From assembly GCF_003634555.1 (NCBI RefSeq), contig NZ_RBKS01000001.1:2480001-2544000 (forward strand): DNA of 64,000 nucleotides, in the 5' to 3' direction. Below, piece by piece: positions 1 through 64,000 of the stretch. The DNA comes from Frondihabitans australicus. Its GTDB lineage: Bacteria > Actinomycetota > Actinomycetes > Actinomycetales > Microbacteriaceae. The first letter of the stretch is position 1; each line of letters starts with the position of its first letter. Position numbers and translations under genes: made by a program. Under the pieces are notes generated by a model. The model was not told the origin of the DNA and searched no databases. It worked only from the letters and a program-made list of their open reading frames with translations.

Positions 1-1
1 C

Positions 2-178
2 GCGTTCGGCACCGGTGACACGAACTTCGCCACCGGCGTCGGCAGCTGGGCGCCGACCGGCACGGCGTCCGAGACCCGCGTGTTCCAGTTCACCTGGACC
101 GTCCCCACCGCCGCCCCGAGCACGATCATGGGCGGCACCGCCGCGATCGGCTTCACCTGGGAGGCCGACAACAGCTGA
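2..178 (+). CDS. C-terminal end of SipW-dependent secreted protein (partial)
   Basis: The reading frame enters from the left edge and stops with TGA at 176-178. The visible 58 residues are rich in Thr, Gly and Ala, with aromatic beta-strand-like stretches (FQFTWTV, IGFTWEA) and no cysteine, as in the C-terminal ends of camelysin/TasA-like proteins exported through SipW signal peptidases. Its stop overlaps the ATG of the signal peptidase gene (TGATG), so the two are translationally coupled. That coupling is the main support for calling it the peptidase's substrate; the N-terminal signal peptide lies outside the window. Confidence 0.6.
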   Translation, partial: AFGTGDTNFATGVGSWAPTGTASETRVFQFTWTVPTAAPSTIMGGTAAIGFTWEADNS

Positions 179-1416
179 TGTCCGCGTCGACCGCGGGCCG
201 ATCGGGCGCGGCGGCACAGACGACGCGGGTCGCCGACGCGGAGAGGCTCCGCGAGATCGTCGACCCGCACCATCGGCACTCGTCGGGGCCCGACCCGAGG
301 GCGCAGGATGCACGTGACTGGCTCCGCCTGATCGTCGCCTCCGTCGCGCGCGGCCTCATCGCGACAGTCCTCGGGCTGGCGTTCTGGGCGGCGGCCCCGG
401 CCGTGCTCGGCTGGCATCCAACGACCGTGATGACCGGCTCGATGGAGCCCCGGATCCACCCGGGCGACGTGGTCGTCTCGGTGCCGGTTCCGCCGGCGAA
501 GATCCAGCTCGGCAAGGTGATCCTGTTCCGCGACCCCGCGCATCCGGGCGAGCTGCGCCTGCACCGCTACTACCGCGTCGGCCCGGGCGGCTCACTCGTC
601 ACGAAGGGCGACGCGAACCCCACCGCCGACGCGACGCCGGTGGCGCGGAGCGCGGTCGAGGGCGTGGCCCTGCTGCGGGTGCCGTGGATCGGTCTGCCGA
701 TCCTGTGGCTGCACGAGGGGAAGTGGCTGTACCTCGCCATCACGGCGGCGGTGCTCACGCTGCTGCTCGGCTTCACCGGCATCGACAGCGATCTGCGGCA
801 CGGGCGCGGCGACCCCGCGCGGGTCCGCCGCCTCGAGACCGAGCGTGGGCGGAAGGCCGTCGCGAAGGCCGAGGCGTCGCGCTCCGCGTACATCGAGGCC
901 GAGCGGAAGGCGATCACGCGGCGCACGATCCGCCTCCGCGCGCGGCGGGTGAAGCGGCTGCGGGTCGCGGGAGGGGCACTCGCGCTGATCCTGCTCGCCG
1001 GTGCCGCCACGTCGATGGCGCCGACGCCCGCCGCCCTCGCCGCCTCGTGGGTCGGCACGACGAGCAATCCGACCTCGAACCTCACGGCGGCCACGGCGGT
1101 CGCGCCGACGGGTCTCACCTGCACGAACAATGCCGACGGCTCGACGGTGACGATCGGATGGTCGTACGCGGGGTCGGTGACCCCGGCCACCTTCAGCGTG
1201 ATCAACAACGGGACGGTGTACGCGACCGCCCCCGGCACGTCCACGTCGACGACGCTCAGCGTGACGTCGCTGCTCGGCCTCGGCCTCGCGACCTACCCGG
1301 TGTCGGTGCGGACCGACCTCGTCGCGGGAAACACGGCCTGGACGGCGATGTCGACGACCACCGTGGGCGTCAAGGTGACCGCCCTGCTCGGGATCACCTC
1401 GGTGCGCTGCGCCTGA
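178..1416 (+). CDS. sipW: Signal peptidase I, SipW/S26B type, with C-terminal extension
   Basis: This membrane protease would remove signal peptides from TasA-like exported proteins. A first membrane segment lies near residues 51-76, followed by the catalytic serine in GSMEP (S88), the general-base histidine in LRLHR (H129) that marks the archaeal/ER-type S26B subclass, and the KGDAN box near 143. A second membrane segment lies around 183-200. The usual SipW ends there. This protein continues with a very basic linker, a third hydrophobic stretch (about 258-288, ending in ALAAS) that resembles a signal peptide, and a Thr/Ser-rich domain of about 120 residues resembling an FN3 fold. It overlaps the upstream substrate gene by 1 base. 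An in-frame GTG at 949 could be an internal start. The peptidase call is firm; the role of the tail is unknown. Confidence 0.88.
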   Translation: MSASTAGRSGAAAQTTRVADAERLREIVDPHHRHSSGPDPRAQDARDWLRLIVASVARGLIATVLGLAFWAAAPAVLGWHPTTVMTGSMEPRIHPGDVVVSVPVPPAKIQLGKVILFRDPAHPGELRLHRYYRVGPGGSLVTKGDANPTADATPVARSAVEGVALLRVPWIGLPILWLHEGKWLYLAITAAVLTLLLGFTGIDSDLRHGRGDPARVRRLETERGRKAVAKAEASRSAYIEAERKAITRRTIRLRARRVKRLRVAGGALALILLAGAATSMAPTPAALAASWVGTTSNPTSNLTAATAVAPTGLTCTNNADGSTVTIGWSYAGSVTPATFSVINNGTVYATAPGTSTSTTLSVTSLLGLGLATYPVSVRTDLVAGNTAWTAMSTTTVGVKVTALLGITSVRCA

Positions 1417-1963
1417 TCCCGTCGAGCGCGGCGCGCAGGATCGGCCGGACGTAGTCGCGGTCGCCCGAGATCACGGCCACGGCGTGCACCAGGTCCACCA
1501 CCTGGTCGATGGTGAGTTCCGGCCTGACCTCGCCGGACTCGCGGGCGGCGTCGAGCAGCGGTCTCGCCGCCTCGATGACCCGCGAGCGCGCGTCGCCGAA
1601 CACGGGGTCGGCGCTGTCGGTGTGCTTGAGCAGCTCGCGGCCCACCAGGCGCTTGCTCGCGATGAAGGCGGCGAACTGACTGAGCCAGGCGTCGAGCCGA
1701 TCGGCCGGAGTCGCACCGTCGACCGCGCCGGCCCAGGCGCAGATGGCGTCGACCTCGTCGGCGTAGAGAGCCTCGAGTAGCTCTCGGCGGCCCGGGTAGT
1801 TGCGATACAGCGTCGCCATGCCGACGCCGGCCCGTCGCGCGACCTCGGCCATCGACACGTCGGCATCAGGATCAGCGAAGGCCTCGCGGGCGGCGTCGAG
1901 GATCCGCGCTCGGTTCTGCTCGGCGTCGGCGCGGCGGCCGGTCGAGGGGGTGGCGGGAGTCAT
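1394..1963 (-). CDS. TetR-family transcriptional regulator
   Basis: A 189-residue protein with an N-terminal TetR helix-turn-helix (around residues 33-55, core VARRAGVGMATLYRNY) and an all-helical ligand-binding domain. I chose ATG 1963 rather than the upstream start at 2008 because the longer form would run across the operator. The gene diverges from an aldo/keto reductase at 2048, and the shared intergenic region carries two copies of a 13-bp pseudo-palindrome, so it most likely represses itself and the reductase. Its 3' end overlaps the signal peptidase gene by about 23 bp in convergent orientation. The inducer is unknown. Confidence 0.9.
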   Translation of the reverse strand: MTPATPSTGRRADAEQNRARILDAAREAFADPDADVSMAEVARRAGVGMATLYRNYPGRRELLEALYADEVDAICAWAGAVDGATPADRLDAWLSQFAAFIASKRLVGRELLKHTDSADPVFGDARSRVIEAARPLLDAARESGEVRPELTIDQVVDLVHAVAVISGDRDYVRPILRAALDGIRRSAPR

Positions 1964-1976
1964 CTCATCCTTAAGT

Positions 1977-2023
1977 GGACAGGCTATCCGTTCAGGCGTA
2001 CGGTACAACCGGACAGCCTATCC
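1977..2023. promoter_or_regulatory. Paired TetR operator sites in divergent promoter
   Basis: GGACAGGCTATCC (1977-1989) and GGACAGCCTATCC (2011-2023) are each near-palindromes and are nearly identical. Their centres are 34 bp apart, about three helical turns, and they lie between the TetR gene start and the aldo/keto reductase start. This is the expected arrangement for a TetR repressor that binds as two dimers on one DNA face and controls both genes. Confidence 0.7.
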
Positions 2024-2047
2024 GGCCCCCTCGACGAAAGGAATCCC

Positions 2048-3079
2048 ATGGAGTACCGCCCCCTCGGCTCGACCGGCATGACCGTGAGCCAGCTCTGCCT
2101 CGGCGCCATGATGTTCGGCGCGTTCGGCAACGCCGACCACGCCGACTCCGTGCGCGTGATCCACCGGGCCCTCGACGCGGGCATCACCTTCATCGACACC
2201 GCCGACGGCTACTCGAACGGCGAGTCCGAGGAGATCCTCGGCGAGGCCCTGGCGGGCGGGCGCCGCGACGACGTCGTGCTCGCCGTCAAGTTCGGCGGTC
2301 CCAAGGGCGACAACCCGCACACCGGGGCATCGCGGGCCTACATCCTCTCGGCCGTCGACGAGTCGCTGAAGCGCCTGGGCACCGACCACATCGACCTATA
2401 CCAGCTCGGCGTCCCCGACCCGGGCACCCCGATCGAGGAGTCCATCGAGGCGCTCTCCGACCTCGTCGACCAGGGCAAGATCCGAGCCTTCGGCGCCTCG
2501 AAGGTCACGCCGTCGCGAGTCGTCGAGGGCCGCTGGGCCTCCGAGCGGCTCGGCCGCGGCTTCTTCGAGACCGAGCAGCCGCCGTACTCGCTGCTCACCC
2601 GAGCGATCGAGTACGACCTGCTGCCGACCACGCGGCGGTACGACATGGGCGTCCTCAGCTACAGCGCCCTCGCGGCCGGCTGGCTATCCGGCCGGTACCA
2701 CTCGGGCGCTGTCGGCGCGACGCCGGGGTCGGCGGCGCGCTCCGCGAGGCCCGCGCGCTTCGACGTGACGAACCCCGCGAACGCCGCCAAGGTCGCGGCC
2801 GTCGACGCCTTCACGTCTCTCGCGGCCGACGCGGGCCTGACCCTGGTGCAGCTCGCGACCGCCTTCGTCGTGCGGCATCCCGCCGTGACGTCGGCGATCA
2901 TCGGGCCGCGCACGATGGAGCACCTCGACGGCTACCTCGCCGCCGACGGCGTCGTGCTCTCCGACGAGGTCCTCGACCGCATCGACGAGATCGTGCCGCC
3001 GGGCACCTCGGTCGACGTGGTCGACAACATGTGGTGGGTCGACATGCGCGACCTGGCGCCGGCCGCGCGGCGACGATAG
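2048..3079 (+). CDS. Aldo/keto reductase, TetR-controlled
   Basis: A 343-residue NADPH-dependent oxidoreductase of the AKR superfamily (TIM barrel), of the YhdN/Tas-like subgroup that acts on aldehydes and ketones. The catalytic Asp (D50, in FIDTAD), Tyr (Y55) and Lys (K81, AVKFGG) are present. The fourth tetrad residue, His in the usual LYQLH motif, is replaced by Gly (LYQLGVPDP, residue 121), which is unusual. The cofactor-binding tail with IIGPRTMEHL is intact. ATG 2048 follows a short GAAAGGAA-like ribosome site. It diverges from a TetR repressor with a two-site operator between them, so it is probably induced by a small toxic carbonyl or xenobiotic. Confidence 0.9.
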   Translation: MEYRPLGSTGMTVSQLCLGAMMFGAFGNADHADSVRVIHRALDAGITFIDTADGYSNGESEEILGEALAGGRRDDVVLAVKFGGPKGDNPHTGASRAYILSAVDESLKRLGTDHIDLYQLGVPDPGTPIEESIEALSDLVDQGKIRAFGASKVTPSRVVEGRWASERLGRGFFETEQPPYSLLTRAIEYDLLPTTRRYDMGVLSYSALAAGWLSGRYHSGAVGATPGSAARSARPARFDVTNPANAAKVAAVDAFTSLAADAGLTLVQLATAFVVRHPAVTSAIIGPRTMEHLDGYLAADGVVLSDEVLDRIDEIVPPGTSVDVVDNMWWVDMRDLAPAARRR

Positions 3080-3197
3080 CCCGCCGATCCCCCTCGACCC
3101 GCCGAAGGAAATACGCAATTCGACGCAGGTCCGAGGTCTGGCGTGGCGGGCTGCTCGCGTGCCACAGTGCTCCCCACCCGAAGGTCGAGGAGGACCC

Positions 3198-4601
3198 ATG
3201 AAGATCGAGCCCGAGACATACGCCGAATCACTCGCCGTCGCGCGTGCGCGAGCTCTCGACTGGATCCGGTCGCTGCCCACGCGGCCGGTCGCGCCCACCG
3301 CCGACGTCACCGAAATGGAGCGGGTCTTCCGCGAGCCGATGCCCGAGTCGCCGACGCCGGCGCCGGCCGTGGTCGACGACCTCGCCCGAGACGCCGAACC
3401 GGGAATCATGGCGATGTCGTCGGGCCGGTTCTTCGGCTGGGTGATCGGCGGCACGCTCCCCGCTGCGCTCGGCGCCGACTGGATGGTGAGCGCCTGGGAC
3501 CAGAACGCCGGCATGCGCTACGCGTCGCCCGCGGTCGCCGCCCTCGAGCGCGTCGCCGGCGAGTGGCTCGTCGACCTGCTCGGGCTTCCCGACGGGAGCG
3601 ACGTGGGTTTCACCACCGGCGCCACGATGGCGAACTGGACCGCGCTGGCCGCAGCCCGGGCCGCAGTCCTCGACGCACACGGCTGGGACGTCAACACGCG
3701 CGGCCTGCAGGGCGCGCCCGTCGTCACGGTCCTCGTCGGCGCCGAGCGCCACACCTCGGTCGACCTCGCCCTGCGGTACCTGGGGTTCGGCGTGCCGACC
3801 GTGGTCGAGTCGGACGACGAGGGCAGGATCCGAATCGATTCTCTGCGCGACGCCCTCTCGCAGGTCGAGGGTCCGCTCATCCTGTGCCTCCAGGCCGGCA
3901 ACCTGCACTCGGGCGCGTTCGACCCGATCGGCGAGGCCGCAGATCTCGCCCACGAGCACGGGGGCTGGGTGCACGTCGACGGGGCGTTCGGCCTCTGGGC
4001 GGCGGCGAGCCCGACCCTCCGACCTCGCCTCGCAGGGCTCGACCGCGCCGACTCGTGGGCGACGGACGCGCACAAGACGCTCAACGTGCCCTACGACTGC
4101 GGCGTGGCGATCGTCAGCCGCACGGGAGCGGTGCAGGCGGCGCTGGGCACGCAGACCGCCTATCTGATCCGCGACGCGTCGGAGGCGCCCGACCCGTTCG
4201 ACCTCGTGCCCGAGATGTCGCGGCGTGCCCGGGGCGTGCCGGTGTACGCCGCGCTCAAGCAGCTCGGGCGCTCGGGCGTCGAGGAGCTGGTCGACGGTCT
4301 GGTCGACGCCGCGCGCGACCTCGCCGACGCACTCGGCTCGCTGCCGGGAGTCGAGGTGCTCAACGACGTCGTCTTCACCCAGGTGAGCCTCGCGTTCGGC
4401 TCCGACGACGAGACCCGGGCCGTCACCGCGCGGCTGATCGAGGACGGCGCCGTCTGGATGTCGGGCTCCTCGTGGCGAGGCCGCGCGATCCTCCGGGTGT
4501 CCGTGAGCAACTGGTCGACCGACTCCGGCGACGTCGAGGCGTCGGTGGCTGCCGTCGCGCGCGCACTGGACGCGGTGCGCGCCGGGGCCACCGTTGCCTG
4601 A
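3198..4601 (+). CDS. PLP-dependent group II amino-acid decarboxylase family protein
   Basis: A 467-residue cytosolic fold-type I PLP enzyme related to aromatic-L-amino-acid and tyrosine decarboxylases. The PLP-stacking His (H185, GAERHTS), the Asp that pairs with the pyridine nitrogen (D261, WVHVDGAFG) and the Schiff-base Lys (K293, ATDAHKTLN) are all visible. ATG 3198 was preferred because GAGGAGG lies just upstream; longer starts have no ribosome site. It appears monocistronic. The substrate cannot be read from the sequence; homologues also include Asp/Glu decarboxylases and aldehyde synthases. Confidence 0.88.
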   Translation: MKIEPETYAESLAVARARALDWIRSLPTRPVAPTADVTEMERVFREPMPESPTPAPAVVDDLARDAEPGIMAMSSGRFFGWVIGGTLPAALGADWMVSAWDQNAGMRYASPAVAALERVAGEWLVDLLGLPDGSDVGFTTGATMANWTALAAARAAVLDAHGWDVNTRGLQGAPVVTVLVGAERHTSVDLALRYLGFGVPTVVESDDEGRIRIDSLRDALSQVEGPLILCLQAGNLHSGAFDPIGEAADLAHEHGGWVHVDGAFGLWAAASPTLRPRLAGLDRADSWATDAHKTLNVPYDCGVAIVSRTGAVQAALGTQTAYLIRDASEAPDPFDLVPEMSRRARGVPVYAALKQLGRSGVEELVDGLVDAARDLADALGSLPGVEVLNDVVFTQVSLAFGSDDETRAVTARLIEDGAVWMSGSSWRGRAILRVSVSNWSTDSGDVEASVAAVARALDAVRAGATVA

Positions 4602-4607
4602 CCGGCC

Positions 4608-5615
4608 CTAGGCGAGCGAGGCGGTGAGCGCCGCGTCGGCCTCCTTCAGAACGGTCGCCGCGATCTCCAGCCCCTCGATGCGGCCGAGCGAGACGTCCTC
4701 GTGCTCGATGTTGACCGCCATCGCGGAGTCGACCTCGTGCAGTGCGCGGAGGAACTCGGTCCAATACGCGGCGTCGTGACCCTTGCCCAGGGCGACGAAG
4801 TCCCACGCCGAGTCGACAGGCCACTCGTTGGCCCACTCGTCGCCGCCGAGGTTCGTGCGCGGCTCGTCGGGCCGGAGCTTCCGGAAGGAGTTGTCGAGCA
4901 CGCCGTTGATCGCAGCAGCGGGATTGACGCGGACGTCCTTCGCGGCGGCGTGGACCACGAGCGGCCCGAGATGCCGCACGACGGCGACCGGGTCCATCTG
5001 CTGCCAGAACAGGTGGCTGGCGTCGAGCTCGACGCCGATGTTCGTGAGCGAGCCCTGCTCGACGAGCCGCTCGATGCCGGCCGGGTTGAAGACGAGGTTC
5101 TGCGGGTGCAGCTCGAGGGCCACCTTGACGCCGCTCTCGCGGGCGAGCTCGTCGATCTCGCGCCAGAACGCGACCGCGATGTCGAACTGCCGGTCGATCA
5201 TGTCGAGCGACGCCGAGTTCCACGCGTTCACCTGCCAGTTCGGGTGCTGCTCGGTCGGCGACCCCCCGGGCAGGCCCGACATCGTCACGACGCGCGTCTG
5301 GCCGAGGTTCGCGGCGGCCCGGATCGAGGTGCGGACGTCGTCGGCGTGCTTCTGCCCGATCACGGGGTTCGGATGCAGCGGGTTGCCGTTGCAGTTGAGG
5401 CCGGCGATCTCGACTCCTGCGCCCTCGAACTCCGCGAGGTAGTCGTCGGCGGCCGCCTTCGACGTGGCGATCGTCGCCACCGCCGGCATGTGCACTGGCG
5501 GCAGAAATCCGCCCGTGTTGATCTCGATCCCGGTGAGCCCCAGGTCGCGGATCACCGCGAGGGCGTCGGCGAGCGGACGGTCGTGCAGGATCGCGTTGTA
5601 GACGCCGAGCCTCAT
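4608..5615 (-). CDS. Sugar phosphate isomerase/epimerase (xylose-isomerase-like TIM barrel)
   Basis: A 335-residue member of the AP-endonuclease-2/xylose-isomerase-like TIM-barrel family found in inositol and rare-sugar catabolism (IolE, IolI, D-psicose epimerase relatives). Metal-site segments ALELHPQN, GVELDASH and HAAAKDVR place Glu, Asp and His on successive strands. The ATG at 5615 overlaps the stop of the upstream Gfo/Idh dehydrogenase by 4 bases, so the two are coupled and probably act in one oxidation-isomerization pathway. The operon is divergent from a LacI regulator. The exact substrate is unknown. Confidence 0.85.
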   Translation of the reverse strand: MRLGVYNAILHDRPLADALAVIRDLGLTGIEINTGGFLPPVHMPAVATIATSKAAADDYLAEFEGAGVEIAGLNCNGNPLHPNPVIGQKHADDVRTSIRAAANLGQTRVVTMSGLPGGSPTEQHPNWQVNAWNSASLDMIDRQFDIAVAFWREIDELARESGVKVALELHPQNLVFNPAGIERLVEQGSLTNIGVELDASHLFWQQMDPVAVVRHLGPLVVHAAAKDVRVNPAAAINGVLDNSFRKLRPDEPRTNLGGDEWANEWPVDSAWDFVALGKGHDAAYWTEFLRALHEVDSAMAVNIEHEDVSLGRIEGLEIAATVLKEADAALTASLA

Positions 5616-6844
5616 GCCGGCACCTCCTCGTTCTTCGTGGCGGCGACGTCGCCGACGGTGACGGTTGCTCCGCCGGCCTCGGCGGACGACGCGACGGCGG
5701 CGAGCAGCTCCATGTTGTGGACGCCCTCGTCGAACGTGGCGCACCGCGGCAGCGACGCCTCCTCGGGCAGGCCCGCGACCTCCTCGAGGAACGCCCGCGC
5801 CTGGAACACGAAACCCTCGTTCTGGCCGAAGCCGACGCCCTGGGCGTCCATGGCGAGACCGCCCGCGAGATACGGGTGATCAGGGCCCAGGATCACCTGC
5901 CGGAACCCGCGCTGCGCGGCAGGCCCCTCCGCCAGATACAGCCCCACCTCCGCCGGACGCCGGAAGTCGAACGACGCGGACCCGGCGTCGCCGAACACCT
6001 CGAACGTCAGCGTGTTCGCGTGACCGGTGGCCACGCGCGACACCTCGAAGGCGCCGACACCCTCGTCGAAGGCGGCGGAGAACGTGGCGTAGTCGTCGTT
6101 CTCGACGCGCCCGAGGGTGTCTGACACGGCGGTCGCGCCCCGGCCCGAGACCATGCCGAGAGGTTCGGGGCGCTCGTCGATGACCGTGGCGAAGCGGCCC
6201 CCCGAGACCGAGCGGATGTCGCCGCAGACGAACTCGGCGAGATACGACAGGTGGCTGCCCACGTCGGCGAGCGCCCCGGATCCTGCGGGCCCCTGGAATC
6301 GCCACGACAGCGGCGTGCGCGGATCGGCGGCGTAGTCGCACCAGTACCGCCCCGAGAAGTGCAGGACGCGTCCGAGCGTGCCCGAGCGCACGAGGTCGCG
6401 GATGTACGCGATGCCGGGCGACCGGCGGTAGGTGAAGCCGACACGGGCGATCGTCGACGCCTCGTGCGCGGCGGTCGCCATGGCGCGGGCGTCGTCGAGC
6501 GTGTCGCTGAGCGGCTTCTCGCAGAGCACGTGCTTGCCGGCGGCGAGCAGCCCCTCGACGACCTCGCGGTGGAACCGGTTGGCGATGACCACGCTGACGA
6601 CGTTGATGCTCGGGTCGTCGGCGATGGCGCGCCAGTCGGTGTCGTTCCGCTCGAAGCCGTACCGTGTCGCGGCGGCCTCGCCGAACGCGGGCGACACGTC
6701 GCCGACCGAGACGAGACGGATCGGCGGCAGCACCGGCTCGTAGAGGGTGGCGGCGGTGCGGTACGCGGCCATGTGAGCCTTCCCGGCCATGCCGGCGCCG
6801 ATGACAGCGACGCCGAGGCCGCGCGTGGAGGCCGATGCGGCCAT
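5612..6844 (-). CDS. Gfo/Idh/MocA-family dehydrogenase
   Basis: A 410-residue NAD(P)-dependent oxidoreductase. The N-terminal Rossmann fold shows VAVIGAGMAGKAH, followed by the family EKP motif (CEKPLSDT) and the C-terminal beta-sheet substrate domain with DVGSHLSYL. Enzymes of this family oxidize myo-inositol, rhizopine or aldoses. ATG 6844 is supported by GAAGGAG eight bases upstream; a longer frame to 6940 would cross the LacI operator. It is translationally coupled to the downstream isomerase (ATGA overlap at 5612-5615) and is probably repressed by the divergent LacI protein. Confidence 0.9.
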   Translation of the reverse strand: MAASASTRGLGVAVIGAGMAGKAHMAAYRTAATLYEPVLPPIRLVSVGDVSPAFGEAAATRYGFERNDTDWRAIADDPSINVVSVVIANRFHREVVEGLLAAGKHVLCEKPLSDTLDDARAMATAAHEASTIARVGFTYRRSPGIAYIRDLVRSGTLGRVLHFSGRYWCDYAADPRTPLSWRFQGPAGSGALADVGSHLSYLAEFVCGDIRSVSGGRFATVIDERPEPLGMVSGRGATAVSDTLGRVENDDYATFSAAFDEGVGAFEVSRVATGHANTLTFEVFGDAGSASFDFRRPAEVGLYLAEGPAAQRGFRQVILGPDHPYLAGGLAMDAQGVGFGQNEGFVFQARAFLEEVAGLPEEASLPRCATFDEGVHNMELLAAVASSAEAGGATVTVGDVAATKNEEVPA

Positions 6845-6880
6845 GGTTTCTCCTTCGAAACGTGAGAGGCTTGGACTTCG

Positions 6881-6894
6881 TTGGAGCGCTACAA
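6881..6894. promoter_or_regulatory. LacI/GalR-type operator
   Basis: TTGGAGCGCTACAA is a 14-bp palindrome with a single mismatched pair and the AGCGCT core typical of LacI/GalR operators. It lies 37 bp upstream of the dehydrogenase start and 87 bp upstream of the divergent LacI-family gene. A TTGACA hexamer (6909-6914) sits between it and the regulator gene. It is the likely binding site for the adjacent regulator. Confidence 0.65.
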
Positions 6895-6980
6895 TCGCGC
6901 TGACGAATTTGACAGTACATACTGACAAGCGGCTCGTCAAGGACCGACGCCGAGTGATCAGACGACAGGCAGGAGCGACG

Positions 6981-8006
6981 ATGGCCGACCGACCCAGAGC
7001 GACCCGTCGGGCGACGATCTACGACGTCGCGGCGCGAGCAGGCGTCTCGAAGTCGCTCGTGTCGCTCGTTCTCCAGAACTCGCCGAAGGTCTCGGCCGAA
7101 CGGCGGCAGGCGGTCGAGGCGGCGATGGTCGAGCTCGACTACCGTCCCAGTCGCGCGGCGACGGCGCTGGCGGGCAGCCGATCTCGCACGATCGGCGTCG
7201 TCATCGACGACTTCCGCAACCTGTGGTTCGTCGACCTGCTCGACGGCCTGCGCGAGGTCCTCGGCCCGGCCGGGCTCACCCTCACCGTGGCCGACCTGGC
7301 GGGCGAGTCCGCCTCGTCCGAGGCGGATCCGGGTCGCGCCGTGATCGACGGCTTCGTCGCGTCGGCCGTCGACGCGCTCGTCGTCGCCTGCGAGCCGACA
7401 CCGGCTCTGCTCCGGCCGCAGGGATTCCCCGTGGTCGTTGCGGGCAATCGGTCCGCCACGCCGCCCGACGCCGCGGTCGTCTCCAGCGACGACTCGGCCG
7501 GCGCCGAGATCGCCGTCCGGCACCTGCTCGACCTCGGCCATCGACGCATCGCCCACCTCACCGGAGGCGGCGGAGCCAGCGCGCTGCGTCTCGCCGCCTA
7601 CGAGCGGGTTCTCCACGACGTCGGCCTCACACCGCACGTCGCGAGCGGATTCGGCCGCACCAACGAGCCCGACGGGTACGAGGCGGCCCGCAGGATCCTG
7701 CGCGAGGCCCCCGACACCACAGCCCTCTTCGCCGGCAACGACACCATGGCCCTCGGCGCTCTGGCGGCGATCCGCGAGGCGGGCCTCGACGTGCCGGCGG
7801 GCATGTCTCTGATGGGGTTCGACAACTCGCCGATCGCGGATGCCCGGATCCTGCGCCTCACGACCGTCGACTCCGAGAACCGCGAGGTCGGGCGCCGGGC
7901 GGCTCAGACGGTCGTCGACCGCCTCGCCGGAGCCCGTGTCCACCGGCGCCAGCTCGTGTCACCCCGGCTCGTGCTGCGCGACTCCACAGCCCCGCCGCGC
8001 GGCTGA
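6981..8006 (+). CDS. LacI-family transcriptional regulator
   Basis: A 341-residue regulator with an N-terminal LacI helix-turn-helix (IYDVAARAGVSKSLVSLVLQ, residues about 13-32), hinge helix, and a periplasmic-binding-protein-like sensor domain (IGVVIDDFRNLWF, LFAGNDTMALGAL, MGFDNSPIA). ATG 6981 has AGGAG seven bases upstream. It diverges from the dehydrogenase-isomerase operon and a matching palindromic operator lies between them, so it likely represses sugar or polyol catabolism until the substrate binds. Confidence 0.93.
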   Translation: MADRPRATRRATIYDVAARAGVSKSLVSLVLQNSPKVSAERRQAVEAAMVELDYRPSRAATALAGSRSRTIGVVIDDFRNLWFVDLLDGLREVLGPAGLTLTVADLAGESASSEADPGRAVIDGFVASAVDALVVACEPTPALLRPQGFPVVVAGNRSATPPDAAVVSSDDSAGAEIAVRHLLDLGHRRIAHLTGGGGASALRLAAYERVLHDVGLTPHVASGFGRTNEPDGYEAARRILREAPDTTALFAGNDTMALGALAAIREAGLDVPAGMSLMGFDNSPIADARILRLTTVDSENREVGRRAAQTVVDRLAGARVHRRQLVSPRLVLRDSTAPPRG

Positions 8007-8040
8007 GGGCCCACGCGGCTCCCGGCGTGCCCGTGTCAGC

Positions 8041-8094
8041 GCCCCGTCTCCGCGTCGTCTCCGCGTCGTCTCCGCGTCGTCTCCTCGTCGTCTC
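8041..8094 (+). repeat. Short tandem repeat, 11-bp unit, about 4.5 copies
   Basis: The unit CGCGTCGTCTC is repeated at 8051-8061, 8062-8072 and 8073-8083, with a one-base variant at 8084-8094 and partial copies on each side. It lies in the intergenic region between the LacI gene and the histidine kinase gene (start 8200). An 11-bp period places each unit on the same DNA face. It could be a slippage product or an array of weak sites. Confidence 0.85.
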
Positions 8095-8199
8095 CTCCTC
8101 GCGGACGAGAAGCCTCCGCCTCGGGTCTGGCTTGTCACCCTCCTCGCGAGGACCCTGCACACCGGTCGGTAGGGTGGCCGGGACGAGACGGGGGATTCC

Positions 8200-9471
8200 A
8201 TGAGGATCGACTGGGCGAAGGCGGTGAGGTCGCGGCCGTTCCGAGTCGACCTCGCGGTCGGCCTGGTCCTCGCCGCGATCTCGCTCGTGCCCTGGGGCTT
8301 CGACTTCGTGCGCCCGCACGTCATCACGGCGATCCTCGCCCTGGCCGCGATCGCCCTGCGGCGGGTGACCCCGAGCGGCGCCCTCGCCGTGGCGTGGGTC
8401 ATGGCCGCGTTCGAGATCGGCCTCGGCGAGCGCCCGAGCCCGATCGCGGTCGCCTACGTGGTCGTCCTCTACGCGACCGCCCGGCTCGGCAGCCGCTACG
8501 TCGTCATGGTCGGAGCCGGCTCGGCCGTCGCCGGCGGCGCGGTCGCCTCGTACTACCTCGCCGTGACCGGAGCCCGCTTCACCGAGCTGCTCTACGGGTC
8601 GCTCGTCCAGAGCGTCCTCACGGCCGTCGCGCCCGTCGCGCTGCTGGGCTCGGCCTGGCTGGTCGGCCTCGCCGTCCGCTTCTTCTCCGGGCGGGCCGAC
8701 GAGTCGTCGCTCCGCCTCGTCGCCGAGACCGAGGCGCACCGGGCCCTCGACGTCGCCGCCGAGGAGCGCGCCCGCGCCGCCATGGCCCGCGACGTCCACG
8801 ACATCGTCGGGCACTCGCTCGCCGTCATCATCGCCCAGGCCGACTCGATCGAGTTCCTCGACGACACCGACCGCATCCGGGCCGTCGGCCAGACCATCGC
8901 GCAGACGGCGCGCTCGTCGCTCGGAGAGGTGCGGGACGTCCTTTCCGGCACCAGCTCGCGTGGGGACGACTCCGAGCCGCAGGATCTGGGGGCGCTGGTC
9001 GAGCAGGTCCGCGCGGCCGGCGTCGTCGTCGAGCACTCGCTGCGGGGCGAGCGGCGCACCCTCGATCCTGCGCTCTCGATCGTGGTCCGCCGAGTCGCGC
9101 AGGAGATGCTGACCAACGCCCTGCGGCACGGCACCCCCGGGCGCCCGATCGACTTCCGCGAGACGTGGCGATCGGGCGACGTGGTGCTCGAGGTCGAGAA
9201 CGAGGTGCCGCAGGATCCAGCGGCCTCGGCGGCGATCGCCTCCCCTGCCGTGCCGGGTTCGACCGCGACCCCGACCCCGACCCCGGCCTCCGCGCCCGCT
9301 CCGGTCTCGACCGCGGGCGGCGGGCTCGGCGTGGCCGGGATGCGGGCCCGGGTGACGGCGGTCGGCGGGTTCCTCGAGGCCGAGGCGCTCGACGGCGTCT
9401 TCACGGCCCGCGCCCGAATCCCCCTGCCCCGTACCGACCCGCTCGACATCTTCACTCCGGAGGAGCCATGA
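8200..9471 (+). CDS. Sensor histidine kinase, NarL/DesK type
   Basis: A 423-residue membrane kinase. Residues 1-160 form about five or six membrane helices with very short loops, so sensing is probably within the membrane. The HisKA_3 dimerization helix carries the phospho-acceptor H200 (ARDVHDIVGHS), and the ATP-binding domain has N306 (EMLTNALRHG) and a G-box GGGLGVAGMRARV. A Thr/Pro/Ala-rich linker (about 350-375) interrupts the ATPase domain. Its TGA overlaps the ATG of the response regulator (ATGA), giving a coupled two-component pair. The signal is not evident. Confidence 0.93.
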   Translation: MRIDWAKAVRSRPFRVDLAVGLVLAAISLVPWGFDFVRPHVITAILALAAIALRRVTPSGALAVAWVMAAFEIGLGERPSPIAVAYVVVLYATARLGSRYVVMVGAGSAVAGGAVASYYLAVTGARFTELLYGSLVQSVLTAVAPVALLGSAWLVGLAVRFFSGRADESSLRLVAETEAHRALDVAAEERARAAMARDVHDIVGHSLAVIIAQADSIEFLDDTDRIRAVGQTIAQTARSSLGEVRDVLSGTSSRGDDSEPQDLGALVEQVRAAGVVVEHSLRGERRTLDPALSIVVRRVAQEMLTNALRHGTPGRPIDFRETWRSGDVVLEVENEVPQDPAASAAIASPAVPGSTATPTPTPASAPAPVSTAGGGLGVAGMRARVTAVGGFLEAEALDGVFTARARIPLPRTDPLDIFTPEEP

Positions 9472-10127
9472 TCCGCATCGTCCTCGTCGACGACCAGCAG
9501 CTGTTCCGCGCCGGCGTGCGCGTGGCGCTCGACGCTCAGACCGACCTCGAGGTCGTCGGCGAGGCGTCGGACGGCCGGGAGGCCCTGGCCGTCATCGCCG
9601 CGACGGAGCCCGACGTCGTGCTTCTCGACATGCGCATGCCGGTGCTCGACGGCGTCGAGACGGTGCGGGCGCTGTTCGGGCCCACCGGCCCGGCGAAGCG
9701 TCCGCGCGTGATCGTGCTCACGACGTTCGCGCTCGACGCCGCCGCGGCGACGGCGATCCGGGCCGGGGCGAGCGGCTTCCTGCTCAAGGACTCGACACCG
9801 GCTTTCCTCATCGCCGCCGTGCGCGCCGTGCACGCCGGGAGCTCGGTGCTCGCGCCGGACGAGCTCGGTCAGCTGTTCGGGCTCGACGTCGACACCGCGC
9901 CCGCTCCCCCGGCTCCTGCGGCGTTCCGGTCGCTGACCAAGCGTGAGCGCGTCGTCTTCGAGCTCGCCGCCCGCGGGCTGTCGAACACCGAGATCGCCGC
10001 GGAGGAGTTCGTGAGCGAGTCGACTGTGAAGACCCACATCTCGGCCGTCCTCGCGAAGCTCGGATTGCGCGACCGCGTGCAGATCGTGGTCTACGCGCAC
10101 GACAACCGCCTCCTCGGCCAGCCCTGA
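9468..10127 (+). CDS. Response regulator, NarL/LuxR type
   Basis: A 219-residue DNA-binding response regulator. The receiver domain has the acidic pair at residues 8-9, phospho-acceptor D54 (VVLLDMRMP) and Lys in FLLKDSTP. The C-terminal LuxR helix-turn-helix (LTKRERVVFELAARGLSNTE, then STVKTHISAVLAKL) occupies about 150-210. It is the partner of the overlapping kinase. Its stop is followed within two bases by a 58-bp palindrome that probably ends transcription from both sides. Confidence 0.94.
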   Translation: MIRIVLVDDQQLFRAGVRVALDAQTDLEVVGEASDGREALAVIAATEPDVVLLDMRMPVLDGVETVRALFGPTGPAKRPRVIVLTTFALDAAAATAIRAGASGFLLKDSTPAFLIAAVRAVHAGSSVLAPDELGQLFGLDVDTAPAPPAPAAFRSLTKRERVVFELAARGLSNTEIAAEEFVSESTVKTHISAVLAKLGLRDRVQIVVYAHDNRLLGQP

Positions 10128-10128
10128 C

Positions 10129-10186
10129 GCGACAAAACGCGACACCTGCGACGCGTTGGAGCGTCGCGGGTGTCGCGTTTTGTCGC
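10129..10186. repeat. 58-bp palindrome, family A copy 1 (likely bidirectional terminator)
   Basis: Two 26-bp arms (10129-10154 and 10161-10186) pair around a 6-base loop, with one G-T wobble. The outer part is GCGACAAAACGCGACACC. It fills the gap between a plus-strand response regulator and a minus-strand toxin gene, where a bidirectional terminator is expected. Near-identical copies occur at 17269 and 21724. Confidence 0.9.
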
Positions 10187-10217
10187 TGAACGGCCCGGGC
10201 GGACAGCCAGAGGGGCG

Positions 10218-10607
10218 CTAGCGCGGCGTGGGCACGAGGATCTCGACCCGCGACGCGACGTACCGGAAGTCGCCGGGATTCAGGGTCGCGAGCTTCGCAC
10301 CGAGCTCGAACGCGGTCGCGGCGATCATGAGGTCGCGGGAGCGCGTGTGGCTCGGAGCGTGAGGATGCACGAGCGACATGAGCTCGGCGTGGTATGTCGC
10401 AGTCGACTCGAGATACGGGTGCCACTGAAAACCCGACGCACGCAGCCTCGCCAGACGCGTGCGGCGCTCGTTGTAGAGGTCGGCGGTCTTGGCTGCAGCG
10501 ATTCCGAATTCAAGCTCTGCCAGCACCACGACGGACGACACATAGGGTTCGTCGGGCAGGTCGAGATCGTCGTAGTCGATGAGCACGGACGTGTCGAACA
10601 GGATCAC
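10218..10607 (-). CDS. PIN-domain ribonuclease toxin (VapC-like)
   Basis: A 129-residue PIN-domain protein, the toxin of a type II toxin-antitoxin pair. The acidic metal-binding residues are in place: D5 (LFDTSVLID), E31 (LAELEFG), D92 (SRDLMIAATA) and D113 (NPGDF). The GTG start at 10607 overlaps the stop of the antitoxin gene (GTGA), which is why I rejected the longer frame starting at 10676. VapC toxins cut specific RNAs such as tRNA or rRNA when the antitoxin is degraded. The target is not predictable here. Confidence 0.88.
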   Translation of the reverse strand: MILFDTSVLIDYDDLDLPDEPYVSSVVVLAELEFGIAAAKTADLYNERRTRLARLRASGFQWHPYLESTATYHAELMSLVHPHAPSHTRSRDLMIAATAFELGAKLATLNPGDFRYVASRVEILVPTPR

Positions 10608-10966
10608 TTGCCCTGGCGCTCCCACGGGTCGAAGAACTCGTCGTCGCCGTAGACGGAGCGGATGTCGGCGAGCCACGCGTCTTTCGCCTCGCGAGACATC
10701 GGCGGCAGAGGGTTTTCAGCCATGCGTCGGCGGAACTCGGACGCGGAGACGCCCACGACCTGAATCGACTGCGCCTCGACGACGCGCTCGAGCACGTCGA
10801 GGGGCACGAGGCCGGCGACCGGTCGGCCGTTCACGGTGATGACGCGGGCCTCGTGATCGGCCTGCACCGCCGCGATGACCTTGGAGGCGTTCTGCTTGAG
10901 TTCGCGTACGCCGACGGGCTCGGGGTGCTGCCGCACATCGCGGGGACTCTCGTGGACCACAGACAT
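10604..10966 (-). CDS. Phd/YefM-family antitoxin (VapB-like)
   Basis: A 120-residue protein whose first half is a Phd/YefM DNA-binding domain (GVRELKQNASKVIAAVQ, then VITVNGRPVAGLVPL). The second half is a charged, proline-containing tail (FRRRMAENPLPPMS to the end) that would wrap the toxin. It precedes the PIN toxin with a 4-base overlap. As in other such pairs it probably represses its own promoter; I could not pick out a clear operator in the upstream sequence. Confidence 0.87.
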   Translation of the reverse strand: MSVVHESPRDVRQHPEPVGVRELKQNASKVIAAVQADHEARVITVNGRPVAGLVPLDVLERVVEAQSIQVVGVSASEFRRRMAENPLPPMSREAKDAWLADIRSVYGDDEFFDPWERQGK

Positions 10967-11090
10967 GCAGCCAGAGTAGCCCAGATGTAGAACATGTGCT
11001 TCGACCCTGTGGGCAACGCCCGTTGGCCGGATAGCGAACTTCGTCGACAGAATGTCTAGACGAACTAGCCAGCGCTCCGCCATGATGTGC

Positions 11091-11111
11091 GAGACGCCCC
11101 CGCGGCGTCTC
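11091..11111. terminator. Hairpin, 8-bp stem
   Basis: GAGACGCC (11091-11098) pairs perfectly with GGCGTCTC (11104-11111) around a 5-base loop. No U-tract follows on either strand. It lies in the 229-bp gap between the antitoxin gene and the Bcr/CflA gene, which otherwise shows no coding signal. Confidence 0.4.
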
Positions 11112-11160
11112 CTTGGGTAAGCATGAAAGCCCGTCTCTCGTAGGGGGAGGCCGGGCACTG

Positions 11161-11192
11161 GCGAGGGTCGAGATTCGGGTCCCGACCCTCGC
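11161..11192. terminator. Hairpin after Bcr/CflA transporter gene
   Basis: GCGAGGGTCG (11161-11170) pairs with CGACCCTCGC (11183-11192) around a 12-base loop, three bases beyond the stop of the minus-strand transporter gene. The position fits a terminator, although the U-run on the minus strand is absent. Confidence 0.5.
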
Positions 11193-11195
11193 CTT

Positions 11196-12440
11196 TCACG
11201 TGGCCTCGGCGGCTTCGCGAGGCACGGGTCGGCGGCGCGAGGTCGCCGCGAGCACGACGATGTCGACCACGAAGAACACCGCCATGGCCAGGGCCATCGT
11301 CGGGACTCCCCCGCCCAGGACGCCCGTGAGAGGCGTCGTCGCCGAGCCGACGAGGAACGTGATGCCCGAGAGCAGCGACGACGCCGCACCCGAGTAGTCG
11401 GACCCCGCCTCCTGCGCCATGACGGAGCCCGCAGCACCCGTCATGCCCTGGCCCCCGACGATCGCCGTGAGGAAAGGCCACACCATGCCGAGCGTGAGCG
11501 GCCCCGGCAGGACATGCGTGACGACGACCAGCAGCACCACCGACAGGGTCGACAGGCCGACGCCGACGACGATGAGGCGTCGCGGACCGAAGCGGCCGAC
11601 GAGGCGCGCGAACAGCCAGCTCATCAGCACCATCGCCAGCGCGTTCGTCGCGAACACCACGGAGTAGAGCGATTCCGAGACCCCGAGGGTGGTCTCGAGG
11701 ACGAAGGCCGAGCCGCCGATGTAGACGAAGAAACCGGCTGTCGCCAGGCTGTTGACGACGAGCGGACGCAGGAAGGCCGGCCGGCGGATCACGCGGGCCA
11801 TTCCGATCCACAGTCGCCGGAAGCCCGAGACCGGGTCGTCCGTGCGCGGCCGCAACGACTCCGGCACGCCGAACCACGCCGACGCCAGCATCGCCACGCC
11901 GAGCACGCCCATGAAGACGAACACTCCGCGCCAGCTCGAGAACGACAGGATCACACCGCCGATCGCCGGCGCGATCACCGGCCCGATCAGCGTGATCGCC
12001 CCGAGCATCCCGTACTTCTGCGCGCGCTCGACGCCGGTGTAGCGGTCCGCGACCACCGCCCTGCCGACGGCCGCGCAGGCTCCTGCGGCCGCGCCCTGGA
12101 ACAGCCGCAGCACGAGCAGCGCGCCGATCGACGGGGCCACGGCGCACGCGAGGCCCGCCACGGCGTAGGTGAGGGCACCGAGCAGGAGCAGGGGCCGCCG
12201 CCCGCGCACATCGCTGATCGGCCCCGCGAAGAGCATCCCCACGGCGAGGCCCACGATGCACACGGTGATCGAGAGCTGGGCCGCCGACGCCGTCGTGGAC
12301 AGCGAGGTGCGGAGAGCCGGGAGCGCGGCGATGTACGTGTCGGTGGAGAACGGTCCGGCGCCGACCACGAGGGCCAGAGCCAGGAGCGGCGGAGTCCTCT
12401 GGGCCGTTCGGTCGCCCGTCCTCACCGCCGCATCGCTCAC
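11196..12440 (-). CDS. Bcr/CflA-family MFS drug exporter
   Basis: A roughly 414-residue proton-driven exporter with 12 predicted membrane helices. Family marks include the opening GPFSTDTYIAALPAL, the loop motif GPISDVRGRRPLLL between helices 2 and 3, and GRAVVADRY. The start is uncertain: GTG 12440 (VSDAAVRTG) is used here, while an in-frame ATG at 12467 is also possible. It lies alone on the minus strand just downstream of the LLM monooxygenase gene, possibly co-transcribed with it. Such exporters carry bicyclomycin, chloramphenicol or sulfonamides; the natural substrate is unknown. Confidence 0.88.
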   Translation of the reverse strand: MSDAAVRTGDRTAQRTPPLLALALVVGAGPFSTDTYIAALPALRTSLSTTASAAQLSITVCIVGLAVGMLFAGPISDVRGRRPLLLLGALTYAVAGLACAVAPSIGALLVLRLFQGAAAGACAAVGRAVVADRYTGVERAQKYGMLGAITLIGPVIAPAIGGVILSFSSWRGVFVFMGVLGVAMLASAWFGVPESLRPRTDDPVSGFRRLWIGMARVIRRPAFLRPLVVNSLATAGFFVYIGGSAFVLETTLGVSESLYSVVFATNALAMVLMSWLFARLVGRFGPRRLIVVGVGLSTLSVVLLVVVTHVLPGPLTLGMVWPFLTAIVGGQGMTGAAGSVMAQEAGSDYSGAASSLLSGITFLVGSATTPLTGVLGGGVPTMALAMAVFFVVDIVVLAATSRRRPVPREAAEAT

Positions 12441-12450
12441 ACGTGAAAAC

Positions 12451-13809
12451 CTACCGCTGGTTCGCACGCCCGGGATGGGAGAGGGGGAGGCGGGGGCTGT
12501 CGGATGCGGTGAGGCGCTCGCGCATCGAGCCCTCGCGCGGCTCCTGCGGCAGCATGCCCCGGTCGCGGAGAAGCGGCATGACCCGGTCGATGAAGTCCCG
12601 GTAGCCGTGCGGGCCGCCGTAGGTATGCTGCACGAGGAAGCCGTCGACGTCGGTCGTGTCGACGATCGCCTGCAGCTGGTCGGCGACCTGCTCGGGCGTG
12701 CCGGTCGCGCGGGGGCCGCCGATCGACGTGGCGATGCCGTCGAGGATCTCGCCGACGGTCGGGCTCTCGTCGCCGTTCTGGAAGATGGCGAGCGTGGCCT
12801 GGCCCACCTCGGTCGAGACGTCCGCGAGGGTCTGGTCGGGATCGAACTTCATGAGGTCGACGCCGCTCCAGCCCATGAAGAGGGCGGCGCCCGATTCGCG
12901 AGACGGCGTCGCGTCGAGTTCGGCACGGAGCCGCCACGCCTCCTCCTCCGTGTCGCCCAGGACGATCGAGACGTCGGTGAGCACGCGCGGCGTGCCCGGC
13001 TCGCGCCCGTTCGCGGCGGCGAGCTCGCGCAGCGACTTCACGTTGCGGGCGGCGAGCTCGGGGTCGCGGTCGGAGATGAAGACGCACTCGGCGTACTTGG
13101 CTGCGAAGGCACGGCCGGCACTCGACGTGCCCGCCTGGAGCAGCGCCGGCGTCCGCTGCACGCTCGGGGTCGACGGGTAGTAGCCGTCGAGCTGGAAGTA
13201 GTGGCCGTCGTGCCGGATCCGGTGCACCTTCGACGGATCCGTGAAAGTGCGCGTCGTCTTGTCGTAGACGATCGCGTCGTCGTCCCAGGCGTCCTCCCAG
13301 AGCTTCAGCGAGAGCTCGACGAACTCGTCGGCGCGCCGGTAGCGCTCGTCGTGCGGGGTCAGCGTCTGGCCGAGGAGCTTGACGAGCGCGACCTGGTTGT
13401 CGCTCGTGACGATGTTCCACGCGATCCTGCCGCCGGTCAGGTGGTCGAGGCTCGTGAAGGCGCGGGCGTTGAGGTAGGGGTGCTGCGAGGTGGTCGAGGC
13501 GGTGACGACGAAGCCGAGGCGGTCGACGGTGGCGGCGAGGCCCGAGATCAGGGTCATCGGGTCGTGCACGGGGAACTGCACGGCCTCGCGGAGCACCACC
13601 TCGGGGACGTCCTCGCCCGACATCGGGTAGCCGAGGGCCTCGGCCAGGAAGAGGAAGTCGAATCCGCCGGCGTCAAGCTCGCGCACCATGGTCTGCCAGT
13701 ACTCGAGGGTGGCGAAGTCGCGGGTGTCGCTCCGCTCGTGGCTCCAGCTGTTGCCGATGAAGTTGGGCGTCAGCTCTTCGAAGGCGCCGAGGATGATCTG
13801 CTTGGTCAC
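12451..13809 (-). CDS. LLM-class flavin monooxygenase, NtaA/SnaA/SoxA family
   Basis: A 452-residue flavin-dependent monooxygenase with a luciferase-like TIM barrel. The family is recognised by segments such as GRIAWNIVTS, DDDAIVYDKTTRTFTDPSKV, and HRIRHDGHYFQLDGYY. Members (NtaA, DszA, SsuD relatives) use reduced FMN from a separate reductase to oxidize chelators, sulfur or alkanesulfonate compounds. The GTG start at 13809 has CAGGAGA eight bases upstream; the much longer open frame above it is not coding. An XRE-cupin regulator gene lies upstream on the same strand, separated by a G-quadruplex-like tract. Confidence 0.9.
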   Translation of the reverse strand: MTKQIILGAFEELTPNFIGNSWSHERSDTRDFATLEYWQTMVRELDAGGFDFLFLAEALGYPMSGEDVPEVVLREAVQFPVHDPMTLISGLAATVDRLGFVVTASTTSQHPYLNARAFTSLDHLTGGRIAWNIVTSDNQVALVKLLGQTLTPHDERYRRADEFVELSLKLWEDAWDDDAIVYDKTTRTFTDPSKVHRIRHDGHYFQLDGYYPSTPSVQRTPALLQAGTSSAGRAFAAKYAECVFISDRDPELAARNVKSLRELAAANGREPGTPRVLTDVSIVLGDTEEEAWRLRAELDATPSRESGAALFMGWSGVDLMKFDPDQTLADVSTEVGQATLAIFQNGDESPTVGEILDGIATSIGGPRATGTPEQVADQLQAIVDTTDVDGFLVQHTYGGPHGYRDFIDRVMPLLRDRGMLPQEPREGSMRERLTASDSPRLPLSHPGRANQR

Positions 13810-13823
13810 GGGGTGTCTCCTGC

Positions 13824-13852
13824 GGGGTCGGGGCGGGTCGGGGCGGGCGGGG
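13824..13852 (+). other. G-quadruplex-forming tract
   Basis: Six runs of three or four G occur in 29 bases (13824-27, 13830-33, 13835-37, 13840-43, 13845-47, 13849-52) with one- or two-base loops. It lies just upstream of the GTG of the LLM monooxygenase gene, on the template strand for that gene, and a further G-rich stretch extends to 13872. Confidence 0.7.
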
Positions 13853-13889
13853 ATGACGTCGGGTCGGGCGGGGTGTCGTCGTGCCGGTG

Positions 13890-14474
13890 TCAGAGCGTGT
13901 GGGGTCGGGCGGCTGCGCCGTTGATCACCAGGATCCGCACGCCACCCGGGGCCGAGCTCGTCCAGCGATGCGAGCGCCCGCTGTCGAACCAGACGGAGTC
14001 GCCGAGACCGAGCTCGAGGGTCTCGTGACGCTCGATCTCGAGGGTGAGGGAGCCCTCCACGACGTAGAGGAACTCCTCGCCGTCGTGAGCGAACCAGCCG
14101 CCCAGGTCGTCGCCGCAGGAGCCCACGACCTCGTCGACCTGCAGGTCTCGGCCCGGCGCGCTCACGAGCACGTGGACGCGGGCGGCGTTCGGCAGATCGG
14201 ACATCGGCGACGGCGTCGGCGACCCGCGGCGGACCACGACGACCTCGGAGGCGTCGGTCGGCGGCAGGAGGTCCTGGGGGGTCACGCCGAGCGCGTCGGC
14301 GAGACGGAACAGCGTCGCGATGCTCGGTGAGGCCTTGCCGTTCTCCATCTGCGACAGGTGCGGCTGGCTCACGCCCGCGCGCTCGGCGAGCTGCGCGAGC
14401 GTGAGGCCGGCGGCTCGCCTCGCGGCCCGGAGGACGCGGCCGAGCGCCGAATCGAGGGCGGTGTCGGCGGGCAT
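13890..14474 (-). CDS. XRE-family regulator with cupin sensor domain
   Basis: A 194-residue regulator. The N-terminal lambda-repressor-like helix-turn-helix covers about 13-68 (LTLAQLAERAGVSQPHLSQM), followed by a C-terminal cupin_2 barrel (about 105-190: GEEFLYVVEGSLTLEI, DSVWFDSGRSHRW). This SinR/PuuR-like layout senses a small metabolite. It lies upstream of the LLM monooxygenase on the same strand and diverges from a Gfo/Idh dehydrogenase at 14594, so either could be its target. Confidence 0.9.
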   Translation of the reverse strand: MPADTALDSALGRVLRAARRAAGLTLAQLAERAGVSQPHLSQMENGKASPSIATLFRLADALGVTPQDLLPPTDASEVVVVRRGSPTPSPMSDLPNAARVHVLVSAPGRDLQVDEVVGSCGDDLGGWFAHDGEEFLYVVEGSLTLEIERHETLELGLGDSVWFDSGRSHRWTSSAPGGVRILVINGAAARPHTL

Positions 14475-14537
14475 GAGAACACCCTGGCAGATATTCGCGT
14501 GAGTGAAGTTTCTTCCGTGTTACAAATTCTACCGCAA

Positions 14538-14560
14538 GCATGTCCTGTCATGCGTACAAT
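14538..14560 (+). promoter_or_regulatory. Candidate promoter/operator for Gfo/Idh gene
   Basis: A short inverted repeat GCATG (14538-42) and CATGC (14549-53) abuts a -10-like TACAAT (14555-14560), 33 bp before the ATG at 14594. No convincing -35 is present, so an activator or a repressor such as the divergent XRE-cupin protein may act here. Confidence 0.4.
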
Positions 14561-14593
14561 AGGCGGACCATCCCGCACGCAGAGAGGCGCGCC

Positions 14594-15586
14594 ATGCAGA
14601 GATTCGCCCTGATCGGCGCCGGCTTCATCGGCACGGTCCACGCCCAGAACCTCGCCGCCCACCCCGGCATCGAGTTCGTCGGCATCCACGACGTGGCCGA
14701 GGCCCGGGCGCAGGAGCTCGCGGCACGCTTCGGCACGCGATCCCTCTCGGCCGCCGAGGTGTTCGACCCCGCCACGGTCGACGCGGTCTTCATCGCCTCG
14801 TCGACCGACACGCACGCCGTCCACCTCCGGAGCGCCGCCGACGCGGGCCTCGCCGTGATGTGCGAGAAGCCCATCGCTCCCGACCTGGCCGAGGCACGAG
14901 CCGTCGTCGACTATGTCACCGCCTCCGGCGTCCCGGCGATGCTCGACTTCAACCGCCGCTACGATCGCGACCACGCGGGCCTGCAGCGGGTGGTGCGCAA
15001 GGGCGGCGTCGGGGCGGTCGAGCTCGTGCAGATGTCCACGCGCGGGCCGTCGCTGCCGCCGATCGAGTACCTCCGTGTCTCCGGCGGGCAGATGGCCGAT
15101 CAGACGGTGCACTTCTTCGACCTGCTGCGCTGGATCACCGGGCAGGAGCCGGTGTCGGTCGCCGTCCAGGGCTCGGCCCTGGTCGACCCGTCGATCGCCG
15201 AGTTCGGCGACGTCGACACCTCCGTCGCCACCCTCACCCTCGAGTCCGGCGCGATCGTCGAGATCGACAGCGTCCGACGCACGGGCTACGGCTACGACGA
15301 GCGCATCGAGGTTATGGGATCGACCGGTCTCGTCGAGTCGCGGCGGAACCGGACGAGCAACGTCGCCGTCTACGGAGCGGGTGCCGTGACCGAAGCCGGG
15401 CTGCACCCGGGGTGGTTCGAGCGCGTGCAGCCGACGTACGCGCTCGCGCTGGCGGCTTTCGTCGAGGCGCTCGAGGCCGGGCACCCGGCTCCTGCGACTC
15501 TCGAGGACGGCCTTCGGGCGCAGGCCATCGCGGAGGCCGCGACCCGGGCACTCCGGTCGGGGCGCACCGAGGCCATCGAGTACTGA
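14594..15586 (+). CDS. Gfo/Idh/MocA-family dehydrogenase, inositol 2-dehydrogenase-like
   Basis: A 330-residue NAD-dependent dehydrogenase. The Rossmann motif is ALIGAGFIGTVHAQN, the EKP motif is CEKPIAPDL, and the substrate domain includes DFNRRYDRDH and the catalytic segment QMADQTVHFFDLL with Asp and His four residues apart, as in myo-inositol 2-dehydrogenase (IolG). ATG 14594 was preferred over upstream 14540. No other inositol genes are adjacent, so the substrate could be another polyol or aldose. Confidence 0.85.
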   Translation: MQRFALIGAGFIGTVHAQNLAAHPGIEFVGIHDVAEARAQELAARFGTRSLSAAEVFDPATVDAVFIASSTDTHAVHLRSAADAGLAVMCEKPIAPDLAEARAVVDYVTASGVPAMLDFNRRYDRDHAGLQRVVRKGGVGAVELVQMSTRGPSLPPIEYLRVSGGQMADQTVHFFDLLRWITGQEPVSVAVQGSALVDPSIAEFGDVDTSVATLTLESGAIVEIDSVRRTGYGYDERIEVMGSTGLVESRRNRTSNVAVYGAGAVTEAGLHPGWFERVQPTYALALAAFVEALEAGHPAPATLEDGLRAQAIAEAATRALRSGRTEAIEY

Positions 15587-15635
15587 GGCAGTCGTCGCGC
15601 GCTGCGGCGCGAGGCCGGTCGCCGGCGCCTCGCGC

Positions 15636-16007
15636 TCAGCGAGGCAGGTGAGGCAGGAGCTCGGCGACGCGCGGCGAGTCCTGGAACACGCGGAGCTCCT
15701 GCGAGCAGCGGCACGCCACGGCCACCTTTCGCGCCCACTCGACGGCCTCGTCGCGGGTCTCGACCTCGATGACGGCGTAGCCCCCGTTCAGATCCTGCGA
15801 CTGAGGGAAGGACGCCCCGTCGGTGACGGTTCCGTCGCCCGCGACCGTGACCACGGCGACGTCCTCGTCGATGCCGCCGGTGAAGAGGAGGACGCCCGCG
15901 GCAGCCGCCTCCTGCACCCAGGCGTAGGCGGCGTCGGCGACCGCCGGCAGCTCGTCGTCGGTGATGTCCATCGCCTCGCTCGGGAACGAGATCAGATACT
16001 GCCTCAT
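15636..16007 (-). CDS. YCII-family protein
   Basis: A 123-residue protein with a YCII/DGPF domain: it opens MRQYLISFPSEAM, carries WVQEAAAAGVLLFTGGID, and has VIEVETRDEAVEWARKV before the C-terminus. YCII proteins have a ferredoxin-like fold with an Asp-His pair proposed for lyase or hydrolase chemistry; DGPF-type homologues are often encoded near sigma factors or stress regulators. No biochemical role is established. The start at 16007 is the only one that keeps the family N-terminus. Confidence 0.8.
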   Translation of the reverse strand: MRQYLISFPSEAMDITDDELPAVADAAYAWVQEAAAAGVLLFTGGIDEDVAVVTVAGDGTVTDGASFPQSQDLNGGYAVIEVETRDEAVEWARKVAVACRCSQELRVFQDSPRVAELLPHLPR

Positions 16008-16048
16008 CGCGGCACCTCCAGTCGGGCGGGGCCGAGGCCGAGTCGCCG

Positions 16049-16615
16049 TCAGGCGATCAGGGCGCGCGCGCTCCGCAGGAACGATGCCGCCAGTGTGGCA
16101 CCGTCGCCCAGGTATCCGGCCACCATCGCCCCGTCGCGCAGCAGCATGAGGTCGCGCGCCGTGCCCTCTCGGTCGGCCTCGGCGACCCGTCCGCTCACCG
16201 ACTGCCCGAGCGCGTCGAGCCACCAGGTGCGGTGGGCGTCGATGAAGCGCCGGATCGGCGACTCACCGTCGGGGAACTCGGCGGCCGCATTGATGAACGG
16301 GCACCCGCGGAACCCGGGCTCGCACGCGAGCACGCCGAGGTTGCCCGCGACGAGCTCGAAGAACCGGTCGGCGTCGCCGTCGGCCACGGCGAGCGCCTGC
16401 CCGATGCCGTCGCGTTCGAGCTGCGCGCGCTTCTCGAGGTGCGCGAGCACGAGGTCGTCCTTCGAGGCGAAGTGGCGGTAGAAGGTCACCTTCGTGGTGC
16501 CCGCCGCCTCGATGATCCGGTCGACGCTCACGGCGCGGATGCCCTCGGCGTAGAACAGCTCGCTCGCGGCCTCGACGAGGCGGTCGCGCATCGAAGTCTT
16601 CACGGCGCCGATCAT
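16049..16615 (-). CDS. TetR-family transcriptional regulator
   Basis: A 188-residue repressor with the TetR DNA-binding domain (VDRIIEAAGTTKVTFYRHF, about 30-50) and a QacR/AcrR-like C-terminal domain containing CPFINAAAEF. It diverges from a DUF308-like membrane protein, and a 22-bp palindrome between the two starts is the probable operator for both. The ligand is unknown. Confidence 0.9.
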   Translation of the reverse strand: MIGAVKTSMRDRLVEAASELFYAEGIRAVSVDRIIEAAGTTKVTFYRHFASKDDLVLAHLEKRAQLERDGIGQALAVADGDADRFFELVAGNLGVLACEPGFRGCPFINAAAEFPDGESPIRRFIDAHRTWWLDALGQSVSGRVAEADREGTARDLMLLRDGAMVAGYLGDGATLAASFLRSARALIA

Positions 16616-16629
16616 AAGCGTCCTTTCAG

Positions 16630-16651
16630 GTAGAGTGACTAGTCATTCTAC
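16630..16651. promoter_or_regulatory. 22-bp TetR operator palindrome
   Basis: The 22-bp palindrome is built round TGACTAGTCA with outer arms GTAGA and TCTAC; only one base pair deviates from perfect symmetry. It lies 14 bp upstream of the TetR start and 26 bp upstream of the divergent membrane-protein gene. Confidence 0.8.
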
Positions 16652-16677
16652 ATAGACCTCTGACGAAAGGACACACC

Positions 16678-17256
16678 ATGACCGCCACCGAGACGACCCC
16701 CGGCAGGATCGCGCCGACGCTCCGCACGCTCTACTTCGCCCGCTTCGCCTTCGCCCTCGTGTGGGCGGGGGTGCTGCTGATCAGCGGTGCGGGCGCCGGC
16801 GGGGACATCGGCGGGGTCGGTGTCGCGCTGCTCCTGCTGTACCCGCTCGTCGATCTCGCCGCGGCCGTCATCGACCGGCGCGCGTCGCACGGGCAGGGGT
16901 CGGCGGCGTTGCTGATCGTCAACATGGCGCTGAGCGCGCTGGCCGTGATCGGGCTCGCCGTCGCTCTCGCCGCGGGCGCGGGCACCGGCGCCGTACTCGG
17001 AATCTGGGGCGGGTGGGCGATCACCGCAGGAGCCGTGCAGCTCGCGGTCGGCATCGCCCGACGCGGGTACGCCGGGCACTGGCCGATGATCCTCTCGGGC
17101 GGCATCTCGGTGCTCGCCGGCGCGGGCTTCGTCGCGCAGTCGATGGGCATGGCCGCGATGCTCTCGGGGATCGCGGGATACGCCACCCTCGGCGGCGTGT
17201 TCTTCCTCGTGTCGGCGATCCGGCTGCAGCTGTCGCTGCGTCGCGCCGCCGCCTGA
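16678..17256 (+). CDS. DUF308/HdeD-like membrane protein
   Basis: A 192-residue protein with about six predicted membrane helices in short hydrophobic pairs (LYFARFAFALVWAGVLLI, AVIGLAVALAAGAGTGAVLGIW, YATLGGVFFLVSAI). The arrangement resembles HdeD/DUF308 proteins, which are linked to acid or envelope stress in enterobacteria. Expression is probably controlled by the divergent TetR through the 22-bp palindrome. A family-A palindrome follows 12 bp after the stop. Confidence 0.75.
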   Translation: MTATETTPGRIAPTLRTLYFARFAFALVWAGVLLISGAGAGGDIGGVGVALLLLYPLVDLAAAVIDRRASHGQGSAALLIVNMALSALAVIGLAVALAAGAGTGAVLGIWGGWAITAGAVQLAVGIARRGYAGHWPMILSGGISVLAGAGFVAQSMGMAAMLSGIAGYATLGGVFFLVSAIRLQLSLRRAAA

Positions 17257-17268
17257 CCCCTCCCCTGT

Positions 17269-17326
17269 GCGACAAAACGCGACACCTGCGACGCGCACTC
17301 GCGTCGCAGGTGTCGCGTTTTGTCGC
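17269..17326. repeat. 58-bp palindrome, family A copy 2 (likely bidirectional terminator)
   Basis: Two perfectly complementary 26-bp arms (17269-17294 and 17301-17326) enclose the loop GCACTC. The arms are the same sequence as copy 1 without its wobble. It lies between convergent genes ending at 17256 (+) and 17360 (-). Confidence 0.92.
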
Positions 17327-17359
17327 GCTGGGGGCGGCAGCCGGGTGCGCCGGGCGGAG

Positions 17360-18154
17360 CTAGCGACCGAGGTCACGGCGCAGGAGCCGCACCACGCCGA
17401 TCGCGAGCAGCACGACGGCGAAGAGGGCGAGCCCCCACGCCCCCATGCCGACGGCTCCCGTCGCGAGCGGCTCGCCGCCGTAGGCCCAGTGGTACGGCGA
17501 GAAGCGGTACACCCACGCGACGCCCGACGAGTCGTTGCCGATCCCGTTGAGGGCGTAGCCGCCGGCCGCGACGATCGCGCCCGCGGCGAGCGCGACACCG
17601 GAGCGCCCGGTCACGCAGCCGGCGGCGAAGGCCGCCGCGCCCGACGCGAGGGCTAGGAGCCCGAAGAGCGCAGCGGTCAGGACGAGTCGCCCGCCGTCGA
17701 TCCCGAGGCCGGCCGGCCCGGTGAACGCGAGCACCACGACGTAGGCCACCACGGCCAGGGCCGCGATGCGCGTGACGAGCACGAGCGCCCGGGCGACGCC
17801 GAGCGACAGCCGCGACACGTCGTGGGCGGCGACGAGCTCGAGCCAGCCCGACTCCTCTTCGCGGGCGATCAGCCCGGCTCCCCAGGTAATGGCGGCTACG
17901 GCCGAGAGAGCGAAGCCGAGCAGCCCGAAGTACGTCGACTCGGTGTAGCCGGCGCCGGTGCTGATGGAGGTGTAGTTGATCGCCTTGATCAGCGCCGGCG
18001 GCAGCGATTTCAGCAGGCTCTGGATCTGCGACGACCCGCCGAACGACGAGTAGATGGGCAGGTAGAGGAAGGCGGGGGCGGCGATCACGACGCACCAGAG
18101 CACCAGCCCGCGCAGGCCTCGGCGGAGCTCCTGCGCCCACAGCACGCCGATCAT
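17360..18154 (-). CDS. ABC-2 type transporter permease
   Basis: A 264-residue integral membrane protein with six predicted helices and a large second loop, as in ABC-2 permeases of drug or antibiotic exporters. The cytosolic loop ending GLIAREEESGWLELVAAHDVSR carries the expected coupling helix. It starts with an ATG overlapping the ATPase stop by 4 bases. It would form the channel of the exporter together with the ATPase encoded just upstream. Confidence 0.87.
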   Translation of the reverse strand: MIGVLWAQELRRGLRGLVLWCVVIAAPAFLYLPIYSSFGGSSQIQSLLKSLPPALIKAINYTSISTGAGYTESTYFGLLGFALSAVAAITWGAGLIAREEESGWLELVAAHDVSRLSLGVARALVLVTRIAALAVVAYVVVLAFTGPAGLGIDGGRLVLTAALFGLLALASGAAAFAAGCVTGRSGVALAAGAIVAAGGYALNGIGNDSSGVAWVYRFSPYHWAYGGEPLATGAVGMGAWGLALFAVVLLAIGVVRLLRRDLGR

Positions 18155-19101
18155 GAGGCGGCCTCGGGGCGCGCGTACCGGCCGAGGACCACGCTCTGCA
18201 GGTCGGGTTCCTCGACGACGAGGTCGACGAGCGGCAGGGCCGACGCGGCGCGGACGAGGTCGGCGACGGGGCCCGCGAGCACTCCGTCGATCGCGGTCGA
18301 GCCGTCGGCCGATGACACCTTCGCGTCGGGGGCGAGGAGGGCGAGCAGGGGCGCCAGGGTGTCGGTGCGGGTGGTGTCGGCCTGCTCCTGCACCACCACC
18401 CGGACTCGCCGGGGAGCCGAGTCTCGCAGCGCGGCCACGGAGGAGTCGGCGGCGATGCGCCCGGAGCGCAGCAGGACGACCCGGTCGGCGCCGCGCTCGA
18501 TCTCGGAGATGTCGTGCGACGACAGCAGCACCGTGCGGCCTCGGTCGCGGGCCTCGCGCACGACGTCGAGGAACGTCTGCTGCACCACCGGGTCGAGGCC
18601 GCTCGTCGGCTCGTCGAGCACGAGGAGCGCCGGGTCGTGGGCGAACGCCTGGATCAGCCCGATCTTCTGCCGGTTGCCCTTCGACAGGTCGCCGACGCGG
18701 CGGCCGAGGTCGATCTCGAGGCGGTCGGCGAGAGCCCCGAGCCGGGTGGCGCGTGTCGCGACGGCGCCGCCTGAGAGCGCGTCGAGGTCGTGCAGGATCG
18801 CGCGTCCGCGCCGCTGCGGGTCGAGCCTCAGGTCGCCGGGCAGGTAGCCGATCTGCCGGCGGAGATGCGCCCCGTCTCCGCGGACCTCGCCCCCGAACCG
18901 CACCGCACCCCGGTCGGGTCGCATGACCTCGAGCAGGATCCGCAGGAGCGTCGTCTTCCCCGCGCCGTTCGGCCCGATCAGCCCCACGACCTCCCCCGCG
19001 CCCACGTCGAACGACACTCCGTCGAGCGCGTGGACCCGCCCGAACGCCTTGCTCACGTCGGCCACCTCGACGGCCGTCGACGCTGTCGCGCCCTCGCTCA
19101 T
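18151..19101 (-). CDS. ABC transporter ATP-binding protein (drug/antibiotic exporter type)
   Basis: A 316-residue ATPase with Walker [10 protein letters not shown] (about 42-50), Q-loop [10 protein letters not shown], a signature variant LSKGNRQKI in place of LSGGQ, Walker [13 protein letters not shown] and the switch His in LLSSHDISE. The C-terminal 85 residues resemble the DUF4162 domain of CcmA/DrrA-like exporters. It is coupled to the permease gene by a 4-base overlap; the pair probably exports a hydrophobic compound. Confidence 0.93.
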
Positions 19102-19175
19102 GCCGCCGACGCTACTCCCGCGGCGACGGGATCCACTTCGTGGACCGCGCGCAGCTCAGCTCTTCCGCTTTCGTC

Positions 19176-19191
19176 AAGAATTCGCGTTCTT
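19176..19191. promoter_or_regulatory. Short palindrome upstream of PEP-synthase-like gene
   Basis: AAGAATTCGCGTTCTT has 5-base arms around TTCGCG and lies about 75 bp upstream of the start at 19267. It is a candidate operator or hairpin in an otherwise non-coding 165-bp interval. Confidence 0.3.
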
Positions 19192-19266
19192 TCACGCAAA
19201 AGTCAGGCCACAAGCACGCCAGGAGCCCCGAGACTCAATGAATTCCGTGATCTTGACAGGAGTTCG

Positions 19267-21675
<2,409 letters not shown>

Positions 21676-21723
21676 CCTCCGCTCCCCCGGCCCACGTCGC
21701 CCCGCCACGCCACGCCCCGCCCC

Positions 21724-21781
21724 GCGACAAAACGCGACACCTGCGACGCTTCGGTACGTCGCAGGTGTCGCGTTTTGTCGC
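21724..21781. repeat. 58-bp palindrome, family A copy 3
   Basis: Perfect 25-bp arms (21724-21748 and 21757-21781) surround an 8-base loop CTTCGGTA. It follows the PEP-synthase-like gene by 48 bp and precedes a plus-strand gene at 21888, so unlike copies 1 and 2 it does not separate convergent genes. Confidence 0.92.
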
Positions 21782-21862
21782 TCGAGGCAGCGGGTGAGAG
21801 GCACCAGTAACCCCCGGGCGAGGGCACTAGTGACCAACCCCGATTGCGGGTCGCGGCCAAAC

Positions 21863-21878
21863 CGTACTGACGAGTACG
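21863..21878. promoter_or_regulatory. Palindrome immediately upstream of FtsK-gamma-like gene
   Basis: CGTACTGACGAGTACG has perfect 6-bp arms and a 4-base centre, ending 9 bp before the ATG at 21888. Its position overlaps where a promoter -10 or ribosome site would be, which fits autoregulation by the small winged-helix product. Confidence 0.45.
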
Positions 21879-21887
21879 CTCGCGGCC

Positions 21888-22223
21888 ATGGGGATCACCT
21901 TCGACCTGGGAATCCAGAGACGTCGAGAACGGCGAGGCAGCCGTCAGCACGCCGCCGCGCTCGCGGACGCCGAAGCACGAGCGAAAGCCGAACTCGAGCA
22001 CATCATCGCGGCCGCGCGCCTGGTCGTGTCGACGCGCTTCGCCTCGGCGACGCTGCTCGTCTCGCGCCTGGGCGTCACCGAGGAGGTCGCCGGCCGGATC
22101 CTGCACCGCCTCGAGCACTGCGAGGTCATCGCCCCGGCGCAGGCCGGTCGCGACGTGCAGACGGTGCTCACGACGCCGGCGCAGCTGCCCGGGGTCATCC
22201 GCGAGTTCCAGGTGCGTGGCTGA
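21888..22223 (+). CDS. Stand-alone FtsK-gamma-like winged-helix protein
   Basis: A 111-residue protein. Residues about 1-37 form a basic, alanine-rich helix; residues about 40-101 (ARLVVSTRFASATLLVSRLG, then AGRILHRLEHCEVIAP) follow the pattern of the FtsK gamma domain, which binds KOPS DNA in chromosome translocases. No ATPase domain is attached. It overlaps the next gene by 8 bases. It may be a small DNA-binding regulator or nucleoid protein; the FtsK relation is by pattern recognition only. Confidence 0.6.
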   Translation: MGITFDLGIQRRRERRGSRQHAAALADAEARAKAELEHIIAAARLVVSTRFASATLLVSRLGVTEEVAGRILHRLEHCEVIAPAQAGRDVQTVLTTPAQLPGVIREFQVRG

Positions 22224-22935
22224 CACCCCGGTCGCAGGAGCCGGGCCACTCACCTTCGTGGCCCTGCTGTTCCCCCGGGTCACGCAGCTCGACCTCACCG
22301 GGCCCGTGCAGTTCCTGTCGCGACTGCCCGGCGCCACGGTCCACCTCGCCTGGCACGACGTCGCGCCAGTGCCGACTGACTCCGGCTTCTCGATCGTGCC
22401 CACGGTCTCGTTCGACGAGGCGCCGCAGGCCGACGTGCTCCTCGTGCCCGGAGGGGACGGCGCGTTCGAGCTGATGGACGATCAGGCGGCGCTCGACTTC
22501 GTCCGCCGTCAGGCCGAGGGCGCGTCGTACGTGACGAGCGTCTGCACGGGCGCGTTCGTGCTGGGTGCCGCGGGCCTTCTCGACGGGGTGCGCGCGACGA
22601 CTCACTGGGCCTCGCGCGCGATGCTCGCGGACCTCGGCGCGATCCCGACCGAGGGCCGCACCGTCCGCGACGGCCGCGTCATCACCGGCGGCGGCGTCAC
22701 CAGCGGAATCGATTTCGCCCTCACGGTCGCGGCGGAGCTCTATGGCGACGACGAGGCACGCCGCGTGCAGCTGCAGATGGAGTACGCGCCCGAGCCCCCG
22801 TTCGACGCCGGTTCGCCGACCCGACCCGAGGCCGACCAGGATCGCGTGCGGCGGATGCTCGAGACGAACCGCGAGCGCCGGGGCCCCGCCGTGGCGCGTG
22901 CCGCCGCGCGGCTGCGGGAGGCCGGGCGGCCGTAG
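22216..22935 (+). CDS. DJ-1/PfpI-family protein, isonitrile-hydratase-like
   Basis: A 239-residue protein of the DJ-1/PfpI (class I glutamine amidotransferase-like) fold. The nucleophile is C110 at the elbow SVCTGAFVLGAAGLL, followed by ATTHW and ITGGGVTSGIDFAL, the signature of the isonitrile hydratase/ThiJ branch that converts isonitriles to N-substituted formamides. No AraC helix-turn-helix follows, so it is an enzyme rather than a regulator. The GTG start overlaps the upstream winged-helix gene. Substrate not proven. Confidence 0.83.
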   Translation: MADTPVAGAGPLTFVALLFPRVTQLDLTGPVQFLSRLPGATVHLAWHDVAPVPTDSGFSIVPTVSFDEAPQADVLLVPGGDGAFELMDDQAALDFVRRQAEGASYVTSVCTGAFVLGAAGLLDGVRATTHWASRAMLADLGAIPTEGRTVRDGRVITGGGVTSGIDFALTVAAELYGDDEARRVQLQMEYAPEPPFDAGSPTRPEADQDRVRRMLETNRERRGPAVARAAARLREAGRP

Positions 22936-22964
22936 CCGGACGGCTGTCGGCCGGATCCTGCGCC

Positions 22965-24005
22965 CTAGTCGCTCACGGCAGGAGCAGGCGGCACGGTCGG
23001 CCGAGGCGCCCGCACGGCCGACGGCGCGCGCTTCGGCCACGCGTAGAGGGCCGCGACGATGCGGGAGCGGCGACGCAGCAGCACCATGACGCCCGGGACG
23101 GCGACGCCCAGCACCATGAGGGCGACGACGAGGACGCTGCCGTTGCGGACGTGCAGTCGGTCGAGCACGTGGACGGCGGCCGTGACGACGATCCAGTGGG
23201 TCGTGTAGTAGACGATCGAGTCGCGGCCGATGGCCGAGAGCCATCCGCCGACGCGCGAACGAGCCACCAGGGATCCGACGGGCTCGGCGAGGATCGCCAC
23301 GCCGACGACGCCGAGGGCCGTGATCAGCGTGTACCGCACGAAGACCTGCGTGCTGTAGACGGCCAGCACCAGCGCTGCGGCGGCCGCGAGCGCCTCGACC
23401 CAGCGGTGACGGACCAGCCGGAGCCAGTCCGGGTAGTGGCGGGTGACGGCGTCGCCGAGGAAGAAGAAGGCGAGGAGGAAGGTCAGCCGGGTCCAGCCGT
23501 CGCCGTCGTGGATGACCGCGCTGGCGGCCAGGAGGAACGGGATGCTGAACGTGCGGATGCGCGCGGGCACGACCAGAGAGATCAGGTAGTACAGCAGCAG
23601 GTAGGCGAGGTACCAGGTGTACGTGCCGTCGTCGGTGACGATCGACCAGATGCGCGAGACGCCGTAATGACCGTGGCCGGCGACCTGGCTGCCGCCGACG
23701 AGGAGGGCGACGATGACCGCCGTCCAGACCACGTAGGGCCAGCCGATGTTGCGGAGCTTGCCGCCGATGTACTCGCGGGTGGGCTTGCCGAGCGAGCGCG
23801 GCAGCAGCATGCCCGAGCAGAACATGAGCGTGGGGATCCGGAACGGCGACGCGGCGTCGTTGAGCGTCGACGCCCAGAGCGGCGCGGCGGTGGGCGTGAC
23901 GGCGAGCGCGATGACGACGTGATAGAAGACGACGAGGAAGACCGCGAAGCCGCGGGTGACGTCGATCCACGCGAGACGCTCGCCGTGGCGGTCGAGGGCG
24001 CTCAC
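22965..24005 (-). CDS. Acyltransferase 3 family membrane protein
   Basis: A 346-residue membrane protein with about ten helices. The N-terminal motif WIDVTRGFAVFLVVFYHV carries the conserved His (H29) of the OafA/NodX/OpgC acyltransferase-3 family, which O-acylates surface polysaccharides, lipids or antibiotics using cytosolic acyl donors. The C-terminus is a short basic, proline-rich cytosolic tail. GTG start at 24005. It stands alone; a 145-bp gap to the TetR gene upstream shows no coding signal. Confidence 0.87.
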   Translation of the reverse strand: MSALDRHGERLAWIDVTRGFAVFLVVFYHVVIALAVTPTAAPLWASTLNDAASPFRIPTLMFCSGMLLPRSLGKPTREYIGGKLRNIGWPYVVWTAVIVALLVGGSQVAGHGHYGVSRIWSIVTDDGTYTWYLAYLLLYYLISLVVPARIRTFSIPFLLAASAVIHDGDGWTRLTFLLAFFFLGDAVTRHYPDWLRLVRHRWVEALAAAAALVLAVYSTQVFVRYTLITALGVVGVAILAEPVGSLVARSRVGGWLSAIGRDSIVYYTTHWIVVTAAVHVLDRLHVRNGSVLVVALMVLGVAVPGVMVLLRRRSRIVAALYAWPKRAPSAVRAPRPTVPPAPAVSD

Positions 24006-24150
24006 GGGCGCACCACGGCATCCGTCGCGGCGTCCGTCGGTTCGGGCCGAACGTAAGCCATGCTCAGGATTGTCGACCCGAGCCGACCCCCTGCGCTAGC
24101 CCCTGCGCACATCGACCCGGCGAATTCTTAGAGATGGACCCGGCGGGCGC

Positions 24151-24747
24151 TCACTCGGCGAATCGACCCACCAGAGCGCCGAGGTAGGCGTCGCCATCGA
24201 GCGCACGCACGTCGTCCAGGCCGAGGGTTCGCTGCAGCAGCACGAACGATAGCAGGGCGCCGAAGAACGACCGGGCGGCGAGGTATCCCGCCGCCGGGTC
24301 GGGGGCGGAGCCACGGCGCGCGAGCTCGGCGCCGAGGGCGGTCGCCGCCCCGTCGACGAAGCGGGCGAAGCGGAGGTCGGGGCCGGACGGGGTGGCCGCT
24401 GCTCCTGCGACCAGAAGCCGGATCAGGTCGAGGTTCGCCTCGACCCGCCCCAGGAACCCTCGGCCGAGGAGGGTCAGCAGCTCGACCGTGTTCGCGCTCG
24501 CGAGCCGGTCGAGCGGCGGCAGATCGGTGAAGACGGCGATCGCGTCGTCGACGACCCGGTCGAGCACAGCCTGCTTGTCGGCGAAGTGGCGATAGAGCAG
24601 GGCGTCGCTGATTCCGGCGGCGCGGGCGATGTCGCGGGTCGTCGTGGCGTGGAACCCTCGGTCGGCGAAGAGCTCGCGGGCCGCGAGGGCGATCTCGGTG
24701 CGGCGGCCGTCGGCGCTCAGCCGTCGGCGCGTCGGCGCGGAGGTCAC
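24151..24747 (-). CDS. TetR-family transcriptional regulator
   Basis: A 198-residue TetR protein with helix-turn-helix TTTRDIARAAGISDALLYRHF near 37-57. The GTG start at 24747 overlaps the stop of the preceding membrane protein gene (GTGA), so the two are one operon. The longer open frame up to 25146 is not coding. The operator is likely the pseudo-palindrome at 25132-25149 upstream of the operon. Confidence 0.88.
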   Translation of the reverse strand: MTSAPTRRRLSADGRRTEIALAARELFADRGFHATTTRDIARAAGISDALLYRHFADKQAVLDRVVDDAIAVFTDLPPLDRLASANTVELLTLLGRGFLGRVEANLDLIRLLVAGAAATPSGPDLRFARFVDGAATALGAELARRGSAPDPAAGYLAARSFFGALLSFVLLQRTLGLDDVRALDGDAYLGALVGRFAE

Positions 24748-25121
24748 GCGGCCCGCCCGCGGATCAGGCGCAGGAACCACAGCCCCGACCCCATGTTCGC
24801 GAGCCCCAGCGGAATCCAGTCGAGGCCCGAGGCCGGCGCGAACGGCGACGTGCGATCGAACAGCAGCAGGGCCACCAGGAGCAGCGTGCCCGCCTTCACG
24901 ATGCACGACACCCCCGTCAGCCACCCCGGCCCGACCGACGCCTGCGCAGCCACGACCACGATGGCGGCCCACGCGGCCGCGAGCGAGACGAGCACGGGCG
25001 AGGGCAGCGGGGCCAAGGCGACCGCCATCGACGCCACGCCCGCGACGAGCAGCACCAGACTCGTGAACCGGCGCTGCGGCACCCACGTGGGCGCGAAGGC
25101 GGTGCTCTCGGAGGCGTTCAT
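24744..25121 (-). CDS. Small four-helix membrane protein
   Basis: A 125-residue protein with four predicted membrane helices (FTSLVLLVAGVASMAVALA, VSLAAAWAAIVVVAAQASV, IVKAGTLLLVALLLF and the last around GLANMGSGLWFLRLI). No family is recognised. It is the first gene of a two-gene operon with a TetR repressor, so it is probably induced by the TetR ligand. Confidence 0.7.
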   Translation of the reverse strand: MNASESTAFAPTWVPQRRFTSLVLLVAGVASMAVALAPLPSPVLVSLAAAWAAIVVVAAQASVGPGWLTGVSCIVKAGTLLLVALLLFDRTSPFAPASGLDWIPLGLANMGSGLWFLRLIRGRAA

Positions 25122-25131
25122 GACGACATAG

Positions 25132-25149
25132 TAAGCGTGCGCTCACTTA
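25132..25149. promoter_or_regulatory. Candidate TetR operator
   Basis: TAAGCGTGCGCTCACTTA is an 18-bp pseudo-palindrome (TAAG...CTTA outer arms, GCGC centre) located 10 bp upstream of the membrane protein start. Its size and position fit TetR autoregulation of the two-gene operon. Confidence 0.55.
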
Positions 25150-25167
25150 ACGGCAAGACCCGCGATG

Positions 25168-26778
25168 TCAGCCGTCGAAGGCGTCGAGGAACCGGTTGCG
25201 GAAGGCGCTCATCCGCCACAGCGGTGCGTCGGGAGACGGCAGCATGCCCGGCTGCCAGTGCCACGCCGAGATGGCGTGGAAGACCGACGGATCCTTCGAG
25301 ATGATGCTGATCGGCACGACGTGGTTCGACGAGTGGCCGCTCACCTCGGCGTTCGGCTGGTGGTCGCCGAGCACCACCAGGGCGAGGTTGGGATCGGTCG
25401 ACCGGTGCACGAACTGAAACAGCGAGGAGAGCGTGTACTGCACCGACTGGCCGTAGAGCTGCTGCACGTGCTGCGGGCTCTGCCACACGACGCTCGGCGG
25501 CAGACCCTCGCCGGGCTGCACGTCGTAGATCGAGCCGTCTCCGAGCTCGTTCCACGGCACGAGGTGCGGCAGCGGGGTCCACGGCGTGTGCGACGAGTCG
25601 AAGTCGATCTCGGCGAAGAGCGGCTTGTGTGCCGGCCGCAGCTCGTGTTGGTCGAACCAGTTCCAGGTGTACTGGTCGGGGATCCTGGCGTAGCTGAACC
25701 GCGGCCCGGCATACCCGACGTTCTGCGAGTTGAGCTGGGTGTCGTAGTGGTAGAACGACGAGCCGACCGGCCAGGGCGCGGCGTCCGACGGCACGTCGCT
25801 CACTGTGCGCCAGCCCGCTCGGCCGAACGCGTCGCTGAGCGTGAAGCGCGATCCCGAGGTGACCTCGTCGTAGCGCTGCTGCGAGTCGATCCACTGACCC
25901 GTCTGCAGCGTCGAGTGCGCCAGCCAGCTCACGCCGCCGTAGGTCGGCGAGTCGAGCCAGGCGCTCTGGTCGGAGTAGCCGTCGGCCGCGAGCTGCTTCT
26001 CGCCCGCCTTCAGCACCGAGTCGACGCCCTTCGAGAACGACGTGCCCTGCACGGCGACCTGCCCGTAGCTCTCGATGAAGGCGACGATGACGTCCTTGCC
26101 CCGGAGGCCCGTCAGCAGCTGCGAGGTCGGGGTGTCGGCGTAGCTGTCCGAGGCGCCGGACGCCTGGAACTCGGCCTGGCTCCGCTCGGTCGCCGCCGCC
26201 TGGTCGGAGCGCGACACGACCGTGTCGACGGAGTCGGCCGCGGCGACGGGCAGACCGGGCACGACCTGAGCGCCGACGAGGGCCACGATCGCCCACACCG
26301 CGGCGAGCGACGAGGTGCCGATCAACACGGCGCCCTGGCGGACCAGGCGGAGCACGCGGCCGAGACGCAGGAGCGACAGGGTCACCGCGACGACGGCGGC
26401 GGCGGACGCCGCGAGCAGGGCGGCGAGCACCCCGATCGCGGCTGCTGATCCTGCGGAGTCGCGCAGCACCCCGAAGCCGTCGGCCAGCTCGGGCCACCCG
26501 GTGATCACGTTGAAGCGTGCCCCGACCTCCTCGCGGAAGCCCCGGTCGAGCGCGGCGCTCAGCAGGGTCAGCAGCAGCAGGAGCCCGGCGATCGCCGCCA
26601 CGACCGCCCGAACCCGGCGCCACGGCAGAGCCGTCACGACCACCGTCGCGAGCGCCCCGTCGAGCGGGAGGCGCAGGAGCGCCAGGGGTGTGCCGTCGGC
26701 GATGACGCCGGCGCCGGTGGACGCGCCGAATACCACGACGGCCGCCAGCGTGGTCGCGATGACCGCTCTCGTTCTCAT
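25168..26778 (-). CDS. Membrane-anchored sulfatase/phosphoglycerol-transferase-fold protein
   Basis: A 536-residue protein. Residues 1 to about 190 hold four or five membrane helices; the rest is an extracytoplasmic alkaline-phosphatase/sulfatase-like domain. Visible marks are VIVAFIESYGQ (metal site with Glu-Ser), SWLAHSTLQTG with the candidate nucleophile Thr, FAEIDFDSSHTPW, and LVVLGDHQPN (metal-binding Asp-His). This is the layout of LtaS-like and EptA-like enzymes that move phospho-groups on lipids. AAGGAG precedes ATG 26778. It starts 10 bp after the RibD-like gene and is the last gene of the seven-gene operon, so it may modify the lipid product of that pathway at the cell surface. Confidence 0.82.
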   Translation of the reverse strand: MRTRAVIATTLAAVVVFGASTGAGVIADGTPLALLRLPLDGALATVVVTALPWRRVRAVVAAIAGLLLLLTLLSAALDRGFREEVGARFNVITGWPELADGFGVLRDSAGSAAAIGVLAALLAASAAAVVAVTLSLLRLGRVLRLVRQGAVLIGTSSLAAVWAIVALVGAQVVPGLPVAAADSVDTVVSRSDQAAATERSQAEFQASGASDSYADTPTSQLLTGLRGKDVIVAFIESYGQVAVQGTSFSKGVDSVLKAGEKQLAADGYSDQSAWLDSPTYGGVSWLAHSTLQTGQWIDSQQRYDEVTSGSRFTLSDAFGRAGWRTVSDVPSDAAPWPVGSSFYHYDTQLNSQNVGYAGPRFSYARIPDQYTWNWFDQHELRPAHKPLFAEIDFDSSHTPWTPLPHLVPWNELGDGSIYDVQPGEGLPPSVVWQSPQHVQQLYGQSVQYTLSSLFQFVHRSTDPNLALVVLGDHQPNAEVSGHSSNHVVPISIISKDPSVFHAISAWHWQPGMLPSPDAPLWRMSAFRNRFLDAFDG

Positions 26779-26788
26779 TCGTTCTCCT

Positions 26789-27514
26789 TCACGATCGGTG
26801 CTGTGCGGCGGCGGCCATCGGCTTCGGGCGAATGTCAGCTCGGGCCGACAGGGCGTAGCGCAGCAGCACCACGTCGCCGATCGGCGTCGAGTCGATCGGC
26901 GTCGCGCGGCCGGGGTCTCCCCACGGCGCCGGCCCGGGGCCGAGGAATCGGGGGGCTGCGGGGTCGCCGACGAAGATCGGCGCGACCGCCAGATGGAGCT
27001 CGTCGGCGACGCCGCCGGCGAGGAACTGCCGCAACGTCGTGCCGCCGCCCTCGACCATGAGGCGCTCGACTCCGCGATCGGCGAGGTCCGCCGCCAGCGC
27101 CCGAGGCGCGACCGTACGGCCGAGTCCGACGACGGCGGCGCGACGGCCGAGGAGGCGGCGGATGCGCGACGTCTCGGATCCTGGGCAGTAGACCAGCTTC
27201 CGCGCACCGTCGTCGGCGAAGAAGGCGGCGTCGGGATCGAGGTCCCCGCTGCGCGTGACGGTGACCTTGAGCGGCGTGGCCGGGGAGCCCTCGGCGAGGC
27301 GTCGCGCTCGACGGGCCGCGCTCCGGACGAGGAGGCGCGGGTTGTCGAGCCGGACGGTCCTGGCGCCGACGAGGATCGCGTCGCTGGTCGAGCGCACCTC
27401 GTCGACCCGGTCGAGGTCGGCCGCGTTCGAGAGGATCAGGCGGGGCGGCGCGGCGGTGTCGAGGTAGCCGTCGAGCGAGACGGCGCAGCTGAGCACGGTG
27501 TACGGGGTCGTCAC
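26789..27514 (-). CDS. RibD C-terminal/dihydrofolate-reductase-like pyrimidine reductase
   Basis: A 241-residue single-domain homologue of the reductase half of RibD, which reduces 5-amino-6-ribosylamino-pyrimidine phosphate with NADPH in riboflavin synthesis. Recognised by SCAVSLDGYLD at the start, SDAILVGARTVRLDNPRLLVR, and MVEGGGTTLRQFLAGGVADELHL. The deaminase domain of RibD is absent. The GTG start overlaps the upstream membrane-protein stop (GTGA). Because it sits beside a pterin-synthase homologue, it more likely reduces a pathway-specific pyrimidine or pteridine than serves riboflavin supply. Confidence 0.85.
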   Translation of the reverse strand: MTTPYTVLSCAVSLDGYLDTAAPPRLILSNAADLDRVDEVRSTSDAILVGARTVRLDNPRLLVRSAARRARRLAEGSPATPLKVTVTRSGDLDPDAAFFADDGARKLVYCPGSETSRIRRLLGRRAAVVGLGRTVAPRALAADLADRGVERLMVEGGGTTLRQFLAGGVADELHLAVAPIFVGDPAAPRFLGPGPAPWGDPGRATPIDSTPIGDVVLLRYALSARADIRPKPMAAAAQHRS

Positions 27515-28638
27515 GAGCGTGTGCCCCCGGTGGCGGACGTCGCGGCGGCACGGGCGGCGGAGGAAGCCGGTGCCGCGGGCGCTTCGGCGTCCGACCGTCG
27601 CTCGCCGTGAGCACGCAGGTGCAGAGCCACGAGGGCGACGGCCCCCGGCGCCACCGACAGCAGGGCCAGCACCCCGAACAGCGTCGACGCGGCGACGCCG
27701 GCGCCGTCACCCAGACCGGCGAGGGCGAAGAGGCCGGCCGATGCGCCCTCGCGTGGCCCCCATCCGCCGATGTTGACGGGCACGGCCGAGGCGACGAGCA
27801 CGGCGAGCGCGAGAGCCACGACCACGGGCGTCGGGGCCCGCACACCGACGGCGCGGGCTGCGACGGCGAACGTGGCGGCGTGGCAGGCCACGACGACTCC
27901 CGAGCTCAGTGCGACGACGGCCACGGTCGCAGGATCGGCGAGAGCCGCCCGCACCCGCGCCAGCTCTCTCGCGAGAGCTCCCCGCACCCGCCCGCTCGTC
28001 GCCACGGCCACAGCACCGGCGGCCGCGATCCCGGCCACGGCGACGGCCAGCGCCGCGAGCAAGAGGCCCGGTGCCGCGAGCAATCCGCCCGGCGCCGCGG
28101 GCAGCGATCCGCCACCCCAGGCGACGACGGCGACGGCTGCGACCGCCGCCATGACGATCTGGACGACCTGGCCCGCGACACGCTCGATCGCGACCGCCCG
28201 GATCGCGTCGGCGCGCCCGTCGGCCTCGGGCACGGGCACCCGTCGTCCGCCGGTTTCGGCAGCCCGGCCGGCCCTGCGACGCTCGTCGACGGCGCGCTGC
28301 ACGTCGCCGACGACGCCGCCGGGCAGCACGGCGTTGACGAACTGCGACCGGTAGTAGAGCAGGACGGCGCGGCGCCAGCCGAGGTCGACGCCGAGCCTCT
28401 GCGACACCGCCGCCCAGCGCCACGAGGCGGCGGCGGTCGAGACCGCCGTCAGGGCGAGCGCGACCACGACGGTCGTCGGCGAGACCCCGGCGAGACCGCG
28501 CTCGAACGGCGTGCCGCCGACCTTCAGGGCCAGGGCGAGCAGGATCGCGACCCCGACCGCGGGGCCGAGCAGTCTCCGCCAGAGAGGCGTCCGCGCGGGA
28601 CGCGCCGCCGCCTGCAGACGCACCGCCGCCCCGCTCAT
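27511..28638 (-). CDS. Lysylphosphatidylglycerol-synthase-type transmembrane protein (UPF0104)
   Basis: A 375-residue protein with about eight membrane helices matching the flippase-like half of MprF/AglD proteins. Family features are the cytosolic LLYYRSQFVNAVLPGGVVGDVQRA, an acidic/basic loop with RAVAIERVAGQ, and NIGGWGPREGASAGLFALAGL near the C-terminus. No lysyl-transferase domain is present. It overlaps its neighbours by 4 bases at both ends. In this operon it may flip a lipid-linked product across the membrane. Confidence 0.85.
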   Translation of the reverse strand: MSGAAVRLQAAARPARTPLWRRLLGPAVGVAILLALALKVGGTPFERGLAGVSPTTVVVALALTAVSTAAASWRWAAVSQRLGVDLGWRRAVLLYYRSQFVNAVLPGGVVGDVQRAVDERRRAGRAAETGGRRVPVPEADGRADAIRAVAIERVAGQVVQIVMAAVAAVAVVAWGGGSLPAAPGGLLAAPGLLLAALAVAVAGIAAAGAVAVATSGRVRGALARELARVRAALADPATVAVVALSSGVVVACHAATFAVAARAVGVRAPTPVVVALALAVLVASAVPVNIGGWGPREGASAGLFALAGLGDGAGVAASTLFGVLALLSVAPGAVALVALHLRAHGERRSDAEAPAAPASSAARAAATSATGGTRS

Positions 28639-29450
28639 CGCGGCCTCGCGAGGAGGTCGACGTGGTGGACGACCGCCGACAGCTCGCCCCGGGCTGCCTG
28701 GCCGCGCCGCAGGTCGGCGTAACCCGGCGCGGTCGTCGCGAGCGCCGGCTCCTGCTCGAGCGCGGCCCCGAGCCAGCCGTCGAGCCACTCGGACAGCAGC
28801 TGCGGCTGCCTCGCGTCGAGCCGCCAGAACGTCGAGGCGGAGTCGACCTGCCACCCCGCCTCGGTGACGAGGTGCCGCGTGAGGTCGGCGGCGTCGGGGC
28901 CGGCGAACCTGCGCCCGGCGACGTCGCGGCGCTGGTGGTCGGCGAACGCCCGCTCGAACTGGGGGTCGGCGGCGTGCGGGGGCTCCTGCTCCACCCTCCC
29001 TGTGACGCTCAGGCTGAGGAACGCCGGCACGCCCGCGCCGACGAGGGCGTCGACGATCGCGCGGAGATCGGCGACGGTGAGCACGTCGAGGAGCGCGGAC
29101 GCGGTGACCAGCCGGGCCCCGCGCAGGTCGGCGGCCTCGAGTCGCGACAGCAGCCCCAGCTCGCCGTGGGCGGCGACCCGCTGGCCTCGGCGCCCGAGCG
29201 GGCGCGGCTCGTGCAGGGCTCGGCGCAGGAGCGGCTCGTCGGCGTCGTGCAGGATCCAGGTCTGCTCGCCGTCGATCTGCGGCGCCAGCCAGCGCATCAT
29301 CGATCCGGTGCCGCTGCCGAGGTCGTGCACGACTCCCCCGCCGCGGACCAGGTCGGCGGCCGCGCGGGCGAGGTCGGTCGAGCGCGCGCGGGCGTCCTCG
29401 GGCTCGCGGAGGGCGAGCCAGTCGGCGGAGGCGTGGGCGGTCTCGGTCAT
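28635..29450 (-). CDS. Class I SAM-dependent methyltransferase
   Basis: A 271-residue enzyme with the SAM-binding glycine loop VVHDLGSGTGSMMRWL (about 39-54), an acidic end to strand 2 (WILHDADEPLL) and motif II/III segments (RLVTASALLDVLT, GVPAFLSLSVTGR). It is coupled on both sides by ATGA overlaps to the glycosyltransferase and the LPG-synthase-type membrane protein. It probably methylates the compound made by this operon; the acceptor atom cannot be predicted. Confidence 0.85.
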   Translation of the reverse strand: MTETAHASADWLALREPEDARARSTDLARAAADLVRGGGVVHDLGSGTGSMMRWLAPQIDGEQTWILHDADEPLLRRALHEPRPLGRRGQRVAAHGELGLLSRLEAADLRGARLVTASALLDVLTVADLRAIVDALVGAGVPAFLSLSVTGRVEQEPPHAADPQFERAFADHQRRDVAGRRFAGPDAADLTRHLVTEAGWQVDSASTFWRLDARQPQLLSEWLDGWLGAALEQEPALATTAPGYADLRRGQAARGELSAVVHHVDLLARPR

Positions 29451-30496
29451 GCCGGCACCTCGTCCCGGGCGCCTCGCGCGACGCGGGGCAGCGCCCGTAC
29501 GACGTCGGAGACGGTGTCGTCCCACGCGCGAGCCTCGTGACGGCGGTCTCGCGCGCCGGCGGCGAGCGCGTCGCGGAGATCCCGATCGCCGAGCCAGCGC
29601 CGGAGCGCCGCCGCGAGGGCGGGCACGTCGCCCGCGGGCACGCGCAGGGCCGCGTCGGCATGCCGAGCCGCTTCGACCAGGCCTCCGGCGTCGCTGACGA
29701 GCACGGGGATGCCCCGAGCCTGCGCCTCGGCGACGGCCATGCCGTAGCTCTCGGAGAGCGACGGCGCGACGACGAGGTCGGCTCGGTCGTACGCGCGGTC
29801 GAGGGCAGGGCCCGTGACGACGCCCGAGAACGTGAGCCGGTCGGCGATCGCGGTTGCGAGGGCGGCGGTGACGAGCGAGGAGGCGTACGCGGGGTCGGTG
29901 TCGGCGGATCCTGCGACCTCGAGGGTCCAGCCGGCGACGTCTCCGAGCGTGCCGAGGGCCGCCACGAGCGCGTGCTGCCCCTTGTGCTCGGCGAGCGTCC
30001 CGACGCACAGCAGGCGGCCGCCGCCCGGCGACAGCGCGGTCGTCGCCGCGAGCCGGTGCCGCTCGTCGACGCCCGGGCGAGCGACCGAGACGCGTTCGCG
30101 CCGGACCCCGTGGGCGACGAGGGCCGCCCTCGTCCACTCGCTCGTCGCGACGACTCCGTCGGCGACGCAGAACGCCGTCCACTCGGCCGGGGTGTGCGGC
30201 AGCATGTGCGCGAGCACGATCACGTGCGCCCGGCGCGTCAGCTCGACGAGATGGGCCGGGGCCCAGGAGCCGGCGAGCCCGTCGACGATCACCGTCCGCC
30301 CGCCCCGCAGACCCCGCACGGCCGCCGCCGCGCCTTCCGCGTCGACGGCGACCGTTTCGACGCGCAGCCCTGCCGCCCGCAGCCCGTCGCGGAGGCGGCG
30401 GTCGTAGAGGTTCCCGCCGCTCACGCGCTCGTCGTCGTCGATCGTCGCCGGGACGACGAAGGCGATGGAGTCCGAAAAACTCACCATGCCGCTCAT
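29447..30496 (-). CDS. Glycosyltransferase family 4
   Basis: A 349-residue GT-B fold retaining glycosyltransferase. The C-terminal donor-binding domain has [20 protein letters not shown] and the E-x7-E motif in [20 protein letters not shown]; the N-terminal acceptor domain has [17 protein letters not shown] 30496 overlaps the pterin-synthase-like gene stop and is preferred over the in-frame ATG three codons in. It likely adds a hexose to the operon product, possibly on a lipid carrier. Confidence 0.88.
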
Positions 30497-30894
30497 CGCG
30501 CCACCCTCCGCGCCCTCGAATAGCTCGCCCACGCGACGTGCGACTCGTGCAGCGTGACGGCGACCGTCTCGACCCGCGAGTCGCCGACCTCGTCGAGCGC
30601 GTCGGCCAGCCGGTCGGCGACGTGGCGGCAGAGCACCTCGGTGGTCGTGTTCACGCCGGTGAAGAGCGGCTCGTCGTCGAGGTTGCGGTAGCTCAGCACT
30701 CCGACGACTCCCGCGAGCGCGGCGGAAGCCCAGCCGATGTCGACGACCACCCCGTCGGCGTCGAGATCGGCGGCGCCGAACGACGCGTCGACGACGAAGG
30801 TGGCGCCGTGCAGTCGCTGGGCGGGGCCGAACGCCTCGCCGGTGAAGCTGTGGGCGATCATCATGTGGTCGCGGACGGTGACGGTGAAGCTCAC
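30493..30894 (-). CDS. 6-pyruvoyl-tetrahydropterin synthase/QueD homologue, divergent active site
   Basis: A 133-residue protein of the T-fold PTPS/QueD family, which rearranges dihydroneopterin triphosphate to 6-pyruvoyl- or 6-carboxy-tetrahydropterin. The fold is recognisable from [45 protein letters not shown] and [11 protein letters not shown]. Two usual residues differ: the second His of the zinc motif HGH is Ala (LHGAT), and the His of the LDHRNLN motif is Tyr (LSYRNLDD). This suggests altered chemistry or substrate. Start GTG 30894 overlaps the dehydrogenase stop; the downstream gene overlaps by 4 bases. Confidence 0.8.
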
Positions 30895-31871
30895 GGAGCA
30901 CTCCAGTCGATCGTGTGGCAGAGGGCGTTCAGGCGCCCGGAGGCGAGTGCCGCGAGGGCGTCGGGCAGCTCCTGCCACCCGCTCGTGCCGGTGAGCAGCG
31001 TGTCGAAGGCCGGGTCGCGCAGCAGGAGCAGAGCGAGAGCCAGCCGATCGCGCGTCGACCGGCTCCCCCGACGCCGCGCGGGCACCCGCCCGACCTGGCT
31101 CGCGCGGATGCTGAGGCGGCGGGAGTGGAAGTCCTCGCCGAGGCGCAGCGTGACCTCGCGGTCGCCGTACCAGCTCGCCTCGATCACCTCGCCCTCGTCG
31201 GCGACGAGGCGCAGGCCCAGCTGCAGGCCGTCGCCGGAGCCGCTGGCGTTGATCACAATGTCCTGGCCGGCGGGCGCGTCGTCGGGCGTCGCGAACCCCA
31301 CGCCGAGCGATCGGGCCAGGTCGCGCTTCGACTCGTCGACGTCGACGAGAGTGACCTCGACCCCGGGCAGAGCACGCAGGAGCCGGCAGATCGCCGCCCC
31401 GATCATCCCGCCCCCGATCACGGCGATCCGGTCTCCGACCAGCGGTTCGGCGTCCCAGAGCACGGTCACCGCGGTCTCCACCGCGCCCGCCAGGACGGCC
31501 CGTCGCGCCGGCACGCCGTCGGGCAGCGGCAGCACGCCGGAAGCGGGCACGACGTACCGCGACTGGTGCGGAGAGAGGCAGAACACTTCGCGGCCCATCA
31601 GCGCGGCCGGCCCCTGCTCGACGACGCCGACGTTCAGGTAGCCGTACATCACGGGGCCCGGGAACTCGCCGCGCTGGAACGGCGCCCGCATGCGCTCGCG
31701 CTCGCTCTCGGGCACGCGCCCGGTGAACACCGTCGTCTCGGTGCCGCGGCTGATGCCGGTCCAGAGGGTGCGCACGACCACGTCGCCGGGCGCAGGATCC
31801 GGCAGCTCGACCGTCTGGAGCGAGCCTCGGCCGGGCGCGTCGACGACGAATGCGGTGGCCGTCTGCGTCAT
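30891..31871 (-). CDS. Zinc-free MDR-type dehydrogenase
   Basis: A 326-residue medium-chain dehydrogenase/reductase, in a branch resembling bacteriochlorophyllide dehydrogenase BchC. It has [17 protein letters not shown] near residue 40, the nucleotide loop [17 protein letters not shown] and LVDVDESKR for NAD(P). The four-cysteine structural zinc loop is absent. GAGGGGAGGAAG precedes ATG 31871. It is the first gene of the minus-strand seven-gene operon and diverges from the CDP-alcohol transferase gene. It probably reduces or oxidizes a side-chain carbonyl of the pteridine-like intermediate. Confidence 0.83.
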
Positions 31872-31897
31872 CGTCTTCCTCCCCTCGATCGCGCCTG

Positions 31898-31972
31898 CCG
31901 TGTGAACCTTCGGCGGCTGCACAGCGTGGTGATAGCAGGGACACGAGACGGAGGCGGGCATGGTTCACACGG
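31898..31972. promoter_or_regulatory. Perfect 11-bp inverted repeat across divergent promoter
   Basis: CCGTGTGAACC (31898-31908) and GGTTCACACGG (31962-31972) are exact inverted copies, 64 bp centre to centre, about six helical turns. One lies 27 bp upstream of the minus-strand operon and the other covers the start codon of the plus-strand CDP-alcohol transferase. They bracket the only promoter region of both units and are probably sites for one regulator. Confidence 0.65.
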
Positions 31973-32715
31973 GATCGGGCGCGATCGCCCTGGTCGTCGG
32001 GGCGGTCGCCGCCGCGACGTGCGTCGCCGTCGCCGGCCTCCTTCTCACCCGCGGACTGCGGCGGCGGGGCGCCCGGCGGCTGGGCGCGGCGAACACCGTG
32101 ACCAGCGTGCGTGCCCTGCTGGGGGCGGGAACGACGGGCCTCGTGGGGGCGGGGATGGTGGTGCCGGTGGCGCCCCCGATCCTGCTGGCCGTGGTGGTCC
32201 CCGCGCTGCTGCTCGACGGCCTCGACGGGTGGGTGGCGCGGCGGACCGGCACCGTGAGCGAGCTGGGCGCGCGCTACGACATGGAGGTCGACGCCTTCCT
32301 TCTGCTCGTGCTGAGCGTCGACGTCGCCCGCGACCTCGGGCCGTGGGTGCTCGCGATCGGCCTGATGCGATACGCGTTCGTCGCGGCGTCCTGGCTGCTG
32401 CCGTGGATGGGCGCGCCGCTGCCGTTCCGGTACTGGCGGAAGGTCGCCGCCGCCGCGCAGGGGGTCGCCCTCGCGGTGGCGGCATCGCGGCTGCTGCCCG
32501 GGCTCGACGTCGTGCTCGTCGCGCTGGCGCTCTCCCTGCTCGTCGAGTCGTTCGGTCGCGATGTGCTCTGGCTCGCCCGCCGCCGCCCGTCGCGCGTCGC
32601 CCGTAGGCTCGGAGCATGGCGCAGGACGGATTCGGCACGATGGCCGAGGATTACGTCAAGATCCTCTGGAACGCCGAGGAGTGGGCCGGCGACTCCCCCA
32701 CCACCAACGAGATAG
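31960..32715 (+). CDS. CDP-alcohol phosphatidyltransferase family membrane protein
   Basis: A 251-residue membrane enzyme with about six helices that moves a phospho-alcohol or phosphatidyl group from a CDP donor. The full family motif is present as D86-x2-D89-G90-x2-A93-R94-x8-G103-x3-D107-x3-D111 (from [12 protein letters not shown]). The last 34 residues overlap the next gene by 100 bp and are Arg/Thr/Ser/Pro-rich, unlike the family, so the functional protein probably ends near 32615. It diverges from the pterin-like operon and likely attaches the polar compound to lipid or makes its lipid carrier. Confidence 0.85.
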
Positions 32716-33323
32716 CCGCTCGGCTCGGCGTCGCCGCCCCGACCGTGTCGGGCAACCTGCGCCGCCTCGCCCGCGAGGGCCTCATCGACTACGAGCCCTA
32801 CGGCCGCGCCACCCTCACCGACGCCGGCCGCACCCTGGGCGCCGACGTCGTGAGACGGCACCGCCTTCTCGAGACCTTCCTCGTCGAGCATCTCGGCTAC
32901 GGCTGGGACGAAGTGCACGACGAGGCCGAGGTGCTCGAGCACGCCGTGTCCGACCGGCTCCTGGCCGTCATCGACCAGGAGCTCGGATACCCCGACCACG
33001 ATCCCCATGGCGATCCGATCCCCCGCCCGGGTAGCACCCACCCCGAGGGCAGGCGGCTGCGCGACGTCGAGCCGGGCCGCACCGTCGTCGTGGCCCGCGT
33101 CTCCGACCACGAGCCGGAGCTGCTCCGCTACCTCGCCGGGCTCACGATCGGCGTCGGCACGCGCATCACGGTCGAGGCCCGGCACGACTTCGCCGGCTCG
33201 ATGACGATCGTCATCGGCGGGTCGGAGCGGGCTCCTGCGTCGGCGCCGACTCCGACGACACGGACGGAGCTGGCGTTCCCGGCAGCGAACGCGATGTGGG
33301 TTCGCGACGGAACGGAGCCGTGA
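32616..33323 (+). CDS. DtxR/MntR-family metal-dependent regulator
   Basis: A 235-residue iron- or manganese-activated repressor. The winged helix is at about 10-70 ([23 protein letters not shown]), the dimerization and metal-binding domain at about 75-145 ([18 protein letters not shown] and the HDPHGDPIP metal-site region), and an FeoA/SH3-like domain follows ([15 protein letters not shown]). It overlaps the CDP-alcohol transferase gene by 100 bp and the convergent antiporter gene by 113 bp. It probably regulates metal uptake or efflux, perhaps including the neighbouring antiporter. Confidence 0.9.
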
Positions 33324-34521
33324 TCGTCGGCACGATGTCGCGTCGGCGAACCACGAGCAGCGCGATCGCCGCGGCGACGTGCACGGCGCTCAGCACGTAG
33401 CGCCCCGTCTCGCCGGTGACCGCGAACTGCAGCGCGAACAGCGCCACCAGCGCGAGGGCGGCCGACCGCGAGAAGCGCAGGCTGATGATGATCGCGACGC
33501 CGAGCAGCGTCTGCGACGCGGTGAGCACGAACTCCTCGAGCTGACGGCCGTCGAGGGGCAGCGCGGCGCCGCCTCCGCCGACGAAGTGAGCCAGCGGCAG
33601 CGAGCCGACGAGCAGGGTCCACTGGTTGATCTTCGACGCGATCAGGGTTCCGATGGCGGCAGCGCCCTGGCCGCGCAAAGCGAACAGCACGGCCACGATG
33701 AACTCCGGCGCCTCCGACGCGAGCGGCGCCAGCCACTGCACGAGGAAGAAGCTGTCGACCCCGAGCGACCGGCCCGAGTCGACGAGCGCGTTGGCGAACG
33801 GCTCGGCGCTCGACAGGATGATCGCGGCCGACACGACGAACATGCCGGTGAAGGTCCAGCGGCGCGCCAGAGTCGGGAGATTCGCGATGTTCGCGGCCTG
33901 ACCGACGAACTCCTCGGGCTCGCCGTCGTCGGCGACCCGCCCGGCCCGCCAGAGGTAGGCGGCGAAGACCGCGATCAGGAGCACTCCGAACCAGATCGCG
34001 ATGTGCCCCATCGCCGGGATCGCGAACGCCAGCACCGACACGATCGCGAGCACGCCGATGTCGAGGCGGCTGGTCTGCGGCAGGTGCAGGATCCGCGCCT
34101 TCTCGCCCGGCAGAGCCCCACTGGCACGACCCCGCAGCGCGCGGCGCGCGACGGCCAGCGACACGAGGACGACGAGGGGCCAGCCGAAGCCGAGCAGCAG
34201 ACGGTTCGACCCGGTCATGTTCGCCGCGGCGAACTGCTCGTACGCCGGGTCGGAGCCCGAGCGGAACGCGTAGTAGAGGTCGACGGCGTACTCGGGCAGC
34301 ACGGCGATGAGCGCCAGGATCGCGATCGCCAGCGCTCCGGAGATGTCCTTCTGGGCGGCCTCGGCGGCCCAGGCGAGCATGAACGACGCGGCGACGACGG
34401 CAGTGCCGAAGACGACGAGGTCGAGCACGGGGTTCGGCGCGAAGCCGGTGAGACGGAAGACGATCGCGGGGGTCGCGAGGGCGAGGCAGAGCACGATGCG
34501 GCGGATCAGAGGAGCAGGCAC
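33211..34521 (-). CDS. Cation antiporter, CaxA/sodium-calcium exchanger family
   Basis: A roughly 436-residue membrane protein with about eleven helices and the two alpha-repeat signatures of the sodium/calcium exchanger superfamily: ALIAVLPEYAVDLYYAF in the first half and LASEAPEFIVAVLFALRGQ in the second, each with the ion-binding Glu after Pro-rich turns. Start GTG 34521 is supported by GGAAGG; GTGs at 34527 and 34530 are alternatives. The C-terminal 50 residues, overlapping the DtxR gene, are Pro/Ser/Thr-rich and probably disordered. Ion specificity is unknown; the neighbouring DtxR suggests manganese or calcium. Confidence 0.82.
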   Translation of the reverse strand: MPAPLIRRIVLCLALATPAIVFRLTGFAPNPVLDLVVFGTAVVAASFMLAWAAEAAQKDISGALAIAILALIAVLPEYAVDLYYAFRSGSDPAYEQFAAANMTGSNRLLLGFGWPLVVLVSLAVARRALRGRASGALPGEKARILHLPQTSRLDIGVLAIVSVLAFAIPAMGHIAIWFGVLLIAVFAAYLWRAGRVADDGEPEEFVGQAANIANLPTLARRWTFTGMFVVSAAIILSSAEPFANALVDSGRSLGVDSFFLVQWLAPLASEAPEFIVAVLFALRGQGAAAIGTLIASKINQWTLLVGSLPLAHFVGGGGAALPLDGRQLEEFVLTASQTLLGVAIIISLRFSRSAALALVALFALQFAVTGETGRYVLSAVHVAAAIALLVVRRRDIVPTITAPFRREPTSRSLPGTPAPSVSSESAPTQEPAPTRR

Positions 34522-34598
34522 GGCCACCACCCTTCCGTCCGCCACCCGGGTTCGTCTACGACACATGTCGTTTTAGGCGCGCCTCACTCGCGGCTTCG

Positions 34599-34618
34599 CC
34601 CGCCCGCCCGCCCCCCCC
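34599..34618 (-). other. C-run tract (minus-strand G-quadruplex motif)
   Basis: Three CCC runs (34599-601, 34603-605, 34607-609) followed by eight C (34611-618), with one-base spacers, form a strong minus-strand G-quadruplex motif in the 235-bp gap between the antiporter and the OmpR-type regulator. No gene is seen in that gap. Confidence 0.6.
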
Positions 34619-34756
34619 TGTCGCATTTCGCGACCGGCGCGGCCGCCGAGCGGCATGAACGCGGTAACAGGTGTGACGGGCGGCCCGCAACGGTCGCGAA
34701 TTGCGGCAGGGCATCCGCCGATTGAACCTTTTCGGCCCCGGTCTCGTGCACACGGC

Positions 34757-35434
34757 ATGCGCGTGCTCGTGGTCGACGACCAGCCCGGACTCGCCGACGG
34801 CCTCCGGATCGGGCTCGAGGCGGAGGGCTTCGCCGTCGACGTCGCGAGCAACGGCGTCGACGGCCTGTGGATGGCGCAGGAGAACCCATTCGACCTCATC
34901 GTCCTCGACGTCATGCTGCCGGGGATGTCGGGCTACGCCGTCTGCCGGGCTCTCCGCGCCGAGGGCAACTGGGTGCCCATCGTCATGCTCACCGCGAAGG
35001 ACGGCGAGTGGGATCAGGTCGAGGGGCTCGACACCGGCGCCGACGACTACCTGACGAAGCCGTTCTCGTTCGCCGTGCTGCTCGCGCACATCCGGGCCCT
35101 CGTGCGGCGGGGAGCGAGGGAGAGGCCGACCGAGCTCACCGCGGGCGACCTCCGCCTGGATCCTGCGGCCCGTCGCCTCTGGCGAGGCGAGACGCCCATC
35201 GACCTGACCGCGCGCGAGTTCGCCGTGATGGAGTACCTGCTGCGCCGGCCGGGCGATGTCGTGACGAAGCGGTCGATCCTCGGAGGCGTGTGGAACGACG
35301 ACTTCGACGGCGACGACAACATCGTCGAGGTCTATGTCCGGCACCTTCGAAACAAGGTCGACCGGCCGTTCGATCGCGACGCGATCCAGACCGTGCGCGG
35401 GGCGGGCTACCGGCTCGCCGCCGACGGAGGGTGA
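34757..35434 (+). CDS. Response regulator, OmpR/PhoB type
   Basis: A 225-residue DNA-binding response regulator with acidic pocket residues 7-8, phospho-acceptor D51 (LIVLDVMLPGMSG), Lys in LTKPFSF, and a C-terminal winged helix (LTAREFAVMEYLLRRPGDVV, then VEVYVRHLRNKVDRPF). ATG 34757 begins the family-typical MRVLVVDDQ. The kinase gene begins 2 bp after its stop. Three helically phased CTTCAG repeats in front of the secreted His-rich protein gene downstream may be its binding sites. Confidence 0.94.
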   Translation: MRVLVVDDQPGLADGLRIGLEAEGFAVDVASNGVDGLWMAQENPFDLIVLDVMLPGMSGYAVCRALRAEGNWVPIVMLTAKDGEWDQVEGLDTGADDYLTKPFSFAVLLAHIRALVRRGARERPTELTAGDLRLDPAARRLWRGETPIDLTAREFAVMEYLLRRPGDVVTKRSILGGVWNDDFDGDDNIVEVYVRHLRNKVDRPFDRDAIQTVRGAGYRLAADGG

Positions 35435-35435
35435 C

Positions 35436-37169
35436 GTGACCGCGCCCGGCGCTCCTGCGAGCCGTCGCCGCCGCCGCGGGTCGCTGCGCCTGCGCATCAC
35501 CCTCTCGGCCGTCGCGATCGTCGGCGTCACGCTCCTGGTGGCGGCCGTCGTGCTCGCCGCCGTGCAGAGCGCGGTGCTGCACCAGGGTCTGGCGTCGCGG
35601 GCGTCGTCGGCCGCCGACCGGGTGCTCGCGCAGCTCGAAGCAGGAGCCACTCCTCCCGACGCCGTCTCCGTCGCACGCGCCTCGGTCGGCGACGACGGCT
35701 TCGTCGTGGTCGAGACGGCTGCGACGCACGAGATAATCGCGACCGGGGGCGACCCCGCGGCGGTCCGCGCCTACACGCGCCAGGCCGACCGCACGCCGGG
35801 ATCATCGCTTCGCCTGGGCCCCACGGCGTACCTCGTCGCCTCGAGCGGCGCCGTCGATCGCTCCACGCCCGCGCCGACCATCACCGTCACCCCGCACGAC
35901 GACCACGGGGGCGCAGGATCGGGCAGCCCGACCGCTCCCTCGTCGTCCACCCCGCCCGACGACCACGGGGGCGCCTCACGCCCGTCGGGCTCAACGTCCG
36001 GGGGCGGGGCCGACGACACCGGCGGCTCCGGCGGCGGCGGGAGCGGCCGCGGCTCGTCCGGCGGCAGCTCGGGCGGAGGCAGCTCGGGCGGAGGCAGCGG
36101 CGGCGGCTCCGGCGGCGGCTCGGGCCTCGGGGACGGGTTCGCCGGGTTTCTCGGCGGAGGTGCGGGGCGCTCGTCGGCTGTCGCCGATCCTGCGCCCACC
36201 GCCTCGGAGTACCTCGTGGTCGCCGCGCTGTCGACCACGTCCCTCGACGCGACCACCGGCGCGACCCGCGCCACTCTCGCCGCCGCGGTGCCCACCCTCC
36301 TCGGAGTCATGGCGATCACGACCTGGCTCGTGGTGGGGAGGGCGCTGCGCCCGGTGGAGAGGCTGCGTGCCCGCGTCGCCGGGATCTCGGCGGCGCATCT
36401 GTCCGAGCGGGTGGACGATCCGGGCGGCTCGGACGAGGTGTCGCGTCTCGCAGCCACCCTCAACGGCATGCTCGATCGCCTCGACGCCTCGGCTGCGGCA
36501 CAGCGCCGGTTCGTGTCGGACGCGTCGCACGAGCTGCGCTCGCCGCTCGCGGTGATGCGGCAGCACGCCGAGCTGTCGAAGTCCTACCCCGACCGGCTGC
36601 CGCCCGAACGACTCGCCGACACGGTGCTCGCCGAGGGGGCGCGGCTGGCCGACCTGGTCAGCGCGATGCTGATCCTGGCGAAGTCCGACGAGGGCGCGCT
36701 GGCTCGCGCGGCGGCCGACGTCGACCTCGACGACCTCGTCGGAGCCGAGGCCGTGAGGCTCCGTGCAGGCGGTGAGCTCGCCGTCGACACGTCTCACCTC
36801 GGCCCCGCACGCGTGCTCGGTGACGAGGGCCTCCTGGCCCAGGTGGTCCGGAACCTCGCCGACAACGCCGCCCGCCACGCCTCGTCGGCCATCGCGCTCT
36901 CCCTGACCCAGGGGCCCGACGGCCGCGCCGTGCTCACGGTCGACGACGACGGCTCCGGCATCGCCGAGTCCGAACTCGAGCGCGTGTTCGAGCGCTTCGT
37001 TCGCCTCGACGAGGCCCGGGCGCGCGAGGCCGGAGGGTCGGGGCTCGGCCTTGCCATCGTGCGCGGGATCGTCACCTCGCACGGCGGCCGCGTCCACGTC
37101 GAGTCCTCGCCGCTCGGCGGCGCCCGCTTCGTGGTCGAGCTCCCGGCGGACGGCCGCGAGCCTCGCTGA
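35436..37169 (+). CDS. Sensor histidine kinase with Gly/Ser/His-rich extracytoplasmic domain
   Basis: A 577-residue membrane kinase of the PhoR/BaeS type. Membrane helices lie near 13-36 and 285-305. The sensor region between them ends in about 110 low-complexity residues containing two DDHGG motifs and long Gly/Ser runs, which is unusual for a kinase. HAMP domain, then HisKA with phospho-acceptor H365 (SDASHELRSPLAV), then HATPase_c with NLADNAARHAS, DDDGSGI and GGSGLGLAIV. GTG 35436 follows the regulator stop by one base. The DDHGG motifs recur in the secreted protein encoded next, hinting that both contact the same metal ion or surface. Confidence 0.93.
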   Translation: MTAPGAPASRRRRRGSLRLRITLSAVAIVGVTLLVAAVVLAAVQSAVLHQGLASRASSAADRVLAQLEAGATPPDAVSVARASVGDDGFVVVETAATHEIIATGGDPAAVRAYTRQADRTPGSSLRLGPTAYLVASSGAVDRSTPAPTITVTPHDDHGGAGSGSPTAPSSSTPPDDHGGASRPSGSTSGGGADDTGGSGGGGSGRGSSGGSSGGGSSGGGSGGGSGGGSGLGDGFAGFLGGGAGRSSAVADPAPTASEYLVVAALSTTSLDATTGATRATLAAAVPTLLGVMAITTWLVVGRALRPVERLRARVAGISAAHLSERVDDPGGSDEVSRLAATLNGMLDRLDASAAAQRRFVSDASHELRSPLAVMRQHAELSKSYPDRLPPERLADTVLAEGARLADLVSAMLILAKSDEGALARAAADVDLDDLVGAEAVRLRAGGELAVDTSHLGPARVLGDEGLLAQVVRNLADNAARHASSAIALSLTQGPDGRAVLTVDDDGSGIAESELERVFERFVRLDEARAREAGGSGLGLAIVRGIVTSHGGRVHVESSPLGGARFVVELPADGREPR

Positions 37170-37175
37170 ACGGAT

Positions 37176-37202
37176 CTTCAGCGGGCTTCAGGGCCGCTTC
37201 AG
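37176..37202 (+). promoter_or_regulatory. Triple CTTCAG direct repeat, OmpR-type binding site
   Basis: CTTCAG occurs at 37176-37181, 37186-37191 and 37197-37202, spaced 10 and 11 bp, one per helical turn. It lies 7 bp after the kinase stop and about 65 bp upstream of the secreted-protein ATG (37268). OmpR/PhoB regulators bind such phased direct repeats, so the upstream response regulator is the likely activator. Confidence 0.6.
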
Positions 37203-37267
37203 CACCCCCGAGCGACAGTTCTTCCATCGACAGCGACCCACAGGAGGGCCGCACCGGGAGGAACATC

Positions 37268-37810
37268 ATGATCACACGCACCACCCGCTGGATCGCGGCC
37301 TCGGGTGCCGCAGCCGCACTCGTCCTCGGCTCGGCCGGCGTCGCCTTCGCCTCGCAGGGCGCCGACGACCCCGCCACGCACGACACCCGCACCGCTCCCG
37401 CGACGGCTTCCCCCGTCGTCACGGGCACGGCAGCGCCGGCGCCGGTCGCCGACGACCACGGGGGCCTGCGGACCGGCCCCGAGGCCGTCCACCACCACAA
37501 CCACGGAGCGCCTCACGCCACGACGGCGCCGGTCGCTCCCGCCGCTTCGCCCTCGGCCCCCGCCACCGTGCCGTCGCCCGCGCCCTCCGTCGCGGACGAC
37601 CACGGCGTGCACGCCCCCGGCACCGACGACCGCGGCGGCGCGTCGCGGGGCGGCTCCGGTGCGAGCGTCTCGTCGAGCCACGGCTCGGGCTCGAGCGGCT
37701 CCGGCTCCGGCAGCTCCGGCTCCGGCAGCTCCGGCTCATCGGGTCGCGGCGGTCACGACGACCCGGCGGGCGACGACCACGGCGGCTCGGGCCACGGCTC
37801 CGACGGCTGA
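37268..37810 (+). CDS. Secreted low-complexity His/Asp-rich protein
   Basis: A 180-residue exported protein. The signal peptide is clear (basic start, hydrophobic ALVLGSAGVAFA, cleavage before S). The mature part is Ala/Pro/Thr-rich, then Gly/Ser-rich, with DDHGG-type motifs four times (DDHGGL, DDHGVH, DDRGGA, DDHGGS) and HHHNH. No fold or enzyme motif is visible; metal binding is plausible. It follows the two-component genes with phased repeats in its promoter, and shares the DDHGG motif with the kinase sensor domain. A palindrome follows 19 bp after the stop. Confidence 0.8.
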   Translation: MITRTTRWIAASGAAAALVLGSAGVAFASQGADDPATHDTRTAPATASPVVTGTAAPAPVADDHGGLRTGPEAVHHHNHGAPHATTAPVAPAASPSAPATVPSPAPSVADDHGVHAPGTDDRGGASRGGSGASVSSSHGSGSSGSGSGSSGSGSSGSSGRGGHDDPAGDDHGGSGHGSDG

Positions 37811-37828
37811 CCGCCGCTTCCGGCGGGA

Positions 37829-37902
37829 CGGCGAGACACCCTCGACCCGACGCGGCGGAGCCCCAGAGGCCGCCGCGGCGTCGGGTCGGGGGTGTCTCGC
37901 CG
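37829..37902. repeat. Long palindrome, family B copy 1 (likely bidirectional terminator)
   Basis: 25-bp arms at 37829-37853 and 37878-37902 pair with one G-T wobble; the outer core is CGAGACACCCTCGACCCGA. Inner bases add a further GC stem. It lies between convergent genes ending at 37810 (+) and 37967 (-). A related copy is at 41026. Confidence 0.88.
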
Positions 37903-37966
37903 CGTCTGGGGGCGCGGCTGTCGCCGGGGGCGGGTGCCCCTGCTCCTGCGCCCTGACCGAACCCGA

Positions 37967-38353
37967 TCAGACCGTCTGCGTGCGGCGAAGGCCCAGCCCG
38001 GCGGTGATCGCCAGCACGACGACGCCGATCGCCTCGATCAGCACCGTCTCGGGCACCAGCGTGAAGGTCCAGACCTCGGTGATGCCGAACAGGCCGACCG
38101 TGAGGGCCAGCAGAAGGGCCAGCAGGCTGACGACGTCGAAGGCCAGGCCCAGGAGCAGCGCCGCCCTCAGCAGCCCACCCCGAGCCGCCAGCACACCGAC
38201 CCCGAGCACCACCCCGGCGATCGCGTTCAGGATGAAGAGCACGCCGAGGGTGCCGCCGACCCCGTCGAACACGAGGAACAGGTGGATCAGCCCCACCGCG
38301 AGCAGGACGATGCCGCTGACGATGCGCAGCGTGCGAAGTGTGGTTCCGGTCAT
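37967..38353 (-). CDS. Four-helix membrane protein
   Basis: A 128-residue protein with four predicted membrane helices (SGIVLLAVGLIHLFLVFDG, GVLFILNAIAGVVLGVGVLAA, LLGLAFDVVSLLALLLAL, LIEAIGVVVLAITAGLGL). No family is identified with confidence. ATG 38353 is the natural start; the longer open frame above covers the repeat-rich noncoding region. Confidence 0.7.
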   Translation of the reverse strand: MTGTTLRTLRIVSGIVLLAVGLIHLFLVFDGVGGTLGVLFILNAIAGVVLGVGVLAARGGLLRAALLLGLAFDVVSLLALLLALTVGLFGITEVWTFTLVPETVLIEAIGVVVLAITAGLGLRRTQTV

Positions 38354-38696
38354 GACGTGCCTTCTTCCGCTCCGGCCCCGCCGTCGGGGCCTTTCTGTGG
38401 AGACACGAGAAGGAGGTGCGTGCGGTTCATCGCGGTGAAGCCAGGCCCACGGCTCGTGGGCCGCTTGGGAGGGCTTTCTTCCTCCCGAACGGTGGTGGAG
38501 CGCCCACGCGGCGCCACTCGGGAGGAACTCGGCGACGTCCAGGAGGGAGCCGCCGCCGAAACTCCTCCCCAACGCGACGCCACCTTCCGCGGTCGCACGC
38601 CGGGGAGGAACGTCTTCCTCCCGAAGGGTCGGAATGCGGTCCACGGTGTACCGATCGGACCTTGCCGCTGCTCCTGCGACCCTGCAGGCTGGCCCG
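38354..38696. other. Hairpin-rich noncoding region with GGGAGGAA repeats
   Basis: This 343-bp divergent gap has no convincing gene. It carries alternating copies of GGGAGGAA and its complement: 38479-38486 (TTCCTCCC), 38520-38527 (GGGAGGAA), 38603-38610 (GGGAGGAA), 38615-38622 (TTCCTCCC), plus a truncated copy near 38562. The last two form a perfect 8-bp stem with loop CGTC, and GGGAGG/CCTCCC (38467-72/38481-86) form another. Confidence 0.7.
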
Positions 38697-39059
38697 ATGG
38701 ACGACAAGGTCAGCTTCACCGACGCCCTCGACGGGCTCACCGAGTTCTGGTCGCAGCGGGTGCTCGCCGAGGCGAACGGCACGCTCATCAAGGTGGCGAA
38801 GGGCACCGGATCGACGCGCTGGCACTCGCACGACGACCAGGACGAGACCTTCATCGTGATCGACGGCGACCTCACCGTGCAGCTGCGCGACCGCGACGTC
38901 GTGATGAGCGCGGGCGACGTGTTCGTCGTGCCTCGGGGCGTCGAGCACTGCCCTATGTCCGCCACCGAGGCGCGCTTCATCATCCTCGGCACGAGCGTCA
39001 CGTCCAACGCGGCCGGCGGCAAGCCCGACTGGAGTATGGGCGGCGGCAACCCCGCCTAA
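38697..39059 (+). CDS. Cupin-domain protein
   Basis: A 120-residue single-domain cupin_2 protein. Metal-binding residues follow the pattern HSHDDQDETF (His, His, Glu) in motif 1 and PRGVEHCP (His) in motif 2. Such proteins serve as small dioxygenases, isomerases or mannose-6-phosphate-isomerase-like sensors; no substrate is evident. ATG 38697 has only a weak ribosome site. Confidence 0.85.
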   Translation: MDDKVSFTDALDGLTEFWSQRVLAEANGTLIKVAKGTGSTRWHSHDDQDETFIVIDGDLTVQLRDRDVVMSAGDVFVVPRGVEHCPMSATEARFIILGTSVTSNAAGGKPDWSMGGGNPA

Positions 39060-39149
39060 AATCGATGATATTTCAGTATCAGAATGCGCTAGGCTCGCGA
39101 GTGGAGGGCTCGAGAACGACGCCGACTCGAGCCGCTCCAGGGCAAAATT

Positions 39150-39183
39150 GAAGCCCAGGCCTGCCACAACAAGCCTGGGCTTC
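39150..39183. terminator. Hairpin, 11-bp perfect stem
   Basis: GAAGCCCAGGC (39150-39160) pairs with GCCTGGGCTTC (39173-39183) around a 12-base loop, about 90 bp after the cupin gene stop. Likely transcription terminator. Confidence 0.6.
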
Positions 39184-39219
39184 GAGGTTGCCTTCCGAGT
39201 GGAAAGCCTGGGACAGCCA

Positions 39220-39248
39220 AATTGTCCGAGCCACCTGCTCGGACAGTT
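39220..39248 (+). terminator. Rho-independent terminator-like hairpin
   Basis: AATTGTCCGAGC (39220-39231) pairs with GCTCGGACAGTT (39237-39248) around CACCT, with one wobble, and is followed by T-containing sequence. A second stop signal after the cupin gene, or a terminator for a transcript arising in this gap. Confidence 0.6.
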
Positions 39249-39356
39249 TAGGCCGATCCGGGTTCCGCGTGCAACATGTCACGCGACCCGGCGACCGCCC
39301 CAGGCCTCCCGCTTCTCGTGTTCGTCGGCGCGATCATCGAGGGAGGTGGTGCCGTC

Positions 39357-39461
39357 GTGTGCGAACGTGACGAGCATCAGCGACCCGAGGTCGACTGGGT
39401 TGCCGTGGTGACGATGCTCGCCACCGTGGCCTCGCTCGCTCTCGACGTCGTCCGCGGCTAG
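39357..39461 (+). CDS. Possible 34-residue membrane microprotein
   Basis: A short frame opening with GTG 39357, with GGAGG ten bases upstream and a hairpin terminator ten bases downstream. The product has a charged N-terminus (CERDEHQRPE) and one hydrophobic segment (VDWVAVVTMLATVASLALDV). GC-rich third positions match real genes here. An in-frame ATG at 39276 would add 27 residues but lacks a ribosome site. No homologue is recognised. Confidence 0.4.
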   Translation: MCERDEHQRPEVDWVAVVTMLATVASLALDVVRG

Positions 39462-39470
39462 CAATAGCCG

Positions 39471-39496
39471 GCGCCCCGCTCCGTACAGCGGGGCGC
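39471..39496. terminator. Hairpin, 10-bp perfect stem
   Basis: GCGCCCCGCT (39471-39480) and AGCGGGGCGC (39487-39496) pair perfectly around CCGTAC, 58 bp upstream of the ArsR gene and 9 bp after the possible microprotein stop. Confidence 0.7.
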
Positions 39497-39554
39497 ACCC
39501 GCGCGCGCAGCACTGTCGATTGACGACGAGGCCGATCTCCTGAAGAATCTGCGT

Positions 39555-39917
39555 ATGCACTTAGATACGGAAGTATGCGGGCTCGACCCCGAATCCGAGT
39601 ACGTCGAACTCGCCGTCGAGGTCTTCGCGATGCTCGCCGACGCCACGCGGGTGCGCATCATCCTGGCGCTCCGTTCCTCCGGCGAGATGAGCGTGAACCA
39701 CCTCGCCGACGTCGTCGACAAGAGCCCCGCGGCGGTCTCGCAGCACCTCGCGAAACTCCGCCTGGCCCGCATGGTCTCGACGCGCCGCGAAGGCACCACA
39801 GTGTTCTACCGGCTCACCGACGAGCACGCCTCCGAGCTCGTCGTCGACGCCGTCAAGCAGGCCGAGCACGTGGTCGGAACAGCCTCGCACCACCGCACGC
39901 AGCAGACAGGCGCATGA
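39555..39917 (+). CDS. ArsR/SmtB-family metal-sensing repressor
   Basis: A 120-residue winged-helix repressor (MSVNHLADVVDKSPAAVSQH recognition region, about 50-70, then wing TRREGTTVFYRL). The C-terminal helix holds DEHASELVVDAVKQAEHV and then ASHH, resembling the alpha-5 zinc site of SmtB/CzrA; a Cys near the start (EVCGL) could take part in another site. Its stop overlaps the His-rich peptide ATG (ATGA), and a CDF exporter follows, so it most likely derepresses efflux in response to zinc, cobalt or nickel. Confidence 0.92.
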   Translation: MHLDTEVCGLDPESEYVELAVEVFAMLADATRVRIILALRSSGEMSVNHLADVVDKSPAAVSQHLAKLRLARMVSTRREGTTVFYRLTDEHASELVVDAVKQAEHVVGTASHHRTQQTGA

Positions 39918-40099
39918 CCGGGTCGCAGGAGCAGGGCCACACCTCCCCCACCGACACCCCCGGCCCCGTCCACCCCCACGCGCACACGCACGACCACGGC
40001 GACCTCCCCCACGCGCACACGCACGACCACGGCGGCCTCCCGCACGCGCACGACCACGCCGACGACGACCACCCGCACACCCACCCCACGGCGGCGTGA
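39914..40099 (+). CDS. His-rich 61-residue peptide between ArsR and CDF exporter
   Basis: Sixteen of 61 residues are His, in three imperfect repeats of PHAHTHDHG. It starts with an ATG overlapping the ArsR stop and ends overlapping the CDF start (GTGA), so it is translated as its own coupled gene. The composition matches the His-rich N-terminal or loop segments of zinc transporters, here as a separate protein. It could buffer metal or pass it to the exporter. A frameshifted former N-terminus of the exporter is the alternative. Confidence 0.72.
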   Translation: MTGSQEQGHTSPTDTPGPVHPHAHTHDHGDLPHAHTHDHGGLPHAHDHADDDHPHTHPTAA

Positions 40100-41073
40100 A
40101 AGGCTTCCTCTACGATCTGCTCGTCCCGCACACCCACGACTCCGCCGACTCCATCGACGACGCCATGGAGGCGAGCACCGCCGGGGTCCGGGCGCTCAAG
40201 ATCAGCATGTTCGTGCTCCTCGGCACGACCATTCTCCAGGCCGCCTTCGTCGCCCTCACCGGATCGGTCGCCCTGCTCGCCGACACGATCCACAACTTCG
40301 CCGACGCCCTGACGGCTGTCCCGCTGTGGATCGCCTTCGTCCTGGGGCGCCGCGTGGCGAACCGCCGCTACACCTACGGCTACGGCCGCGCCGAAGATCT
40401 GGCCGGCATGTTCATCGTGCTCGTGGTCGCCCTCTCCGCCGTCGTCGCGGGAGTCGAGGCCGTCGACCGCTTCATCCATCCGCGCCCGGTCGACAACGCG
40501 GGCTGGCTGATCGCCGCGGGCCTCATCGGGTTCGCCGGCAACGAGCTCGTCGCGATCTACCGGATCCGGGTGGGGCGCAGGATCGGCAGCGCCGCCCTCG
40601 TGGCCGACGGCGTCCACGCCCGGCTCGACGGCTTCACCTCCCTGTCCGTGGTGCTCGGGGCGATCGGCGTCCTCCTCGGGTTCCCGCTCGCCGATCCGAT
40701 CATCGGTCTGCTGATCGCGATCTCGATACTGTTGCTGCTCTGGGGCACCGTGAAGTCGATCGGAGCCCGCCTCATGGACGCCGTCGATCCGGCGCTCGTC
40801 GAGCGCGTCGAGCACGCCATCGAGCGCGTCGACGGCGTGTCGGCAGTGCGCGACGTGCGGCTCCGCTGGATCGGCCACCGGCTCACGGGTTCGGCCACGA
40901 TCGAAGTCGCCGCCGCCGACCTGCACGACGCCGACCACACCGCCGACCACGCCGAAGAGCACGTGCGCGAGGCGCTCCGCACCCTCGACTCGTTCACCGT
41001 CACGCCCGTCCCCGCGGGGCATGCGCGCCGAGACACCCTCGACCCGACGGGATTCGGCGCTCCTGCGCCCTGA
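40096..41073 (+). CDS. CDF-family divalent cation exporter
   Basis: A 325-residue cation-diffusion-facilitator (CzcD/ZitB-like) proton antiporter with six membrane helices. The metal site is formed by LLADTIHNFADAL (helix 2, HxxxD) and VADGVHARLDGFTS (helix 5, HxxxD), and a ferredoxin-like C-terminal domain follows (VSAVRDVRLRWIGH). GTG 40096 overlaps the His-rich peptide gene. In this ArsR operon it probably exports zinc or cobalt. The last 16 codons lie within a family-B palindrome. Confidence 0.93.
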   Translation: MKGFLYDLLVPHTHDSADSIDDAMEASTAGVRALKISMFVLLGTTILQAAFVALTGSVALLADTIHNFADALTAVPLWIAFVLGRRVANRRYTYGYGRAEDLAGMFIVLVVALSAVVAGVEAVDRFIHPRPVDNAGWLIAAGLIGFAGNELVAIYRIRVGRRIGSAALVADGVHARLDGFTSLSVVLGAIGVLLGFPLADPIIGLLIAISILLLLWGTVKSIGARLMDAVDPALVERVEHAIERVDGVSAVRDVRLRWIGHRLTGSATIEVAAADLHDADHTADHAEEHVREALRTLDSFTVTPVPAGHARRDTLDPTGFGAPAP

Positions 41074-41099
41074 ACGGTCGGATCGGGGGTGTCTCGGCG
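41026..41099. repeat. Long palindrome, family B copy 2, overlapping CDF gene end
   Basis: 22-bp arms (41026-41047 and 41078-41099) pair with two deviations; the outer core CGCCGAGACACCCTCGACCC is shared with copy 1. The left arm encodes the C-terminal residues of the CDF exporter and the right arm lies beyond its stop, so the element both codes and probably terminates. Confidence 0.8.
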
Positions 41100-41189
41100 G
41101 CCCGGCCGGGAGGGGCACCGACCGTACCTCTCACGTCGGGGTCGACGCTCGTAGCGTGGGCAGCGACCGACCACGATAGGAGTCACCAC

Positions 41190-42017
41190 ATGTCCACCTG
41201 GCTGATCACAGGATGCTCGACCGGCCTCGGCCGCGCCTTCGCCGACGCGGTCCTCGAGCGGGGCGACAACGTCGTCGTGACCGCGCGCGACGCCTCGGCC
41301 GTCGCCGACTTCGCGACGCGTTACCCCGACACCGCGCTGGCCGCCGCCCTCGACGTCACCGACCAGATGCAGGTCGATGCCGCCGTCGCCGCCGCGGTCG
41401 AGCGCTTCGGCCAGGTCGACGTGCTCGTGAACAACGCCGGCTACGGCTATCGCGCCGCCGTCGAGGAGGGCGTGGACGACGACGTGCAGCGCCTGTTCGA
41501 CACGCACCTGTACGGGAGCGTCCGCATGATCAAGGCGGTGCTGCCGGCGATGCGCGCCCGTCGCTCCGGGACGATCGTCAACCTCTCGTCGATCGGCGCT
41601 CGCCTGTCGCCCGAGGGGTCCGGCTACTACGCCGCGGTGAAGGCGGCGATCGAGGCGCTGACCCTGTCGCTCCGCAAGGAGGTCGCACCGCTCGGGATCG
41701 CCGCGATGGTGGTCGAGCCGGGCGGATTCCGCACCGACTTCGCCGGGCGCTCGCTCACTCAGTCGGCCACTCCGATCGCCGACTACGCCGATACCGCGGG
41801 TCGACGTCGCAAGGAGCACGACACGGTCCACGGCACGCAGCCCGGCGACCCGGCGAAGGCCGCCCGAGTGCTGATCGACGCCGTGGAGTCGCCCGAGACC
41901 CCGTACATGCTGGTCCTCGGCAACGATGCGTCGACGGGCTTCCGCGCGGCGCTCGATGCGCTGCGCGCCGAGGTCGACGTCTGGGAGTCCGCGAGCCGCG
42001 GCACCGACTTCGACTGA
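41190..42017 (+). CDS. Short-chain dehydrogenase/reductase
   Basis: A 275-residue classical SDR with cofactor loop TGCSTGLG, NNAG motif (DVLVNNAGYG), catalytic Ser in NLSSIGA, and YYAAVKAA (Tyr-x3-Lys). The C-terminal region (PGGFRTDFAGRSL) is typical of the subgroup annotated as oxidoreductases of unknown substrate. ATAGGAG precedes ATG 41190. No neighbours suggest a pathway. Confidence 0.92.
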   Translation: MSTWLITGCSTGLGRAFADAVLERGDNVVVTARDASAVADFATRYPDTALAAALDVTDQMQVDAAVAAAVERFGQVDVLVNNAGYGYRAAVEEGVDDDVQRLFDTHLYGSVRMIKAVLPAMRARRSGTIVNLSSIGARLSPEGSGYYAAVKAAIEALTLSLRKEVAPLGIAAMVVEPGGFRTDFAGRSLTQSATPIADYADTAGRRRKEHDTVHGTQPGDPAKAARVLIDAVESPETPYMLVLGNDASTGFRAALDALRAEVDVWESASRGTDFD

Positions 42018-42021
42018 CCCG

Positions 42022-42195
42022 TCAGCCCTCACCCGCTGCGCGCTCCCGCTCGCGCTCGCTCGCGATGGCGGCCGCGCGCACACGCTCGTCACGACGCCGC
42101 AATCCCGACCGCACAGGCAGCGCGATTGCAGCCCCGACTGCACCGAGGATGATCAGGTTCAGCAGGAGTCCCACCCACGAGAAATCGACTAGCAC
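42022..42195 (-). CDS. Small membrane protein (57 residues)
   Basis: A small frame starting GTG 42195 and ending 42022, with GC-rich third positions. The product has one N-terminal membrane helix (VGLLLNLIILGAVGAAIAL) and a long charged, helical tail full of Arg and Glu. It begins 9 bp after the stop of the secreted protein gene on the same strand, so the two form an operon. No homologue is recognised. Confidence 0.6.
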   Translation of the reverse strand: MLVDFSWVGLLLNLIILGAVGAAIALPVRSGLRRRDERVRAAAIASERERERAAGEG

Positions 42196-42204
42196 CGCGC
42201 CGCC

Positions 42205-42876
42205 TCAGCTCGTCACCGAGAACGAGCCACCGGATGAGTAGATCGTCGCGGAGGCGCTTATCGTGTCGTAGACCGCGACGGATGTGTACGAGCCCGAGCG
42301 GCTGAAACTGTACGAGTGCGCCGTCGTCGTGACGCTCGGGCTCGCCGAATAGGTCAGCCCGAGCCCGCCGCTGCCGATCACACCGTACGAACGAATTTCC
42401 GCCTGGATCTTCATCTTCGTCGCCTTGGCGCTGCTCGTGGCTTTGACGCTCACGGCGTAGCGGTGCGTCACGGGACCGCTGCCGTCTGTGCTCAGTGACC
42501 CCGAGATCGCCCCCGTCACTCCACCGCTCGTCCGTGACTTCGAGAACGCGAGCGTCTTGTTAATGCCGATGCCCGATTCTGCGGCGGCGTCGATCGGCGT
42601 CGCGTACATCGTGACGAACTCTTCGTCGACAGGACTGAATCGTTGGCCCACGGCGTAATCACCATCTATCTGCGCGAATCGCGAGTTGATCTCTTCGGCA
42701 GAGAGGTCGAGATTGTCAGCGAACACCCCACCGCCACGAGGACTAGGCGAAATAGCCGTCGCCGGATGCGCGTGCTCAGCAGGCGACGCGGCAGCCGAGA
42801 GCGGCACGGGAACCGCGAGCAGGAGGGCGACAAAGAGCGCTCCTGAATCGATGCGAATTCGTCGGTAAGCCGTCAT
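42205..42876 (-). CDS. Secreted protein of unknown function
   Basis: A 223-residue exported protein with a signal peptide (GALFVALLLAVPVPLSAAA). The mature N-terminus has LDLSAEEINSRFAQIDGDY; the rest is Ser/Thr/Tyr-rich with beta-strand periodicity (YAVSVKATSSAKATKMKIQA, SYSFSRSGSYTSVAVYD). Base composition is slightly less GC-rich than its neighbours, perhaps indicating transfer. GGGAG lies 8 bases before ATG 42876. It shares an operon with a small membrane protein downstream. Confidence 0.7.
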   Translation of the reverse strand: MTAYRRIRIDSGALFVALLLAVPVPLSAAASPAEHAHPATAISPSPRGGGVFADNLDLSAEEINSRFAQIDGDYAVGQRFSPVDEEFVTMYATPIDAAAESGIGINKTLAFSKSRTSGGVTGAISGSLSTDGSGPVTHRYAVSVKATSSAKATKMKIQAEIRSYGVIGSGGLGLTYSASPSVTTTAHSYSFSRSGSYTSVAVYDTISASATIYSSGGSFSVTS

Positions 42877-42895
42877 AGAAGTAACTCCCTTGGTA

Positions 42896-42918
42896 CTCAG
42901 TGTTCTTATATCACTGAG
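42896..42918. promoter_or_regulatory. Inverted repeat in divergent promoter
   Basis: CTCAGTG (42896-42902) and CACTGAG (42912-42918) flank an AT-rich 9-base centre (TTCTTATAT), 20 bp upstream of the secreted protein gene and about 40 bp upstream of the plus-strand gene at 42960. Likely operator overlapping a -10 region. Confidence 0.5.
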
Positions 42919-42959
42919 ATTGGCGAGTACGTCTATATCCGCAAGCCTAGGTTCGTGGC

Positions 42960-43256
42960 ATGGGCGGGGACGACGAGGCGCCGGACGGATTCGAGAGGCT
43001 CGGCTTTGCGCCGGATCCAGCGCCCGAGGCCCCCGCGACTCAGCCGAAGCCGCCGTGGTGGGTGAGCGGCAGGAGCCTCGTCGCCTCGGCGATCATCGGC
43101 GGAGTGTGGTGGGCCGTCTTCGTCGTACGGCTGATCGCCCTTCTAACCGGCGCACAGACGAACGGCCTCGACATCACGCTCCTCGTGGCGAGCGGCCTGC
43201 TCGGCCTGGCGTACGTGCCTTCGGTCGTCTACTTCACCCGACGCCGGCGGGCGTGA
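42960..43256 (+). CDS. Small membrane protein, unknown function
   Basis: A 98-residue protein with an acidic, Pro-rich N-terminal tail (about 1-36) and two predicted helices (SAIIGGVWWAVFVVRLIALL and ITLLVASGLLGLAYVPSVVYF). No family recognised. It diverges from the secreted protein gene. Confidence 0.65.
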   Translation: MGGDDEAPDGFERLGFAPDPAPEAPATQPKPPWWVSGRSLVASAIIGGVWWAVFVVRLIALLTGAQTNGLDITLLVASGLLGLAYVPSVVYFTRRRRA

Positions 43257-43263
43257 CGGCGCG

Positions 43264-43671
43264 CTACGCCTCGTCGCCGGGCGCCGACGCCTCCAGCTGG
43301 GCGACGATCTCGGCCAGGATCGCCGCGCGATCCTCGGCGTCGGGCGCGCGCGGCGGCAGGAGTTCTCCGCGGTAGTAGCGGAGGGCGCTCATGATGATGA
43401 AGTTCGCCGCCGCGTCGGTGTCTTCCGCGGCGATGCCGGCGTCGAGGTCGCCCTGTGTGAGCCCGCGGTCCTCCTCGACCTGCGCCAGGCCGACCCGCCA
43501 CCGGCCGTCCTCCGTGTAGGCCATGATGCCGGTCTCGAAGTCGATCGCGGTCTGCACGAGCCAGTCCGTCGAGTCGCCCGACTGCTCGGTGTGCGAGACG
43601 GTCGGGGCGATGAAGGGGGTGATCTCGGTGAGTCGTGCAACGACGGCGGTGCACAGCTGTTCAGGCGTCAT
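43264..43671 (-). CDS. Conserved small protein, unknown function
   Basis: A 135-residue soluble protein, acidic overall, with FETGIMAYTEDGRWRVGLAQ and DTDAAANFIIMSALRYYRGE. There are no membrane segments or catalytic motifs that I recognise. ATG 43671 starts a clean frame; the extended frame to 44142 is a shadow of the aldo/keto reductase gene on the other strand. Confidence 0.6.
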   Translation of the reverse strand: MTPEQLCTAVVARLTEITPFIAPTVSHTEQSGDSTDWLVQTAIDFETGIMAYTEDGRWRVGLAQVEEDRGLTQGDLDAGIAAEDTDAAANFIIMSALRYYRGELLPPRAPDAEDRAAILAEIVAQLEASAPGDEA

Positions 43672-43731
43672 GCCTCGAGCGTACCGAGTGCGGGTCGGGC
43701 GCAGGCGCACACCCGGGTCGATACTCGATCC

Positions 43732-44706
43732 ATGACCGACCTCCCCACCCGCCGCTACGGCCGCACCGGCTATGACGTCACCCCGCTCTGCATCGGCTCC
43801 GGATCCTGGGGCGCGACCCGCGACGGCGAGACGGAGACCGAGGGCGACGAGCGCATCGCCGAGATCTCCACGCCATTCGCGGCGAGGGCGCTCCCGGTGA
43901 ACTTCCTCGACTCGTCGAACATCTACGGCGGAGGGCGCAGCGAGCTCCTCGTGGGCCGCGGCCTCGCGCGTGCGAAGGCGACCCTGGCCGATCAGGGCGC
44001 AGGATCCGCAGGTCTCGTCGTGCAGACCAAGCTCGACCGCGACGTCGCCACGGGTGACTTCTCCGCCGACCGGATGCGACGGTCGCTCGACGAGACGCTG
44101 GAGAGGCTGGGGGTCGACCACCTCCAGGTCCTGCATCTGCACGACCCCGACAGCATCGGCTTCGAGGCCGCGATGGCGGACGGCGGCCCCGTCTCGGCGC
44201 TCGTGACGATGAAGGAGGAGGGCGTCGTGTCGTCAATCGGCATCTCGGGCGGCCCGGTCGGCATGCTCCAGCGCTTCGTCGAGACCGACCTGTTCGACGC
44301 GCTCATCACGCACAACCGCTGGACGCTCGTCGACCGCTCGGCGTCGGCGCTGTTCGACGCGGCGACGGCGAGGGACGTCGGCATCACGAACGGCGCACCC
44401 TACGGCGCGGGAATCCTCACCGGCGATCCCCGCTTCGCCGGCACCTACGCCTACCGGCCCGCGACGCAGCAGGTGCTCGACACCGTCACGGCCCTCCAGC
44501 GCGTGTGCGACGACTTCGGCGTGCCGCTGGGGACGGCGGCGCTGCAGTTCAGCGTCCGCGAGCGGCGCATCCACTCGACGGTGGTCGGGGTGTCATCGCT
44601 GCCGCGCCTCGAGGCGGCGATCGACGCCGCGACGCAGGCCCTGCCCGACGAGCTGTGGGCGGCGCTCGACGCAGTGGTCCCCGAGGGCATCGCGCTCGAC
44701 GCCTGA
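43732..44706 (+). CDS. Aldo/keto reductase, D-threo-aldose dehydrogenase-like
   Basis: A 324-residue AKR with the tetrad residues visible: Asp in NFLDSSNIYG and its Tyr, Lys in VVQTKLDRD, and His in VLHLHDPD. The wording resembles the D-threo-aldose 1-dehydrogenase/L-fucose dehydrogenase group that oxidizes fucose or galactose-type sugars. A modified segment ITHNRWTLVDRSAS is also typical of this group. Position beside sugar genes (NagB, GH4) is compatible with sugar oxidation. Confidence 0.88.
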   Translation: MTDLPTRRYGRTGYDVTPLCIGSGSWGATRDGETETEGDERIAEISTPFAARALPVNFLDSSNIYGGGRSELLVGRGLARAKATLADQGAGSAGLVVQTKLDRDVATGDFSADRMRRSLDETLERLGVDHLQVLHLHDPDSIGFEAAMADGGPVSALVTMKEEGVVSSIGISGGPVGMLQRFVETDLFDALITHNRWTLVDRSASALFDAATARDVGITNGAPYGAGILTGDPRFAGTYAYRPATQQVLDTVTALQRVCDDFGVPLGTAALQFSVRERRIHSTVVGVSSLPRLEAAIDAATQALPDELWAALDAVVPEGIALDA

Positions 44707-44728
44707 GCCGCAGCGAGAGCCGGTCGCG

Positions 44729-45484
44729 TCAGGCCCCGACGCCCGCGCCCGACCGCAGCCCGACGCCGAGCTGCGACGCGGCCGCGGAGTCCAGGCAGAG
44801 CGTCACCTCGTCATGCAGCCGCAGGAAGCTCGCCGGGCACGACTCCCCCACCGGCCCCTCGACGGCAGCCCGCACGGCCCGCGCCTTGGCCGCCCCGCTC
44901 GCGACGAGCACGATCGAGCGAGCCCGCAGGATCGTGCTGATCCCCTGCGTCACGGCCTGCACCGGCACCTCCCCCGCCGACCGGAAGAAGCGGCTGTTCG
45001 CGGCGATCGTGGACGGCGCCAGATCGACCCGTCGTGTCACGGAGTCGGCGGCCGATCCGGGCTCGTTGAAGCCGATGTGACCGTTGGAGCCGATCCCGAG
45101 GATCTGCACATCGACGCCGCCGGCGGCGGCGATCGCGGCGTCGTAGTCGAGGGCTCGGGCGTCGACCTCGTCGAGGGTCCCTGATCCTGCGGGCACGAAG
45201 ACCCGCGACGGAGAGAACCCGAGCGGGCCGATCACGTCGCGCGCGATGATCGAGTGGTAGCTCTCGGGGTGGGCGGGGTCGAGGCCGACGTACTCGTCGA
45301 GGGCGAACCCGCGCGTGCGGCCGAAGTCGACGCTGCCGTCGGCGACCCGAGCGGCGAGCGCCGCGTACAGCGGCTGCGGGGAGCTGCCCGTGGCCAGGCC
45401 CAGCACCCCACCAGCCGAGTCGACCACGAGATCGGCGGCGTGCTCGGCCGCCTCGACGGCGGTGTCGCGGACGATGATGCGCAC
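44729..45484 (-). CDS. nagB: Glucosamine-6-phosphate deaminase
   Basis: A 251-residue isomerase/deaminase converting glucosamine-6-phosphate to fructose-6-phosphate and ammonia. Key segments are GLATGSSPQPLY (phosphate site), FALDEYVGL with the general base Asp, and LGIGSNGHIGFNEPGS with the ring-opening His. GTG start at 45484 lies 4 bp after the GH4 gene stop, so it is part of the DeoR-GH4-NagB operon and probably of amino-sugar catabolism. Confidence 0.94.
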   Translation of the reverse strand: MRIIVRDTAVEAAEHAADLVVDSAGGVLGLATGSSPQPLYAALAARVADGSVDFGRTRGFALDEYVGLDPAHPESYHSIIARDVIGPLGFSPSRVFVPAGSGTLDEVDARALDYDAAIAAAGGVDVQILGIGSNGHIGFNEPGSAADSVTRRVDLAPSTIAANSRFFRSAGEVPVQAVTQGISTILRARSIVLVASGAAKARAVRAAVEGPVGESCPASFLRLHDEVTLCLDSAAASQLGVGLRSGAGVGA

Positions 45485-45488
45485 GGGG

Positions 45489-46850
45489 CTACTTCGTGAG
45501 GACGGCCGCGACCTCGGGGATCCGGTCGATGTAGCCCGAGAGGAGGTCGCGCGCGACCGAGACGGAGTCGACCAGCGGGTGCAGGGCGAAGGCCTTGAGC
45601 GCCTCGCTCTTGGAGCCGGTCATGGCGGCGGCGATTGTGTGGCGCTCGACGGCCTTCACCTGCTGCAGGAGCCCGATCTGGTCGAGTTCGGGCTGACGGT
45701 CGACGGCGAGGGGGTGGACGCCGTTGGCGTCGACCGTCGTCGGGATCTCGACGACCGCGTCGTGCGGCATGCCCTCGACGGCACCGCGGTTGCGGACGTT
45801 GAGGATCATCGTGGCGCGCTCATTGCGGCTGATGGCGGCCATCACGCCGAGGGCGACGCCGGCGTAGCCCTGATGGCTCGGATCGGTCTCGCGCTCGCGC
45901 TCGGTGGCGGGGTCGCCCTGCTCTCCGCCCTTCGCCTCGGCCATGTAGCTGGCGCTCCGGGCGTCGACCGTCTCGCGCCAGAGGTCGGCGACGCCGTTCC
46001 CGGCGGCGGCGGCCCGCTCATAGAAGGCGCCCTGGGTCTCCTTGAGGAAGTCGCCGCGGGTCAGCCTGCTGTCGACGATGCTCCGCACCGCGTCGCGGTT
46101 GAAGTAGTAGTAGAAGAGGTACTCGTTGGGGATCACGCCGAGGGTGCGGATCCAGTCGGTGCCGAAGACGAGCCCCTCCTCCATGAGGCCGAGCTTCTCG
46201 TCGTCCGCGAGCAGCTCGGGCAGCACGTCTCGCCCGTCGTACATCACGCGACGCATCCACCCGAGGTGGTTCAGGCCGACGTAGTCCATCTGCACGCGGG
46301 TGTGATCCAGGCCCAGGAGCCCGGCGACCCGGCGCCCGAGACCGGAGGGCGTGTCGCAGATGCCCAGCACGCGGTCGCCGAGCACACTCTGCATCGCCTC
46401 GGTGATGATGCCGGCCGGGTTCGTGAAGTTGAGGAAGTACGCGTTCGGGGCGAGGTCTTTGATGACCTTCGCCATGTTCACCATGACCGGCACGGTGCGC
46501 AGCGCGTACGCGAGACCGCCCGGCCCCGTCGTCTCCTGGCCCAGCACGTTCAGATCGAGGGCGACGTGCTCGTCGCAGCGACGCCCTTCGAGACCGCCGA
46601 CGCGGATGGCCGCGAAGATGAAGTCGCTGCCCTCGACGGCCTTCTCGAGCGACGTCGTCGGCACGAGGCGAGGTGCGTCGGGGAAGCCCGCCGCGAGCTC
46701 CGTCAGGATCGCGACCATCGTGTGCAGCCGAGCCTCGTCGACGTCGTAGAGGGCGACCTCCTCGACCCGGGGCGAGCCCTGGTCGCGGAGCAGCGCCTGG
46801 TAGACGTAGGGAGTGCGGAATCCGCCGCCTCCGAGGATGCAGAGCTTCAT
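45489..46850 (-). CDS. Glycoside hydrolase family 4, 6-phospho-beta-glucosidase-like
   Basis: A 453-residue NAD- and manganese-dependent glycosidase. The Rossmann start KLCILGGGGFRTPYVYQAL, the metal Cys in GICDTPSG (family usually CN-x-P), the metal His in GLNHLGW, and ALRTVPVMVNMAKVI are GH4 marks. Family members split phosphorylated disaccharides by a redox-elimination mechanism. ATG 46850 overlaps the DeoR stop. The nearby uptake system is ABC-type rather than PTS, so the phosphate may be added by the divergent PfkB kinase, or the substrate is unphosphorylated. Confidence 0.9.
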   Translation of the reverse strand: MKLCILGGGGFRTPYVYQALLRDQGSPRVEEVALYDVDEARLHTMVAILTELAAGFPDAPRLVPTTSLEKAVEGSDFIFAAIRVGGLEGRRCDEHVALDLNVLGQETTGPGGLAYALRTVPVMVNMAKVIKDLAPNAYFLNFTNPAGIITEAMQSVLGDRVLGICDTPSGLGRRVAGLLGLDHTRVQMDYVGLNHLGWMRRVMYDGRDVLPELLADDEKLGLMEEGLVFGTDWIRTLGVIPNEYLFYYYFNRDAVRSIVDSRLTRGDFLKETQGAFYERAAAAGNGVADLWRETVDARSASYMAEAKGGEQGDPATERERETDPSHQGYAGVALGVMAAISRNERATMILNVRNRGAVEGMPHDAVVEIPTTVDANGVHPLAVDRQPELDQIGLLQQVKAVERHTIAAAMTGSKSEALKAFALHPLVDSVSVARDLLSGYIDRIPEVAAVLTK

Positions 46851-47626
46851 GCGATGGTGACCTCTCCGCCGGCGTTCCGGCATAGTGCGAGCGTGTCGTC
46901 GGGCGCGCCGGGCGTCGTGATGACGACGTCGACCTCGGCGAGCGAGCACAGGCGCAGGGCACCGGTGCCGGGGAACTTCTTCTCGGTCGCGAGCAGCACG
47001 ACCCGGTCGGCCGCGGCGATCATTGACTGCTTGATCGGGGCCTCGACCGCCATGTTGTCGACGACGTGCCCCGAGGCGCGGACGCCGGTGCAGCTGAGGA
47101 AGACGATGTCGGCGCTGATCTGAGTCAGGGCGAGCTCGGTGAGCGAGCCCACGAGCGTGCGGTAGTTGCGACGGACGACACCGCCGAGCATCACGAGGCG
47201 CACCGCCTCGTCGTCGCGCAGTTCGTCGAGCACGGCGAGGTTGCTCGTGATCACCGTGATGTCGCGGCCCTTGAGCTCGCGGGCGATCAGCGGCGTCGTC
47301 GTGCCGATGTCGAGGATCACGACGCTGCCGTCGACGACGAGGCCGGCGGCGGCCCGCGCGACGGCGGTCTTCAGCTCGAGGTCGACGTCCTGCTGGAACG
47401 GGCCCTCCTGGTCGACGGGGTCGCCGGGGTCCTGCACCGTTGCTCCCGGACGCAGGACCGCCCCGCCGTACGTGCGCGTGAGTTCGCCGTTGGCGTCGAG
47501 GGTCTCCAGGTCGCGCCGGATCGTCGCCTCGCTCACCGCGAGCGCCTCCGCCAGCTCTTTCACCGACGCGGCGCCAGACAGACGCAGGGCCGAGATGATT
47601 CGGTCCTGTCGCTCTCTCAAGATCAT
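46847..47626 (-). CDS. DeoR/GlpR-family transcriptional regulator
   Basis: A 259-residue repressor. The DeoR winged helix is at 1-60 (RQDRIISALRLSGAASVKEL, then SEATIRRDLETL); the sensor domain has VVILDIGTTTPLIA, ITVITSNLAVL and MLGGVVRRNYRTLVG, binding phosphorylated sugars. ATG 47626 is used, although GTG 47632 is in frame two codons earlier. It heads the operon with GH4 and NagB and diverges from PfkB and ABC sugar genes; palindromes between them are its likely operators. Confidence 0.92.
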   Translation of the reverse strand: MILRERQDRIISALRLSGAASVKELAEALAVSEATIRRDLETLDANGELTRTYGGAVLRPGATVQDPGDPVDQEGPFQQDVDLELKTAVARAAAGLVVDGSVVILDIGTTTPLIARELKGRDITVITSNLAVLDELRDDEAVRLVMLGGVVRRNYRTLVGSLTELALTQISADIVFLSCTGVRASGHVVDNMAVEAPIKQSMIAAADRVVLLATEKKFPGTGALRLCSLAEVDVVITTPGAPDDTLALCRNAGGEVTIA

Positions 47627-47660
47627 GGCCACAGCCTAACCCGCGCGTGATCGACTTTGC

Positions 47661-47684
47661 GAACGTTTGACGTTCTTGAACGTC
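47661..47684. promoter_or_regulatory. DeoR operator: overlapping GAACGTY half-sites
   Basis: GACGTTCTTGAACGTC (47669-47684) is a perfect palindrome with 7-bp arms, and GAACGTTTGACGTTC (47661-47675) forms a second overlapping one. The site is 35 bp upstream of the DeoR-family gene, in the region shared with the divergent PfkB-ABC operon. Confidence 0.7.
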
Positions 47685-47711
47685 GAATGATGCTCAGAGT
47701 TAACAAAAGTG

Positions 47712-47732
47712 CGTCATCTGCGTAACATGACG
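47712..47732. promoter_or_regulatory. Second inverted repeat upstream of PfkB operon
   Basis: CGTCAT (47712-47717) and ATGACG (47727-47732) are separated by 9 bases, 88 bp upstream of the kinase start at 47820. It may be a second regulator site for the sugar uptake operon. Confidence 0.35.
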
Positions 47733-47819
47733 GTCACAACTCGTGCACATCATTGACGAAGTGCCCCGTGCCACCCGGCTGCGGTGCTCGAAGTCGATCA
47801 CATCGAACGGAGTCACCGA

Positions 47820-48818
47820 GTGCAGCTGCAGCGATCCGAGGGCGCACCTCTCCTCTTCGCCGGCGACGTCTTCTGCGACGTCGTGTTCTCGGGCGTCGCC
47901 GTGCCCGAGGCAGGCACCGAGGTGTTCGCCGACGCCTTCACGGTCACGCCGGGAGGCGTCGCCAATCGCGCCGTGGCCTCCGCCAGGCTCGGCGTTCCTA
48001 CGATCCTGCTCGCGCAGTTCGGCGACGACGTGCTCGGCATGCACATCCGGTCGCTGCTGGCCGACGAGCCGAATCTCGACGTGAGCCGCACCCGGGTCGT
48101 GCCCGGCCACCAGAGCCCCGTGACGGTCTCGCTCACCGGCGCCCACGACCGCAGCTTCATCACGTACGAGGAGAAGATCGACGACCTCGGCCTCCCGGCC
48201 GATCTGGCTCCCGTCGCCGCGACGCACATCGGCGTGTCGGCCACCCTGCCCGACTGGGTGCGTACCCTTCGCGCGGCCGGCACGACGATCGTCGGCGGCG
48301 TGGGCTGGGACTCCAGCGGCGAATGGCACAGCGACGTGCTGGACAGCCTCTGCGACGTCGACGTGTTCGTGCCGAACGACCTCGAGGCCATGAACTACAC
48401 CCGCACCGACGACCCCGTCGCGGCCGCCCGTGCCCTCGGCGAGCGCGTCGAGCTCGCCGTCGTGACGCGCGGCTCGAGGGGCGCCGTCGCCTTCGACAGC
48501 GGCACCGGCGAGCTGACCGAGGTTCCCGCCGTGCTCGTGCCCGCGGTCGACCCCACCGGCGCCGGCGACGTCTTCGTCGCGACGTTCATGGCCGTGCTCG
48601 AGACCGGCTGGCCGATGGAGGAGCGCCTCCGCTTCGCGGGGCTGTGCGCGTCGCTGTCGGTCATGAGCCTCGGCGGCGCCGCGAGCGCCCCGCGACCGGA
48701 CGACCTCCTGCGTCACATCGACGAGTTCTCGCCCGAGGGCGACTGGTCGTTCGTCGACGACTGGGCGACGAGCCACGCACCCGCTGTTCCCGCAACACCC
48801 ACCCCCGAGGAGATCTGA
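47820..48818 (+). CDS. PfkB-family carbohydrate kinase
   Basis: A 332-residue ribokinase-fold sugar kinase. The N-terminal glycine pair is in TVTPGGVANRAVASARLG, and the C-terminal signature DPTGAGDVFVATFMAVLE contains the catalytic Asp and the anion hole. GTG 47820 has GGAG nine bases upstream; the annotated longer form from 47784 has none. Its stop overlaps the ATG of the solute-binding protein gene. It probably phosphorylates the sugar taken up by the ABC system, producing the DeoR inducer. Confidence 0.9.
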   Translation: MQLQRSEGAPLLFAGDVFCDVVFSGVAVPEAGTEVFADAFTVTPGGVANRAVASARLGVPTILLAQFGDDVLGMHIRSLLADEPNLDVSRTRVVPGHQSPVTVSLTGAHDRSFITYEEKIDDLGLPADLAPVAATHIGVSATLPDWVRTLRAAGTTIVGGVGWDSSGEWHSDVLDSLCDVDVFVPNDLEAMNYTRTDDPVAAARALGERVELAVVTRGSRGAVAFDSGTGELTEVPAVLVPAVDPTGAGDVFVATFMAVLETGWPMEERLRFAGLCASLSVMSLGGAASAPRPDDLLRHIDEFSPEGDWSFVDDWATSHAPAVPATPTPEEI

Positions 48819-50179
48819 TGAACCGCACCCACCGTCGTGTACCGCTCGTCATCGGCGTGGCCGCCTGTCTGGTGGCGGGGCTCGCCGCCTGCGCCCCGGG
48901 CGGCTCGGGCCCTTCGACCTCCGCCTCGACCGGCCCGGTGTCGAAGACGGTCACGAAAGACAAGATCACGCTGACCGTGTGGGACCAGAACACCGACGGC
49001 GGCATCGACACCGCGCAGCAGCAGCTCAACAAGGCCTTCGAGGCGAAGTACCCGAACATCACCATCAAGCGCGTGTCGCGCTCGTTCGCCGACCTCAAGA
49101 CCACCCTCAAGCTGGCGCTGTCGGGCAACAACCCGCCCGACGTGGTCCAGGCGAACCAGGGCTATCCCGACATGGGCGCGTTCGTGAAGGGCGGTCTGCT
49201 GCGCACCGAGAGTGACTACGCGAAGCTCTACGGCTGGAACAGCTACTACCCGCAGAGCCTGCTCAAGCTGAACATGTTCTCGTCCGACGGCAAGGACTGG
49301 CAGACCGGCAACCTCTACGGCGTCTCGCAGACGGGCGAGCTCGTGGGCGTCTACTACAACAAGAAGGTGCTGTCGCAGATCGGCGTCTCGGCGCCGAAGA
49401 CCCTCGCCGACCTCGAGAGCGACATGGCGGCGGCGAAGGCGAAGGGCATCCTGCCGCTCTCCTACGGCTCGCTCGAGAAGAGCCCCGGCATCCACCTCTA
49501 CGGCGTCGTGCAGGCGGCCCTCGCCGGCAGCACGGCCGTCGACGACCTCGTCACCCTGAAGAGCGGCAGCTGGACCGACTCGGCGAACGTCAAGGCGGCA
49601 CAGACCATCGCCGACTGGTCGAAGAAGGGCTACCTGACGTCCGGCTCGAGCGGCGTCTCGCAGGACACCGCCGTGTCGTCGTTCGGCGCGGGCAAGTCGG
49701 CCTTCCTCATCGACGGGACCTGGCAGGAGGCGACGGTCGCCAAAGACCTCGGCGACTCGAACGCGGGCTTCGTCGCGCTGACGCCCGAGGGCGCGTCGGC
49801 TCCCGTGACACAGGGCGGCGAGGGCCTCGCCTGGGCCATCACGTCGAAGACGAAGAACGCCAATGCCGCGGCGGCCTACATCGACTTCATCACGAACGAG
49901 AGCGCCGCGAACACGCTCATCAAGACCGGCAACCTTCCGGCGGTCTTCCCCTCCGGCTACACCCCGCCGTCGGGCACGCTCACGGGCGACATCGACACCC
50001 AGTACGAGAAGATCTCGGCCGCGAGCTCGGTCGTGCCGTACCTCGACTACACGACGAGCACGTTCTACGACACGATGACGGCCGGCATGCAGAACCTCGT
50101 CGCCGGTCAGATGACTCCGGCGCAGTACACCGCGAGCCTGCAGACCGACTACGCGGCGTTCAAGAAGGAGCACGGGTGA
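48818..50179 (+). CDS. ABC sugar transporter, substrate-binding lipoprotein
   Basis: A 453-residue extracellular lipoprotein of the CUT1 (family 1) solute-binding type. The signal peptide ends in the lipobox LAAC at about residue 25. The mature protein has TLTVWDQNTDGG, KRVSRSFADLKTTLKLALSG, PDVVQANQGYPDMGAF and LIDGTWQEATVAKDL typical of oligosaccharide binders. Stop and start overlap with both neighbours (TGATG upstream, GTGA-type downstream), so the operon is coupled. Confidence 0.93.
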   Translation: MNRTHRRVPLVIGVAACLVAGLAACAPGGSGPSTSASTGPVSKTVTKDKITLTVWDQNTDGGIDTAQQQLNKAFEAKYPNITIKRVSRSFADLKTTLKLALSGNNPPDVVQANQGYPDMGAFVKGGLLRTESDYAKLYGWNSYYPQSLLKLNMFSSDGKDWQTGNLYGVSQTGELVGVYYNKKVLSQIGVSAPKTLADLESDMAAAKAKGILPLSYGSLEKSPGIHLYGVVQAALAGSTAVDDLVTLKSGSWTDSANVKAAQTIADWSKKGYLTSGSSGVSQDTAVSSFGAGKSAFLIDGTWQEATVAKDLGDSNAGFVALTPEGASAPVTQGGEGLAWAITSKTKNANAAAAYIDFITNESAANTLIKTGNLPAVFPSGYTPPSGTLTGDIDTQYEKISAASSVVPYLDYTTSTFYDTMTAGMQNLVAGQMTPAQYTASLQTDYAAFKKEHG

Positions 50180-51117
50180 CCACGGGCGAACGCGTGACGG
50201 CGAGGTCGCGGGCGGCCGGGGCGACTCGGTCGGCCGCGCCCTCGCGGCGCCCGAAGCGGTCGTGGAAGGCGTACCTCTACGTGCTTCCGGCGTTCGCCGT
50301 GTTCGCGCTTTTTCTCGGCGTCCCGACCCTGCAGACCGTGCAGTACTCCTTCTACACGTGGGACGGCATCAGCCGGGCGACGGCCGCGGGGCTGTCGAAC
50401 TACGCGGCGGTGCTGCAGGATCCGGAGCTCCGTGGGGCGTTCCTCCACGCCGGGGTCCTCATGGTCTTCTACGCGGCGATCCCCGTGCTCCTGGGCCTGC
50501 TGCTCACCATGGTCATCTCACGGGCGAACGCCCTGCGCGGCATGTCGGCGTTCCGCACGGTGCTCTTCCTGCCGCAGGTGATCGCCTCGGTCGTCGTGGC
50601 GACGATCTGGGTGTCGATCTACTCGCAGAACGGCCTGCTCAACCAGCTGCTCGACGGCGTCGGACTCGGCTCGCTGACCCGGGTGTGGCTCGGCGACTAC
50701 GGCACCGCGCTGATCGCCATCGGCTTCGTCGGAACGTGGCTGAACATCGGGCTGTGCGTCGTGCTCTTCGTGAGCGGCGTCGGCAACATCCAGCCCGAGC
50801 TGTTCGAGGCGGCCCGGATGGACGGCGCAGGAGCCCTGCAGGAGTTCTTCGGCATCACCCTCCCCGCCCTGCGGGGTCAGATCGCGGTGGCCCTGACCCT
50901 CACCGTGACCAGCGCCCTCAAGACCTTCGACCTCGTCTACGTCACGACGCGCGGCGGCCCGGGCACCAGCACCACCGTGCCCGCCTTCGAGGCGTACAAC
51001 CGCGCCTTCAACACGGGGCAGGTCGGCGCGGCGGCCGCCGTCGCGGTCATCCTCACCATCGTGATCATGATCATCACGGCCCTGATCGGCCGTCTGCAGC
51101 CGAAGGACGTCGCATGA
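50176..51117 (+). CDS. ABC sugar transporter permease (MalF-like)
   Basis: A 313-residue permease with six membrane helices after a basic Arg/Ala-rich cytosolic tail of about 30 residues. The EAA coupling loop is FEAARMDGAGALQEFFGITLPAL. GTG 50176 overlaps the binding protein stop. It pairs with the MalG-like permease encoded next; no ATPase gene is present, so a shared MsmX-type ATPase elsewhere must energize it. Confidence 0.93.
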   Translation: MTTGERVTARSRAAGATRSAAPSRRPKRSWKAYLYVLPAFAVFALFLGVPTLQTVQYSFYTWDGISRATAAGLSNYAAVLQDPELRGAFLHAGVLMVFYAAIPVLLGLLLTMVISRANALRGMSAFRTVLFLPQVIASVVVATIWVSIYSQNGLLNQLLDGVGLGSLTRVWLGDYGTALIAIGFVGTWLNIGLCVVLFVSGVGNIQPELFEAARMDGAGALQEFFGITLPALRGQIAVALTLTVTSALKTFDLVYVTTRGGPGTSTTVPAFEAYNRAFNTGQVGAAAAVAVILTIVIMIITALIGRLQPKDVA

Positions 51118-51938
51118 GGATCACCGCCCGCGAGAAGGTCGTCAGCTACGTGGTCCTCACGGTCTTCGCCGTCTTCGCGATCCTGCCGCTGATCGGCGTG
51201 CTCTTCTCCAGCGTGCTGCCGGCGTCGGCCAACGACGGCGGGTTCCACGTGCCCACGACCTTCGCCTTCGGCAACTACCTCGCAGCGTGGACGCAGGGGC
51301 ACTTCGCCGCGTACCTGCTGTCGAGCGTGCTCGTGACGGTGAGCGTCGTGATCCTCACGATCCTGCTCAGCGTGCTCGCCGGCTTCGCGTTCGCGCGCCT
51401 GAGCTTCATCGGCACGAACATCATCTTCTTCGTCCTGCTGGCGGGGCTCATGCTGCCCGCCGAGGCGTTCATCATTCCGCTGTACTTCGATCTTCGCGGG
51501 GCGGACCTCACCGACACGTACGCGTCGCTGATCCTGCCGCAGACCGCCCAGTCACTCGCCTTCGGGGTGTTCTGGATGCGCAACCAGTTCCGGCTGTTCC
51601 CGAGCGACGTCATCGAGGCGGCGAGGCTCGACGGCGCGAGCGACCTGCGGGTGCTGTGGCGCGTGATCGTGCCGCCGTCGGTGCCTGCGATCGCGACGAT
51701 GAGCGTGCTCGTGGCCATGTGGACCTGGAACGAGTTCCTCACCCCGCTCGTCATGATCACGACCGACTCGCGCCGCACGGCGCCGCTCGGCCTCGCCTTC
51801 TTCCAGGGCGAGCACACGACGAACTACTCGCTGCTCTCGGCGGCCGGCGTGCTCGTGGCCCTGCCGATCGTGGTGCTGTACTTCGTGCTGCAGCGCCGGT
51901 TCATCAACGGCATGGTGGGCGGCATCTCGAGCCGGTGA
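51114..51938 (+). CDS. ABC sugar transporter permease (MalG-like)
   Basis: A 274-residue permease with six helices and the EAA loop VIEAARLDGASDLRVLWRVIVPP. ATG 51114 overlaps the stop of the first permease (ATGA). The C-terminus FINGMVGGISSR is typical of MalG-like subunits. It is the last gene of the PfkB-ABC operon. Confidence 0.93.
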   Translation: MRITAREKVVSYVVLTVFAVFAILPLIGVLFSSVLPASANDGGFHVPTTFAFGNYLAAWTQGHFAAYLLSSVLVTVSVVILTILLSVLAGFAFARLSFIGTNIIFFVLLAGLMLPAEAFIIPLYFDLRGADLTDTYASLILPQTAQSLAFGVFWMRNQFRLFPSDVIEAARLDGASDLRVLWRVIVPPSVPAIATMSVLVAMWTWNEFLTPLVMITTDSRRTAPLGLAFFQGEHTTNYSLLSAAGVLVALPIVVLYFVLQRRFINGMVGGISSR

Positions 51939-52006
51939 GCGCTGTGCCGCGTCCGAGTCGGCGCGCGTAGCGTCGAGACGACCGCAGGATCGAGAGGACT
52001 CCCCCC

Positions 52007-52762
52007 ATGGCACCAGACCGCATCGCACTCGTCACCGGAGCGAACCAGGGCGTCGGCAAGCAGGTCGCGTCCGAGCTGGCGAAGGCCGGCGTGTTCGTCT
52101 ACGTCGGCTCGCGTGACTTCGCCCGCGGCGAGGCGGCGGCGGCGGAGATCGGCGAGGGTGCCACAGCGATCCAGATCGATGTCACCGGCACGGCCTCGAT
52201 CGCGGCGGCTGCGGCCCGGATCGAGTCCGAGCACGGTCGCCTCGACCTCCTCGTCAACAACGCCGGCATCTCCACGGCGCCGGTGCCCGGCCGTCAGCGC
52301 GACGAGAGCACGCCGCGCAGCGCGGTCAGCACGGCGTCGCTCGACGAGATCCGCGCGGTGTGGGAGGTCAACGTGTTCGGGGTGGTCGCCGTCTACCAGG
52401 CGATGCTGCCGCTCCTGCGCCTGGGCCATGACGCCAGGATCGTGAACGTCTCGAGCGGGCTCGGCTCGCTCGCCGGCAACGCCGACCCGGCCTACTCGTT
52501 CAGGTCGTTCTTCGGGCCGGTGTACCCGGCGTCGAAGGCGGCCGAGAACGCGATGACGCTGGCGATGATGATCGAGCTCGAAGACTCCGACATCAAGGTC
52601 AACCTGGTGTCGCCGGGCTTCACGTCGACCGCGCTCAACAACTTCCAGGGCACCGAGACGATCGAGGAGGGCTCGCGCGAGGTCGTGCGGGTCGCGCTGC
52701 TCGGCCCCGACGGCCCGTCGAACACGTTCACCCGGTGGGAGGACCAGACGATCCCCTGGTGA
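52007..52762 (+). CDS. Short-chain dehydrogenase/reductase
   Basis: A 251-residue classical SDR: cofactor loop TGANQGVG, NNAG in LLVNNAGIS, catalytic Ser in NVSSGLGS, and the Tyr-x3-Lys in VYPASKAAENAM. The layout resembles carbonyl reductase/CBR1-like SDRs that reduce quinones and ketones. It is a single gene; a DNA binding site is not apparent in its 68-bp leader. Confidence 0.9.
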   Translation: MAPDRIALVTGANQGVGKQVASELAKAGVFVYVGSRDFARGEAAAAEIGEGATAIQIDVTGTASIAAAAARIESEHGRLDLLVNNAGISTAPVPGRQRDESTPRSAVSTASLDEIRAVWEVNVFGVVAVYQAMLPLLRLGHDARIVNVSSGLGSLAGNADPAYSFRSFFGPVYPASKAAENAMTLAMMIELEDSDIKVNLVSPGFTSTALNNFQGTETIEEGSREVVRVALLGPDGPSNTFTRWEDQTIPW

Positions 52763-52774
52763 TGCTCTGCAGGC

Positions 52775-53704
52775 CTACAACCGCAGCGCCAGGGCGTTGG
52801 CGGTGAGTCCTGCCGCGGTGCCGCACAGCATCACGGTGTCGCCGGCGCCGATCCGGCCCTCGTCGAGGCAGCGCGCGAGCGTGTAGGGCACGGAGGCGGA
52901 GACCATGTTGCCGTACTCGGCGACGTTGTCGACGTAGGTGCCCGCGGGCAGTCCCAGCTTGCGCATGGCGAGCCCGAGGGCGCCGCTGGCCTGGTGCGGC
53001 ACGACGAGGTCGAGGTCCGTCCGCGCGAGCCCCGCCTTGGCGAAGAAGCGCTCGAAGAAGCCGGGCAGCACCGAGAGCATGCCGCGCAGCGCCCGCCGGC
53101 CGTCCATCGAGAACCGGTAGTCGGCAGGGTCTCCGTCGGCGTAGTCGTACGACGGGAACGCCGACAGGCCGCCGCGCAGCTCGGTGTCGTGCGCGTGCTC
53201 GGGCCAGGTCTGCTGCAGGCTGGCGATGACTCCGGCCCCCTCCGGCCCGCGTTCGAGAACGACGGCCGCCGCGGCGTCCGAGAAGAGCTCGTAGCTCTCG
53301 CGCTGGGCGGGGTCGAGGCTGCGCGAGCCGACGTCGCCCGAGACGATGAGAATCCTGCTGTACTCGCCGTCGGCAAGGTAGCGCGACGCGATGTCGACCG
53401 CCGTGATGAAGCTCGTGCAGGTCGAGTTCACGTCGAAGCAGGCTGCCTCCGATCGCGGCCCCAGGCGCTCCATGAGCAGCGCTGCCGTGCACGGGATCGG
53501 CTGCACGCCGACGGCGCACGCCGCGATGAGGCAGTCGACGTCCGACGCGTCGAGCCCGGCGCGGTCGAGCGCCTGCGAAGCGGCGGCTGCCAGCATGTCG
53601 AGCTGACTCGTGTCGGCCGTGATCCGGTAGCGCGTCTGCCTGCCGAAGGTCACCGTCGTCGACGGCAACCAGGTCCCCCACCCGGTGATCGTTGCGTTTC
53701 TCAT
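52775..53704 (-). CDS. Beta-ketoacyl synthase III/OleA-like thiolase-fold enzyme
   Basis: A 309-residue condensing enzyme of the FabH/OleA family. The catalytic Cys lies in FDVNSTCTSFITAV, the His in VVPHQASGALG, and the Asn in VAEYGNMVSASV. FabH usually has GDT.S.D; here it is FSDAAAAVVLERG. It joins fatty acyl groups, either to malonyl-ACP (FabH) or in head-to-head condensation (OleA). Its ATG at 53704 overlaps the MBL hydrolase stop by 4 bases, and an OleD-like reductase is upstream, so OleA-like chemistry is likely. Confidence 0.87.
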   Translation of the reverse strand: MRNATITGWGTWLPSTTVTFGRQTRYRITADTSQLDMLAAAASQALDRAGLDASDVDCLIAACAVGVQPIPCTAALLMERLGPRSEAACFDVNSTCTSFITAVDIASRYLADGEYSRILIVSGDVGSRSLDPAQRESYELFSDAAAAVVLERGPEGAGVIASLQQTWPEHAHDTELRGGLSAFPSYDYADGDPADYRFSMDGRRALRGMLSVLPGFFERFFAKAGLARTDLDLVVPHQASGALGLAMRKLGLPAGTYVDNVAEYGNMVSASVPYTLARCLDEGRIGAGDTVMLCGTAAGLTANALALRL

Positions 53705-54480
53705 GCTCCCCCTTGCATCAGGTCGACACCCTCGCGGTGCCGGTCGTGACTGAACAGCAGCCGCACGCCGCGACGCTCCGCGGCGAGCAGTGCGAGCGCG
53801 GTCGCCGCCTGCGCGGCCGCGTCGTCGGCGACGGCGCGGGGCACGGGTTTCAGCCGGTGCTCCTCGCCGAGCAGCGATCGCCCCCATGCGGCGTCGCCGG
53901 CGAGCAGCACCCTCCCGTCGACGAGCGCGCCGACGTGCCCTCGCGCGTGCCCGGGCAGGTCGACGAGCTGATACGAGTCGTCGTCGAAGAGGTCTGCGGT
54001 GCGCAGGCCGGTGACGGGATCGTCGACGAACTCCGAGTCGGCCACGACACGTGCCCGGTCGAGCAGGTCGGGCGGCAGGAGCCGGCGGAACACCCCCTGC
54101 GACAGCCGCGGCGCCGCGAGAGTCCGGGCGATCCCCTCGCTGAGCACGACCTCGGCGTCGGGAAACGCCGTGAGCCCGCCGACGTGGTCGGGGTGGAGGT
54201 GCGAGAGCACGACGTGGGTGACCGATTCGGGCGGGAGGCGTTCGCCGATGGTGGCGCCGGGCGGGATGAGCGGGGGAAGGAGGCGCCGGTAGAGCCATGC
54301 CGCGGATCCTGCGCCCCAGGGCTCGGGCGCGTAGCCGGTGTCGAAGAGCACGCGCCGGTCGCGGTCGCGGTAGAGGAAGACTCCGGAGGGGAACACGCGC
54401 TGCTCGCGCTCGGCACCGCGGAGCAGCCGATGCATGCCGTGCGACGTCTGCCCGCACGCGAAGTACTCGAGGCTACCCAT
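53701..54480 (-). CDS. MBL-fold metallohydrolase
   Basis: A 259-residue metallo-beta-lactamase-fold hydrolase. The zinc motif is LSHLHPDHVGGL (HxHxDH), a later His in DLPGHARGHVG, Asp in LLAGDAAWG and the terminal His in FSHDRHREG. Lactonases (AiiA-like) and thioesterases share this pattern. It overlaps the condensing enzyme (4 bp) and the reductase (8 bp), so it belongs to this lipid pathway, perhaps as a thioesterase or lactonase. Confidence 0.85.
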   Translation of the reverse strand: MGSLEYFACGQTSHGMHRLLRGAEREQRVFPSGVFLYRDRDRRVLFDTGYAPEPWGAGSAAWLYRRLLPPLIPPGATIGERLPPESVTHVVLSHLHPDHVGGLTAFPDAEVVLSEGIARTLAAPRLSQGVFRRLLPPDLLDRARVVADSEFVDDPVTGLRTADLFDDDSYQLVDLPGHARGHVGALVDGRVLLAGDAAWGRSLLGEEHRLKPVPRAVADDAAAQAATALALLAAERRGVRLLFSHDRHREGVDLMQGGA

Positions 54481-55513
54481 CGACGGCCCGCCCCTCGCGC
54501 GGCGTCCGAGAGCCTGCCGCTGCGGCGCCCACGTAGCTCGCCAGGCTCTCGTCGAGCGTCACTCGCGGCTCGTAGCCGAGCATCCGTCGTGCCCGTGAGA
54601 TGTCGAGCGTCTGCGAGTGGGCGATCGTCGTCACGGTGTACCGGGTGAGCGACGGCTCGGGCCGGCCGGGCAGCACCCCGCACACCGCTTCGAGCACCCC
54701 GGCGAGGCCGTAGACCAGCCGCGCGGGCAGCGGCCGGTGCCGGTGGGGCAGCCCGAATCCGTCGAGCAGCTGGTCGAGCAGGTCGACGAACGGCCGGGGG
54801 TCGCCGTTCGTGATGTTGAAGACCTCGCCGTCGAGGCCCGGGGTCTCGGCGGCAAGCCGGACGGCGAGCGCGACGTTCTCGACGGCGGTGAGGTCGATCA
54901 GGCCTCGTCCGCCTCGCATCAGCGGCACGCCGAAGCGCTGGTGGACGCGCAGGAGCCGAGGGACGAGCGCGGGGTCGCCCGGCCCGATGATGCCGCGGGG
55001 GCGCAGCACGACGATCTCGGGCCCTCCGGTCGCTCCGACCTCGTCGCGCAGCAGGGCCTCGGCCTCGAGCTTCGACCGGATATAGGAGTTCATCGGGCGC
55101 GACGGGTCGACGTCGCTCTCCCGGAGGTCGACGAGGTCGCGCGGCGCGGCGTAGATGCCGGGCGACGAGATGTGGACGAAGCGTCGCGCCCCGCCGGCAT
55201 GCGCTGCGGTGAGTGCGCGCGAGGTGCCGATCACGTTGGCGTGCTCGAAGTCGCGCCACTGGCCCCACGGCGACGACAGCGCCGCGCAGTGCACGACGAC
55301 GTCGAGGTGCCCGAGCGAGCCGCCGCGGGCGGCCTCGGCCAGCGCGTCGAGGTCGCCGACGAAGGTCGGACCATCGGCGGGCAGCGCCTCCCTGCGACGC
55401 CCCGCGGCCACGACCTCGTAGCCGTGCTCGCGGAGGTCGCTCACGACGTGCCCACCGAGGAATCCGCTGGCACCGGTGACCAGTGCCCTCCCCCGAGTAG
55501 CCGTTCCCCCCAT
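54473..55513 (-). CDS. NAD(P)-dependent epimerase/dehydratase, OleD/3-beta-HSD-like
   Basis: A 346-residue extended SDR. The cofactor loop is VTGASGFLGGHV, and the catalytic Tyr-x3-Lys is in MNSYIRSKLEAEALL. Segments FVHISSPGIYAAP, LRPRGIIGPGDPALVPRLL and NITNGDPRPFVDLLD match the 3-beta-hydroxysteroid dehydrogenase/OleD branch, which reduces beta-keto acids. Start ATG 55513. With the OleA-like synthase and MBL hydrolase it forms a three-gene operon; an OleC ligase is not nearby. Confidence 0.87.
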   Translation of the reverse strand: MGGTATRGRALVTGASGFLGGHVVSDLREHGYEVVAAGRRREALPADGPTFVGDLDALAEAARGGSLGHLDVVVHCAALSSPWGQWRDFEHANVIGTSRALTAAHAGGARRFVHISSPGIYAAPRDLVDLRESDVDPSRPMNSYIRSKLEAEALLRDEVGATGGPEIVVLRPRGIIGPGDPALVPRLLRVHQRFGVPLMRGGRGLIDLTAVENVALAVRLAAETPGLDGEVFNITNGDPRPFVDLLDQLLDGFGLPHRHRPLPARLVYGLAGVLEAVCGVLPGRPEPSLTRYTVTTIAHSQTLDISRARRMLGYEPRVTLDESLASYVGAAAAGSRTPREGRAVDG

Positions 55514-55559
55514 GCGTCGATCCTATGCGTGCGCTCGACGACACCCGTAGGCTCGCCGC

Positions 55560-56930
55560 GTGAGGATCGCGCTCGTCACCGACTACTACCTGCCGACGCT
55601 CGGGGGCGTGCAGACGGCGGTGCGGGCACTCGCCGAGGGGCTCGCGAGCGCGGGGCACGAGGTCACGGTGTTCTGTCCGCGGGATCCTGCGCCCTCGGCC
55701 TCGCCCGCCGCAGGGTCGGCCGAGCGGTCCGGCGACGGAGCCCGCGAGCCGGGCCACGGACCCCACGAACCGGAAGTCGTGGCGCTGCCGGTCTCGCCCG
55801 TCTTCCGCCCCGACGGGTACCCGTTCGCGTGGTCGCCGCGGCGGGTACGGGAGACCCTCCGGCGCGAGTTCGCCCGGCGCGGCATCGAGGTGATGCACAC
55901 GCACTCCGAGATGTTCGCCGCCCTGAGCGCCATCCGGGTGGCGCACGAGCTCGGCCTCCCGGTGGTCCACACCATGCACGGCCGCATCGACGTGTACACG
56001 GCGAACGTGCTGCCGCTGCCCGCCGTGACGACCGTTCTGCTCGCCCTGCTCCACTCTCGCCACGTGAGCCACGCAGGCCTCCGTGTGTCGTCCGGCACGG
56101 CCTACACGCGCACCCGCCTGGCCCGGCGGATGTGGCGGCTCATGCTCGCGCAGTCGCGGGCGAGCACGCAGGTGATCGTGCCGTCGTCGCACTTCGCCCG
56201 CAAGCTCCGCGACTGCGGGGTCACCACGCCGGTGACGGTGCTGTCGAACGGTCTCGAGCCGTCGGCCCTGGCGTCGCCGCTGCTGGCGTCGCCCGCGGTG
56301 CGATCCGTGCCGGTCGACGGCCCGCTGCGCCTGATCTGGGTGGGGCGGCTGTCGCCCGAGAAGCGCCCGACGGTGCTCGTGCGAGCGGCCCACGCCTTCG
56401 GTCCCGGCGTCGAGGTCGACGTCTACGGCGACGGCATCGCCCGAGCGGCGGTCACGCGAGAGGCCGCAGGAGCTCCGGTCCGCCTCCACGGGGCCGTGTC
56501 GCGCGCCGACGTGCTCGTCGCCATGGCCGACGCACACGTGCTCGTGTCGAGCTCGCTCGACTTCGACAACCAGCCCATGGTGATGCTCGAGGCGATCGCG
56601 TCCGGCCTGCCGGTGCTCTTCTGCGATCCCGACCTGGCCGAGGTCGTGCCGCCAGGCGGCGGTTTCGAGACGCCGACGCCGGACGCGGCGGGCCTCGTCG
56701 CGGCGGTGGCGAGACTCCGTGCTGAGCCTGCGCTCATCGAGGCCGCGAGCGCCGCGATGCTCGCAGCCCGCTCGCGCGCCGCCCAGCCCGTCACCGCCGT
56801 CGAGGCCGTCTACGCCGCCGCCCTTAGCTCGCCCTCTTCGCTGCCTGCGGACCCTTCGCTGCCTGCGGACCCTTCGGGGCGGTCAGGATCTGCGACACGC
56901 GACCCGGGCTCATCTCGAGGGCCCCGCTGA
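55560..56930 (+). CDS. Glycosyltransferase family 4 (GtfA/PimB-like)
   Basis: A 456-residue GT-B enzyme. The N-terminal domain opens RIALVTDYYLPTLGGVQTAV with MHTHSEMFAAL; the C-terminal domain has LIWVGRLSPEKRPTVLVRAA and LDFDNQPMVMLEAIASGLPV, where E-x7-E differs slightly. GTG 55560 is preceded by only a weak ribosome site. The last 36 residues, Pro/Ser-rich, overlap the convergent HicB-like gene by 107 bp and contain an 18-bp tandem duplication. Confidence 0.88.
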   Translation: MRIALVTDYYLPTLGGVQTAVRALAEGLASAGHEVTVFCPRDPAPSASPAAGSAERSGDGAREPGHGPHEPEVVALPVSPVFRPDGYPFAWSPRRVRETLRREFARRGIEVMHTHSEMFAALSAIRVAHELGLPVVHTMHGRIDVYTANVLPLPAVTTVLLALLHSRHVSHAGLRVSSGTAYTRTRLARRMWRLMLAQSRASTQVIVPSSHFARKLRDCGVTTPVTVLSNGLEPSALASPLLASPAVRSVPVDGPLRLIWVGRLSPEKRPTVLVRAAHAFGPGVEVDVYGDGIARAAVTREAAGAPVRLHGAVSRADVLVAMADAHVLVSSSLDFDNQPMVMLEAIASGLPVLFCDPDLAEVVPPGGGFETPTPDAAGLVAAVARLRAEPALIEAASAAMLAARSRAAQPVTAVEAVYAAALSSPSSLPADPSLPADPSGRSGSATRDPGSSRGPR

Positions 56931-57261
56931 TGTCGCGCACCGAGTAGCCCTTCGCCTGGAGGACGGCCGCCATCTCGGCCGCGCGACGAGCGAGGGCGCT
57001 CACCTCCGTGTCGAGCTGCTTGCGGCGAGCGCCGATGTCGTTCGCGTCGATGAATGCCTCTTCGACATTGTCGAAAGCCCAGCTGACGCTGACCTCCTGG
57101 TCGTCGTCGAGGTCGTCCATGACCCGGATCGCTTCGTCCATCTCGCGTTTGAGCCCCGAGAACGTTCGCGCGTACGTCTGGATGCCCTCGCGGGCGACGA
57201 CCTCGCCGAGCCAGACGCCGTCTTCTCGGGTCACATGGACCACGTAAGCCTCCGTACTCAT
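56824..57261 (-). CDS. HicB-like antitoxin with C-terminal helix-turn-helix
   Basis: A 145-residue antitoxin. The N-terminal half is HicB-like (YVVHVTREDGVWLGEVVARE, TFSGLKREMDEAIRVM), which inhibits the toxin; the C-terminal half has a helix-turn-helix YSVRDISGALEMSPGRVSQI for operator binding. The repeated tail KGPQAAKGPQ derives from an 18-bp duplication. ATG 57261 overlaps the HicA stop by 4 bases. It is probably the autorepressor of the pair, through the palindrome at 57489. Confidence 0.82.
   Translation of the reverse strand: MSTEAYVVHVTREDGVWLGEVVAREGIQTYARTFSGLKREMDEAIRVMDDLDDDQEVSVSWAFDNVEEAFIDANDIGARRKQLDTEVSALARRAAEMAAVLQAKGYSVRDISGALEMSPGRVSQILTAPKGPQAAKGPQAAKRAS
56837..56872. 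repeat. 18-bp tandem duplication at convergent gene overlap
   Basis: The 18-bp unit beginning TTCGCTGCCTGC is present twice (56837-56854 and 56855-56872). It lies within the region where the GT4 gene and the HicB-like gene overlap tail to tail and stays open in both frames, giving LPADPS repeats in one and KGPQAA in the other. Confidence 0.9.
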
Positions 57262-57479
57262 GCGAGCCACCCCTTTCCGAACGCGGGCTCAAGTGAACGC
57301 TGGATGGAGAGCAGCGTGCCGACCGGAATCTCGTGGCCGCGGTGCTGAGCGACGATCGTCGAATACGTGACGCCCGCCACGACCACCGCGTACTTGCGGT
57401 GGCTGCCTCTCTGACTCACCTGTTCACCCCCGAGGGACTCGATGACACGGTTGACGTCGACGGATTTCATCGGCTTCAT
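57258..57479 (-). CDS. HicA-family toxin
   Basis: A 73-residue double-stranded-RNA-binding mRNA interferase. The motif GSHRKYAVV contains the conserved catalytic His, and STIVAQHRGHEIPVGTLLSIQR is the C-terminal HicA signature. Starts at 57479 (MKPMKS) or ATG 57470 are both possible. Toxin precedes antitoxin, the usual HicA-HicB order. It would cut mRNAs when HicB is lost. Confidence 0.88.
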   Translation of the reverse strand: MKPMKSVDVNRVIESLGGEQVSQRGSHRKYAVVVAGVTYSTIVAQHRGHEIPVGTLLSIQRSLEPAFGKGWLA

Positions 57480-57488
57480 GAGCCTAGA

Positions 57489-57503
57489 GTTTAGGACCTA
57501 AAC
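57489..57503. promoter_or_regulatory. HicB operator palindrome
   Basis: GTTTAGGACCTAAAC is a perfect palindrome (6-bp arms, 3-base centre) located 10 bp upstream of the HicA start. A half-site CTAAAC recurs at 57522-57527. This is the expected site for autorepression by the HicAB complex. Confidence 0.7.
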
Positions 57504-57537
57504 ACGTCAAGTGTCCAGTGGCTAAACATCTAGACAA

Positions 57538-58860
57538 TTAGGCCGCGGGCACCGCAGCACGCGGCCGCGACCGATGCGCGTACCACCACGCCACGAGCGC
57601 CCCGACGGCGAGCACCCCGGCGAAGATCCCGATCGCGGTGATCACGCCGAGCGCGGCGCCGACCACGCCGAGCGTCACACCGCCGCCCGTCCGCAGCCCC
57701 GACGCGAACATGCCGTAGACGCCGAGCGTGCGACCGCGCTCCACCGCGGGCGCCTCGAGCTGCACGACGCTCTGCGTGATCGACATCGACGCGATCTCGC
57801 CGACGCCGGCGATGAGCAGCGCGACGAGGGCGAGCAGGTAGCTCCCGGTCAGCGCGAACGCGACGATCGCCCCGCCGAACACGACCGTCGAGAGCACCGC
57901 GGCCTTGAGCGTCGGCTTGATGACGCCCGTCGCCTCGAGCAGGAATCCGCCGACGACGCCACCCAGCCCCATCGCGAACAGGAGGCTGCCGTAGGTGAAG
58001 TCGCCCTCGGATCCTGCGCCCAGACGCGCCGCGAAGACCGGCATCGACGACGGCAGGGCGTTGCCGATGGTGATGGCGGCGAGGCCCGAGATGACGATCA
58101 TGGCGATGATCAGGTGGTTCGACCGGACGTTGCGCAGCACGCGCAGGGTGTCGCGCAGCGAGACGCGAGCCGGCTCGGAGACGTCGGCGGCGACCCCGGC
58201 GGCAGCGCCCGCCGCCCGCGCCTCGGCGTCGCGCGTGTGCCCCGTGAACCGCGTCCGGAACATCAGCAGCGTCATCGGCAGGTAGAGCAGCACGTTCACG
58301 TAGATGCCCGCGATCGGCCCCAGCCAGAGCAGCAGCGCCGAGCCCACGACCGGCCCGAACAGGATTCCGAGGCTCTGGAACGTCGCGTTCAGCCGGATGG
58401 CGCTCGGCAGCTCCGACCGGTCGACGAAGTCGTGCAGCAGCAGCTGCTCGGCCGGGCCCCACAGCGAGCCGGCGGTGCCGTGCAGCACGAGGAGGATGCA
58501 GGCCTCCCACACGGTGAGCGAGTGGGTCACGAAGAGAGTGCCCCATCCTGCGCTCACCAGCATGAAGAGCACCTGCCCGGCCTGGATGATCTTGCGGCAG
58601 TCGTACTTCTCGGCCAGCGTGCCCGACCACACCGACAGCAGCAGGAACGGCAGCCAGTGGCTGATGATCTGGAACCCGACGAGCGCCGGTGAGTGGAACG
58701 TCTGCCACAGCACCCAGTAGGTGATCACGTGCTCGGTGTTGTCCGCCATCATCGACAGCCCCGACGTGAAGAGGTAGGGGCGCGAGTCGCGGTTGCGCAG
58801 GGCCGCGAAGCGTCGGGGCACGGCGGCGGGCAGCGGCAGCGCCGGCTCCAGCTCTTGCAC
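57538..58860 (-). CDS. MFS transporter, enterobactin-exporter-like (EntS family)
   Basis: A 440-residue exporter with 12 predicted helices, in the EntS/MFS_3 branch. Segments include YLFTSGLSMMADNTEHVITYWVL-type helix 1, SGTLAEKYDCRKIIQAGQV after helix 2, and ERGRTLGVYGMFASGLRTGGG. GTG 58860 is the start. A palindrome at 58925 lies in its promoter region. The substrate may be a siderophore or drug. Confidence 0.85.
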   Translation of the reverse strand: MQELEPALPLPAAVPRRFAALRNRDSRPYLFTSGLSMMADNTEHVITYWVLWQTFHSPALVGFQIISHWLPFLLLSVWSGTLAEKYDCRKIIQAGQVLFMLVSAGWGTLFVTHSLTVWEACILLVLHGTAGSLWGPAEQLLLHDFVDRSELPSAIRLNATFQSLGILFGPVVGSALLLWLGPIAGIYVNVLLYLPMTLLMFRTRFTGHTRDAEARAAGAAAGVAADVSEPARVSLRDTLRVLRNVRSNHLIIAMIVISGLAAITIGNALPSSMPVFAARLGAGSEGDFTYGSLLFAMGLGGVVGGFLLEATGVIKPTLKAAVLSTVVFGGAIVAFALTGSYLLALVALLIAGVGEIASMSITQSVVQLEAPAVERGRTLGVYGMFASGLRTGGGVTLGVVGAALGVITAIGIFAGVLAVGALVAWWYAHRSRPRAAVPAA

Positions 58861-58924
58861 GGGTCGTTCTCGTCTCGTCGTCAGGGCACAGGGCAGGGCG
58901 CAGGATCCGCACGCCGCCCGACAA

Positions 58925-58943
58925 ATGTTGCGCTCGCCAACAT
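58925..58943. promoter_or_regulatory. Palindrome upstream of EntS-like exporter
   Basis: ATGTTGCGCTCGCCAACAT has perfect 6-bp arms (ATGTTG/CAACAT) and lies 65 bp upstream of the minus-strand exporter start. A candidate LacI- or TetR-type operator. Confidence 0.45.
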
Positions 58944-58965
58944 ACCTGATCCCGCGGAACGGCGA

Positions 58966-58995
58966 GAGCCCGCACCGCGACTGCGATGCGGGCTC
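58966..58995. terminator. Hairpin after Gfo/Idh-isomerase operon
   Basis: GAGCCCGCA (58966-58974) pairs with TGCGGGCTC (58987-58995) around a 12-base loop, 14 bp beyond the stop of the minus-strand dehydrogenase gene. It is the probable end of that operon. Confidence 0.6.
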
Positions 58996-59008
58996 CCGAG
59001 TGCTGCGC

Positions 59009-60160
59009 TCAGACCGCGACCGGCTCCAGCGTGGAGGCGAACGGGTCGAAGCCCTCGGCCAGCGACGGCACGGGGGCGACCGTGCTCGCGACGTCGACGA
59101 ACGAGCGGCTGGCGATCGACTCCTCGACGCTCACCATCGTGTCGAGCACGTGATAGCCGACCTCGCCCGTGGCGATGTGCGACCCGCCGGTGCGGATCGC
59201 GCGGGCCATGTCGAGGATCCCCAGGCCGCGGCCGACGTTCGGCTCCTCGTCGAGGACGGTCTCCCACTCCTGCTCGAAGGGATAGGTGGCGCCGTCCTTG
59301 AGGGGTCGGGCGATGCGGATCGGCCAGCCGCCGCCGAACATGTTCGGGTCGGGCAGAACGATCGTGCCCTCGGTGCCGTTGACCTCGAAGACGCCGTGGC
59401 GCAGGAGCGGCGTGTCGAACGACAGCAGCGACTGTCCCTGGCCGCCCTGCTCGAACGACGTGAGCACGGAGACGTGCGTCGGCACCTCGACCGGGAACTC
59501 CGCTCCGGCGTTCGGGCCGACGGCGAGCGTGCGGGTCTCGCGCGACTTCGCGCCCGTCGCGACGACGGAGGCGACGGGGCCGAGCAGGTGCACGAGCGCC
59601 GTGAAATAGTACGGGCCGATGTCGAACAGCGGGCCCGCGCCCTTCGCGTAGAGGAACGACGCGTTCGGGTGGATGAAGTCGGGGCCCTGCCACTGCATGC
59701 TCGTCACCGCGGTGAGGGGCGTGCCGATGGCGCCGGCCTCGATGGCGCGCTTGGCGGTCTGCCAGCCCGGGCCGAGCACGGTGTCGGGCGCGATGCCGAG
59801 CTTGAGGCCGAGCGATGCGGCCAGGTCGACGAGACCCTTGGCGCTCTCGCGGTCGACGCCGATCGGCTTCTCGCTCCAGACGTGCTTGCCTGCCTTGAGG
59901 GCCGCCGACGACACCTCGACATGCGTGGCCGGAAGCGTCAGGTTGACGACGATCTCGACGTCGTCGTCGGCGAGCACCTCGTCGCCGGTGCCGGAGCGAG
60001 CGACGCCCCACTTCGCAGCCGACGCCGCGGCGCGCTCGGTGTCGATGTCGCCGACGCGGACGACCTCGACGTCGGGGAACCTCGTGAGGTTCTCGAGGTA
60101 CTGCTCCGAGATCATCCCGGCGCCGATGAGGCCGACGCCGACGCGCCCGTCGCGGCTCAC
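59009..60160 (-). CDS. Gfo/Idh/MocA-family dehydrogenase
   Basis: A 383-residue NAD(P)-dependent sugar dehydrogenase with Rossmann motif VGLIGAGMISEQYLEN, EKP motif WSEKPIGVDR, and a substrate domain with FDIGPYYFTALVHLLG. The GTG start at 60160 overlaps the isomerase stop (GTGA), so the pair is coupled. The set of MFS importer, isomerase and dehydrogenase suggests stepwise oxidation of an imported sugar. The closest functional relatives would be glucose-fructose oxidoreductase-like or galactose dehydrogenases. Confidence 0.9.
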   Translation of the reverse strand: MSRDGRVGVGLIGAGMISEQYLENLTRFPDVEVVRVGDIDTERAAASAAKWGVARSGTGDEVLADDDVEIVVNLTLPATHVEVSSAALKAGKHVWSEKPIGVDRESAKGLVDLAASLGLKLGIAPDTVLGPGWQTAKRAIEAGAIGTPLTAVTSMQWQGPDFIHPNASFLYAKGAGPLFDIGPYYFTALVHLLGPVASVVATGAKSRETRTLAVGPNAGAEFPVEVPTHVSVLTSFEQGGQGQSLLSFDTPLLRHGVFEVNGTEGTIVLPDPNMFGGGWPIRIARPLKDGATYPFEQEWETVLDEEPNVGRGLGILDMARAIRTGGSHIATGEVGYHVLDTMVSVEESIASRSFVDVASTVAPVPSLAEGFDPFASTLEPVAV

Positions 60161-60975
60161 GCCGAGACCGTCTCGGTCGACGCGGCCTGCTCCGACAGCC
60201 ACTGGAACGACTGCTGGACGCCGTCGAAGATGTCGCCCTCGAAGTGGTCGTACTCGATCACGGCGAACTTCACGGCAGGAGCCGAGGCGATCGCCTCCGC
60301 GAGACGCACACCGCCCTGCCCGGCCGGCTTCTGGTCGGTGGGGAGCTCGGCGGTCGAGATGCCGTCGCGCATGGGGCCGTCCTTGGCGTGGACCGCAACG
60401 ACCCGCTCGCCGAGGCGCGGCAGGAGCTTGACGATGTCGATTCCGGCGGCCGAGGCCCAGTACAGGTCGACCTCGAGCTTGACGCTCGGCTCGAGGTTCT
60501 CGACGAACAGCTCGTAGGCGGGGCGGCCGTCGATGACGTTGCGGAACTCGTGGTCGTGGTTGTGGTAGCCGACCTTCAGGCCGAACGCCGCGGCCTGCTC
60601 GGCGCGCTCATTGAGGCGCTCGGCGCCCCACTTCACGCTGTCGGCCGTCGCCCAGCGAGCCGGGGCGAGGTACGGGTCGATGACGACCTCGAGGCCGAGA
60701 GCGGCCGCCGCGGCGAAGGTCTCCTCGACCGGCGGGATCGACAGCAGCTTGTCGGGGGTGTCGACCTCCTCCTCGATGAGGATCGCGTGGCCGGTCGGGG
60801 CGGTGAGGCCGTGGGCGGCGAACGACTTCTTCAGCGCGTCGGCGCGCGAGACGAAGTCGAAGGCCTCGACGTGCTTCAGGCCGATCTCGGCGAGGCGGGC
60901 GAGGGTGCCGTCGAGGTCCTTGTCGATCTCGCGGTACACGGAGTACAGCTGAACGGAGATGGCGGGGAAGGCCAT
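60157..60975 (-). CDS. Sugar phosphate isomerase/epimerase, IolE/3-keto-sugar type
   Basis: A 272-residue TIM-barrel isomerase. It opens ISVQLYSVYREIDKDLDGTL, as in sugar isomerases tied to 3-keto-glycoside breakdown, with metal-site segments GYHNHDHEFRN, LEVDLYWASAAG, AVHAKDG and VIEYDHFEGD. AAAGGA precedes ATG 60975. It lies between the MFS importer (90-bp gap) and the coupled dehydrogenase. Confidence 0.88.
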   Translation of the reverse strand: MAFPAISVQLYSVYREIDKDLDGTLARLAEIGLKHVEAFDFVSRADALKKSFAAHGLTAPTGHAILIEEEVDTPDKLLSIPPVEETFAAAAALGLEVVIDPYLAPARWATADSVKWGAERLNERAEQAAAFGLKVGYHNHDHEFRNVIDGRPAYELFVENLEPSVKLEVDLYWASAAGIDIVKLLPRLGERVVAVHAKDGPMRDGISTAELPTDQKPAGQGGVRLAEAIASAPAVKFAVIEYDHFEGDIFDGVQQSFQWLSEQAASTETVSA

Positions 60976-61064
60976 GATGTCCTTTCGTTTCTGTGACGGC
61001 GTCGGCCGGTGGGTCGGCGCGGGTGGAGTCGCACGGGGTGGGTGCGAGCCCGAGGCGGGTGCGG

Positions 61065-62390
61065 CTAGCGCACCGACTTGATCGGGAAGATCGCGAGTGC
61101 GCCGAGGATCACGGCGATGCCGGCACCCCAGAGCATGAGCGTGTAGTTGCCGCCGGCGCTGCTGCCCACGTGCAGGAGGAAGAGGCCGAACGCCGGGGCC
61201 AGCGACTGCGGCAGCGCGTTGGCGATGTTGAGCACGCCGAGGTCCTTGCCGGGGCGGTCGGCGTTGGGCAGCACATCGACGACGAGCGCCGTGTCGATCG
61301 AGAGGTAGGCGCCGAACGCGAAGCCCATGATGACCTCGGCCGTGTAGAAGGAGCCGATCGTGGTCGAGTGTGCGAGCACGATGAGACCGACGGCGGTGAG
61401 CGCTGTCGACGTCCAGACGAAGACCTTGCGGCGCTGGAGCCGGTCGGAAGCCCAGCCGGAGATCGCGGTCGAGACGAGGAGCGCGATCGTGTAGAGCAGC
61501 ACACCGAAGGCGACGGCGGCCGTGGCTGCGGTGGCACCGAGCCCGATCCTGTCCTCCATGTAGAGGAGGCGGTAGGTCGTGAACATGTAGGTGCCGAAGA
61601 TGATGAGGAATCGGCCCCACCAGGCGAAGCCGAAGTCGCGGTGCTTGAACGGGTTCGTCCAGAACGAGCTCACGATGTTGAGCAGTGTGAAGCGCTTGAG
61701 CTTGTGGGTGGGCAGCTCGTCTTTGACGATGAAGGAATAGAAGAGGATCACCGCGATGGCGAAGATGCCCGGCGCGATGAAGAGGACGGGAATGTTGCCG
61801 GCCAGGTAGACGGCGAGGTAGAGGCCCGCGAGCGCCGAGACGTTCTGCGCGAGACCGATGAGGCTCGAGGCACGACCGCGCTGGATCTCGGGCACGTTGT
61901 CGGCGAAGCTCGCCGTCATCGCCGAGAACACCGCGTTGGCCGACACCTGCGCGAGCAGCCAGGCGAGCATGAGGTCGGTGCGCGTGTGCCCGAACGCCAT
62001 CCACGCCAACGAGCCAACGAAGACGATGGTGCCGCCGACCATCCACGGGCGACGGCGACCCCAGCGGGTGCGCGTGCGGTCGGAGAGGGCGCCGGCGAGC
62101 GGGTTGGCGAAGAGGGCGCCGAACGCGCCGACCGAGAGCACCGAGCCGACGATCGACGACGGGTCGTTCGGGGCGATCTGCTGCGCTTTGAGCGACAGGC
62201 TCACGTAGATCGGCGCCAGCAGGGCGAAGAAGAGCCCGAACTGGGCGAGTGCTAGTGCGAACAGGTACAGCTTCGTGACCTTCCGCGTGGCCACGGGCTG
62301 CGTGATGCCCTCGTCCAGCAGCGCGGAGGGAATCGTGCCGGAGGTCGCAAGACCTTCAGCGGGGTTTTCCATTGACGTCGGTGTCGACAT
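61065..62390 (-). CDS. MFS/GPH-type sugar importer
   Basis: A 441-residue transporter with 12 helices in the glycoside-pentoside-hexuronide/MFS_2-like group: PLAGALSDRTRTRWGRRRPW after helix 2 and SGWASDRLQRRKVFVWTS in the second half. ATG 62390 has AGGAGGAG just upstream, so the longer form from 62408 is less likely. It is the first gene of the sugar module and diverges from a TetR gene with a palindromic operator between them. Confidence 0.9.
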   Translation of the reverse strand: MSTPTSMENPAEGLATSGTIPSALLDEGITQPVATRKVTKLYLFALALAQFGLFFALLAPIYVSLSLKAQQIAPNDPSSIVGSVLSVGAFGALFANPLAGALSDRTRTRWGRRRPWMVGGTIVFVGSLAWMAFGHTRTDLMLAWLLAQVSANAVFSAMTASFADNVPEIQRGRASSLIGLAQNVSALAGLYLAVYLAGNIPVLFIAPGIFAIAVILFYSFIVKDELPTHKLKRFTLLNIVSSFWTNPFKHRDFGFAWWGRFLIIFGTYMFTTYRLLYMEDRIGLGATAATAAVAFGVLLYTIALLVSTAISGWASDRLQRRKVFVWTSTALTAVGLIVLAHSTTIGSFYTAEVIMGFAFGAYLSIDTALVVDVLPNADRPGKDLGVLNIANALPQSLAPAFGLFLLHVGSSAGGNYTLMLWGAGIAVILGALAIFPIKSVR

Positions 62391-62474
62391 GACTCCTCCT
62401 CGAGCCACAGGGGGCGACTCTCGCCCGATCTGGTCCCCTGGCGATGCCAGGCTCAGGAGGAGACGCTAGCACCG

Positions 62475-62496
62475 AAAACCTCCAAGTGGAAGTTTT
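62475..62496. promoter_or_regulatory. TetR operator palindrome
   Basis: AAAACCTCCA (62475-62484) and TGGAAGTTTT (62487-62496) are inverted copies with one mismatch around a 2-base centre. The site lies 53 bp before the TetR gene and 85 bp before the importer gene, consistent with one repressor controlling both. Confidence 0.65.
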
Positions 62497-62548
62497 GAGA
62501 AGAGATTCTTCGGCGGCTCTCCGGAGAGCCCGGGGTAGTGTTCCCTCG

Positions 62549-63133
62549 ATGACCAACGACACCGCCGCCGGCACTCGCGGTCCGTACGCCAAGGGCGTGC
62601 GACGGCGACGCGAGATCCTCGACAAGACGCTCGACGTCGTGGCGTCTCGCGGCATCGACGGGACGTCGCTCCGAGCGATCGGCGAGGCGATCGGGGTGTC
62701 GCACGCCGCTCTGACCCACTACTTCGACTCGCGCGAGGCGCTCCTGGTCGAGGTGCTGCGCGAGCGAGACGTCGAGTCGACCCGACGGGTTCAGGGCATC
62801 GACGGCGTCCTCGAGCGCATGACCGCGGCGGCCGACGACAACGCGAAGGTCCCCGGCCTCGTCACGCTCTACACGAACATGCTGGCCACCGCCGTCGAGC
62901 CCGGCAACGACGTGTCGCGCGAGTTCTTCGTCGAGCGCTTCGAGTCCGGTCGCGCAACCCTGGCACGCGAGCTCCGTGAGCAGCTCGAAGCCTCGGGCCG
63001 GCACTCCGACACCGACCTCGAGCTCGTCGGGTCGCTCATCATGGCCGCTTTCGACGGCCTCCAGGTGCAGTGGCTCCTGGACCGCCGGATCGACATCGCC
63101 GGCACGCTCGCGCTCCTGCAAAGGCTCCTCTAG
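62549..63133 (+). CDS. TetR-family transcriptional regulator
   Basis: A 194-residue TetR protein with a basic N-terminal arm, helix-turn-helix TSLRAIGEAIGVSHAALTHYF (about 38-58) and a ligand domain ending LDRRIDIAGTLALLQRLL. The palindrome at 62475-62496 sits between it and the MFS-isomerase-dehydrogenase operon, so it likely controls that module. A second TetR gene follows after 4 bp. Confidence 0.9.
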   Translation: MTNDTAAGTRGPYAKGVRRRREILDKTLDVVASRGIDGTSLRAIGEAIGVSHAALTHYFDSREALLVEVLRERDVESTRRVQGIDGVLERMTAAADDNAKVPGLVTLYTNMLATAVEPGNDVSREFFVERFESGRATLARELREQLEASGRHSDTDLELVGSLIMAAFDGLQVQWLLDRRIDIAGTLALLQRLL

Positions 63134-63137
63134 CACC

Positions 63138-63773
63138 ATGGCCGTCCAGGCGAGAGCCGAGGAGACCCGACGACGCCTCATCGAGGCGGCGGCCGAGGTC
63201 CTGACCGAGCGCGGCTACCCGCAGACGACGCTCAACGACGTCGCGGCCCGCGCCGGCGTGACCAAGGGCGCGCTCTACCACCACTTCGCCTCGAAGCAGG
63301 AGCTCGCGAACGCGGTCATCGCCCTCCAGTTCGACATCGCTGCCGCGTCGACCGTGGCCGCCGTCGACCGCGGCACCACGGCGTACGAGAAGCTCGTCTG
63401 GATGAGCCGCGCCTTCGCCGAGCAGATGCGCGACGAGGTCGTCGTGCGCGCCGGGGTCCGCCTCACGACGGAGACCGGTGCCCGCGAGCTCGAGCAGCAG
63501 GCGCCGTACGACGGCTGGATCGCCTCGGTGACGCCCCTCATCGCCGCCGCCATCGCCGAGGGCTCGTTCCGCTCCGACCTCGACGCCGGCGTGGTGGCGT
63601 CGATGCTGATCCCCGCCTACTCGGGCGTGCAGATGGTCTCCGACATCCGCACCGGCCACGCCGACCTGCTCGAGCAGGTCCTGAACCTGTGGGAGGTGCT
63701 GCTCGCACCGGCCCTCGTGGCGCCCGATCGGCGTGCAGAGCTATCCGGCGTGCCGGCGTCCATCCTGAGCTGA
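63138..63773 (+). CDS. TetR-family regulator resembling gamma-butyrolactone receptors
   Basis: A 211-residue regulator whose DNA-binding domain (AVQARAEETRRRLIEAAAEV, TLNDVAARAGVTKGALYHHF, ASKQELANAVIALQ) closely resembles ArpA/ScbR-type gamma-butyrolactone receptors of Streptomyces. The ligand domain has AGVRLTTETGARELE and PYDGWIASVTPLIAAAIAEGS. It follows the first TetR gene by 4 bp, so the two are cotranscribed. No AfsA-like butyrolactone synthase is in the window, so the hormone link is an inference from family similarity. Confidence 0.85.
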   Translation: MAVQARAEETRRRLIEAAAEVLTERGYPQTTLNDVAARAGVTKGALYHHFASKQELANAVIALQFDIAAASTVAAVDRGTTAYEKLVWMSRAFAEQMRDEVVVRAGVRLTTETGARELEQQAPYDGWIASVTPLIAAAIAEGSFRSDLDAGVVASMLIPAYSGVQMVSDIRTGHADLLEQVLNLWEVLLAPALVAPDRRAELSGVPASILS

Positions 63774-64000
63774 GACGGCGCCGCAGACCGGGCAGGTGCC
63801 GTGCGAGGCGCCGACGTCGACCACGTAGGTGCCGGATCCCGAGCGCACCTCGACCATGCCGAGCACCTCCAGCACGGTGAGGGCGTTCCTCACCGCCGAC
63901 TCGGTCACCCCGAGCTGCGCGGCCAGCTCGGCGCGTGACGCGAGGCGCCCGCCTGCGCCCGCCGCGGCTCCTGCGGCCCGGATCGCCTCGGCCAGCTCGA
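63741..64000 (-). CDS. GntR-like winged-helix protein, C-terminal part (truncated by window)
   Basis: The frame enters from the right edge and stops with TAG at 63741-63743. The visible 85 residues hold a winged helix of GntR type (RAELAAQLGVTESAVRNALT, LGMVEVRSGSGTYVV) and end in a short tail with CPVCG, a zinc-knuckle-like half. It overlaps the convergent TetR gene by 33 bp. The full protein lies beyond the window. Confidence 0.65.
   Translation of the reverse strand, partial: ELAEAIRAAGAAAGAGGRLASRAELAAQLGVTESAVRNALTVLEVLGMVEVRSGSGTYVVDVGASHGTCPVCGAVSAQDGRRHAG

Follow-up and report, generated by a model that had tools for sequence, protein, structure and literature searches.

An eight-gene actinobacterial cluster that probably leads from an offshoot of vitamin B2 synthesis to a membrane-attached compound

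Introduction

The locus described here raises the question of what eight neighbouring genes make together when their enzyme families are recognisable and yet no report of the cluster's product was found. It lies in a window of 64,000 nucleotides from Frondihabitans australicus, by which we mean the whole stretch of DNA that was analysed. On balance, we favour reading all eight genes as a single pathway, conserved among actinobacteria, that leaves riboflavin synthesis: it would assemble a ribityl-pyrimidine or pteridine, decorate it and attach it to a phospholipid. The cluster thus probably makes a membrane-attached compound from an offshoot of the vitamin B2 pathway. That the genes form a pathway unit is well shown; behind the reading of the pathway itself stand the linkage and co-occurrence of the genes, their shared reading frames, the lost residues and the predicted folds.

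Abbreviations are CDP-AP for CDP-alcohol phosphatidyltransferase, GCH2 for GTP cyclohydrolase II, MT for methyltransferase and LPG for the flippase-like LPG_synthase_TM protein. L-numbers are loci and G-numbers are genomes of the comparison sets.

Organization of the locus

The genes form two divergent transcription units (Table 1), with GGAGG-like sites upstream of both divergent starts (MDR and CDP-AP). The five junctions among the first six minus-strand genes are the overlaps GTGA, ATGA, ATGA, ATGA and GTGA, the RibD_C gene is followed by the LtaS-type gene after 10 bp, and the starts of CDP-AP and MDR are 88 bp apart, taking the ATG at 31871 as the MDR start. A preliminary description had given the same layout, with six minus-strand genes that overlap, another 10 bp beyond them and a divergent CDP-AP, and this is borne out. 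Start codons are approximate, as are the neighbouring genes, which come from a greedy gene caller.

Table 1. Features of the locus, with positions in the window
Feature	Position	Strand	Basis
CDP-AP, divergent partner	31960-32715	+	PF01066 46.3 bits, catalytic motif
Divergent intergenic region, 88 bp, between two transcription units	31872-31959	.	Sequence
MDR-type dehydrogenase, distantly BchC-like	30891-31871	-	PF00107, NCBIfam BchC
PTPS-like T-fold protein, SCO6650 type	30493-30894	-	PF01242, PDB 3d7j
GT4-type glycosyltransferase	29447-30496	-	PF00534, EX7E motif
Class I SAM methyltransferase, tailoring	28635-29450	-	AlphaFold2 fold, Foldseek, GxGxG
Flippase-like membrane protein (LPG_synthase_TM)	27511-28638	-	PF03706
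RibD_C-family reductase	26789-27514	-	PF01872, TIGR01508, PDB 5xv5, 6p8c
Membrane-anchored LtaS/EptC-type phosphotransferase (alkaline phosphatase superfamily)	25168-26778	-	AlphaFold2, Foldseek, conserved residues

Conservation across actinomycetes

In a collection with one genome per species, at least 553 loci have a relative of the PTPS-like protein, and the 80 best-scoring of these were analysed; all counts out of 80 below, and the subsets named for them, refer to these best 80 of at least 553. They belong to Actinomycetota, among them Streptomyces, Micromonospora, Pseudonocardia and Microbacterium (27 Micromonospora, 11 Streptomyces, 9 Microbacteriaceae-named), and carry 23 taxonomic labels, taken from the titles of their records, several of them MAGs placed only to family, order or phylum. 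Some loci end at contig ends (e.g., L085, L094, and L158 of a later set). The loci that were scored had themselves supplied the sequences for the scoring profiles, and a gene is called absent if the fetched stretch gave no match at the set thresholds, except where a whole genome is named.

PTPS and GT4 are present in all 80 loci, MDR in 79, LPG in 78, MT in 72, CDP-AP in 71 and the LtaS-type gene in 42; one of the eight stretches in which MT was not found is incomplete. PTPS and GT4 adjoin in 80/80 loci and MDR and PTPS in 74/80, which is more than chance, and the order of the core is kept in 78/80, including 11/11 from Streptomyces. The gene set is therefore linked far beyond this strain, a check that the preliminary description had proposed. 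Seven of the eight genes persist in small assemblies (about 1.1 and 1.8 Mb), and in three small genomes CDP-AP, LPG, GT4, MDR, PTPS, MT and RibD_C all lie on one strand. In G008, the genes found were MDR, PTPS and a weak GT4 only.

Membrane and lipid-linked proteins

The LPG protein matches PF03706 with 111 bits, above the cut-off, over residues 23-330 of 375, and no further Pfam domain was found in it. A lysyl-PG synthase is thereby ruled out; the earlier label of an LPG-synthase-type protein holds for the membrane part, the flippase-like portion standing alone in 375 aa, and fails for the synthase domain. For CDP-AP, the match to PF01066 (CDP-OH_P_transf) lies above the cut-off of 22 bits, and the motif D-x2-D-G-x2-A-R-x8-G-x3-D-x3-D is complete in 89/90 aligned rows, the remaining row being a gap.

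MT and the gene first labelled a sulfatase score below Pfam cut-offs, and their families were therefore assigned through conservation and predicted fold. The latter protein has no Pfam family match in the window, and its L063 relative reaches 22.6 bits against the Sulfatase cut-off of 25. Its AlphaFold2 model (pLDDT 82.8, pTM 0.79) retrieves LtaP/LtaS with Foldseek at E of about 1e-8, followed by GacH, EptC and MCR-1, with TM-scores of about 0.3-0.6 that denote a superfamily-level match. Sulfatases appear only from rank 21, and with LtaS-, GacH-, EptC- and MCR-1-type proteins at the top of the list a true sulfatase is ruled out: of the original label the superfamily fold stands, while the closest likeness is to phosphoglycerol and phosphoethanolamine transferases. 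Conserved are E236 (57/58 rows), T279 (58/58), and D472 and H473 (both 56/58), all other rows being gaps; these probably correspond to the LtaS metal and nucleophile residues. The predicted fold, the membrane anchor and this E-T-D-H set are common to LtaS, GacH and EptC, from which the window protein differs in its 10-17% identity to the top 20 Foldseek matches, in having no Pfam Sulfatase match and in having a CDP-AP partner of its own.

This LtaS-type protein and CDP-AP lie in one ORF in five of the 80 loci, and in 6/6 Micromonospora genomes with neither of them close to the core they adjoin elsewhere. Among 296 genomes of the phylum, the LtaS-type protein is found in 7/7 with a PTPS above 150 bits and in 0/289 others; among genomes of the family, it is found in 15/19 with the core and in 0/131 without. 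At most five candidates per genome were scored in the phylum set and nine in the family set, and scoring all candidates in 20 genomes agreed with this limited scoring. The membrane or lipid link suggested by the preliminary description is strengthened by this pair, while the lipid anchor or pigment it named is still only inferred.

A rival explanation, which we consider possible though doubtful, is that the core makes a soluble or secreted pteridine glycoside (a cofactor, signal or photoprotectant) and that the CDP-AP/LtaS-type pair is a separate, co-inherited modification of the envelope. PTPS and GT4 are never missing from the 80 loci, but CDP-AP is missing from nine and the LtaS-type gene from 38, with only 1/11 Streptomyces loci having it within the stretch. 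From these 38 loci, 12 were chosen for follow-up in their genomes, which gave the Micromonospora results. The LtaS-type protein was not found genome-wide in G325, G375 and G436, small genomes that keep CDP-AP, nor was it found in G008, G028 and one Micromonospora genome; where it is unlinked in Streptomyces-like genomes, its neighbours are varied and give no lead. Against a soluble product stand the restriction of the LtaS-type protein to core-bearing genomes in both sets and the three small genomes in which CDP-AP and the flippase-like gene are in line with the core.

The precursor

The RibD_C protein scores 125.3 bits against PF01872, above the Pfam cut-off, and a deaminase domain is absent by the same comparison. 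TIGR01508 gives 115.9 bits, below the equivalog cut-off of 186.45, and the other listed models also remain below theirs; PDB matches are 5xv5 (E 9.9e-27) and 6p8c (E 9.7e-21). By these scores it is nearest to archaeal-type diamino-ribosylamino-pyrimidinone phosphate reductases, against which it scores best.

RibD_C and GCH2 were each seen in 62/80 loci and a creatininase-family gene in 25/80. In 18/80 loci the retrieved stretch, in some cases incomplete, showed no RibD_C, and a divergent version occurs in 6/11 Streptomyces loci and in the small genomes, with a longer N-terminus in those inspected. At L092 and L095, GCH2 and RibD_C lie in one reading frame, and both domains of L092 exceed the Pfam cut-off. 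The window cluster holds neither GCH2 nor creatininase, and GCH2 is found in 0/9 Microbacteriaceae-named loci. Taking the GCH2 and creatininase genes of the relatives together, a riboflavin-pathway pyrimidine is therefore the likely precursor. The GTP-derived start proposed from the window agrees with the frequent GCH2 and its shared frame with RibD_C. That PTPS and RibD_C might be the organism's sole riboflavin and folate enzymes, which would have told against the proposal, is ruled out by separate matches to RibA (single), RibD, FolE and FolB elsewhere in the genome.

The riboflavin branch uses the same kinds of enzymes, namely GCH2 (RibA), a creatininase-family formamidase (BrbF or ArfB) and an archaeal-type RibD_C reductase (ArfC, Rib7). 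The window differs in that its RibD_C lacks the deaminase domain and the genome has its own RibA and RibD. In one study, BrbF, a creatininase-family protein, is described as removing the formyl group from a formylated pyrimidine intermediate, and a distant BrbF homologue as not complementing (PMC9478397). Where GCH2 shares a stretch with creatininase (n = 25), it has Met or His at the Tyr of the canonical KxxAY, as opposed to Tyr in 36/37 and Ser in 1/37 without creatininase. On the GCH2 tree, creatininase changes twice and the residue three times, in one or two independent pairs. Because it is based on two to three tree changes, the association carries no statistical weight of its own and is suggestive only.

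GT4, flippase-like, CDP-AP and LtaS-type proteins are the usual kit for envelope glycopolymers. It is thus conceivable, though improbable, that the cluster makes a glycophospholipid or teichoic-type polymer, with the PTPS-like and RibD_C proteins acting on a substrate not derived from GTP, e.g., a sugar or another amine. The PTPS-like protein indeed lacks a zinc site, and RibD_C-type proteins are diverse, with nine matches in this genome. However, the GCH2 genes, two of them in one frame with RibD_C, argue against such a substrate, as does the conserved T-fold Glu described below.

The PTPS-like protein

The PTPS-like protein matches PF01242 with 81.6 bits (Pfam cut-off 22.4), but it stays below the curated cut-offs for QueD (31.2/89.25 bits) and 6PTHBS (23.9/125.5 bits). 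With the T-fold enzymes QueD and PTPS it has the family and one site Glu in common, E117, kept in 101/101 aligned rows, which we take to be the ring-anchoring Glu. It differs from them in the zinc triad, which in 101/101 sequences consists of H15, H29 and Ala31, and in the catalytic Cys, replaced by Ala25 in 101/101. In a separate alignment, seven more distant Actinomycetota PTPS have HGH at the third zinc His site; two of them (L026, L039) have the Cys and five have Ala, so that the loss of Cys alone is not special. As for possible partners such as QueC and QueE, inspection by eye covered the three other families that recur in at least 12 loci, which look like an ABC ATPase, a P-type ATPase for metals and a small protein of the membrane. 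With both the third zinc His and the Cys gone throughout, a standard QueD-type pathway to a 7-deazapurine or tetrahydropterin is highly improbable despite the family match; the deazapurine route is rejected on these losses and the sub-cut-off scores, and the deazapurine-like product once considered is not supported.

Tailoring enzymes

The MDR protein falls slightly under the cut-off of 31.8 bits for PF00107 (ADH_zinc_N; 29.6 bits, E 7.6e-07), and its best NCBIfam model is BchC, at 57.8 bits far from the equivalog cut-off of 291.25. GT4 scores 93.4 bits against PF00534 (Glycos_transf_1), above the cut-off, with ESYGMAVAE as its EX7E motif. For MT, the Pfam score is 17.6 against a cut-off of 27; its AlphaFold2 model has a pLDDT of 94.5, all 50 listed Foldseek matches are methyltransferases or methyltransferase-like, and the GxGxG motif is conserved across relatives.

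Proposed pathway

In the favoured pathway, GCH2 would likely first open GTP to form 2,5-diamino-6-ribosylamino-4(3H)-pyrimidinone 5'-phosphate. Many relatives have a dedicated GCH2 in the cluster for this step, while in some of them GCH2 probably stops at the formylated intermediate, which the creatininase-family formamidase would deformylate; here, the single RibA would have to provide the pyrimidinone phosphate. Judging from its sequence relatives, the RibD_C protein likely turns the ribosyl into a ribityl chain by reduction. The zinc-less PTPS-like protein and MDR would then convert the pyrimidine, presumably to a pteridine-type ring, which GT4 and the optional MT may decorate. Finally, CDP-AP would couple a polyol or polyol phosphate to a CDP-activated lipid, which the flippase-like LPG protein would carry to the other side of the membrane, where the LtaS-type enzyme may transfer or trim the phospho-headgroup extracellularly. 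From the third step (PTPS-like protein and MDR) on, the reactions, their order and the lipid bearing the pyrimidine or pteridine are inferred.

More tentatively, the product could be a glycosylated ribityl-pteridine phospholipid and thus a new class of membrane lipid, with the ribityl (phosphate) chain of a GTP-derived heterocycle as the polyol acceptor of CDP-AP, the product being flipped and the LtaS-type enzyme handing its pterin headgroup to an acceptor outside the cell. Such a use of a ribityl acceptor would be analogous to that of inositol phosphate by phosphatidylinositol phosphate synthases. If true, actinomycetes would have a covalently held extracytoplasmic pterin, by a logic comparable to flavinylation. 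The cluster as a whole would explain why Streptomyces keeps an extra GCH2 and a zinc-less PTPS-like protein listed as 'uncharacterized' in the PDB. The gene set, through the proposed enzyme order and the outlying CDP-AP/LtaS-type pair, offers a defined route to the product.

Relation to SCO6650 and its neighbours

The closest described relative is SCO6650 of Streptomyces (PDB 3d7j, uncharacterised), to which the window protein is similar over its full length (E 3.3e-46, residues 3-128), with the same neighbours. Neither a 2006 study by Spoonamore of the three S. coelicolor GCH2 nor the SCO6650 structure paper is known to have established a pathway. SCO6652 is reported to be up in stationary-phase or aerial cultures (PMC3610822). 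In the literature searched, mostly without subscription papers, we found no report of the gene set or its product and no lipid-pterin compound of this kind; SCO6650-SCO6655 were met only incidentally, and 3D7J nowhere. Streptomyces loci L089, L096, L109 and L121 have the order PTPS, GT4, MT, LPG, creatininase, GCH2, and SCO6650 to SCO6655 would agree with this order provided that SCO6655 is the GCH2 given by its annotation in PMC2853524. Compared with that set, the window is without GCH2 and creatininase, while RibD_C and the LtaS-type gene stand in line with its other genes.

Gene models and family assignment

The cluster is real and widely conserved, and the gene models of the preliminary description were correct, with strands, overlaps and order all borne out on the sequence. 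The six overlapping minus-strand genes share 4 bp at each of their five junctions (GTGA, ATGA, ATGA, ATGA, GTGA). Pfam matches exceeded the cut-off for five of the eight families and the MDR match fell just below it, while the methyltransferase (MT) and "sulfatase" required structure prediction. Each of the 50 matches listed for the MT model (pLDDT 94.5) is a methyltransferase-fold protein. The model of the protein first called sulfatase-fold (pLDDT 82.8, pTM 0.79) matched the lipoteichoic acid synthases LtaP/LtaS first and then MCR-1, GacH and EptC, with sulfatases only from rank 21, all at modest TM-scores.

Features of the cluster and its surroundings. Positions are in the window unless a contig (C1) is given; counts are for the best 80 of at least 553 loci, using family profiles made from those same 80 loci.
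Feature	Position (strand)	Arrangement	Loci
MDR dehydrogenase	30891-31871 (-)	overlapping set, first	79/80
PTPS-like	(-)	overlapping set	80/80
GT4	(-)	overlapping set	80/80
MT	(-)	overlapping set	72/80
LPG_synthase_TM (LPG)	(-)	overlapping set	78/80
RibD_C	26789-27514 (-)	overlapping set, sixth	62/80
LtaS-type ("sulfatase")	25168-26778 (-)	seventh; starts 10 bp beyond sixth	42/80
CDP-alcohol phosphatidyltransferase (CDP-AP)	31960-32715 (+)	starts 88 bp from MDR start	71/80
MntR/DtxR-type regulator	32616-33323 (+)	overlaps CDP-AP 3' end by 76-100 bp, depending on start codon	
Small membrane protein, 128 aa	37967-38353 (-)	about 5 kb from cluster; no Pfam family	
GTP cyclohydrolase II (GCH2)	C1:288946-289431	single copy in window genome	62/80
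Creatininase family		one match in window genome, far from cluster	25/80
GTP cyclohydrolase I and a further RibD_C-family gene	G000:C1:3503102-3505382	RibD_C-family gene follows at about 1.1 kb on the same strand (loci L122, L004)	

Homologues of the 128-aa protein occur in 11 of the best 80 loci, in Microbacterium mostly just past the CDP-AP gene, and it is possibly a further cluster member.

Conservation and linkage

A search of named genomes returned at least 553 loci with PTPS-like relatives, and the best 80 (L042-L121), under 23 taxonomic labels, bear out the expectation that the genes co-occur outside this strain. In these 80, PTPS always adjoins GT4, the order PTPS-GT4-(MT)-LPG holds in 78, and MDR adjoins PTPS in 74, the exceptions being five rearranged Lentzea loci and L094, at a contig end. 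Since no other recurrent neighbour family exceeds 22/80 (the ABC ATPase superfamily), this linkage is not general synteny. Another 20 loci were taken from 18 members of the window's family and from genomes G008 and G204; in 14 of them all eight families are present. The exceptions are L149, lacking MT; L158, on a short contig; L142-L144, from three small genomes (assembly size about 1.1 Mb in two, which are 78 and 84% complete, and 1.8 Mb in the third), which lack the LtaS-type gene and carry the other seven on one strand; and L160, in G008, where no more than MDR, PTPS and a weakly matching GT4 turned up. An FkbM methyltransferase gene lies inside the L142 cluster. PTPS had no match in two further genomes from the same genus as the window, which makes the distribution patchy. 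It is nearly certain that these genes constitute a single pathway.

The PTPS-like protein and precursor supply

The PTPS-like protein matches SCO6650 (PDB 3d7j, deposited as uncharacterised; E 3.3e-46). The SCO6650 structure paper reportedly describes a pterin-like pocket and found neither zinc nor PTPS activity. Across 101 aligned sequences H15 and H29, the first two zinc-site histidines, are invariant, as are H10, D52, E86 and E117, whereas the third zinc-site position is Ala31 and the cysteine position Ala25. These two replacements, together with what is reported of SCO6650, make the QueD reaction unlikely, leaving as a reading that the protein may act on a related heterocycle in some other way. 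Seven distant Actinomycetota PTPS proteins keep the third histidine, and five of them have alanine at the cysteine position.

Housekeeping duty does not explain the PTPS and RibD_C genes, which are not the organism's sole riboflavin/folate enzymes: the window genome holds nine RibD_C matches, the best adjoining the only GCH2, as well as FolE and FolB matches. The cluster's RibD_C resembles its paralogues only distantly (at most 49 bits), and PF01242 has no match in the genome besides the PTPS-like gene. The best profile score of this RibD_C is for the archaeal-type 2,5-diamino-6-ribosylamino-pyrimidinone phosphate reductase, below its cut-off, and among solved proteins it matches 5xv5 (E 9.9e-27), a Methanosarcina reductase, and 6p8c (E 9.7e-21), whose name is that of the pyrimidinone phosphate reductase. 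Several Streptomyces loci and the small genomes (L118, L142, L144 and similar) have another RibD_C subtype, longer at the N-terminus, in place of the window's.

GCH2 is the commonest related-locus gene absent from the window cluster. Two Pseudonocardia loci encode it in one frame with RibD_C: L092, where both domains exceed the Pfam cut-off, and L095, where the GCH2 portion looks degraded. Solved RibA proteins (2bz0, 4i14, 4rl4) align with a tyrosine in the KxxAY stretch. The GCH2 of loci with a creatininase-family gene has methionine (13/25) or histidine (12/25) there and the GCH2 of those without has tyrosine (36/37) or serine (1/37, L095), a pattern that would fit a split first step but goes back to no more than two or three evolutionary changes. 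A methionine at this position presumably makes SCO6655 stop at the formylated intermediate. The creatininase-family enzyme BrbF deformylates this intermediate; in the same study complementation failed with a more distantly related homologue (PMC9478397). The window genome's single GCH2 keeps the tyrosine and would have to supply the precursor. A GTP-derived pyrimidine is, in our estimate, probably the starting point.

An inositol-monophosphatase-type gene, whose product could serve to take off a polyol phosphate, adjoins the cluster in L144, L072, L111 and L116 (Pfam checked in L144, L116 and L072); a fifth match, in L079, is distant. In L144 it lies inside the cluster.

The proposed lipid side

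Of 90 aligned CDP-AP rows, 89 keep the whole motif and one is a gap. A single open reading frame encodes both CDP-AP and the LtaS-type protein in five loci (Salinispora, Marmoricola, Knoellia, Nocardioides and Geodermatophilus), and the genomes of six Micromonospora loci with neither near the core have an LtaS-type gene elsewhere, beside CDP-AP in 6/6. Of the 38 loci with no local LtaS-type gene, 12 were followed to their genomes, and 11 of these genomes carry one elsewhere. Within the window's family (150 genomes) it occurs in 15/19 PTPS-positive versus 0/131 PTPS-negative genomes; the four lacking it are the three small genomes, which show the protein to be dispensable, and G349, where the contig with the cluster measures 8.3 kb. 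Among 296 phylum genomes it was found in exactly the seven with PTPS above 150 bits, and not in G008 (111 bits), G028 (95 bits) or 34 with weaker PTPS matches; with all candidates scored in 20 of them, it was present in 6/6 with strong PTPS, 0/2 intermediate and 0/12 without. The fusions, the Micromonospora pairing and this co-occurrence indicate that CDP-AP and LtaS-type genes go with the core also where they are not linked to it. Three Streptomyces-like genomes (G161, G128, G182) have two LtaS-type copies each, away from the core (L170, L171, L172, L175, L176); those of G161 are side by side and convergent.

Enzymes such as LtaS, GacH and EptC take phospho-headgroups off phospholipids and pass them to acceptors outside the membrane. 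For this reason our first choice is a product linked to a phospholipid, at an even chance or slightly better. The general scheme, in which a GTP-derived ribityl-pyrimidine or pteridine would be built, decorated and joined to a phospholipid, we favour by a narrow margin.

The preliminary description did not recognise a characterised pathway in the set, and as far as found it is uncharacterised as one; a search mostly outside subscription literature found no published account of the gene set or of a pterin lipid. S. coelicolor GCH2 proteins are the subject of a 2006 study by Spoonamore. A study of the S. coelicolor metabolic switch lists SCO6655 as GTP cyclohydrolase II (PMC2853524), and another reports SCO6652, a "hypothetical protein", as raised in second mycelium, by log2 4.3 at 48 h and 4.1 at 72 h (PMC3610822). 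By gene order, SCO6652 would be the methyltransferase.
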